This document shows, piece by piece, positions 1 through 34,361 of a stretch of 34,361 nucleotides of DNA. A model generated the notes under the pieces. It worked only from the letters and a program-made list of their open reading frames with translations. It was not told where the DNA came from and made no database searches. The number at the start of each line of letters is the position of its first letter. Position 1 is the first letter of the stretch. The stretch comes from Pseudomonadota bacterium (GTDB lineage Bacteria > Pseudomonadota > Gammaproteobacteria > Burkholderiales > Burkholderiaceae_C), in the NCBI GenBank assembly GCA_031119395.1, contig JAVHYA010000053.1:1-34361 (forward strand). The letters run 5' to 3'. A program made the position numbers and the translations under genes.

Positions 1-133
1 AGCCCGGGAAGTAGGCACCGAAGAAGACATGGCTCGGCGCGCCGGCGGCGCTGCAACCCGACAGCAGCAGGCAGCATGCGAGGTTGACGAAGAGCGACGT
101 TGGAGAAAGCGCTGAGTGCGGCACTGCAGACAT
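1..133 (-). CDS. YtcA-like small lipoprotein, truncated by window edge
   Basis: Reading the minus strand from an ATG at 133 gives about 44 residues that run off the window start. The visible part is a signal peptide with a hydrophobic core (LACCLLL) and a lipobox, LSGC, so the protein should be lipid-anchored after cleavage before Cys. After the Cys come the words GAPS and FFGAYFPG, which match my memory of the YtcA family of small lipoproteins (GAPS..LFGAYFP), often found beside efflux-pump genes. It follows doxX on the same strand after about 180 bases. No strong ribosome binding site is visible, so the start is uncertain. The family call rests on the short C-terminal motif only. Confidence 0.6.
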   Translation of the reverse strand, partial: MSAVPHSALSPTSLFVNLACCLLLSGCSAAGAPSHVFFGAYFPG

Positions 134-313
134 GAGCGGCGACCCGCAGAAGATGCTCGATACGGTTGAAGGCGCCACGCATCCATCATATAAGCGGGCA
201 ATGTGCTCCACGCCGTGCCAAGGGGAACGGTGAATCTGCTCTGGCTCTGAACCAGCGGGAGGTGCCAGGGGCTTGAGCCATGGACAGCACACCCGGCGAA
301 CACCGGGCCGCCG
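134..313. other. Intergenic gap, doxX to ytcA-like gene
   Basis: About 180 bases without a convincing gene. A short inverted repeat, CCCGG (292-296) and CCGGG (303-307), lies just after the doxX stop but has no T-tract on either side, so a terminator is only a weak possibility. An AT-rich word (CATATAA, around 190) could belong to a minus-strand promoter for the lipoprotein gene, but I see no matching -35. Confidence 0.3.
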
Positions 314-808
314 TCAACCCACAGACGTACTAGGCGCAGCCACCCAATGGTCCAACGCGAGACGCCCCGGGCCCAGCGCCATGACGCACAGCGCCAAGGC
401 GGCCCAGTAGAGGTGGAAGTTCGCCCAGCCGTCGGGGAAGACCAACTGGATCACGGCCGTCATCAGCAACAGCCCGAGCGCAGCCACCCGCGTGGCCAGG
501 CCGACGATCAGAAGCACGGGAAGAAGAATCTCCGCAGACGCCACCCCATAGGCCAGCACGTCCGCGAAGGGAAAGCCGTAGGTGCTACCGAACAGATGGA
601 GCTTGAATTGCTCCTCGAAGAGAAAGCCGGTGGCGGGCGACAGCGAGAAGAAGCCGTCCCACCGAGTGAGCCCGGAGCGCAGGAAGGGCAGCGCCAACGC
701 GACACGGGCCACGGGGGGCGCCACGCCGTGCCCCAGCCACGCGATCCGGCGGGCCACGCAGGCCATGACGCGTTGCTCCCATCGAAGCGATGCGGCGGGG
801 TGGTTCAT
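314..808 (-). CDS. DoxX-family membrane protein
   Basis: A 164-residue protein with about four hydrophobic segments (for example VARVALALPFL, ILLPVLLIVGLATRVAALGL and YWAALALCVMALG). The layout ALPFLRSGLTRWDGF, a membrane hairpin and a final aromatic helix is the DoxX pattern. The start ATG at 808 overlaps the stop of the upstream DUF2063 gene (ATGA) and is preceded by AGGAG, so the two are translationally coupled. DoxX proteins are inner-membrane proteins of poorly defined, often redox-linked, function and are frequent last genes in DUF2282/DUF692/DUF2063 (bufferin) operons. A role alongside the bufferin is inferred from that context. Confidence 0.85.
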   Translation of the reverse strand: MNHPAASLRWEQRVMACVARRIAWLGHGVAPPVARVALALPFLRSGLTRWDGFFSLSPATGFLFEEQFKLHLFGSTYGFPFADVLAYGVASAEILLPVLLIVGLATRVAALGLLLMTAVIQLVFPDGWANFHLYWAALALCVMALGPGRLALDHWVAAPSTSVG

Positions 809-1617
809 GAGCAGCTCCTGTTCTCGGGAACGACGAAGCCGGTGAACGCCTTCGCGTCGACCAGCCCCGCCAGATTGCGTGCCAGGTCGAAGCGTGCATC
901 GGCCTCCAGCGCGACCGCCATGGCCTCGACCGCGCGCAGGCCTTCCCCCAGCGCCTGGACGAATGCCGCGCCGCCCGGCGGCAGGACCCGAAGTTCGACC
1001 TCCGCAGCGGGCCGCAGGACCAGCACGTCTTCTCCCTCTCCATCGAGCTCGACCCGTGACGGCGCGCCGGCCTCGACGTTCATCTGCCAGATGGTGAGCA
1101 CGGGAGAGGATGAACGAATGCAGCGCAACGACGGGTGGAGCGTGAAGCACAGCCGGGCCAGGACGTCGGCCGGCAGGACGACCAGTTCCTCTACGTCCAG
1201 TGCCCGCGCTTCCTGCGCGTGGTAGGCCTCGACCCAGGCTCGCTCGAGCCGCGCGGTGTCTGCGAGGTAGGGCAACACCTTTGCCGGCTCGAAGCGGTCG
1301 ATGAAGTCCGCGAAGCCGCGGCCGTAGTCCAGCATGACGGGCGATGCCGGCGGATCCGTGGCCACGTAGAGGCGGGCCATGGCGGCGAAGAACGCATCGC
1401 CCACGATCCGATGCACGACCGGGTAGGCATCGGTCAACGTGGCCACGAGGCCGGCGACGACGTTGTTGCGGTAGACATTGAAGCGCGTCGTGCTGGGGAC
1501 GCCGTCGGGCCCGACCAGGCCCTGCGGAACCGGCGCGAGCGGATCGAGCAGGGCGGCAGCGAACCGCGCCTGCCCGTGCACGAAGCTTGCCGCCGATCCG
1601 GGATCGCCGCCGCTCAT
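805..1617 (-). CDS. bufC: DUF2063 protein, bufferin MNIO partner (BufC-like)
   Basis: A 270-residue protein. Its N-terminal half has the DUF2063 signature: a helix with FVHGQARFAAALL, then RFNVYRNN, LTDAYPVVHRIVGD and LDYGRGFADFID. The C-terminal half is an alpha/beta domain ending VPENRSCS. DUF2063 proteins are partners of DUF692 (MNIO) enzymes; they bind the precursor peptide so that the iron enzyme can modify its cysteines. The start ATG at 1617 overlaps the upstream stop (ATGA), and the stop at 805-807 overlaps the doxX start, so three genes are coupled. The cognate MNIO gene is not adjacent but about 4.4 kb upstream at 5999-6901. The family call is firm; the symbol is by analogy. Confidence 0.85.
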   Translation of the reverse strand: MSGGDPGSAASFVHGQARFAAALLDPLAPVPQGLVGPDGVPSTTRFNVYRNNVVAGLVATLTDAYPVVHRIVGDAFFAAMARLYVATDPPASPVMLDYGRGFADFIDRFEPAKVLPYLADTARLERAWVEAYHAQEARALDVEELVVLPADVLARLCFTLHPSLRCIRSSSPVLTIWQMNVEAGAPSRVELDGEGEDVLVLRPAAEVELRVLPPGGAAFVQALGEGLRAVEAMAVALEADARFDLARNLAGLVDAKAFTGFVVPENRSCS

Positions 1618-2594
1618 GGCGTGATGGGGCGCATGGCGAGGTTCGCCCACAGTCGGCGCAGGCTCTCGACACCGCCGGCGGTGGAACTCCACAGCGTGGC
1701 GTCGCACACCACCACGTCGCCGGCAAAGACGCCCGCGCGACTCTGGAGCATGGCGTCGAAGGTCCATCGGCCGCCCTGCGTGAACGGATGCGCGGGCGCG
1801 TGTGGATCGATGTGCTGGCTTGCCAGGACCTCCATCCGGGCCATGGCATCCGTCCGCCGCTCGAAATGCGGCAGGTGGGCATGCAGGTTGAACGTGTCCA
1901 CCCCCACCAGCAGTCCCAGCCGGTCCGCGGCGCGGTCGGCCACGATGGCCGCAGGGCTTCCGTCTGCGGCGGCCGCGGGCCGCAGGCCGTAGCGGTTGTC
2001 CACCGGCAATCCCAGCCCGGCCAGCAAGGCGCGCGCGAAGCCGCCGAACCGCTGCTGCGGCGGAATGCTTCGGTCGCCGTGGTGCAAGAACTCGTCTTCC
2101 TGCAAGGCGTCCCGGTGGTCGGGCGGCAGATCGTCTGCCCGGCCGATGTCGTGGTGGGGGCAAACCACGAGCAGCTTGCCCGGCCTGCCCAGGAAGGCGC
2201 GCAACGCACGAAGTTCTTCCGGGTCCACGGGATGGCTGGAGTGCGGCGAATCGAATCCGATCACCACCAGGGTATCGAGGCCATCGACGAGACCGCTGTC
2301 CAGTGCGGTGAACCGCCCGGAAGCGTCGACGCGCTCCAGTTCGGGCACGCACCGGCCGGTCAGTGCGCGAACGTCCTCCAAGAAGGCAGTGAAATTCCTC
2401 TTCATGACGTGATCGAGGAAGCCTGCGATGCCCTGGTCGAACACAGCCGGATCGGCGAACTGCCGGAACCTGGGGTAGGCGATCCGGCGCGTCTCGAACA
2501 GCGCCGGAAATCGGTCGTCGATCGATTGCAGGGGCGCGCTCACTTCTTCCGGGCGGCTCCAGGCGTAGTACAGGGCGATTCGATGGGGCGTCAT
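1614..2594 (-). CDS. Unrecognised His-rich protein in bufferin cluster
   Basis: I do not recognise this 326-residue protein. It has no signal peptide or membrane segment. Residues about 105-150 (DTLVVIGFDSPH, then LLVVCPHHDIG) look like two strands of a Rossmann or class-I glutamine-amidotransferase-like fold, resembling ThuA/DUF4350 relatives, but a catalytic triad is not evident. Histidines cluster at 118, 121, 147, 148, 171, 172, 238, 240, 243, 261, 265 and 269, and Cys145 sits in VCPHH, so metal binding is plausible. It lies 124 bases after bufA and overlaps the bufC start by ATGA, so it is co-translated with a known maturation factor. The ATG at 2594 is chosen; an in-frame TTG at 2639 would add 15 residues. 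A bufferin-related role is inferred from position only. Confidence 0.8.
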   Translation of the reverse strand: MTPHRIALYYAWSRPEEVSAPLQSIDDRFPALFETRRIAYPRFRQFADPAVFDQGIAGFLDHVMKRNFTAFLEDVRALTGRCVPELERVDASGRFTALDSGLVDGLDTLVVIGFDSPHSSHPVDPEELRALRAFLGRPGKLLVVCPHHDIGRADDLPPDHRDALQEDEFLHHGDRSIPPQQRFGGFARALLAGLGLPVDNRYGLRPAAAADGSPAAIVADRAADRLGLLVGVDTFNLHAHLPHFERRTDAMARMEVLASQHIDPHAPAHPFTQGGRWTFDAMLQSRAGVFAGDVVVCDATLWSSTAGGVESLRRLWANLAMRPITP

Positions 2595-2718
2595 GAAAGT
2601 GCGGCAGCGTCGAGGCGAGGCGGCGCGCTGCGATGTCAAGGGCGACGCGGCAGGCGTGCCGCGCCAAGGCAGGACGGGCGCCTCCCGCCGTGCGGCGCGC
2701 TCCGACCTGCACGCATGC

Positions 2719-3096
2719 TCAGGAGGACTTCGGGCTCAGGCTACCCGGCCCGTTGGGCGTGGAGATCGATGTGCAGCTGCCCTTCGGAACCAGCTTGAAG
2801 GCGTTGCCCTGCCAGTCGGTGGTGCTGGTCCCGGCGCAGGTCGTCCCTGCGCCGGCATAGCAGTCGTTCTGGCCTTTGACCGCAGTGCCGAAGCAGGGCT
2901 CGACCTTGCCAGCCTTCACGATGGCCGTGTGGTCGGCCTGGATCTTCTTCTGCGCCTCGGTGAAGGTCTGCGCGCCAGCCGCCGTCGCGGACAGCGCACC
3001 GATCGCAGCGACGAATGCGCCGACGGCCAGAGGCGAAAGCTTGCGGCTGGACGCCAATTCCTTTTGGGAGGCCGCGGACAGAGTTTGAGTCGACAT
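2719..3096 (-). CDS. bufA: DUF2282 bufferin precursor peptide (BufA1-like)
   Basis: A 125-residue secreted precursor. Residues 1-42 form a long signal peptide with a twin Ala-rich core and a cleavage site after AGA (42/43). The mature part has exactly four cysteines (68, 79, 87, 108) in the DUF2282 arrangement [26 protein letters not shown]. In bufferins these cysteines are converted to sulfur heterocycles by the MNIO/DUF2063 pair, and the exported product binds copper or related metals. A clear AGGAG site lies about 10 bases upstream of the ATG. It is followed by the unknown gene, bufC and doxX. The C-terminal tail after Cys108 (Ser/Pro/Gly-rich, ending KSS) is longer than in the DUF2282 proteins I remember. 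Maturation by the MNIO in this window is inferred. Confidence 0.88.
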
Positions 3097-3295
3097 GAAT
3101 TGCTTACTCCTGACAATGCGCCCGGATGGGCGCGGGATCGAACTCGCTGGAATGCGAGACAGCTTGCTGCCGCCTTGGGGCCTTTGCGTCGGGTGAACGA
3201 GGGGCGAAGCGCCGGTGGCGACGGCGCAGCCATGTTGCGCGACGGGCAGTCACGCGACCAGATGGCGAATCGGACAAAGTTGGGTGGTGATCGTG
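3097..3295 (-). promoter_or_regulatory. Upstream region of bufA
   Basis: About 200 bases separating the DedA-rhodanese gene from bufA. It contains the bufA ribosome binding site (AGGAG). A minus-strand TTGACA at 3299-3294 is a consensus -35 word, but no acceptable -10 follows at the usual distance. Bufferin operons are often driven by ECF sigma factors; I could not identify an ECF-type pair, and no sigma or anti-sigma gene is present in the window. Confidence 0.3.
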
Positions 3296-4291
3296 TCAAT
3301 CCGGGTCTTCGGAGAGCTTCGACAAGGGGGCGGTGGATTCCTTTCTATCGAGCGGAACCAGCGCCAGTCCGGCCTTTCGCCAGGCGGCCAGGCCGCCCGT
3401 GAGCGTGACCGCAGTCCGCACACCTCGGGCCCGCAGCCCTTCGGCCAGCGTGGCTGCGGCAACATCGTTCGGAGAGGCGCAATACAGCACCACCTGGCGG
3501 GCCGCGAGCGCTGCATCCTGCAGCATGGCATCGCTGCCCAGGACCGCGCCGACGATCGCGTAAGGATCCGCCTGGCGTCCGTCGACCGAGCGCACATCGA
3601 TCACGGTCGGCGTCGCGTCGCCGGACATCAACGCGCGCAGGTCCTCGACCGATATCCTGTGCGTGCCCAGGCGGCGTATGAGCGCCGTGCGCCGAACATG
3701 GCGGTACGCGACAAAAGCCGCGGCCAACACGATCGCTGCGACGAGCGCACCGGGCCCGGCCGTGGCCAGCGCCGAGGAGGCCGCCTTCAGCACGGGCGCA
3801 AGGTACGGACCGGCGCCCAGGGCCACCGCGGCCCAGACGAAGGTGCCGGCCGCGTCTCTCCACAGGAAGGCGGCCACTCGCACCTTCATCGCCCCGGCGA
3901 GCGGCACGGCCACGAGCGACAGCCCGGGAATGAACCTGGACATGACCAGCACCCACGCACCCCAGCGCCCATAGAGCTTTTCCGTCTGAATGACGCAGCT
4001 GTCGCGCGACATGGTCAGCTTGCACAGGGCATGCAAGGTGCGGTGGCCATAGCGCCGCCCGCAGGTGAACCACACCAGGTCACCCGCCAGTCCGCCGGCG
4101 ATCGCAGCAAGCAGCACGCCGCCGAGCATCGGCCAGACCTGCCAGGACGGCGACGGCCCGGTGATCGACAAGGATGCGCCCACCAGCACCAGCGTCGCAA
4201 ACGCAGGCACCGGTGCGCCCAGCGATGCGACGAAGACGACCGCGAACGCGATCTGGGGCGCGTGGCGCGCGGCGAGCTCGTAGGAAATCAT
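3296..4291 (-). CDS. DedA (VTT) membrane protein fused to rhodanese domain
   Basis: A 331-residue fusion from the chosen ATG (4291); a GTG at 4354 would add 21 residues. The N-terminal part is a DedA/VTT domain: a re-entrant hydrophobic segment with GAPVPAFATLV, then GDLVWFTCGRRYG, and the SRFIPGLSLVAVPLAGAM motif, followed by a final helix (PGALVAAIVLAAAF). After a basic linker comes a rhodanese domain (SVEDLRALMSG, VIDVRS, VVLYCASPNDVAA, TGGLAAWRKAGL) with its candidate sulfur-carrying Cys in LYCAS. DedA proteins act in lipid-carrier flipping; rhodaneses carry persulfide. DedA-rhodanese fusions are known. It lies 200 bases before bufA, so thiol or metal stress is a reasonable but unproven link. 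Confidence 0.85.
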   Translation of the reverse strand: MISYELAARHAPQIAFAVVFVASLGAPVPAFATLVLVGASLSITGPSPSWQVWPMLGGVLLAAIAGGLAGDLVWFTCGRRYGHRTLHALCKLTMSRDSCVIQTEKLYGRWGAWVLVMSRFIPGLSLVAVPLAGAMKVRVAAFLWRDAAGTFVWAAVALGAGPYLAPVLKAASSALATAGPGALVAAIVLAAAFVAYRHVRRTALIRRLGTHRISVEDLRALMSGDATPTVIDVRSVDGRQADPYAIVGAVLGSDAMLQDAALAARQVVLYCASPNDVAAATLAEGLRARGVRTAVTLTGGLAAWRKAGLALVPLDRKESTAPLSKLSEDPD

Positions 4292-4403
4292 GCGCGGGAT
4301 TCGCTGGGCAAGGGTTGGCAGGGGCGCCGTGCGGTCGGCCGGGCTGGCAGGCACGGCGCCGCTGACGTGCGCCGAGCATTCGAGGCCGGGTCGGCAAACG
4401 CCC

Positions 4404-4865
4404 TCAGTGGCGGCGATACGCCCGGTAGTCCGTCAACAGCGCTTCGGCCACCAGCAACGCGCCGCCCGCCACATGGAGCACTGCGACCGTCGCAGAGGTC
4501 TGTACATAGCCCAGCACGAAGGGCGCCGCCATGACGGCCACGCCCAGTGCCAGATCGAGCACTTCATGGACCTCGATAGGAATCAGCCTGCACAGGCTGA
4601 TTCGATAGTCGGTGAAGGCAGACGCGACCAGGCCGAAGAGCATGAAGCCGACGCTCGCATGCTGTGCCCGGGCGTCGTTTGCCAGAACCGCCCCCAAGCC
4701 CAAGGCCGCCGATCCGGCGTAGTCGACCAGCGAGTGGAGGTCCTGGGGCACCAGCCGTCGCAGCGGCAGGTGCCCGGCCAATGGGCGCGAAGGTCTGCCG
4801 ACGCTCGTCAACCATCGAGTTCGGAGACGCACGTCGAGCGGTGCCCTTGTCGTATCACCCGCCAT
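4404..4865 (-). CDS. SPW-repeat-like membrane protein
   Basis: A 153-residue protein with a basic N-terminus of about 40 residues and four hydrophobic helices arranged as two similar pairs: SLVDYAGSAALGLGAVL with FMLFGLVASAFTDY, then EVLDLALGVAVMAAPFVLGY with AGGALLVAEALLTDY. The internal duplication ending in TDY each time fits the SPW-repeat family of small inner-membrane proteins, whose function is unknown. Its start ATG overlaps the end of the GlxA-type regulator by 11 bases, which suggests joint translation. The N-terminal 40 residues are not hydrophobic and the start could lie further in. The family call is moderate. Confidence 0.7.
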   Translation of the reverse strand: MAGDTTRAPLDVRLRTRWLTSVGRPSRPLAGHLPLRRLVPQDLHSLVDYAGSAALGLGAVLANDARAQHASVGFMLFGLVASAFTDYRISLCRLIPIEVHEVLDLALGVAVMAAPFVLGYVQTSATVAVLHVAGGALLVAEALLTDYRAYRRH

Positions 4866-5949
4866 CGCCGCCCACCAGTTCTCCGCGCTCGAAGCTCATG
4901 TTGGTGAATTGCTCCCTGTAGGCCGAGGGCGTCAGACCCGTATGGCGCTTGAATATCCGGCGGAAGAAAGCGACGTCCGCGTACCCGACCTTCGCCGACA
5001 CGGTCCCCACATGGCCTGTGCCCGCCTCGAGGAGCTCCTTGGCCGCGGCGATGCGCAAGGACTGCAGGTATTCACCGGGCGGATGCCCGGTCGCCGCAGC
5101 GAAGCGCCGAATGAAACTGCGAGTGCCCATGCCCGCCCGCTCGGCGAGGAAGTCGGCCGAGATGTCGTGCTGCATGTGTGCGGCCAGGTACTCCTCGATC
5201 TCGCGAACCCTGGCGTCCGAGTGCGGACGCGAGATCGGCAGCACGGCGTAGCCGGACTGCTGGCTGCGGGGCATGCTCAGGAGCAGCGACTTGGCACAGC
5301 GCAAGGCAATCTCCCGGCCGCACAGCTTCTCCACGAGATAAAGGCTCAGGTCGATGGCCGCATAGACACCGCCGCTGCAGAACATCTGGCCGTCTTCGGT
5401 AACGAATTTGTCAGGTCGCCATATGACCTTCGGATAGCGTGCCTGCAGCAGCCCGGCCACCGCCCAGTGCGTGGTCGCCCGGCGCCCATCCAGAAGGCCG
5501 CTCTCCGCGAGAAAGGCGACGCCTGTGCAAACGCCCGCGATGCGCGCGCCGCGCGCATGCCACTCGCGCAGCCAGGGCAGGATCGCCGACTCGCGCGCGA
5601 TGCGATCCTGCACGTCCAGCCCGGACGCCGGCAGGATGATGATGTCCGTTTCGGTGATGTCCGCGATCGAGCACTCCGGCGTGAGCCCGAGCGCACACAG
5701 CGTCCCGACGGGCTTGCCGTCCACCGAGGCGATGCGGACCCGAAAGCGCGGATCCTCGCTGTCGCCGTGGAGCTGGTTCCAGAGCGTACCGGCCGAGTGG
5801 AAGATCTCGATCGGTCCGACCGAGGTGGAGGCAAAACTCGACTCGGTCAGCACCACCGTCACCTTGAATATCTCAGGCTTGGCCCTTCTGGCGAGTGAAG
5901 GGACGGCCTCGCTGGGCCCCGTCGACCGTTCGACTTCAAGGAGGCTCAT
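4855..5949 (-). CDS. GlxA-family transcriptional regulator (DJ-1/PfpI + AraC)
   Basis: A 364-residue two-domain regulator. Residues about 28-220 form a DJ-1/PfpI-type sensor domain (VTVVLTESSFAS..GPIEIF, ADIIILPASGLD-like strand, and the nucleophile-elbow region GVCTGVAFLAESGLLDGRRATTHW). Residues about 255-350 form an AraC helix-turn-helix pair (ISADFLAERAGMGTRSFIRRFAAATG and VAFFRRIFKRHTGLTPSAYREQF). Members bind DNA through the C-terminal domain, while the N-terminal domain senses an unknown, often nitrogenous, ligand. It starts 49 bases after the MNIO stop and overlaps the SPW gene, so it sits inside the minus-strand run and may control it. The ligand is unknown. Confidence 0.9.
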   Translation of the reverse strand: MSLLEVERSTGPSEAVPSLARRAKPEIFKVTVVLTESSFASTSVGPIEIFHSAGTLWNQLHGDSEDPRFRVRIASVDGKPVGTLCALGLTPECSIADITETDIIILPASGLDVQDRIARESAILPWLREWHARGARIAGVCTGVAFLAESGLLDGRRATTHWAVAGLLQARYPKVIWRPDKFVTEDGQMFCSGGVYAAIDLSLYLVEKLCGREIALRCAKSLLLSMPRSQQSGYAVLPISRPHSDARVREIEEYLAAHMQHDISADFLAERAGMGTRSFIRRFAAATGHPPGEYLQSLRIAAAKELLEAGTGHVGTVSAKVGYADVAFFRRIFKRHTGLTPSAYREQFTNMSFERGELVGGDGG

Positions 5950-5998
5950 GTCGCTGCCCCCCGTCTCGGCGTGCCCCGAGGCCGGCGTGAACGCCGCT

Positions 5999-6901
5999 TC
6001 ATCGCCGTGCCGCGCGCTGCGCCCCGCTGGCCGCCATGGCGTACATCGTCGCTTCGGCGCGCTCCGCCTCCTCCTGAAGGACGGCCCAATCGGGCAGCTT
6101 CGAATCCCATTCGATGAGGGAAGGAACAGGGCCCGTTCGTTCGATCACCCGCGCAAACAGCGCCCACACCTCGTCATCGATCAGGCGGTCATGGGTATCG
6201 ATCAGGAGCGGCCTTCCCGCCTCGTCGCACTCCCGGGCGTGGCCGGCCAGATGGATCTCCTTGACACTGCCCAGAGGAAATGCGTCGATGTAGCCCACCA
6301 TGTCCCACACCTGGTTGGTGCATGCCACATACACGTTGTTGACGTCGAGCAGCAGTCCGCACCCGGTGCGGCGCACGAGTTCGGTAAAAAACGCCGGCTC
6401 CGACCAGTCGCTTGCCGAGTAGGCGACGTACGTGGAGGGGTTTTCGATCAGAACCTGGCGGCCGAGGGTGTTCTGCAGCTCGTCGACGTGGTCAGCCACC
6501 CGAACCAGGGTCTCCGCCGTATAGGGAAGGGGCAGCAGATCGTTGAAGAAGTGCGTTCCGTGCGTCGACCAGGCCAGGTGCTCGGAAAAGAGTGCTGGCG
6601 CATACCTTGCGTTCAGCGCCTTCAGACGTTGCAGATGCAGTGCATCCAGCGGCGCCATGCCGCCGATCGACAGGCCCACGCCATGCACCGAGAGGGTATA
6701 GCGCTCCCTCACAGCGGCGAGGTATCGATGCGGCGGTCCTCCGGCGCCCATGTAGTTCTCGGCGTGTACCTCGAAGAACCCCACATCCGGCCGGGTCTCG
6801 ATCACCGTCCGATAGTGCTCGGCCTTCAGGCCGACCCCCGCGCGGGCCGAGAGCCCTCCGCGTGCCAGGGTCCGAGGCAGTTGCTCAGTGGCCTGGCTCA
6901 C
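5999..6901 (-). CDS. bufB: MNIO (DUF692) iron oxygenase, BufB-like
   Basis: A 300-residue DUF692 protein of the usual length. Conserved features run in order: RAGVGLKAEHY (20-30), HGVGLSIGG (His73), SEHLAW (Glu107, His108), IENPSTYV (Glu153), LLLDVNN (Asp186, Asn188), HLAGH (217, 221), DTHD (235, 237) and IEWD (Glu264). These are the iron-binding TIM-barrel residues of multinuclear non-heme iron oxidative enzymes, which modify cysteines in ribosomal peptides; here the candidate substrate is the DUF2282 peptide at 2719-3096. The start is a GTG at 6901 because it leaves a normal N-terminus and forms a GTGA overlap with the upstream mini-ORF. Three unrelated genes separate it from bufA, which is unusual. 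Confidence 0.88.
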   Translation of the reverse strand: MSQATEQLPRTLARGGLSARAGVGLKAEHYRTVIETRPDVGFFEVHAENYMGAGGPPHRYLAAVRERYTLSVHGVGLSIGGMAPLDALHLQRLKALNARYAPALFSEHLAWSTHGTHFFNDLLPLPYTAETLVRVADHVDELQNTLGRQVLIENPSTYVAYSASDWSEPAFFTELVRRTGCGLLLDVNNVYVACTNQVWDMVGYIDAFPLGSVKEIHLAGHARECDEAGRPLLIDTHDRLIDDEVWALFARVIERTGPVPSLIEWDSKLPDWAVLQEEAERAEATMYAMAASGAQRAARR

Positions 6902-6957
6902 TTGTTGCTCCCGTCGTGGCCCTCTCCAGCAACCGGAGCAAACGTTTGGATTTTCAT
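6898..6957 (-). CDS. 19-residue mini-ORF coupled to the MNIO gene
   Basis: A possible peptide of 19 residues (MKIQTFAPVAG...GSNK) with a strong ribosome binding site, AAGAGGT, about 7 bases before its ATG. Its TGA overlaps the MNIO GTG start as GTGA, so its translation would feed ribosomes onto the MNIO gene, which has no good site of its own. It has no cysteine, so it is not itself a bufferin-type substrate. It may be a translational-coupling leader or the remnant of a longer gene. Real translation is inferred from the site and the overlap only. Confidence 0.45.
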   Translation of the reverse strand: MKIQTFAPVAGEGHDGSNK

Positions 6958-7239
6958 TGGATACCTCTTGGATGGTCGACGACATGGAGAGGCTCGCCCA
7001 GAGCCAGCCGTGGAGCGCTCCCTCCCGCCCGGAACGAGCGCGCGTTCTTCGGCACTGCATGGCCTCAGCCGGTTGCCCCGTAGCTCTGACGTTCGCCGGT
7101 TGCAAGCACCCGATCGACGAACCCGGCAGCCCCGTTCGTTCGCGATGCTACGGATGACGACCAAGGCAGAACAGACGTTTCTTCGTCTAGCGCTATAGCA
7201 TCAGGCGATAGCAGACATGCGCACGACCAAGGGCCTCCG
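6958..7239. promoter_or_regulatory. Divergent control region between MNIO cluster and lysR
   Basis: About 280 bases between divergent gene sets, with no convincing gene. Close to lysR there is an inverted repeat AGACG (7173-7177) / CGTCT (7184-7188), followed by a palindrome GCTATAGC (7192-7199) and a further ATAGC. Dyads of this kind with T/A ends suit a LysR-type operator, but none matches T-N11-A convincingly. The region must also carry the minus-strand promoter for the mini-ORF and MNIO gene; no clear -10/-35 pair is visible. Confidence 0.35.
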
Positions 7240-8193
7240 ATGGACATCCGAAAGATCAAGAACTTCATCGCGGTGGTCGAGGCGGGCAGCATCGCGCGTG
7301 CGGCAGGCTTCCTCCACATCGCGCAGCCTGCGCTCAGCACGCAGATGCGGCAGCTGGAAGACTCGATGAAGGCCGAACTGTTGTCGCGCAGTTCCAGAGG
7401 CGTCGTACCGACCGCGGCCGGACTCGAACTCGTGCAGAAGGGGCGGCAGTTGTTGCGAATGTTCGATGCGGTCATGACGATCGGCCAGGACATGGCCGCC
7501 TCGCCCGAAGGCCACGTCAACATCGGCCTGCCGGCGAGCATCGGCGCGGCCGTGTCCTTGCCGATCATGCAGGCCACCGCCGCACGCTACCCTGCCATCA
7601 CGCTGGGCCTGCAGGAACTGACAAGCGCGAACATCGGCAGCGCGCTCATCAGCGGACAGCTGGACCTGGCCATCCTGTTCGACGACGCTCTGGCGTCGGC
7701 CATGCGCCACGAGGCGATCTTCGACGAAGACCTGTTTCTCGTCGGACGCGACATCGAGCAAGACGAGATACCCGTCGCAAGACTGCGCGACCGACCGATC
7801 GTCATGCCAGCGCGCCCCAACAGCATGCGCCTGTTGCTCGATCGCGCATGTGCCAAGCGCGATTTCATCCCCAAGGTGATCGCCGACGTGTCATCGCCGC
7901 ACACCATGCTCCAGCTTGCGGCCACCGGCATCACCCACACCATTCTTCCAGGCGCCTTTGTCAGCCGCGGGTTGCCGGCCGGCGTGCGTGCATCACGAAT
8001 CGTCGCACCACGGCTGACGCGGACCGTCTGTCTGGCCACCCATTCCGAGACACCGCTGTCCGCACGCGTTTCCGTCGTCACGCGGATTGTGAGGACCGCG
8101 CTGACCTCGATCGGCTCGCCCGGCCTGCCCCAGTCCCCGAGGGTGCACAGGACGCAGAAGCAGCCGCGCCGCGCCGCGACTGGAGCTATGTGA
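7240..8193 (+). CDS. LysR-family transcriptional regulator
   Basis: A 317-residue LysR regulator. Residues 1-60 are the winged helix-turn-helix (MDIRKIKNFIAVVEAGSIARAAGFLHIAQPALSTQMRQLE), followed by the linker helix and a periplasmic-binding-like effector domain (VNIGLPASIGAA, LDLAILFDD, ITHTILPG). The N-terminal pattern resembles regulators of aromatic or carboxylate catabolism. Its stop overlaps the start of the next gene (TGATG), so the regulator is co-translated with a solute-binding protein; more often a LysR gene is divergent from its target. The tail after about residue 285 is Pro/Arg/Gln-rich. The effector is unknown. Confidence 0.92.
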   Translation: MDIRKIKNFIAVVEAGSIARAAGFLHIAQPALSTQMRQLEDSMKAELLSRSSRGVVPTAAGLELVQKGRQLLRMFDAVMTIGQDMAASPEGHVNIGLPASIGAAVSLPIMQATAARYPAITLGLQELTSANIGSALISGQLDLAILFDDALASAMRHEAIFDEDLFLVGRDIEQDEIPVARLRDRPIVMPARPNSMRLLLDRACAKRDFIPKVIADVSSPHTMLQLAATGITHTILPGAFVSRGLPAGVRASRIVAPRLTRTVCLATHSETPLSARVSVVTRIVRTALTSIGSPGLPQSPRVHRTQKQPRRAATGAM

Positions 8194-9167
8194 TGCCGAC
8201 CCACATGCTGCGGGTGATGTGCGCTGCAATGGCTGCGCTGTGCGCGTCGTCCCCTGTGCCGGCGCAGTCGCCCGCCTACCCGGCCAGGCCAATCCATCTC
8301 GTCGTGTTCGTGGCACCGGGCGGCAGCGCTGACGCGGTTGCGAGGCTGCTGAGCGAAGGACTTGGCAAGCGCCTGGGTCAGCCGGTGCTGGTGGAGAACA
8401 AGGGAGGTGCCGGGGGCAACCTGGCCAGCGCCTACGTCGCACGCGCCCGGCCCGATGGCTACACGCTCCTGCTCACCGCCAACAACCACACGGTCAATCC
8501 GGCGCTGTTCGCCCACGCCGGCTACGACGTCAGGGATTTCGCCGCCGTCGCTCCCTTGATGGAAGGGCCATCCGTGATCGCGGTGCCGGCGAATTCCAGG
8601 TTCAAGACGCTGGCCGATCTTTTTCGCGAAGCGCGCGTTGCGCCCGGTTCGATCGCCTACGGCAGCGCAGGCGTTGGCTCGCCGAGCAACATCGCTGGCG
8701 AACTCCTTCAGAAAGCCGCCGGCATCCGTTTGAATCACATCGCCTATCGCGGCTCCGGACCTTCGATCTCCGATGCGGTCAGTGGCCAGATCCCGGTGGT
8801 GATCGCCAGCCTGGTGGCTGCGATGCCTCAGGTCGAGGCCGGCGCCCTGCGCGCGCTGGCGGTTACATCGAAGGTACGTTGGCCTTCGGCGCTCGACGTT
8901 CCCGCCGCTGCCGAGTACGGTATTCCGGCCTATGAGCACATGACCTGGCTCGGGCTCTTCGCGCCCAAGGCGACGCCGCAGGCCACGCTCGATAGGCTGA
9001 ATGCGGAGGTGCAAGCAGTGCTGCACCAACAACACGTCCAAGAGCGGGTTGCGAAGCTCGGTGGCAGGGTGGCCTTCGCCGAGCGCCAGGCCTACGTGGC
9101 GGCCATCGAAGAAGACACCGCGTCCGCCGTCCGCCTCGTCCGCGAACTCAACCTCAAGGCAGACTGA
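8193..9167 (+). CDS. Bug/TctC-family periplasmic solute-binding protein
   Basis: A 324-residue secreted protein with a signal peptide (hydrophobic core MCAAMAALCASS, cleavage near PAQS). The mature protein has the Bug/TctC signature: YPARPIHLVVFVAPGGSADAVARLL, VLVENKGGAGGNLA, ARPDGYTLLL, FKTLADL, YGSAGVGSPSNIAGELL and a late GLFAPKATP segment. These proteins capture carboxylates and related metabolites, sometimes for tripartite tricarboxylate transporters, but no TctA/TctB genes are nearby, as is common for the many orphan Bug proteins of Burkholderiales. GGAG precedes the ATG at 8193, which overlaps the LysR stop. The ligand cannot be read from the sequence. Confidence 0.92.
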   Translation: MPTHMLRVMCAAMAALCASSPVPAQSPAYPARPIHLVVFVAPGGSADAVARLLSEGLGKRLGQPVLVENKGGAGGNLASAYVARARPDGYTLLLTANNHTVNPALFAHAGYDVRDFAAVAPLMEGPSVIAVPANSRFKTLADLFREARVAPGSIAYGSAGVGSPSNIAGELLQKAAGIRLNHIAYRGSGPSISDAVSGQIPVVIASLVAAMPQVEAGALRALAVTSKVRWPSALDVPAAAEYGIPAYEHMTWLGLFAPKATPQATLDRLNAEVQAVLHQQHVQERVAKLGGRVAFAERQAYVAAIEEDTASAVRLVRELNLKAD

Positions 9168-9322
9168 GTCATGCGAACGCACGAGCATCCCAGTGCAAAG
9201 TCCGGGCAGCACATTGACATTCAAGGAAGGGCTCCGCGTATCGGAATTGTCCCAAGTGATGGCTGGCCCCAGACGCACCGCCATGCGATGGAGGGCGGTG
9301 GGGGATTTCGAGGGGTGTCGCC

Positions 9323-9328
9323 TAAAAT
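9323..9328 (+). promoter_or_regulatory. Candidate -10 box of ychF
   Basis: TAAAAT lies 34 bases before the ychF start, within the 195-base gap (9168-9362) that otherwise holds no recognisable gene or repeat. A matching -35 is not obvious. Confidence 0.35.
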
Positions 9329-9362
9329 GCGCGGTTACCCCGAATCCAGGAAAGCCCCCGCC

Positions 9363-10454
9363 ATGAGCCTCAAGTGCGGCATCGTCGGCCTGCCCAACGT
9401 CGGCAAGTCCACCCTCTTCAACGCGCTGACCAAGGCTGGCATCGCGGCCGAGAACTACCCCTTCTGCACCATCGAACCCAACGTGGGCGTGGTGGAGGTG
9501 CCCGATCCGCGCCTCGCGCAACTGGCCGAGATCGTCCAGCCCGAGCGCATCGTGCCGGCGATCGTGGAGTTCGTCGACATCGCGGGCTTGGTGGCCGGCG
9601 CGAGCACGGGCGAGGGCCTGGGCAACAAGTTCCTCGCGCACATCCGCGAGACCGACGCCACGGTGAACGTGGTGCGCTGCTTCGACGACGACAACGTGAT
9701 CCACGTGGCCGGCCGCGTGGACCCGATCTCCGACATCGAGGTGATCCAGACCGAGCTGTGCCTGGCCGACCTGGGCACGGTCGAGAAGGCGCTGCACCGC
9801 CACACCAAGGTGGCTCGTTCGGGCGACAAGGACGCGCAGAAGCTCGTCGGCCTGCTCGAGCGCTGCCAGAAGGCGCTGAACGACAACATCCCCGTGCGCG
9901 CGCTGGAGTTCACCAAGGAAGAGCAGCCGCTGGTCAAGAGCTTCACGCTCATCACGGCCAAGCCGGCGATGTTCGTGGGCAACGTGAGCGAGGACGGGTT
10001 CGAGAACAACCCCTACCTCGACCGCCTGCGCGAGTACGCCGCCAAGCAGAACGCGCCCGTGGTGGCGATCTGCGCCAAGATCGAGGCCGAGCTGTCGGAG
10101 ATGGACGATGCCGACCGGCTCGAATTCCTGAAGGAGCTCGGCCAGGACGAGCCGGGCCTGAACCGCCTGATCCGCGCCGCCTACAAGCTGCTGGGGTTGC
10201 AAACCTATTTCACCGCCGGCGTGAAGGAAGTGCGCGCCTGGACCATCCACACCGGCGACACCGGCCCGCAGGCGGCCGGCGTGATCCACACCGATTTCGA
10301 GAAGGGCTACATCCGCGCCCAGACGATCGCCTTCGACGACTACATCGCCTTCAAGGGCGAGCAGGGCGCGAAGGACGCGGGCAAGATGCGCGCCGAAGGC
10401 AAGGACTACGTCGTCAAGGATGGCGACGTGATGAACTTCCTGTTCAGCTCCTGA
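9363..10454 (+). CDS. ychF: Redox-regulated ribosome-binding ATPase YchF
   Basis: A 363-residue Obg-family P-loop ATPase, the standard length for bacterial YchF. The P-loop GLPNVGKST is at residues 8-16, the G3 region VDIAGLV near 70, and the C-terminal TGS domain carries the [35 protein letters not shown]-type signature in parts. It binds the ribosome, hydrolyses ATP rather than GTP, and dampens translation and oxidative-stress responses. The ATG at 9363 is chosen because it gives the canonical N-terminus [16 protein letters not shown] lies upstream. A GST gene follows after 19 bases and is probably co-transcribed. Confidence 0.98.
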
Positions 10455-10473
10455 GGGCCCATCGCGCGTGACC

Positions 10474-11145
10474 ATGATCACCGTCCACCACCTCAACAAC
10501 TCCCGCTCGCAGCGCGTGCTGTGGCTGCTCGAGGAGCTCGAGCTTCCCTACGAGATCGTCCACTACCAGCGCCATCCGCAGACCATGCTGGCGCCGCCCG
10601 AGCTGCGACAGGTGCATCCGCTGGGCAAGTCGCCGGTGGTGACGGTCGACGGGCTCGTGCTCGCGGAATCGGGCGCGATCCTGGAGACGCTGACCGAGCG
10701 CTACGGCAACGGCCGCCTGGCGCCGCCGGCCGGCTCGCCCGAGGCGGTGCGCTACCGCTACTGGCTGCATTACGCCGAGGGCTCGGCCATGCCGCCCCTG
10801 CTGCTCAAGCTGGTGTTCGACCAGATCGAGAAGGCGAAGATGCCCTTCTTCGCCAAGCCCATCGCACGCGGCATCGCCGCCAAGGCCAAGGCCAGCTTCA
10901 TCCAGCCTCAGATCTCGAACCACCTGAATTTCATGGAGGGCGAACTGGGCAGGAGCGAGTGGTTCGCCGGCGACGCGTTCACGGCCGCCGACATCCAGAT
11001 GAGCTTTCCGATCGAGGCGGCGCAGGCGCGTGCGGGGCTCAACGAGAAGCGTCCGCGCCTCATGGCATGGCTCGCGCGCATCCACGCACGGCCGGCCTAC
11101 CAGCGCGCGCTGGAGCGCGGCGGGCCGTACGAACTGCTGAGCTGA
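10474..11145 (+). CDS. Glutathione S-transferase family protein
   Basis: A 223-residue cytosolic GST. The thioredoxin-like N-terminal domain (about 1-80) has NNSRSQRVLWLLEELELPYEIV, with Ser in the usual catalytic region, HPLGKSPVVTVDG and the glutathione-contacting AESGAILETL. The helical C-terminal domain ends with the N-capping region GDAFTAADIQMSFP. It conjugates or reduces substrates using glutathione; the class cannot be fixed by eye. The ATG at 10474 is chosen; an upstream GTG at 10468 adds two residues. It is 19 bases after ychF and converges on yqaA, with a hairpin repeat between them. Confidence 0.9.
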   Translation: MITVHHLNNSRSQRVLWLLEELELPYEIVHYQRHPQTMLAPPELRQVHPLGKSPVVTVDGLVLAESGAILETLTERYGNGRLAPPAGSPEAVRYRYWLHYAEGSAMPPLLLKLVFDQIEKAKMPFFAKPIARGIAAKAKASFIQPQISNHLNFMEGELGRSEWFAGDAFTAADIQMSFPIEAAQARAGLNEKRPRLMAWLARIHARPAYQRALERGGPYELLS

Positions 11146-11163
11146 TCCTTCAAGCCGGATCGG

Positions 11164-11210
11164 GCTGCGGCGCCCGTCGGGCGGGCGCGGGCAGCTATGG
11201 TTTCGATAGC
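11164..11210 (+). repeat. Hairpin + GCTAT-N7-ATAGC repeat, copy 1 (terminator-like)
   Basis: A GC-rich stem (GCTGCGGCGCCCG, 11164-11176; CGGGCGCGGGCAGC, 11182-11195) with a 5-base loop is followed without gap by GCTAT (11194-11198), seven bases, and ATAGC (11206-11210). It lies between the convergent GST and yqaA genes. On the plus strand the stem is followed by a T-containing stretch, so it may terminate the ychF-GST transcript. It is the same element as at 15193-15240 and 27709-27757. Confidence 0.85.
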
Positions 11211-11226
11211 GTCGCGCGCCGCCTAC

Positions 11227-11700
11227 TCACCGGTCCGGCCACAGGTACAGCAGGGCCACCGTCATGCAGACATAGCGGCCGAACTTGCCGATCGCCATGT
11301 ACAGCAGGCAGGGCCAGAAGGACAGCCGCAGCCAGCCGGCCACCGCGCACAGCGGATCGCCCACCAAGGGCAGCCAGCTCAACAGGCAGGCCTTGGGGCC
11401 GAGCTTCTCCAGCCAGGCCAGCACGCGCATGTGGTGCTTCGAATGCGCGTACTTGTCGGCCACCTTGTGCGCGCCGTAGCCCATCCACCAGTCGACCGCG
11501 CCGCCCAGCGTGTTGCCGGCCGTGGCGACGAGGATCGCCGGCCAGAACATGTCGGGGTTGAGCTTGAGCAGCCCGAACAGCGCCGGCTCCGAGCCCAGCG
11601 GCAGCAGCGTGGCCGAGATGAACGCGACGATGAAAAGCGTCGACAGGCCGAACTGCGGCAGCGCGAGAAGCGCCAGGAGTGAGTCGAGCCAGGCTTGCAT
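11227..11700 (-). CDS. yqaA: YqaA-type DedA/VTT membrane protein
   Basis: A 157-residue inner-membrane protein of the short YqaA branch of the DedA/VTT family. It has helices around LSTLFIVAFISATLLPLGSE, AILVATAGNTLGGAVDWWMGYG (the GNTLGG re-entrant motif) and CLLSWLPLVGDPLCAVAGWLR, ending in a short VALLYLWP helix. DedA-superfamily proteins help recycle lipid carriers and stabilise membrane potential; the specific substrate of YqaA is unknown. The ATG at 11700 is well placed. TATACT on the minus strand at 11715-11710 could be its -10, only ten bases before the start. Confidence 0.92.
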   Translation of the reverse strand: MQAWLDSLLALLALPQFGLSTLFIVAFISATLLPLGSEPALFGLLKLNPDMFWPAILVATAGNTLGGAVDWWMGYGAHKVADKYAHSKHHMRVLAWLEKLGPKACLLSWLPLVGDPLCAVAGWLRLSFWPCLLYMAIGKFGRYVCMTVALLYLWPDR

Positions 11701-11829
11701 GGGTGCGCCAGTATAGGAATCGCCCTGGCGCCGCCCGCGTCGGAAACGGTGCCGCGCTGCGGGAGGAATCCGTGCATCCCCGGGGGCCGGCGAGTACCAA
11801 TCGTTTCAGTGTCCGAAATGGGCGCTGGC

Positions 11830-11835
11830 TACAAT
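11830..11835 (+). promoter_or_regulatory. Candidate -10 of the dusB-fis operon
   Basis: TACAAT about 75 bases before dusB, upstream of the leader hairpin at 11856-11883. The sequence at the -35 position is poor (around TTTCAG, 11804-11809, 20 bases away), so this is a moderate guess. Confidence 0.45.
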
Positions 11836-11855
11836 CGATGCCTCATTTTTCAGCA

Positions 11856-11890
11856 GACGCTGCCTCCTTGCGGAGGCGGCGTCTTTGTTT
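11856..11890 (+). terminator. Terminator-like hairpin in the dusB leader
   Basis: GACGC-T-GCCTCC (11856-11867) pairs with GGAGGC-G-GCGTC (11872-11883) around a TTGC loop. This gives a 12-bp stem with one G-U pair, followed by TTTGTTT. It has the form of an intrinsic terminator pointing at dusB. The only gene upstream (yqaA) is on the other strand, so it cannot be the end of a plus-strand gene in this window and may act as an attenuator. Confidence 0.7.
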
Positions 11891-11910
11891 CTCCACCCCT
11901 CGCCCCTCCC

Positions 11911-12987
11911 ATGCAGATCGGTTCCATCGCGCTGGACAACCGGCTGTTCGTCGCGCCCATGGCCGGCGTCACCGATCGGCCGTTCCGCATGCTGTGCCGG
12001 CGGCTGGGGGCGGGCTATGCGGTGAGCGAGATGGTGACCTCGCGCAAGGAGCTGTGGGGCTCGCTCAAGACCTCGCGGCGCGCCAACCACGAGGGCGAAC
12101 CGGGCCCCATCGCGGTGCAGATCGCCGGCACCGACGCGGCCATGATGGCCGAGGCCGCGCACTACAACATCGACCGCGGCGCCCAGATCATCGACATCAA
12201 CATGGGCTGCCCGGCCAAGAAGGTCTGCAACAAATGGGCCGGCTCGGCGCTGATGCGCGACGAGCCGCTGGCGCTGGAGATCGCGCAGGCCGTGGTCGAC
12301 GCCGCGGCCCCGCACGGCGTGCCGGTGACGCTCAAGATGCGCACGGGCTGGAGCCATGACCACCGCAACGCCGTGAAGCTGGCGCGCGACTTCGAGGCCG
12401 CCGGCGTGCAGATGCTCACCGTGCACGGCCGCACGCGCGAGCAGGGCTACAAGGGCCGTGCGGAGTACGACACCATCGCCGCCGTCAAGGCCGCGGTGCG
12501 GATTCCCGTGGTGGCCAATGGCGACGTGACCAGTCCCGAGAAGGCCCGCGACGTGCTGGCCGCGACGGGGGCCGACGCGGTCATGGTCGGCCGCGCGGCG
12601 CAAGGCCGGCCGTGGATCTTCCGCGAGATCGGCCATTTCCTCGCGACCGGCGAGCACATGGCGCCGCCGCTGGTGGCCGAGGTCCGGCGCCTGCTGCTCG
12701 ATCACCTGCGCGAGCACTACGCGCTCTACGGCGACTACAGCGGCGTGCGCACGGCCCGCAAGCACATCGGCTGGTACGTGCGGGCGCTGCCGGGCGGCGA
12801 GGCGTTTCGCGATGCGATGAACCGCATCGAGGACTGCGAGGCGCAGTGGGAGGCGGTGGCCGCCTTCTTCGATGCGCTGGGCGAGCGCATGGAGCGCCTG
12901 CCGGTGCAGGCCGACATGGCCGGCGACGGATCCAGGGAAGACGACAACAACGACGAACTCGAGGAGAGCTGCAGCAGCGCGGCCTGA
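11911..12987 (+). CDS. dusB: tRNA-dihydrouridine synthase DusB
   Basis: A 358-residue flavoenzyme that reduces uridine to dihydrouridine in the D-loop of tRNAs. The TIM-barrel has VAPMAGVTDRPFR (14-26), the catalytic Cys100 in INMGCPAKKVCNKWAGSAL, VTLKMRTGW, TVHGRTREQGYKG and the FMN-phosphate loop VMVGRAAQGRPWIF; the C-terminal helical domain ends near residue 335. The last about 20 residues are acidic and low-complexity (DGSREDDNNDELEE). The ATG at 11911 gives the canonical MQIGSIAL start. fis follows after 64 bases, the classic dusB-fis pair, where dusB expression is tied to growth-phase control of fis. A terminator-like hairpin lies in the leader. Confidence 0.97.
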   Translation: MQIGSIALDNRLFVAPMAGVTDRPFRMLCRRLGAGYAVSEMVTSRKELWGSLKTSRRANHEGEPGPIAVQIAGTDAAMMAEAAHYNIDRGAQIIDINMGCPAKKVCNKWAGSALMRDEPLALEIAQAVVDAAAPHGVPVTLKMRTGWSHDHRNAVKLARDFEAAGVQMLTVHGRTREQGYKGRAEYDTIAAVKAAVRIPVVANGDVTSPEKARDVLAATGADAVMVGRAAQGRPWIFREIGHFLATGEHMAPPLVAEVRRLLLDHLREHYALYGDYSGVRTARKHIGWYVRALPGGEAFRDAMNRIEDCEAQWEAVAAFFDALGERMERLPVQADMAGDGSREDDNNDELEESCSSAA

Positions 12988-13051
12988 CCGCGTGGCCCTC
13001 GGGCCTGCTGCAGTCGACGGGATACCCGACAGAACTGCAAGAACGAAAAAG

Positions 13052-13288
13052 ATGAGCAAGAAACAGATCGAGGAGTGCGTGCGCACCAGCCTGGAGGGCT
13101 ACTTCCGTGACCTGCGCGGCACCGAGCCCGACGGCATGTACGAGATGATCGTCACCGTGGTCGAGAAGCCGCTGCTGGAAGTCGTGATGCTGCGTGCCGA
13201 AGGCAACCAGTCGCGCGCCGCGCAGTGGCTGGGCCTGAACCGCAACACGCTGCGCAAAAAGCTGGTCGAGCACCGGATCATCAAGTAA
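13052..13288 (+). CDS. fis: DNA-binding protein Fis
   Basis: A 78-residue nucleoid protein, slightly shorter than the 98 residues of E. coli Fis. It begins [21 protein letters not shown], has the dimerisation helices ([20 protein letters not shown]) and ends with the helix-turn-helix [20 protein letters not shown]. Fis bends DNA and activates rRNA and other promoters during fast growth. The short form, lacking the N-terminal beta-hairpin arm, is usual in betaproteobacteria. It is co-transcribed with dusB, with an A-rich stretch before the ATG, and is followed by an inverted repeat that may end the transcript. Confidence 0.96.
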
Positions 13289-13331
13289 GCCTGAAGCCGG
13301 ACATCCGTACGCGAAAGAAAGACAAGAGCTT

Positions 13332-13379
13332 CGCGAAGGACGCGAAAGTCCTTTTTTTGAGTTTTCCGCGTCCTTCGCG
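13332..13379 (+). repeat. CGCGAAGG-type inverted repeat between fis and purH
   Basis: CGCGAAGGACGCG (13332-13344) and its exact complement CGCGTCCTTCGCG (13367-13379) flank a 22-base loop with a T7 run (13352-13358). More copies of the word CTTCGCG continue to about 13400. The stem could form in the fis transcript. A similar but CTCTGCG-based element lies before pyrC' at 32005-32111. Confidence 0.85.
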
Positions 13380-13439
13380 CCACCTTCGCGCCCTTCGCGT
13401 TCGGCAGTCCGCCCCCGAATTTCAATTCCGAAGCAATCC

Positions 13440-15041
13440 ATGCAAGCCCTCCTTTCCGTCTCCGACAAGACCGGCATCCTCGACTTCGCGAAAGCGCTCC
13501 ACGACCTGGGCGTGAAGCTGCTGTCCACCGGCGGCACCGCCAAGCTGCTCGCCGATGCGGGCCTGCCCGTCACCGAGGTGGCCGAGCACACGGGCTTTCC
13601 CGAGATGCTCGACGGTCGCGTGAAGACGCTGCATCCCAAGATCCACGGCGGCCTGCTGGCACGTCGCGACCTGCCGGCGCACGTGGCGGCCATCGAGCAG
13701 CACGGCATCGACACGATCGACCTGCTGGTGGTGAATCTCTACCCCTTCGAGGCCACCGTGGCCCAGCCCGGCTGCACGCTGGAAGACGCGATCGAGAACA
13801 TCGACATCGGCGGCCCGGCGATGGTGCGCAGCGCCGCCAAGAACTGGAAGGACGTCGCGGTGCTGACCGATGCGTCGCAGTACGCCGTCGCGCTCGACGA
13901 GCTGAAGGCGCACGGGAAGATCAGCGACAAGACCAAGTTCGGCTTTTCGGTCGCCGCCTTCAACCGCATCGCCGATTACGACGGCGCGATCAGCGACTTC
14001 CTCTCGGCCGTGGATTTCGAGGCCAGCCAGGGACAGCCGGCACCTGTGCGTTCGCTGTTTCCGGGCCAGAGCAACGGCCGCTTCGTCAAGCTGCAGGACC
14101 TGCGCTACGGCGAGAACGCGCACCAGCAGGCCGCGCTGTACCGCGACCTGCACCCGGCGCCGGGCTCGCTGGTCACCGCGAAGCAGCTGCAGGGCAAGGA
14201 GCTGTCGTACAACAACATCGCGGATGCCGATGCGGCGTGGGAATGCGTGAAGAGCTTCGACGCGCCGGCCTGCGTGATCGTCAAGCACGCCAACCCCTGC
14301 GGCGTGGCGGTGGGCAAGGACGCGCTGGAGGCGTACGGCAAGGCCTTCAAGACCGACCCGACCTCGGCCTTCGGCGGCATCATCGCCTTCAACCGCCCGG
14401 TGGACCTGGCCGCGGCGCAGGAGATCAACAAGCAGTTCGTCGAGGTGCTGATGGCGCCCGGCTACAGCCCCGAGGCGCTGGCGGTGTTCCAGGCCACCAA
14501 GGCCAAGCAGAACGTGCGCATCCTGCAGATCGACCTGCCCCAGGGTGGCGCGAGCGACTGGGACAACGGCCGCAACATGATGGACGTCAAGCGCGTCGGC
14601 TCGGGCCTGCTGATCCAGACCGCCGACAACCATGTGCTCACGCGCGACCAGCTCAAGGTGGTGACGAAGAAGCAGCCGACGCCGCAGCAGCTCGACGACC
14701 TGATGTTCGCGTGGAAGGTGGCGCAGTACGTCAAGAGCAACGCGATCGTGTTCTGCGCCAACGGCATGACCATGGGCGTGGGTGCGGGGCAGATGAGCCG
14801 GCTCGATTCGGCGCGCATTGCCAGCATCAAGGCCGAGCATGCGGGCCTGTCGCTGCAGGGCACGGCGGTGGCGAGCGATGCGTTCTTCCCGTTCCGCGAC
14901 GGGCTGGACGTGGTGATCGACCACGGGGCGACGAGCGTGATCCAGCCCGGTGGGTCGATGCGTGACCAGGAAGTGATCGACGCGGCGGACGAGCGGGGGG
15001 TGGCGATGGTATTTACCGGCATCCGCCACTTCCGCCACTGA
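13440..15041 (+). CDS. purH: Bifunctional AICAR transformylase/IMP cyclohydrolase
   Basis: A 533-residue enzyme that catalyses the last two steps of de novo IMP synthesis. Residues 1-190 form the MGS-like IMP cyclohydrolase domain ([59 protein letters not shown]). The rest is the AICAR formyltransferase domain ([14 protein letters not shown], the catalytic [31 protein letters not shown] and the C-terminal GIRHFRH). The ATG at 13440 gives the usual [12 protein letters not shown] start. It converges on hemL across a nested palindrome and a hairpin repeat. Nothing is missing. Confidence 0.98.
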
Positions 15042-15163
15042 AAAGTTCGCCGCTCGGCTACTGCGCGGCGCCATCTCGCACCTGCGGTTCTCGCCGTACG
15101 GGTGTACGGCTGCGGTCCTCGGCGCGACCTGGCGCCGCTCGCTACGCCGCTCGGCGAACTTTT
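15041..15163. repeat. 123-bp nested palindromic element
   Basis: Three nested pairs of arms: AAAAGTTCGCCG (15041-15052) with CGGCGAACTTTT (15152-15163); CGGCGCCA (15066-15073) with TGGCGCCG (15130-15137); and CCGTAC (15094-15099) with GTACGG (15104-15109). It begins on the last base of the purH stop codon and has no coding potential I trust. The symmetric form suggests a non-autonomous repeat (REP/BIME- or MITE-like) or a large RNA hairpin. Confidence 0.85.
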
Positions 15164-15192
15164 CGCGCTGCGCCGGTTTCTATAGAGAAAAA

Positions 15193-15240
15193 GGCTGCGG
15201 CGCCCGCGGGACGGGCGCGGGCAGCTATTGTTTCTGTAGC
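15193..15240 (+). repeat. Hairpin + GCTAT-N7-GTAGC repeat, copy 2 (terminator-like)
   Basis: Stem GCTGCGGCGCCCG (15194-15206) with CGGGCGCGGGCAGC (15212-15225), then GCTAT (15224-15228), seven bases and GTAGC (15236-15240). It lies between convergent purH and hemL and overlaps the hemL 3' end: the hemL stop and its last codons (LQKQ) are read from the element on the minus strand. It is probably a terminator for purH. Confidence 0.85.
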
Positions 15241-16520
15241 GTCCTGAAGATCTCGCGGGCGGCGGCGACGGTGGCGTCGATGTCGGCGTCGGTGTGGGCG
15301 CTGCTGACGAAGCCCGCTTCGTAGAGCGCCGGGGCGATGTAGACGCCGCGGTCGAGCAGGCCGTGGAAGAGGGCGTTGAAGCGCGCGTTGTCGCTCTTCA
15401 TGACGGCCGTGTAGTTCTGCGGCAGCTCGGGCAGCAGGAAGAAGCCGAACATGCCGCCCTCGCAGTCGGCGCTGAAGGGCACGCCTTCGGCGGCCGCGGC
15501 AGCCTGGAGGCCGTCGACCAGGGTGCGTGTCTTCGTTGCCAGCGCCTCGTAGAAGCCGGGCTTGGCGATCTCCTTCAAGGTCGCGAGGCCGCAGGCCGTG
15601 GCCACGGGGTTGCCCGAGAGCGTGCCGGCCTGGTAGACGGGCCCCATCGGCGCGAGCTGTTCCATGATCGCGCGCGGCCCGCCGAAGGCCGCCAGCGGCA
15701 TGCCGCCGCCGATGACCTTGCCCAGCACGGTGAGGTCGGGCGTGATGCCCAGCACGCCCTGGGCGCCTTGCAGGCCGACCCGGAAGCCCGTCATCACCTC
15801 GTCGAACACCAGCAGCGCGCCGTGCTGCGTGCACAGCTCGCGGCAGCGGCGTGCGAATTCGGGCGCGGCGCGCACGAAGTTCATGTTGCCGGCGATGGCC
15901 TCGATCATCAGGCAGGCGATGTCGTGGCCGTGCAGCGCGAAGGCTTCTTCCAGCTGCTGCACGTTGTTGTATTCGAGCACCAGCGTGTGCTGCACCACCT
16001 CGGGCGGCACGCCGGCGGAGGTGGGATTGCCGAAGGTGGCGAGGCCCGAGCCCGCCTTGACCAGCAGGGCGTCCGCATGGCCGTGGTAGCAGCCCTCGAA
16101 CTTGACGATGTGCTTGCGGCCGGTGGCACCGCGCGCCAGGCGCAGGGCGCTCATCGCGGCCTCGGTGCCGGAGCTGACCAGGCGCACCATCTCCATCGAG
16201 GGCACGAGCGCCAGGATGGCTTCGGCCAGCTCGATCTCGCGCGCGGTCGGGGCACCGAAGGACAGGCCCTCGGTCACGGCCCGCTGCACGGCGTCGATCA
16301 CGGCCGGGTGGCCGTGGCCCAGGATCATCGGCCCCCAGGAGCCGATGTAGTCGATGTAGCGTTGGCCCGCCGCGTCCCACATGTAGGCGCCCTGGGCGCG
16401 GGCGATGAAGCGCGGCGTGCCGCCCACGGCCTTGAAGGCGCGCACGGGCGAGTTCACGCCGCCGGGAATGACGGCGCGTGCGCGGTCGAAGAGCTGGAGA
16501 TTGGCGTCGGTGGAAGTCAT
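15225..16520 (-). CDS. hemL: Glutamate-1-semialdehyde 2,1-aminomutase
   Basis: A 431-residue PLP enzyme that makes 5-aminolevulinate from glutamate-1-semialdehyde in tetrapyrrole synthesis. The N-terminus ([19 protein letters not shown]) is canonical; [50 protein letters not shown] and the PLP lysine Lys268 in [16 protein letters not shown] follow. The ATG at 16520 is chosen by this N-terminus. The last residues, RTLQKQ, are encoded by the hairpin-GCTAT repeat at 15193-15240 rather than by a conserved C-terminus. The thiD-like gene lies 50 bases upstream on the same strand and may share its transcript. Confidence 0.97.
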
Positions 16521-16570
16521 CGGAGGCAGGAAGGAGGCGGGCGGCCGGCGGCGGTCGCCGGCCACCGGGA

Positions 16571-17533
16571 TCAATGGCGGGTGTCGTGGGCCGGCAGGGC
16601 GAAGTCGGTGTCGGCCGGGCCTTCGTCGTCGCCCTCGTCCTCGGGCTGCGCCCAGAAGAGGCGGTCGGGCAGCACGTGGCCCATGCCGGGGCGGAAGCCC
16701 GCGTCGAGGCAGCGGTCCATGTAGGCGAGCGCTTCGGTCGTCGCCGCCGTGAGATCGGCGCCGGTGGCCAGCAGCGCGGCCAGCGCGGCCGACAGCGTCT
16801 CGCCGGCGCCGGCGAAGACGGCCTCCAGCCGTTCGTATTTCTCGCTGGTGAGCACGGCCTGCGGCGACGCCAGCACGTTGTCGATGAAGGGGTCCGGCCG
16901 GACGATGCCGGTGACCAGCGTGTACGGCACGCCCAGTTCGCCGGCCGCCTTGGCGATATCGCGTGGGCCGGGCGGCTTGTCGCCCGACCAGTCGGGCAGC
17001 AGCCAGCGCCACAGCGTGCTGTGGTTGCCGACGAGCACCGCGGTCTGCGGCAGCACCAGTTCCTGGAAGGCGTCGAGGTAGCTTTCGATGTCCTGGTCGT
17101 TCCACCACGACAGGTTGGGCATGTAGGCGACCACCGGCACCTCGGGGTAGTCGGAGGCGGTCTCGGCGATGCGGCTGAGGTTGTCGGGCGAGCCGGCGAA
17201 GCCGACCTTGATGACCTGGGCCGGCACGTCCTCCAGGATGGCGCGCGCCTGCTCGGCGACATGCTCCTCGTCGAAGGCGAAGTGATCGAAGACTTCGGCC
17301 GTGTCGCGGGCGTAGGCCCCCGTCACCACGCCCAGCATGTGGGCGCCCACCGATGAGATCGCCAGGGCATCCGCGCCCAGCCCGCCGGCGCCGCTCGGGT
17401 CGCTGGCGTTGAACACCAGCACGCAGGGCGGGCGGCCGTCGTCCTCGGTGCCGGCCGCCGGGTCGTCGTCCGGCGCCCCGTTAACATCGTCCGCCTCCGG
17501 CGGGTCCTCGGGCGGTAGTAAGTGCGTATTCAT
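16571..17533 (-). CDS. thiD: ThiD-like (phospho)hydroxymethylpyrimidine kinase, divergent
   Basis: A 320-residue ribokinase-fold protein. After an acidic, disordered N-terminus of about 35 residues come [28 protein letters not shown] (substrate and oxyanion region), [27 protein letters not shown] and the anion-hole segment [17 protein letters not shown]. ThiD phosphorylates HMP and HMP-P for thiamine synthesis. Two points differ from typical ThiD: the catalytic Cys/Asp after GxG is Glu (Glu245), and the VDPVM segment is replaced by [10 protein letters not shown]. It may be a paralogue with another substrate. The ATG at 17533 is chosen; hemL is 50 bases downstream. The fold is certain, the substrate less so. 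Confidence 0.8.
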
Positions 17534-17603
17534 TCGGCCCGGATGAACCCCGGATGGTGGCGTTTCTGAGACGACTTCGGCAGGATTGCTTGAGACGTCT
17601 GGA

Positions 17604-17609
17604 TACAAT
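17604..17609 (+). promoter_or_regulatory. Candidate -10 of rubredoxin/pil operon
   Basis: TACAAT, 34 bases before the rubredoxin ATG in the 110-base divergent gap from the thiD-like gene. The nearest -35-like word (TTGCTT at 17586-17591) is too close, so the call is tentative. Confidence 0.35.
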
Positions 17610-17643
17610 CGTTGCATTCTATGTACAAGGCTCGTAAGCTGCG

Positions 17644-17814
17644 ATGAACACGAAAACCTGGATGTGCCTGATTTGCGGGTGGATCTACGACGAAGCGGCA
17701 GGCGTGCCGGAGGATGGTATTGCGCCCGGAACCCCTTGGGAGCAGGTGCCCATGAACTGGACCTGCCCCGAGTGCGGTGCGCGCAAGGAAGACTTCGAGA
17801 TGGTCGAGATCTGA
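17644..17814 (+). CDS. Rubredoxin
   Basis: A 56-residue rubredoxin, complete. The single iron is held by Cys8-Leu-Ile-Cys11-Gly and Cys41-Pro-Glu-Cys44-Gly, with the usual aromatic core (Trp6, Tyr15, Trp32, Trp39) and DFEMVEI end. It is a small cytoplasmic one-electron carrier; partners in betaproteobacteria can include oxygenases or peroxide-reducing enzymes, none of which is nearby. It is 110 bases from the divergent thiD-like gene and 80 bases before pilG; a rubredoxin-pilG order is common in Burkholderiales. An imperfect hairpin (GGGCC..GCGCC / GGCGC..GGCCC, 17832-17863) lies between it and pilG. Confidence 0.97.
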   Translation: MNTKTWMCLICGWIYDEAAGVPEDGIAPGTPWEQVPMNWTCPECGARKEDFEMVEI

Positions 17815-17894
17815 CAGCATGGCACAAGGCCGGGCCTCGCGCGCCGTGTTGGCGCGACGGCCCGCCAGGTGGTGATCGATGAGGAGTTGGTGCC

Positions 17895-18290
17895 ATGAGC
17901 ACGAACGGGTCAGGTTTCAAGGTGCTGGTCATCGATGACAGCAACACCATCCGGCGCAGCGCCGAGATCTTCCTGAAGCAAGGCGGCCACGAGGTGCTGC
18001 TGGCCGAGGACGGCTACGACGCGCTCTCCAAGGTCAACGACCACAAGCCGCATCTGATCTTCTGCGACATCCTGATGCCGCGGCTCGATGGCTACCAGAC
18101 CTGCGCCATCATCAAGCGCAACGCGCATTTCACCCACGTTCCCGTCGTCATGCTGTCGTCCAAGGACGGCGTGTTCGACAAGGCCCGCGGCCGCATGGTC
18201 GGCTCGCAGGACTACCTCACCAAGCCCTTCACCAAAGAACAGCTGCTGCAGGCCGTGCAGCAGTTCGGCGCCGTCCAACAGGAAGCCTAA
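17895..18290 (+). CDS. pilG: Twitching-motility response regulator PilG
   Basis: A 131-residue stand-alone receiver domain. The acidic pocket is Asp14-Asp15, the phospho-acceptor Asp58 in LIFCDILMPRLDG, the switch Ser88 in VVMLSSKD and Lys110 in DYLTKPF. PilG is phosphorylated by the ChpA kinase and promotes type IV pilus extension. GAGGAG lies 9 bases before the ATG. It is directly followed by pilH with no gap, beginning the pilGHIJ-chpA operon. The order and the FCDILMPRLDG-type core support PilG rather than a generic CheY. Confidence 0.94.
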   Translation: MSTNGSGFKVLVIDDSNTIRRSAEIFLKQGGHEVLLAEDGYDALSKVNDHKPHLIFCDILMPRLDGYQTCAIIKRNAHFTHVPVVMLSSKDGVFDKARGRMVGSQDYLTKPFTKEQLLQAVQQFGAVQQEA

Positions 18291-18656
18291 ATGACCATCC
18301 GCAAAGTGCTCGTCGTCGACGACTCGAAGACGGAACTGATGTTCCTCACCGATCTGCTGCAGAAGAACGGCTTCGCCGTGCAGACGGCCGAAAACGCGGA
18401 CGACGCCATGCGCCGGCTCGAGGCCGACCGCCCGGACCTCATCCTGATGGACGTGGTGATGCCCGGCCAGAACGGCTTCCAGCTCACGCGCGCACTCGCA
18501 CGCAGCCCCGAATTCGCGCAGGTGCCGATCATCCTGTGCACCAGCAAGAACCAGGAAACCGACCGCGTCTGGGGCATGCGCCAGGGCGCACGCGACTACA
18601 TCGTCAAGCCCGTGCAGGCGGCCGAGCTCCTGGCCAAGATCCAGGCGCTGAACTGA
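18291..18656 (+). CDS. pilH: Twitching-motility response regulator PilH
   Basis: A 121-residue receiver domain: Asp10-Asp11, phospho-acceptor Asp54 in LILMDVVMPGQNGFQ, and Lys in DYIVKPV. The LCTSKNQETDRVWGMRQGA stretch is typical of PilH. PilH acts with or against PilG downstream of ChpA, controlling pilus retraction and cAMP signalling in Pseudomonas. Its ATG directly follows the pilG TAA, and AGGAAG lies inside the pilG end. pilI starts 19 bases later. Confidence 0.94.
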   Translation: MTIRKVLVVDDSKTELMFLTDLLQKNGFAVQTAENADDAMRRLEADRPDLILMDVVMPGQNGFQLTRALARSPEFAQVPIILCTSKNQETDRVWGMRQGARDYIVKPVQAAELLAKIQALN

Positions 18657-18675
18657 GCGCACGCGCGACGCGTCC

Positions 18676-19209
18676 ATGGCCACCCGCGAAGCCCTCCGCG
18701 AGTTCCAGTCCCGGCTCGCGGGCCGCCTGCAGGCAGCGCGCACCTCGGGCGTTTCGGCCTCCTGGCTCGCCGTCGAGGCGGGCGAGGCGAAGTACCTGTT
18801 CCCCCTGGGCCAGGCCGGCGAGATCTTTCCCTGGACGGCGCCCCAGCCGGTGCCCTACACCCTGCCCTGGTTCCTCGGCGTGGCCAACCTGCGGGGTGGC
18901 CTCTATGGCGTGGTGCAGCTGTCGGCCTTCGCTGGCAGCGAGCGCCCGGCGCCGGCCAGCACCGAGTCGGCGCGCGCCCAGTCGCGGCTGGTCGCACTGA
19001 ACGAGGCGCTGGACGTCAACTGCGCCCTGCTGATCGACCGCCTGGTCGGCCTGCGCGGCATCGAGGCCTTCAAGAGCTCGCAGGCGCCTGCGGCCGATGC
19101 GCCTGCATGGCAGGGCCACACCTATCTCGATGCCGCAGGCCAGCGCTGGCTGGAAATCAATCTCCAGGCGCTGTCGCAGCAACCCGAATTCCTGAGCATT
19201 GGCGCCTGA
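18676..19209 (+). CDS. pilI: CheW-like adaptor PilI
   Basis: A 177-residue CheW-domain protein. An N-terminal helix (REALREFQSRLAGRLQAAR) is followed by the CheW fold (WLAVEAGEAKYLFPLGQAGEIF, VPYTLPWFLGVANLRGGLYGVVQL, CALLIDRLVGLRGIEAF, WLEINLQALSQQPEFLSIG). It couples the PilJ receptor to the ChpA kinase in the polar chemosensory array. The NLRG motif and the LxQ..EFL end match PilI. The gene ends 34 bases before the pilJ GTG, whose ribosome binding site AAGGA lies in the gap. Confidence 0.92.
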   Translation: MATREALREFQSRLAGRLQAARTSGVSASWLAVEAGEAKYLFPLGQAGEIFPWTAPQPVPYTLPWFLGVANLRGGLYGVVQLSAFAGSERPAPASTESARAQSRLVALNEALDVNCALLIDRLVGLRGIEAFKSSQAPAADAPAWQGHTYLDAAGQRWLEINLQALSQQPEFLSIGA

Positions 19210-19243
19210 GCCGGCGCCCCGAATACATCCCGAAGGACCGACC

Positions 19244-21592
19244 GTGAACTCGATCGCCGACAAGTTCAAGAAGCTGCTGCCCGCCCGCGATGACAGCATG
19301 ACCGTGCGGGGGGACAGCACGGCTTCGCTGGTGCTCGACAACGCCGAGACCGTGCAGCCGCCCGAGGAACGCACCGTCTACATCCCGCGCGAGACGCCGC
19401 CCGCTGCCGAGCCTGCCGCGGCGCCTGCCGTCGGGGCCTTCGAGGTACCTCCGGACTTCGTTCCCAGCCGCCATGTCGACGAGCCTGCCGACGTGCCGCC
19501 GGTGGAGCCGGCGGCCGCGGCCGCCGCTGCAGCTTCGGCCCCTGCCGACCAGCGTGCCACGCCGGCACGGCAGCAGCGCCTGCTCGCCGTGCTGCTGGCG
19601 GTGACCGTGTTGCTGCTGCTGCTGGTGGCCGGCTCCGCCATCCTGCGCTCCGAGCGCCTGGCCCAGCAGGTGGCTGCCACCGGGCAGTCGCTGATGCAGT
19701 CCCAGCGCCTGGCCAAGTCGGTCTCGCAGGCGCTGGTGGGCAGCGCCCCGGCCTTCGACGAAGTCAAGGACAGCGCGGACGACCTCTCGCGCCGGGTCAA
19801 CGGTCTCGCCAACGGCGACGACTCCCTGCAGCTGGAGCGCGTGGGTGCGCAATACGACGCCGAGCTCGAGAAGATCCAGCCGCTGGTCAAGCGCGCGGAT
19901 GCCAGCGCCAAGGTCGTGCTGGCGCAGAAGCAGATCCTGACGCAGGTGGGCACGGCGCTGCGCACCATCAACCGCCAGTCGTCCGAACTGCTCGAGATGA
20001 CCGAGACCATCGCCTCGCTCAAGATGCAGCAGAACGCGTCGGTGCCGGAGATCTCGGCCGCCGGCCAGCTCGTGATGCTGACGCAGCGCATCGGCAAGTC
20101 GGCCAACGAATTCCTCACGGTGGAGGGCGTGAGCCCCGACGCCGTGTTCCTGCTCGGCAAGGACCTCAACAGCTTCCAGGAAATCGCCAAGGGCCTGCTG
20201 GACGGCAATGCGCAGCAGCGCCTGCCCGGCACGCGCGACGCCCAGACCCGCGAGCAGCTCGACGCGATCCTCAAGACCTACGAACAGACCCGCACGCAGG
20301 CCGGCGCCATCCTGGGCAACCTGCAGGGCCTGGTGGCGGCGCGCGAGGCACAGGCCACCATCCTGGCCGACAGCGAGCCGCTGCGCGTGTCGCTGGGGCA
20401 GCTGCAGACCCAGCTGTCCGAGCGCACCGGCCTGGGCGCCGGCACGCTGGCCCTGCTGGTGCTGCTGTCGCTCGCCGCGCTCGGCCTGGCGGCCGCGATC
20501 GGTTTCGTGCAGGTGCGCGAAGGACGTATCCGCGCGGCTGCCGCCGAGCAGGAGCGACTCGAAGCCGAGCGCGCCAGCGAGGAAGCGAACCGCATCAATA
20601 CCGCCAACCAGGCCGCCATTCTTCGCCTGATGAACGAGCTGCAGACGGTGGCCGAAGGCGACCTGACGCACGAAGCGACGGTGACCGAAGACATCACCGG
20701 CGCCATTGCCGACTCGGTGAACTACACGGTGGAGGAACTGCGCCTGCTGGTGGGCAACGTACAGAACACGGCCACCCGCGTGGCGCACACCACCTCGCAG
20801 GTGGAAAGCACCTCGACCGAACTGCTCGCCGCCTCGACCGAGCAGCTGCGCGAGATTCGCGAGACCGGCCAGTCGGTGCTGACGATGGCCGAACGCATCA
20901 ACGGCGTGTCCTCCCAGGCGCAGGAATCGGCTTCGGTGGCGCGCCAGTCGCTGCAGGCCGCCGAATCGGGCCTTCAGGCGGTGCAGAACGCGATCGGGGG
21001 CATGAACTCCATCCGCGACCAGATCCAGGAAACCTCCAAGCGCATCAAGCGACTGGGCGAGTCCTCGCAGGAGATCGGCGAAATCACCGAACTGATCTCG
21101 GACATCACCGAACAGACCAACGTGCTGGCCCTGAACGCCGCCATCCAGGCCGCGTCCGCGGGTGAAGCCGGCCGCGGCTTCTCGGTGGTGGCGGAAGAAG
21201 TGCAGCGGCTGGCCGAACGCTCGGCCGATGCCACGCGCCAGATCTCGGCCCTGGTGAAGGCGATTCAGACCGACACGCAGGACGCGGTGGGCGCCATGGA
21301 GCGGTCCACGCAGGGCGTGGTGGAAGGGGCCAAGCTGTCCGACAACGCCGGCACGGCGCTGTCCGAGATCGACCGCGTGTCGCGCCGCCTCGCCGACCTC
21401 ATCGAGCAGATTTCGCAGTCCGCATCGCGCGAGGCCGAGTCGGCCAACGTGGTGGCGGCCAACATCCAGCACATCTTCGCCGTGACCGAACAGACCGGCG
21501 AGGGCACGCGAACCACCGCCAAGCAGGTGCGCGAGCTGTCGCACATGGCCGAGGAATTGCGCCAGTCCGTGTCGCGGTTCAAGATCGCCTAA
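19244..21592 (+). CDS. pilJ: Type IV pilus methyl-accepting receptor PilJ
   Basis: A 782-residue membrane receptor. Its GTG start at 19244 is chosen for the AAGGA site and because an upstream TTG would overlap pilI. Residues about 112-134 (LLAVLLAVTVLLLLLVAGSAIL) and 400-424 (LALLVLLSLAALGLAAAIGFV) are membrane helices flanking a periplasmic part with two PilJ-type helical modules (QSLMQSQRLAKSVSQAL, GQLVMLTQRIGKSANEFL). A HAMP-like linker leads to the signalling hairpin, tip at about 620-660 (QTNVLALNAAIQAASAGEAGRGFSVVAEEV). It senses surface contact or pilin. Odd: about 110 Ala/Pro-rich residues precede the first helix, far longer than in Pseudomonas PilJ. Confidence 0.95.
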   Translation: MNSIADKFKKLLPARDDSMTVRGDSTASLVLDNAETVQPPEERTVYIPRETPPAAEPAAAPAVGAFEVPPDFVPSRHVDEPADVPPVEPAAAAAAAASAPADQRATPARQQRLLAVLLAVTVLLLLLVAGSAILRSERLAQQVAATGQSLMQSQRLAKSVSQALVGSAPAFDEVKDSADDLSRRVNGLANGDDSLQLERVGAQYDAELEKIQPLVKRADASAKVVLAQKQILTQVGTALRTINRQSSELLEMTETIASLKMQQNASVPEISAAGQLVMLTQRIGKSANEFLTVEGVSPDAVFLLGKDLNSFQEIAKGLLDGNAQQRLPGTRDAQTREQLDAILKTYEQTRTQAGAILGNLQGLVAAREAQATILADSEPLRVSLGQLQTQLSERTGLGAGTLALLVLLSLAALGLAAAIGFVQVREGRIRAAAAEQERLEAERASEEANRINTANQAAILRLMNELQTVAEGDLTHEATVTEDITGAIADSVNYTVEELRLLVGNVQNTATRVAHTTSQVESTSTELLAASTEQLREIRETGQSVLTMAERINGVSSQAQESASVARQSLQAAESGLQAVQNAIGGMNSIRDQIQETSKRIKRLGESSQEIGEITELISDITEQTNVLALNAAIQAASAGEAGRGFSVVAEEVQRLAERSADATRQISALVKAIQTDTQDAVGAMERSTQGVVEGAKLSDNAGTALSEIDRVSRRLADLIEQISQSASREAESANVVAANIQHIFAVTEQTGEGTRTTAKQVRELSHMAEELRQSVSRFKIA

Positions 21593-21613
21593 GAACGCCC
21601 GCCGAGTCCCAAC

Positions 21614-24600
21614 GTGTCGATCCGCCCCCCTGTCACTGCCCCGGTCGCGGGCAATGCGCCCGCCACGGAAGACCTCGGGCCGCTGGCCTGGGTCATCGGC
21701 GAGATCCAGAAGTCGCTCGAAGGCGCGAGCAAGTCCCTGCGCCGGCACGCCCGCGAGCACGGCCAGGTGCCCGAGCTGGACACGGGCCTGCTGCGCATGG
21801 CGCGCCAGCAGTTGCACCAGGCCGTGGGCGCCCTGCAGCTGGTGGGCCACCCGGCGCCGGCCATGGTGCTCGGCGCGATGGAGTTCGCGGCGCAGAGTTT
21901 CATCAACGATCCTTCGCGATGCACCGAGGCCGCGGTGCAGAAGATCGACCATGCCGGTTTTGCCGTCACGGATTTCCTGCAGGCGGTGCTGGCCGGCAAG
22001 CCGGTGTCGCCGGTCGCGCTGTTCCCGCAGTACCGCGACGTGCTGGAGCTGGTGGGCAACGAGCGGGTGCATCCGGCGGACCTGTGGGTCTACCCGTGGG
22101 TGTGGGCGGAGGTGCCGCGGCCCGGCGCGTACCGCACCATGGTCTACGACCCGGCCGTGCGGGCGCACCTCGACCGCGATGTGCTCAAGGTGGTCAAGAG
22201 CGGCGACGACCAGGCGGCGCGCCGCCTGTGCGCGCTGTGCGTGGGACTGGGCCTGGGCGTGCCCCAGCCCAAGGTGGCCAGCTTCTGGATGCTGGCGGCC
22301 GGTTTCTTCGAGGCGCTGGCGCTGTCGCTGCTGCCGCCCGACGTCTATGTGAAGCGCGCCGCGTCGCGCGTGCTGCTGCAGTACACCACGCTCGCGCGTG
22401 GCGATGCGGCGGTGTCCGACCGGCTCGGCCAGGACCTGCTCTTCTTCTGCGCGCAGGCCGTGCCCACGCCGCGCGAGGAAGCGCCGCTGCTGCGCGCCGT
22501 GCGCGTGGCCTGGGGTGTTTCCAACCTCGAGCACGTGGACTACGCGACGCCGCAGTTCGGCCGCTTCGATCCGCTCGTGCTGGCGCAGGCGCGCAAGCGC
22601 ATCGAGACCGCCAAGGAGATGTGGTCGGCGCTCTCCGGCGGCGACCTCACGCGCGTGCGCCAGGTGGCCGACACCTTCGCGCAGCTGGGCGAATCGCTCG
22701 GCAAGCTGCACCCGGCCAGCGGGCCGATGGTGCAGGCGCTCAACCATGCCGTGGACGCGTCGGTGCACTCGGGCCGCGCGCCATCGACCGAACTCGCGAT
22801 GGAAGTCGCGACCTCGGTGCTGTACCTGGAGGCGGCCTTCGAGGACCTCGACCCGCAGGACCGGCAGCTCACCGCGCGCACCGTCCAGCTGGCCGGCCGC
22901 ATCGAGCGTGCGCGCGAAGGCGGGAGGTCGGAGCCGCTCGAGCCCTGGATGGAGGAGCTCTACCGCCGCGTGAGCGACCGCCAGACCATGGGCACCGTGG
23001 TCGACGAGCTGCGTGCGCACCTGTCGGAGCTCGAGAAATCGCTCGACCAGTACTTCCGACGGCCCAGTGAAAAGGGGCTGCTGCGCACCGTGCCCAGCCA
23101 ACTGCTGCAGATGCGCGGCGTGTTTTCCGTGCTGGGCCTGGAGCAGGCGGCGCAGACCGTGCAGCGCATGCGCGAGAACGTCGACCACCTCACGGCCAAC
23201 GACAGCGCCGACGAGGCCCGCGATTTCGATTCGCTGGGCAACAACCTGGGCGCGCTGGGCTTCCTGATCGACATGCTGGGTTACCAGCCGGCGTTGGCCA
23301 AGCGTCTGTTCGTTTTCGACGCCGAGGCCGGCGAGCTCAAGCCCCTGATGGGCCGGCAGGTCGACGACAGCACCCCCATCCACGGGCTGGGCGCCGACGG
23401 CGTGGCCGCGGCCTCGTCGGGGCCGGTCCCGCTCACCGACACCGTGCTCAGTGTCGAGGCGGTGGATGCCCAGATCGCCGCCAAGCTGGCGGCACTGGCC
23501 GCGCCTGCGAAGTCCGCCAGGCCGGCCTCGCCGCTGGAGGAGTTCAGCCGCGCCGCGGACAGCTGGACGCGCAAGATCACCGGGCCGGCACCGCTGGAGG
23601 CGCTGCCCGACACCGAGGTCACCGAGCTCGAGGAGGACGACCTCCAGAACATCTTCCTCGACGAGGCGCGCGAGGTGCTGCACAACGGCTTGGCTGCCGT
23701 GTCGGCGCTGGGTGCGCAGCCCGATGACGTGGGCGAGCTCACGGTGTTGCGCCGCGCCTTCCACACGCTCAAGGGCAGTTCGCGCATGGTCGGGCTGATG
23801 GACTTCGGCGAGGCCGCCTGGTCCTTCGAGCAGGTGCTCAACACCTGGTTGGCCGACCAGCAGCCGGCCACCCCGGCGCTGCTGGCCGCCACCGGCAAGG
23901 CGCTGCGCGACTTCGCCCAGTGGGTCGAGGCGATCGCCGCCGGCACGCCCCACGCCTGGCAGGCCGGCCCCTTCCGGGCTGCGGCGGAGGCCGTGCGCGA
24001 CGGCGAGGCGGCGCCCGCGCCCGTGGCCGTGCCCGACGCGGCGGCGCTCGCGGTGGCGGCGCGGCAGATTGCCGCCGAGCCGCCCGTCATGCCCGCGCTG
24101 CCCGACCTGGATCTCGATCTGGACCTGGGCCCTGCGTCCGCGCCGGTGGAAGAGGCCGCGGCAGCCGATGCCAGGGCGGCCGAGATCGACGATGCGCTGC
24201 ATGGCGACGATTTCGCCATCACGGACATCCTGCCCCAGTTCATGGACGACGGTGAGGCCGTGCCGCCGCCGGCGACGCTCGATGGCGGCAACGCGATCGA
24301 CTTCTTCGCCGTCAAGGACGACGCGCCGAAGCCGACCGCGCTGGCCGAGACCGACCTGGCGCCGCTGGACTTCGCGCTACCGGCCGACTGGAAGGCCGAT
24401 CGCTCTCACGAGGACCCCTACGCCGAGACCGCGCTGGCTTCGTTCGAGCTGGCACCGCCCGTTCCTCAGCGTGAGCCCGATCCCGTGGAGATCGCGGCCG
24501 GCGCTGTCGAGCACGTCGACGCCGAGCAGGCCGAGGCGCCGATCCCGGCCGACGATGCAGGTGACGAGGTCGTGGAGGCTGCCGAGCCATCGGCGTCCGT

Positions 24601-27600
24601 GCTTGCCGCGCAAGCCACGCCCGAATCGAGCGCCGAGCCGGCGGCGATCGACCTGGGGCCGGAGCCCGAGGCCGCCGACGAGCCGACGCAGGCCCTGCAG
24701 GCGCCCGAACTGCCGCCGGAGCCGGCGGCGACGGTCACTCCCGCGAACCCCGTCAGCGCCGAGGACCAGGTCAAGGTCATCGGCCCCCTGCGCATCGGTC
24801 TGTCGCTCTACAACGTCTACCTCAACGAGGCCGACGAATGGTCTCGCCAGCTCGCGAACGACGTCGGCGAATGGGCCTTGCAGCCGCACGAGCGCATCCC
24901 CGACGCCACCATCGGCCTGGCCCATTCGCTGGCAGGCAGCTCGGCCACGGTGGGCTTCCATGGGCTGTCCGGCATGGCGCGCCTGTTGGAAGCCGCCATG
25001 CAGCATCTGCACAACCTGGGCCCGGGCACTGCCGCCCAGGGTGCGGCCCTGGTGAATGCGGCCGACGAGCTGCGCCGCCTGCTGCATCAGTTCGCGGCCG
25101 GCTTCCTCAAGGAGCCGAGCGCCGACGTCCTCGAGTCGCTGCGTGCGCTCGCGTCGGCACCGTCCCAGCCGCCCGCCACCGCAATCCCCGAGCCGGTCCG
25201 CGCGGCCGAGCCCGCGGCGGCGTCGGTTGCCGACGTGGTCCTGGAGGATTCCGAGGACGCGATCGACCTCACCGACGCGGTCGACCCCGACCTGTTCCCC
25301 GTGTTCGAGGAAGAGGCGGCCGAATTGCTGCCTCAGCTCGGCTCGGCCCTGCGCGCCTGGGCCCAGCGGCCCGAGGACGCCGCCCAGCGCACCTCTGCGC
25401 TGCGCACGCTGCACACGCTCAAGGGCAGTGCACGTCTGGCCGGCGCCATGCGCCTGGGCGAGCGTGCGCACCGCATGGAGTCGGCGATCGAGGCGATTGC
25501 CGTCGATGCCGGCGAGCGCCCGTCGATCGAAGCATTGATCGGCCGCTTCGACACCATGCAGGCGACCTTCGACGCGCTGCGCGTGGCCGACAGTGCCGGA
25601 CAGGCCGAGTTGGCGCAGCGCGCCGCGGCGGCGGTCGCCGCCGCCCCGGCGGCCCCGGCCGTCGTCATCGACGCCGTGGTCCCGCCCGTTGCCAGGGCCG
25701 ACGTGCCGGCCGTGGAGCCGGACAGCGGCACCGCGCCGGCGTCCGCCGAAGTCCCCGCGGCACCGATCGCGCGGCCCGCGTCCCTGGTGCCGAGCCAGGC
25801 GCGCGCCGGTTCGGGCCAGACGGTGCGCATCCGTACCCATCTGCTCGACCGCCTCGTGGCCCAGGCCGGCGAGGTGATCATCACGCGCTCGCGGCTGGAA
25901 GCCGAGATCGGCCAGCTGCGCAGCTCGCTGGTCGACCTGACCGGCAACCTGGACCGCCTGCGCCAGCAGCTGCGCGACATCGAGGTGCAGGCCGAAAGCC
26001 AGATGCAGTCGCGCCTGGCGCAGGCCAAGGACACGCAGCAGAGCTTCGACCCGCTGGAGTTCGACCGCTTCACCCGCGTGCAGGAACTCACCCGCATGAT
26101 GGCCGAGTCGGTGAACGACGTGGCCACCGTGCAGCGCACGCTGCAGAAGACGGTGCAGGCGACGGAGGACGACCTGTCCGCCCAGGCGCGCCAGACGCGC
26201 GAACTGCAGCGCGGCCTGCTGCGCACGCGCATGGTGGAGTTCGAGGGCATCTCCGAACGGCTGTACCGCGTCGTGCGCCAGGCCTCCAAGGACACCGGCA
26301 AGCAGGTGCGCCTGGACATCACCGGCGGCACGATCGAGATGGACCGCGGCGTGCTCGACCGCATGACGCCCGCCTTCGAGCACCTGCTGCGCAACTGCGT
26401 GGCCCACGGCATCGAGGACGCCGCCGCCCGCGAGCGCGCGGGCAAGGACCCGGCCGGCCTGATCACCATCGACCTGCGGCACGAAGGCAACGACGTGTCG
26501 GTGAGCTTCCGTGACGACGGCGCCGGCCTGCAGCGCGATCGCATCCTCCAGCGTGCACAGGCCCTCGGCCTGGTCGAGGCGGGCCGGACGATCTCGGACG
26601 AGGAAACCGCCGAACTGATCTTCAAGCCCGGCTTCTCCACCGCCGCGCAGGTGTCCGAGCTCGCGGGCCGCGGCATCGGCATGGACGTGGTGCGCTCCGA
26701 AGTGGCGGCGCTGGGCGGCCGCATCGAGACGCACAGCGCGCCGGGCCGGGGCACCGAGTTCCGCCTGGTGCTGCCGCTGACGACCGCCGTGACGCACGTG
26801 GTGATGCTGCGTGCCGGCGAGACCTCCATCGGCGTGCCGTCGAACCTGGTCGAGCTGGTGCAGCGCACCTCGGCCGCCGACCTGGAGAAGGCCTACCTCG
26901 AGCAGCACCATGCCTTCGGTGGCGAGCAGGTGCCGTTCTATTGGGCCGGTGCGCTGCTGCAGTCCTCGTCGCGCAGCGACCGCGCACCCGGCCGCACGAA
27001 CACCGTCGTCGTCGTGCGAAGCGCGGCGCAGCGCGTCGCCCTGCACGTGGACGAAGTGCTGGGCAACCAGGAAGTCGTGGTCAAGAACCTCGGGCCGCAG
27101 CTGGCGCGCGTGCCGGGCATGGCCGGCATCTCGGTGCTGGCCTCGGGCGCGGTCGCGCTGATCTACAACCCGGTGGCGCTGGCCGCGCTGCACGGCGCGC
27201 AGGCGCTGCAGATGCAGGCGGCCGGTGGCGCGGCCGCCCCGGCGCCAGCGGCGGCAGGTGGACCGGCCGAGCCGGCGCAGGCCGCCGCGCCCACGCCCTC
27301 GCAGATCCCGCTGGTGCTGGTGGTCGACGACTCCATCACCGTGCGGCGCGTCACGCAGCGCCTGCTGCAGCGCGAGGGCTATCGCGTCGCGCTCGCCGCC
27401 GACGGCCTGCAGGCGCTCGAGCGCCTGCAGCAGGAACGCCCGGCGGTCGTGCTGTCGGACATCGAGATGCCGCGCATGGACGGCTTCGACCTGGCGCGCA
27501 ATATCCGCGCCGACGCGTCGCTCGAAGGCCTGCCGATCGTGATGATCACCTCGCGCATCGCCGAGAAGCACCGCGAGCATGCCAAGCAGCTGGGCGTCGA

Positions 27601-27688
27601 CCACTACCTGGGCAAGCCCTACTCCGAAGACGAGCTGCTGCGCCTGGTGCGGCAGTTCACGGCCACCGAGGCTGCGGTCGAGGCCTGA
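21614..27688 (+). CDS. chpA: ChpA-type hybrid histidine kinase of twitching motility
   Basis: A 2024-residue CheA/CheY fusion. The N-terminal about 160 residues resemble the FimL-like domain. Hpt domains carry His717 (FHTLKGSS), His1104 (AHSLAGSS, without the usual Lys) and His1267 (LHTLKGSA); another Hpt-like bundle near 490 lacks His (LLQMRGVFS). Long Ala/Glu/Pro linkers separate them. The kinase core has the dimerisation region, N box (HLLRNCVAHGIED, about 1590), G1 DDGAGL, G2 GRGIGMDVV (about 1684), a CheW-like domain and a C-terminal receiver with phospho-Asp1949 (LSDIEMPRMDG). It phosphorylates PilG and PilH. GTG start, 21 bases after pilJ. No pilK or chpB follows; phrB converges. Confidence 0.95.
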   Translation: MSIRPPVTAPVAGNAPATEDLGPLAWVIGEIQKSLEGASKSLRRHAREHGQVPELDTGLLRMARQQLHQAVGALQLVGHPAPAMVLGAMEFAAQSFINDPSRCTEAAVQKIDHAGFAVTDFLQAVLAGKPVSPVALFPQYRDVLELVGNERVHPADLWVYPWVWAEVPRPGAYRTMVYDPAVRAHLDRDVLKVVKSGDDQAARRLCALCVGLGLGVPQPKVASFWMLAAGFFEALALSLLPPDVYVKRAASRVLLQYTTLARGDAAVSDRLGQDLLFFCAQAVPTPREEAPLLRAVRVAWGVSNLEHVDYATPQFGRFDPLVLAQARKRIETAKEMWSALSGGDLTRVRQVADTFAQLGESLGKLHPASGPMVQALNHAVDASVHSGRAPSTELAMEVATSVLYLEAAFEDLDPQDRQLTARTVQLAGRIERAREGGRSEPLEPWMEELYRRVSDRQTMGTVVDELRAHLSELEKSLDQYFRRPSEKGLLRTVPSQLLQMRGVFSVLGLEQAAQTVQRMRENVDHLTANDSADEARDFDSLGNNLGALGFLIDMLGYQPALAKRLFVFDAEAGELKPLMGRQVDDSTPIHGLGADGVAAASSGPVPLTDTVLSVEAVDAQIAAKLAALAAPAKSARPASPLEEFSRAADSWTRKITGPAPLEALPDTEVTELEEDDLQNIFLDEAREVLHNGLAAVSALGAQPDDVGELTVLRRAFHTLKGSSRMVGLMDFGEAAWSFEQVLNTWLADQQPATPALLAATGKALRDFAQWVEAIAAGTPHAWQAGPFRAAAEAVRDGEAAPAPVAVPDAAALAVAARQIAAEPPVMPALPDLDLDLDLGPASAPVEEAAAADARAAEIDDALHGDDFAITDILPQFMDDGEAVPPPATLDGGNAIDFFAVKDDAPKPTALAETDLAPLDFALPADWKADRSHEDPYAETALASFELAPPVPQREPDPVEIAAGAVEHVDAEQAEAPIPADDAGDEVVEAAEPSASVLAAQATPESSAEPAAIDLGPEPEAADEPTQALQAPELPPEPAATVTPANPVSAEDQVKVIGPLRIGLSLYNVYLNEADEWSRQLANDVGEWALQPHERIPDATIGLAHSLAGSSATVGFHGLSGMARLLEAAMQHLHNLGPGTAAQGAALVNAADELRRLLHQFAAGFLKEPSADVLESLRALASAPSQPPATAIPEPVRAAEPAAASVADVVLEDSEDAIDLTDAVDPDLFPVFEEEAAELLPQLGSALRAWAQRPEDAAQRTSALRTLHTLKGSARLAGAMRLGERAHRMESAIEAIAVDAGERPSIEALIGRFDTMQATFDALRVADSAGQAELAQRAAAAVAAAPAAPAVVIDAVVPPVARADVPAVEPDSGTAPASAEVPAAPIARPASLVPSQARAGSGQTVRIRTHLLDRLVAQAGEVIITRSRLEAEIGQLRSSLVDLTGNLDRLRQQLRDIEVQAESQMQSRLAQAKDTQQSFDPLEFDRFTRVQELTRMMAESVNDVATVQRTLQKTVQATEDDLSAQARQTRELQRGLLRTRMVEFEGISERLYRVVRQASKDTGKQVRLDITGGTIEMDRGVLDRMTPAFEHLLRNCVAHGIEDAAARERAGKDPAGLITIDLRHEGNDVSVSFRDDGAGLQRDRILQRAQALGLVEAGRTISDEETAELIFKPGFSTAAQVSELAGRGIGMDVVRSEVAALGGRIETHSAPGRGTEFRLVLPLTTAVTHVVMLRAGETSIGVPSNLVELVQRTSAADLEKAYLEQHHAFGGEQVPFYWAGALLQSSSRSDRAPGRTNTVVVVRSAAQRVALHVDEVLGNQEVVVKNLGPQLARVPGMAGISVLASGAVALIYNPVALAALHGAQALQMQAAGGAAAPAPAAAGGPAEPAQAAAPTPSQIPLVLVVDDSITVRRVTQRLLQREGYRVALAADGLQALERLQQERPAVVLSDIEMPRMDGFDLARNIRADASLEGLPIVMITSRIAEKHREHAKQLGVDHYLGKPYSEDELLRLVRQFTATEAAVEA

Positions 27689-27708
27689 TCGAAGATCCGA
27701 GCGAAATT

Positions 27709-27757
27709 GGCTGCCGGCGCCCGTGGGACGGGCGCCGGCAGCTATGTTTTTTGTAGC
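27709..27757 (+). repeat. Hairpin + GCTAT-N7-GTAGC repeat, copy 3 (terminator-like)
   Basis: A perfect 14-bp stem, GCTGCCGGCGCCCG (27710-27723) with CGGGCGCCGGCAGC (27729-27742), leads straight into GCTAT (27741-27745), a seven-base T-rich spacer (GTTTTTT) and GTAGC (27753-27757). It lies between convergent chpA and phrB, 21 bases after the chpA stop. Its strong stem and T-run make it a good terminator for the pil-chp operon. On the minus strand it encodes the last codons and stop of phrB (LQKT). Confidence 0.88.
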
Positions 27758-29298
27758 GTCTTGCGCCCGGCCGCCTGGCCCGTCGGCGCAGCGCCGCGCA
27801 CGACCGCGTAGCGTTGCAGGGTGCGCTCGCGCGCCTCGGCATGGTCGACGACCGGCTTGGGATAGCTCTCGCCCAGCGTCACGCCCGCGGCCTCCAGTTC
27901 CAGCGGCGCGGCCAGCCAGGGCGCGTGGACCAGCTTGTCGGGCAGCTTCGCCAGCTCGGGCACGTAGCGGCGGATGAACTTGCCCTCGGGGTCGAAGCGC
28001 TCGCTCTGCGTCACCGGGTTGAAGATGCGGAAGTAGGGCTGCGCGTCGCAGCCGCTGGAACTGGCCCATTGCCAGCCGCCGTTGTTGGACGAGAGCTCGA
28101 AGTCGTTCAGGTGGTGGGCGAAGTACGCCTCGCCGCGCCGCCAGTCCAGGCCCAGGTCCTTGCACAGGAAGCTCGCGGCCACCATGCGCAGCCGGTTGTG
28201 CATGTAGCCGGTCTCGTTGATCTGCCGCATCGCGGCGTCGACCAGCGGGTACCCGGTGCGCCCGGCGCACCAGGCGGCGAACAGGCCATCGGCATGCTTG
28301 CCGTGGTGCCAGACGATGCGGTCGTATTCGGGCCGGAAGCTCTTGCCCTCGGCCACGTCCGGCCGATGCGCGAGCACCTGGAAATAGAAGTCGCGCCAGA
28401 TCAGCTCGCTCAGCCAGGTGGCCGCGCCCTGGTTGCCGCCGAGTGCGAGGCGGTGCGCGGTGCCCGCCAGTTCGCGGATCGACAGCGTGCCGAAGCGCAG
28501 GTGCACGCCGAGGTAGCTGGGGCCGCGCACGGCCGGGTAGTCGCGCGCGACGTGGTAGCGGTCGATGCGTTCGAAGAAGCTCTCGAACAGCCTGGCGCCG
28601 CCCTCGGTGCCGGGTGGCAGTTCGAGCTCGCCGAGGTTCGTGGGCGCGAAGCCCAGGGCCTCCAGCGACGGCACCGCGGCACGGTGGTCCTGCGGCGTCT
28701 GCGCCAGCGCGTCGGCGTGGCGGTCGATGGGGTAGGCACGCAGATAGAAGTCGTCGACCTTGGCAAGCCAGGCGCGCTTGTAGGGCGTGAACACCGTGTA
28801 GGGCGCGCCGGCCTGCGTCATGACCTCGTCGCGGTCGAAGACGGCCTGGTCCTTGAAGGTCTGGAAACTCACGCCGGCGTTGGCCAGGCCGCCGAAGACC
28901 TGTGCATCGCGTGCGAGCGCGGCCGGTTCGTCGTCACGGTTGGCGAACACCGCCTGGACGTCCAGCGCGTGGGCCAGTGCGGGAATCTCGTCCTCGGCAC
29001 GGCCGTGGCGCACGATCAGGCCGCCGCCCATCGCCTCCAGCTTCTCGCGCAAGGCCAGCACCGATTCGCGGATGAACTCCACGCGCCGGTCGGCGCGCAG
29101 GCCGTCGGTGCGCGGCTGTGCATCCTGCCCCGGCAGGGGATCGAGGATGTCGGTGTCGAACACGAACACGCACAGCACCTGACGGCAGCTGCGCAACGCG
29201 TGGTAGAGCGCCGCGTTGTCGTACGCCCGCAGGTCGCGGCGAAACCACATGAGGCCCTTGGGGTAGGTCTTGTCGACGGCCAGTAAAATCGGCGGCAT
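27742..29298 (-). CDS. phrB: Cryptochrome/photolyase (CPD photolyase-type)
   Basis: A 518-residue flavoprotein that repairs UV-induced pyrimidine dimers with light. The N-terminal antenna domain begins LMWFRRDLRAYDNAALYHAL; the FAD domain has YLGVHLRFGTLSIREL, WLSELIWRDFYFQVLAH, TGYPLVDAAMRQINETGYMHNRLRM, VASFLCKDL and NNGGWQWASSSGCDAQPYFRIFNP. The ATG at 29298 is chosen, giving about 16 residues before LMWFRR; an ATG at 29250 (LMWF Met) with AAGGG upstream is also possible. The chosen start overlaps the divergent yqgE ATG in one CATG. The C-terminus KTLQKT comes from the hairpin-GCTAT repeat. Confidence 0.93.
   Translation of the reverse strand: MPPILLAVDKTYPKGLMWFRRDLRAYDNAALYHALRSCRQVLCVFVFDTDILDPLPGQDAQPRTDGLRADRRVEFIRESVLALREKLEAMGGGLIVRHGRAEDEIPALAHALDVQAVFANRDDEPAALARDAQVFGGLANAGVSFQTFKDQAVFDRDEVMTQAGAPYTVFTPYKRAWLAKVDDFYLRAYPIDRHADALAQTPQDHRAAVPSLEALGFAPTNLGELELPPGTEGGARLFESFFERIDRYHVARDYPAVRGPSYLGVHLRFGTLSIRELAGTAHRLALGGNQGAATWLSELIWRDFYFQVLAHRPDVAEGKSFRPEYDRIVWHHGKHADGLFAAWCAGRTGYPLVDAAMRQINETGYMHNRLRMVAASFLCKDLGLDWRRGEAYFAHHLNDFELSSNNGGWQWASSSGCDAQPYFRIFNPVTQSERFDPEGKFIRRYVPELAKLPDKLVHAPWLAAPLELEAAGVTLGESYPKPVVDHAEARERTLQRYAVVRGAAPTGQAAGRKTLQKT
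29284..29289 (+). promoter_or_regulatory. Candidate -10 of yqgE, very close to its start
   Basis: TAAAAT only seven bases before the yqgE ATG. Transcription would begin at or within a base or two of the start codon, so the message would be leaderless. No good -35 is seen (TTGGGG at 29258-29263 is 20 bases away). Confidence 0.35.
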
Positions 29299-29908
29299 GG
29301 CGTCCGATTCTGCCCCGATCAACCTCACGCATCATTTCCTGATCGCGATGCCGGGGCTGGAAGACCGCTCCTTCAGCCGCAGCGTCGTCTACCTGTGCGA
29401 GCACAGCGAGCGCGGCGCCCTCGGGCTCATCATCAACAAGCCCAGCGACATCAACCTCCGGGGCCTGTTCGAGAAGGTCGAGCTGCACCTGTCGCGGCCC
29501 GACCTCGGCGACGCGCCCGTGTTCCAGGGCGGCCCGGTGCAGACCGAGCGTGGTTTCGTGCTGCACGAGCCCGTGGTGGCCACCGGCGAGGGAGCGGAGG
29601 GCGACGCCGACCACGCGGTGTATGCCTCCACCATGACCATTCCTGGCGGGCTGGAAATGACCACCTCGAAGGACGTGCTGGAAGCCATGGCCACCGGCTC
29701 CGGCCCGCGCAAGGTGCTGGTCACGCTGGGCTACGCGGCCTGGGAAGAGGGAGAGCTCGAATCCCAGCTGGCCGAGAACAGCTGGCTGACCGTCGGCGCC
29801 GACCCGGCCGTCATCTTCGACACGCCGGTCGAGCAGCGCTACGACAAGGCGCTGGCGCTGCTGGGGCTGGAGGCGTGGAAGCTCTCGCCCGAGGCGGGGC
29901 ACGCATGA
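29297..29908 (+). CDS. yqgE: YqgE/AlgH-family protein (DUF179)
   Basis: A 203-residue DUF179 protein. Hallmarks are NLTHHFLIAMPGLEDRSFSRSVVYLCEHSERGALGLIINKPSD at the N-terminus (shown in parts by HHFLIAMPGL and GLIINKP), VFQGGPVQTERGFVLHEP, VLVTLGYAAWEEGELESQLAENSWLT and a C-terminal YDKALALLGLE. The function is unclear; in Pseudomonas AlgH was linked to alginate control, and the gene is commonly paired with yqgF/ruvX as here. The ATG at 29297 is chosen because the upstream TTG lacks a ribosome binding site. ruvX follows within 26 bases. Confidence 0.95.
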   Translation: MASDSAPINLTHHFLIAMPGLEDRSFSRSVVYLCEHSERGALGLIINKPSDINLRGLFEKVELHLSRPDLGDAPVFQGGPVQTERGFVLHEPVVATGEGAEGDADHAVYASTMTIPGGLEMTTSKDVLEAMATGSGPRKVLVTLGYAAWEEGELESQLAENSWLTVGADPAVIFDTPVEQRYDKALALLGLEAWKLSPEAGHA

Positions 29909-29933
29909 GCCTGGCACTGTGAGTGTTTTGGCG

Positions 29934-30353
29934 ATGCCCGACGCTTCCCCTCCTGCCGTCGTTCCCTCCCATTTCCAGAGTTTTCTTGCTTTCGACTTCG
30001 GCCAGAAGCGTACCGGCGTCGCCAGCGGCAACCGGCTGCTGAAGACCGCCACCCCCCAGGGCACCATCGCCGCACAGGGCGACGCCCGCTTCGCACAGAT
30101 CGAGGCCCGTGTGCGCGAGTGGCAGCCCGACGCCCTGGTGGTGGGCGTGCCCTACCACCCCGATGGCGCCGCACACGACAACACGCGCGCCGCGCAGCGT
30201 TTCGCACGCCAGCTGCACGGGCGCTTCAGGCTGCCGGTGTACGAGGTCGACGAGCGCTACAGCACGACCGAGGCGCTGGCCGCCGGCGCGCGCGATGCCG
30301 ATGCCGCCAGTGCCTGCATCATCCTTGAACAATTCCTGAGGACCCTTCCGTGA
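29934..30353 (+). CDS. ruvX: Putative pre-16S rRNA nuclease YqgF/RuvX
   Basis: A 139-residue RNase H-fold protein. The first catalytic Asp lies in FLAFDFGQKRTGVASGN; LVVGVPYHPDG and VYEVDERYSTTEA (second acidic site and ERYST motif) follow, and the final acidic helix has ARDADAASACIILEQFL. YqgF trims the 5' end of pre-16S rRNA and was also proposed as a Holliday-junction resolvase. The ATG at 29934 is chosen; a GTG at 29919 would add five residues, and neither has a strong site. It sits between yqgE and pyrR; a C-rich repeat (30355-30432) follows its stop. Confidence 0.93.
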   Translation: MPDASPPAVVPSHFQSFLAFDFGQKRTGVASGNRLLKTATPQGTIAAQGDARFAQIEARVREWQPDALVVGVPYHPDGAAHDNTRAAQRFARQLHGRFRLPVYEVDERYSTTEALAAGARDADAASACIILEQFLRTLP

Positions 30354-30354
30354 G

Positions 30355-30432
30355 ACATGACCCCCACGCTCACCGCTTCGCGTGGTCGCGGCCCCCCGAG
30401 GGGGCGCGCCTTCATCTTCGGGCGGCCCGGCG
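30355..30432 (+). repeat. C-rich repeat upstream of pyrR (copy A)
   Basis: The whole ruvX-pyrR gap is one element: CCCCC near the start, CACCGC, CGCGT, TCGCGGCCCCCC, GAGGGGGC and the end GGGCGGCCCGGCG directly before the pyrR ATG. CCCCCC-GA-GGGGG forms a small hairpin. It shares these blocks in the same order with 30936-31010. Confidence 0.75.
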
Positions 30433-30935
<503 letters not shown>

Positions 30936-30939
<4 letters not shown>

Positions 30940-31010
30940 ACCCCCGTGCCCGTCACCGCACGCGTTCGCTGCCCCCAACGGGTGTGCAGGCCTGCCCTGG
31001 GGCGGCCCGC
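30936..31010 (+). repeat. C-rich repeat between pyrR and pyrB (copy B)
   Basis: It starts at the pyrR stop (TGAACCCCC) and reaches GGGGCGGCCCGCCGG. Blocks CCCCC, CACCGC, CGCGT-TCGC, GCCCCC and GGGCGGCCCG repeat in the same order as in copy A. The GGGAGG ribosome binding site of pyrB (31013-31018 region) follows at once. Confidence 0.75.
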
Positions 31011-31021
31011 CGGGAGGCCTG

Positions 31022-31984
31022 ATGCTCTACAAGCGCAACCCCCAGCTCAACAAGAACGGCGAGCTCATCCACCTGCTGTCGATCGAGGGCCTGCCCAAGG
31101 ACATCCTCACGCACATCCTGGACACCGCCGCCAACTTCGTGAGCGTGAGCGACCGCGAGGTCAAGAAGGTGCCGCTGCTGCGCGGCAAGAGCGTGTTCAA
31201 CCTCTTCTTCGAGAACAGCACGCGCACGCGCACCACCTTCGAGATCGCGGCCAAGCGCCTGTCGGCCGACGTCATCAACCTGGACATCGCGCGCTCCTCG
31301 GCCAGCAAGGGCGAGTCGCTGCTCGACACCATCGCCAACCTGAGCGCGATGGCGGCCGACCTCTTCGTGGTGCGGCACAGCGAATCGGGCGCACCCTACC
31401 TGATCGCACAGCACGTGGCGCCGCACGTGCACGTCATCAACGCCGGCGACGGGCGGCATGCGCACCCCACGCAGGGGCTGCTCGACATGTACACCATCCG
31501 CCACTACAAGAAGGACTTCAGCAACCTCACGGTGGCCATCGTGGGCGACGTGCTGCACTCGCGCGTGGCGCGCTCCGACATCCATGCACTCACCACGCTC
31601 GGCGCCGCCGAGGTACGCGTGGTGGGCCCGCGCACCCTGGTGCCGGGGGACCTGGCGCCCATGGGCGTGAAGGTCTTCCACTCCCTCGAGGAGGGCATCC
31701 AGGGGTGCGACGTGGTCATCATGCTGCGCCTGCAGAACGAACGCATGAGCGGCGCGCTGCTGCCTTCGAGCCAGGAGTACTTCAAGACCTACGGCCTCAC
31801 GCCCGAGAAGCTGCAGCTGGCCAAGCCCGACGCGATCGTCATGCATCCCGGCCCCATCAACCGCGGCGTGGAGATCGCCTCCGAGGTCGTCGACGGCAAG
31901 CAGAGCGTCATCCTGCCGCAGGTCACCTTCGGCATCGCGTGCCGCATGGCGGTCATGAGCATCGTGGCGGGAAACGAAGCATGA
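31022..31984 (+). CDS. pyrB: Aspartate carbamoyltransferase catalytic chain
   Basis: A 320-residue ATCase catalytic chain that joins carbamoyl phosphate and aspartate in pyrimidine synthesis. The carbamoyl-phosphate site is [13 protein letters not shown] (about 62-74), with [12 protein letters not shown] (the 80s loop), [12 protein letters not shown], the aspartate-binding MLRLQNERM region and [10 protein letters not shown]. Length and the N-terminal [17 protein letters not shown] fit the class whose chains associate with an inactive dihydroorotase. The ATG at 31022 is preceded by GGGAGG. pyrC' follows after 160 bases holding an inverted repeat. Confidence 0.97.
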
Positions 31985-32004
31985 CATCGGGAACGCAGGC
32001 CTTT

Positions 32005-32111
32005 GAACGCAGAGGGCGCGGCGCTGTCGCAGAAGTCGCAGAGAAGACCCCGGATCCTTCGTTGGCCGTTCTTGCTGCGGCCTCTGCGCGATCTCTGCGT
32101 CCTCCGCGTTC
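32005..32111 (+). repeat. CTCTGCG-type inverted repeat between pyrB and pyrC'
   Basis: Left arm GAACGCAGAGGGCGC (32005-32019) and right arm GCGTCCTCCGCGTTC (32097-32111) are complementary at 13 of 15 positions. Between them lie further copies of the words CGCAGA and CTCTGCG. It resembles the fis-purH element in position (same-strand gap) and word structure. Confidence 0.75.
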
Positions 32112-32144
32112 GGCTGTCCGTCTTTCTTGCATCCACGTTCACCC

Positions 32145-33422
32145 ATGAACATCCTCATCACCAACGGCCGCGTCATCGACCCCGCTTCGGGTCTGGATGA
32201 AAAAGTGCCCGTAGCGCTCGCCGGTGGGGCGGTGGCAGCTATCAAAAACATAGCATCCGATTTCCGGCCCGACCGCACCATCGACGCCGGCGGCTGCCTG
32301 GTGCTGCCCGGCCTCGTCGACCTGGCGGCGCGGCTGCGCGAGCCGGGCTACGAACACGAAGGCATGCTCGAGAGCGAGATGGCCGCCGCGGTGGCCGGCG
32401 GCGTCACCAGCCTCGTGTGCCCGCCCGACACCGACCCCGTGCTCGACGAGCCGGGCCTGGTCGAGATGCTCAAGTTCCGCGCCGAGAAGCTGCAGCGTGC
32501 TCGCCTGTTCCCGCAAGGCGCCCTGACACGGGGCCTGCAGGGCGAGGTGCTGACCGAGATGGCCGAGCTCACCGAGGCCGGCTGCATCGGGTTCGGGCAG
32601 GCCGAGGTGCCGCTGACCAACACGCAGGTGTTGCAGCGCGCCATGCAGTACGCGAGCACCTTCGGCTACACCGTCTGGCTGCGTCCGCAGGATCGCGACC
32701 TCGGCAAGGGCGTGGCCGCGAGCGGCGCGCTGGCGACGCGGCTCGGGCTCTCGGGCGTGCCCGTGGCGGCCGAGACCATCGCGCTCTTCACCATCTTCGA
32801 GCTGATGAAATCCACCGGCGCGCGCGTGCACCTGTGCCGGCTTTCGAGCGCGGCCGGCGTGCAGCTGGTGCGCGACGCCAAGGCCGCCGGCCTGCCGGTG
32901 AGCTGCGATGTCAGCATCAACTCGCTGCACCTGGCCGACACCGACATCGGCTACTTCGACAGCCGCGCGCGCCTGTCGCCGCCGCTGCGCCAGCAACGCG
33001 ACCGCGATGCCCTCTCGGCTGCACTGGCCGACGGCACCATCGACGCGCTGGTGTCCGACCACACGCCGGTCGAGGCCGATGCCAAGGCCCTGCCGTTCGC
33101 CGAGAGCGAGCCGGGCGCCACCGGGCTGGAGCTGCTGCTGCCTCTGGCGCTGCAGTGGGGCGAGCAGAGCGGGGCGGGGCTGGTGCGCGCGGTCGAGGTC
33201 ATCACCGCCGCGCCGGCGCGGCTGCTGGGGGGCGCTGCCCTGGGCACGCTGGCCGTGGGTGCGCCCGCCGACATCGCCGTCGTCGCGCCCGACGACGAAT
33301 GGCAAGTCCTGCCCGAGGCCCTGCGCAGTCAGGGCAAGTACACGCCCTTCGCCGGCTATGCACTGCGTGGGCGGGTGCGCGCCACGCTGGTGGGCGGGCA
33401 ACTGGTGCACGAAACGGCCTGA
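32145..33422 (+). CDS. Inactive dihydroorotase-like protein (PyrC', ATCase partner)
   Basis: A 425-residue amidohydrolase-fold protein of the dihydroorotase type I group, but with its metal site lost. The usual DxHxH before LREPG reads DLAARLREPG (Ala61, Arg63). The usual His in VHxAHVS is Arg232 (VHLCRLSS), and the EVTPHH segment is DVSINS (Asn259, Ser260). Asp305 in SDHTP is retained. In Pseudomonas such pseudo-dihydroorotases are encoded next to pyrB and are needed to assemble ATCase; the same role is inferred here from pyrB adjacency. The true dihydroorotase must be elsewhere. Codons 31-37 (AAIKNIA) contain a GCTAT-N7-ATAGC repeat core. The ATG at 32145 is preferred over an upstream TTG. 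Confidence 0.92.
   Translation: MNILITNGRVIDPASGLDEKVPVALAGGAVAAIKNIASDFRPDRTIDAGGCLVLPGLVDLAARLREPGYEHEGMLESEMAAAVAGGVTSLVCPPDTDPVLDEPGLVEMLKFRAEKLQRARLFPQGALTRGLQGEVLTEMAELTEAGCIGFGQAEVPLTNTQVLQRAMQYASTFGYTVWLRPQDRDLGKGVAASGALATRLGLSGVPVAAETIALFTIFELMKSTGARVHLCRLSSAAGVQLVRDAKAAGLPVSCDVSINSLHLADTDIGYFDSRARLSPPLRQQRDRDALSAALADGTIDALVSDHTPVEADAKALPFAESEPGATGLELLLPLALQWGEQSGAGLVRAVEVITAAPARLLGGAALGTLAVGAPADIAVVAPDDEWQVLPEALRSQGKYTPFAGYALRGRVRATLVGGQLVHETA
32238..32254 (+). repeat. GCTAT-N7-ATAGC core inside pyrC'
   Basis: GCTAT (32238-32242), CAAAAAC, ATAGC (32250-32254), preceded by GGCA as in the hairpin copies but without their stem. It is translated in frame as part of AAIKNIA near the PyrC' N-terminus. 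Confidence 0.75.
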
Positions 33423-33441
33423 GCGCCTCTCCTCGCGACCC

Positions 33442-34209
33442 ATGCGATTCTTCCGCGCCCTGGGCAAGCTGCTGCATGCCATCGCACATGCGCTGCGCGG
33501 CTGGTGGATCATCCGAACCCGGTTCGAGATGCTCGACGACGCGCACCGTGCGGCGCACGTGGAGCGCTGGGCGCGGCGCATGCTGGAGGTGCTGGGCATC
33601 GAGCTCGTGGTGCAGGGCACGCCGCCGCAAGGGCCGGCGGGCGGGCCGGTGCTCCTGATCTCCAACCACATCTCCTGGCTCGACATCGTCACCCTGCATG
33701 CGGCGCGGCACGTGCGCTTCGTCTCCAAGGCGGCGGTGCGGCACTGGCCGCTGATCGGCACGCTGTCCACCGGCTCCGGCACGCTCTACATCGAGCGCGA
33801 GAAGCGCCGCGACGCGATGCGGGTGGTTCACCACATGACCGAGGCACTGCGCAACGGTGACCGCATCGCGGTCTTTCCTGAAGGCACGACGAGCGATGGC
33901 CGTGTGCTGCTGCCCTTCCACGCCAACCTGCTGCAGGCCGCCATCTCGGCCAAGGTGCCCGTGCAGCCGGCGGCCCTGCGCTTCGTCGACAAGGCGACCG
34001 GCCAGCCGAGCTACGCGCCACGCTACGTCGACGACGACACGCTGCTCAGTTCGCTCTGGCGCACACTGAGCGCGCCGCCCCTGCAGGCCATCGTGCGCTT
34101 CGGCGCGCCGCAGGATCCCCACGGCCGCGACCGCCGGCATTGGGCCCAGTCGCTGCACGCCGATGTGCTGGCCCTGCGCGAAGGCGGTGGGGTGCTATCG
34201 AAAGAATAG
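33442..34209 (+). CDS. plsC: 1-acyl-sn-glycerol-3-phosphate acyltransferase (PlsC-type)
   Basis: A 255-residue lysophosphatidate acyltransferase-family protein at the inner membrane. The catalytic NHxxxxD motif is Asn75-His76...Asp81 (SNHISWLD), VSKAAVRHWPLIG is the second motif, IEREKRRDA the third and FPEGTTSDG (about 138-146) the fourth. An N-terminal hydrophobic helix (LGKLLHAIAHALRGWWII) should associate with the membrane. It makes phosphatidate from lysophosphatidate or acylates a related lipid. It starts 19 bases after pyrC', so it is the last gene of this operon. Its final codons (LSKE, stop) lie in a GCTAT-N7-ATAGC core. Confidence 0.92.
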   Translation: MRFFRALGKLLHAIAHALRGWWIIRTRFEMLDDAHRAAHVERWARRMLEVLGIELVVQGTPPQGPAGGPVLLISNHISWLDIVTLHAARHVRFVSKAAVRHWPLIGTLSTGSGTLYIEREKRRDAMRVVHHMTEALRNGDRIAVFPEGTTSDGRVLLPFHANLLQAAISAKVPVQPAALRFVDKATGQPSYAPRYVDDDTLLSSLWRTLSAPPLQAIVRFGAPQDPHGRDRRHWAQSLHADVLALREGGGVLSKE

Positions 34210-34210
34210 C
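34194..34210 (+). repeat. GCTAT-N7-ATAGC core at the plsC 3' end
   Basis: GCTAT (34194-34198), CGAAAGA, ATAGC (34206-34210). It overlaps the last four codons and the TAG stop of plsC. No GC-rich stem precedes it. Confidence 0.8.
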
Positions 34211-34269
34211 GGCCCGCACAGGCGTGGAGCGCATCCGAGCCAATCCGGAATGCCAGGCGCGCGGTGGGT

Positions 34270-34275
34270 TAAAGT
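34270..34275 (+). promoter_or_regulatory. Candidate -10 of tRNA-Arg
   Basis: TAAAGT eleven bases before the mature tRNA 5' end, at a fitting distance for initiation just upstream of it. The gap 34210-34285 shows nothing else. Confidence 0.4.
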
Positions 34276-34285
34276 CGCCGCGCCC

Positions 34286-34360
34286 GTCTCCGTAGTTCAA
34301 TGGATAGAACGGCCCCCTCCTAAGGGGCAGATACAGGTTCGATTCCTGTCGGGGGCACCA
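34286..34360 (+). tRNA. tRNA-Arg (anticodon CCT)
   Basis: A 75-base cloverleaf. The acceptor stem GTCTCCG pairs with CGGGGGC (with G-U pairs), the D arm is TAGTTCAATGGATAGAAC-like, the anticodon stem GCCCC/GGGGC encloses CTCCTAA with anticodon CCT, and the T arm has GGTTCGATTCC. The CCA end is encoded (34358-34360). It reads AGG codons, which are rare in such GC-rich genomes. tRNA-Arg 3' ends are common integration sites, but the window stops one base after it. Confidence 0.95.
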
Positions 34361-34361
34361 G

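Follow-up and report, generated by a model that had tools for sequence, protein, structure and literature searches.

What does a gene for a 326-residue protein of an unnamed family do inside an operon for bufferins, which Antoine et al. 2025 (PMC12452194) describe as a large family of copper-binding modified peptides? The question is raised by the window, that is, the whole stretch of 34,361 nucleotides analysed here (contig JAVHYA010000053.1, from a Pseudomonadota bacterium of the lineage Burkholderiaceae_C), in which this gene, termed X below, occupies positions 1614–2594 of the minus strand (ATG at 2594, stop codon at 1616–1614; read from its translation). The same text groups as adjamnio-VI the unknown proteins without a Pfam signature that are encoded between the MNIO and DUF2063 (PME-type 1) genes of classical buf1 operons; it suggests that they are tailoring factors and states the function of the extra buf1 gene to be unknown (PMC12452194).

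The bufferin-1 operon of the window

X is separated by 124 nt from the preceding bufA (2719–3096, minus strand), which codes for the DUF2282 bufferin-1 precursor (PF10048, E = 1.1 × 10−19) with four cysteines in its translation. At its other end, the stop codon of X overlaps the first codon of bufC (805–1617, minus strand), the gene for the DUF2063, PME-type 1 partner (PF09836, E = 1.8 × 10−25), in a 4-nt ATGA junction that reads ...CCATGAGC. Translation, Pfam matches and junction agree with the first-pass annotation, which had placed the gene between the DUF2282 precursor and DUF2063 genes with an ATGA overlap to the latter and had left the strand unstated. Downstream of bufC lies a gene for a DoxX-family membrane protein (314–808, minus strand; PF07681, E = 2 × 10−14 on 314–802, with the start at 808 taken from the frame). 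The DUF692/MNIO maturase gene bufB (5999–6964, minus strand; PF05114, E = 9.6 × 10−103; NCBIfam MNIO_BufB, 378.3 bits against a cutoff of 310; start codon uncertain) is found upstream of bufA. Between the two are three further minus-strand genes (the whole block spanning 3296–6964), coding for a VTT (DedA-like) protein with a rhodanese domain (3296–4354; PF09335, E = 9.4 × 10−10; PF00581, E = 1.2 × 10−4), an SPW-repeat-like protein (4404–4865; PF03779 at 28.9 bits, below the curated cutoff of 31.5) and a DJ-1/PfpI plus AraC regulator (4855–5949; PF12833, PF01965). A tRNA-Arg (CCT) gene lies at the end of the window (34286–34360).

An antisense open reading frame of 403 codons (1587–2798, plus strand) overlaps X; the homologues that we found match the minus-strand frame. 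Reading of the sequence revealed no apparent signal peptide at the N-terminus of X and no obvious membrane segment. The protein has 15 histidines, 13 of them from residue 118 onward, in line with the many histidines earlier noted in its middle and C-terminal parts.

A real but rare family

X by itself matched no Pfam or NCBIfam family (threshold E ≤ 1), nor any sequence of the PDB (threshold E ≤ 10). When 11 homologues were scanned singly, there were no PADLOC or NCBIfam matches and just two Pfam families at chance level (E = 0.22 and 0.27, one member each); a profile of the 11 members likewise matched nothing in the PDB under E = 0.09. Thus, the initial view of X as a protein without a recognised family holds across the Pfam, NCBIfam, PADLOC and PDB sequence searches. 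A defence system was considered and rejected, with none of the 11 members matching a PADLOC family.

X is present in a single copy in its own genome, and its family is real but rare. Across genome samples that overlap one another, the class (369 genomes) and phylum (349 genomes) samples each gave one match, in the own genome, while the order sample (399 genomes) gave a full-length match in the own genome only, beside two partial ones of 66 and 74 residues (E = 2.6 × 10−4 and 5.0 × 10−4). The family sample (299 genomes) contributed a second genome, G821, in addition to the own, with none in the three same-genus genomes shown. Scanning of GTDB contigs yielded 45 stretches with one confirmed relative, that of Synechococcus sp. 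BO 8801 (45% identity), in scans that depend on short peptide patterns and can therefore miss distant relatives; among 244 genomes of its phylum, this Synechococcus genome gave the one match. In plasmids, 19 of 72,556 records match X (in 17, a single place has a coverage of 80% or more), namely those of Rhizobium (9), Streptomyces (5), Nostoc (3) and Caballeronia (2), and a search from the Nostoc member retrieved 17 records, the same set minus two fragments. None of 50,697 phage records matches X and no relative was confirmed among viral contigs, which argues against a viral origin.

Invariant histidines and aspartates suggest a metal site

Across 13 homologue rows, 53 positions are invariant. 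These include 7 of the 15 histidines of X (147, 148, 171, 172, 238, 240 and 269; hypergeometric P = 0.005), the aspartates D107, D115, D149, D174 and D298, and the glutamates E17, E34 and E127. Among the residues singled out in the first-pass annotation, His147/148 and His238/240 proved invariant and His243 is kept in 12 of the 13 rows, whereas Cys145 is kept in just 7 (Gly or Ala in the other 6) and His118 in one. The natural reading of the invariant His/Asp set is a metal site, and the pattern supports the histidine-rich, probably metal-binding site proposed for X at the outset; H147-H148-D149, H171-H172-G-D174, H238-x-H240, H269 and D298 probably build one or two such sites. The invariance also points to continued selection on X.

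Fold comparisons

Two hydrophobic strands (residues 108–118 and 141–151) lay behind the earlier suggestion of an amidotransferase/ThuA-like core. We compared X by HH profile comparison with family profiles built for the analysis, using column shuffles and the reversed X as controls, with E-values given per single comparison. Scores above all same-family shuffles came from GldG (30.6–30.9; E = 0.0018, probability 14.6%; largest shuffle 27.9), DUF4350 (25.1–25.4; E = 0.0086; largest shuffle 23.8) and ThuA (PF06283; 20.9; E = 0.049; largest shuffle 20.1), each reached by 0 of 60 and then 0 of 150 shuffles, the rerun with 150 using rebuilt GldG and DUF4350 sets. The hhalign probabilities for these three do not exceed 14.6%, over 38–55 columns. 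The DyP set gave up to 28.6 with shuffled X, and the reversed sequence scored 21.9 against BufC (19.9–20.1 against GldG), so that only the GldG score exceeds every control. The profiles of the neighbouring proteins gave scores within the range of shuffles: MNIO 15.3 (20 of 60), DyP 14.0 (46 of 60), PLP 14.7 (43 of 60) and BufC 12.6 (48 of 60).

GldG (ABC_transp_aux, PF09822), a part of membrane transport complexes, and DUF4350 (PF14258) align with X over a central β-α-β unit of the form D-x-L-V-V ... E-x-x-A-x-x-x-F-L ... L-x-V; unlike them, X has no Pfam match and no obvious membrane segment, and carries the His/Asp set. None of the 11 members matched a curated family of the DUF4350/GldG/ThuA class in Pfam or NCBIfam. 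Structure prediction with AF2, proposed earlier as a check, gave models of two sequences that are both α/β in order, but with mean pLDDT of 43.1 (pTM 0.46) and 49.2 (pTM 0.56); a Foldseek search of the PDB with these two low-pLDDT models yielded nothing at E ≤ 0.001. The weak rows for the first model included entries of catalase large subunits (E ≥ 0.14, not significant). Taken at this level, the amidotransferase-like class (DUF4350/GldG/ThuA) is the best lead for the fold, weakly suggested by profile likeness above same-family shuffles, and not a result. These profile comparisons lend the ThuA-like core proposed at first weak support.

More specific assignments were weighed as well. The class I glutamine amidotransferase profile (PF00117) is not above controls (18.5, reached by 5 of 60 shuffles; reversed X 19.6), and the candidate nucleophile Cys145, whose positional equivalence we infer, is kept too seldom for such an enzyme. 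Ferrochelatase (HemH), prompted by weak Foldseek rows of the second model and by a motif, was rejected, since 11 of 60 shuffles reach its score of 17.25. In the case of the PIG-L/LmbE deacetylases, the likeness of PHHD to PHPDD is one of motif and not of a domain, with only 8 columns aligned (score 21.5, 1 of 60 shuffles, from a set with one empty row). Kinship to the PME-type 1 (DUF2063) protein BufC fails on the shuffles given above and on the lack of a PF09836 match.

Genomic contexts of X

We then read the contexts of 18 loci. Besides the window, these are the Synechococcus locus (L002), the G821 locus (L024) and 15 plasmid records, all of the 19 except Caballeronia SBC2, two Streptomyces records and one Nostoc plasmid. 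The stretches mostly extend 8 kb to each side of X; for unannotated ones, proteins of annotated loci served as tblastn queries. A bufferin locus is present at nine of the 18 (the window, L005, L007, L008, L015, L119, L120, L108 and L118), two of them decayed, and a bufferin gene is absent from the stretch read at the other nine. Against the refuting condition set in the first-pass annotation, homologues mostly away from DUF2063 genes, this count is mixed.

The Rhizobium bufferin operons are compact, with the gene order ABM–bufA–bufB–X–bufC–DoxX–sigma–DUF1109, whereas the window has bufB split from bufA by three genes. X lies between the MNIO and DUF2063 genes in L007, L119 and L120 by annotation and in L005, L008 and L015 by tblastn (L015 also shows frame breaks in several genes). 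This is the exact place of adjamnio-VI, unlike that in the window, where X has bufA and bufC as its neighbours and bufB lies upstream of bufA. By gene position, X very probably belongs to adjamnio-VI. Before bufA, the Rhizobium operons with X (L005, L007, L008, L015, L108, L119 and L120) have a gene for an ABM-domain protein; a search of the first 12 kb of the window gave no similar gene.

A DyP peroxidase gene occurs in the stretch read at seven of the 18 loci and adjoins X in five. In these, from Streptomyces (L010, L013, L014) and Nostoc (L011, L012), a small protein, DyP and X are encoded side by side in varying order. In Rhizobium L009 and Synechococcus L002, the gene directly before X codes for a pyridoxal-dependent decarboxylase, an M28 peptidase is encoded nearby and the DyP gene is several kb away; the peptidase, decarboxylase and X genes thus form a block that recurs in a cyanobacterium and a Rhizobium plasmid. 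The DyP label in L009 is that of the record annotation, and its partial sequence is unmatched to other DyPs (best E = 0.06). A literature search found no paper on a DyP/decarboxylase/emfourin cluster. Of the remaining loci, that of G821 features a catalase-family gene (by Pfam) and ars genes (named from their sequences), and Caballeronia L006 has no recognised partner.

The GxxD motif and a HIRxxNPR stretch, which we take to be haem-site motifs, are kept in three of the four DyPs inspected, and neither is present in the partial one. The Nostoc DyP neighbour matches the DyP structures 8re2 and 8re3 (E = 1.6 × 10−105 and 1.7 × 10−104), entries described as deriving from studies of the Deinococcus radiodurans DyP. 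Related DyPs are encoded in 45 plasmid records; X is matched in 8 of these records and unmatched in the other 37. Among the latter kind, DyP records of Sinorhizobium, Deinococcus, Rhodococcus and Bradyrhizobium have a related small-protein gene before DyP, followed in two of the four by a catalase-family gene. At L104, L105, L106 and L107, the protein upstream of DyP is about 200–240 aa long, and BLAST, where it gave an alignment, showed 22–35% identity to the Streptomyces and Nostoc proteins; the one scanned had no Pfam match. In one of these four, a NIPSNAP gene follows. Given that the related records read, with DyP and the small protein, have no X match, X is an optional member of this cassette as well. 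Comparison of the ABM protein of the Rhizobium operons with the DyP-cassette small protein gave no support for kinship (score 15.0, with shuffles reaching 20.1).

Probable recruitment into, and loss from, one bufferin-1 lineage

A midpoint-rooted tree of the 13 rows resolves three groups: the Streptomyces/Nostoc DyP group (support 100/100), the Synechococcus/Rhizobium decarboxylase–DyP group (86/86, not starred), and a third (100/99) uniting four bufferin rows with Caballeronia L006 and G821 L024. Two of the three groups are without bufferin loci, and with all bufferin loci in one group the contexts may reflect few events. A BufB-like MNIO occurs in 346 plasmid records. Among the best 60 of these, the seven ranked first for likeness to the MNIO of the window all hold X or a remnant beside the MNIO, and the next, Nitrobacter hamburgensis (65.8%), has an annotated bufferin operon in a record without an X match; within these 60, X thus marks one MNIO lineage.

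The X stop reads ATGA in the window, L005 and L008 and GTGA in L007, with the bufC frame following in all four. The bufC start is annotated at the X stop in L007 and L120, and 51 nt after X in L119 (the T1470 record). By itself the overlap is a weak sign, since L006, without bufC beside X, also reads GTGA.

In Rhizobium leguminosarum BIHB 1217 (L108, 6894–7138), X is cut to residues 1–57 and 295–322 in different frames, while ABM, bufA, bufB, bufC and DoxX were all found by similarity. With the other bufferin genes recognisable and two end remnants left of X, the gene was apparently lost without loss of the operon. Rhizobium sp. ACO-34A (L118, 4852–5096) is a decayed bufferin locus, where a piece of bufA (53 residues, 86.8%) adjoins one of X (32 residues) and bufB, bufC and DoxX are unmatched in the 10-kb stretch.

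What X may do

The first-pass tie of X to bufferins fares well in one respect, the recurrence of the gene beside bufC in bufferin-1 operons, and poorly in another, for as a factor for bufferins as such it is at odds with the nine loci and two tree groups without a bufferin gene and with the otherwise complete L108 operon. The presence of relatives near haem peroxidases and catalases weakens a bufferin-specific reading and points to X as probably a shared helper of oxidative and metal-stress operons. Our preferred reading, tentative at a probability of about 0.4, is that X is a cytosolic metal-binding enzyme with an amidotransferase-like core, accessory to such cassettes and supplying an optional step in bufferin operons.

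The most serious competitor, rather unlikely in our estimate, makes X a tailoring enzyme that further modifies the MNIO-modified bufferin precursor held by BufB/BufC. The position of X would fit this role, which is also the one suggested in print for adjamnio-VI (PMC12452194): in Rhizobium X is flanked by the MNIO gene and the DUF2063 gene, in the window by bufA and bufC. Yet half of the loci, and two of the three tree groups, lack a bufferin gene next to X; no RiPP precursor is named in the annotation of the DyP loci; and L108 keeps the other bufferin genes without an intact X. Alternatively, X might deliver metal or assemble cofactors, providing iron for the MNIO BufB and haem or iron for DyP and catalase. 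The invariant His/Asp set would suit such a factor, as would neighbours that differ in fold and mostly belong to families known as iron or haem enzymes. We nevertheless consider it unlikely: X or its remnant was found beside the MNIO in 7 of the 346 records, and 37 of the 45 related-DyP records do not match X, so that the partner enzymes evidently manage without it, and the ferrochelatase likeness failed its shuffles. We regard it as quite improbable that X is only a passenger, which would make it an unrelated enzyme that shares the stress regulation of the operon but has no functional link to BufB/BufC. Its rare and patchy distribution, its decay in L108 and the partnerless Caballeronia locus speak for this view; against it stand the position of X immediately upstream of bufC, seen both in the window and in Rhizobium, and the selection on its invariant site.

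Under the preferred reading of X as an accessory enzyme, its α/β core would probably be of the DUF4350/GldG/ThuA class of amidotransferase-like folds, with the usual position of the nucleophilic cysteine not kept. The family would serve DyP peroxidase, catalase plus ars, and bufferin cassettes, and would have been recruited into one bufferin-1 lineage directly before bufC, with which it is probably co-translated. There it may act in the cytoplasm, either on a redox-active small product or on the metal or peptide that BufB/BufC handle; its contribution would be an optional step, unlike that of a core maturase. The mid-operon place of X argues for a closer tie to BufB/BufC than the word accessory implies.

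A bolder proposal, to which we give little credence, sees in X the founding member of a metalloenzyme family whose His/Asp site sits on an amidotransferase-like scaffold and which serves two unrelated oxidative systems, non-haem-iron RiPP maturation and haem peroxidase/catalase cassettes. If true, the common task of X could be the handling of a reactive product of both systems, such as peroxide, a radical or released metal. The seven histidines and three aspartates offer named targets for testing. An extra gene in some bufferin-1 operons is already in print; the words "peroxidase" and "catalase" are absent from the main text of Antoine et al. 2025 (PMC12452194). What is added here is the occurrence of the same family close to genes for DyP and catalase, with members in Actinomycetota and Cyanobacteriota as well. 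The question thereby shifts from which modification is added to bufferin to what these oxidative cassettes have in common.
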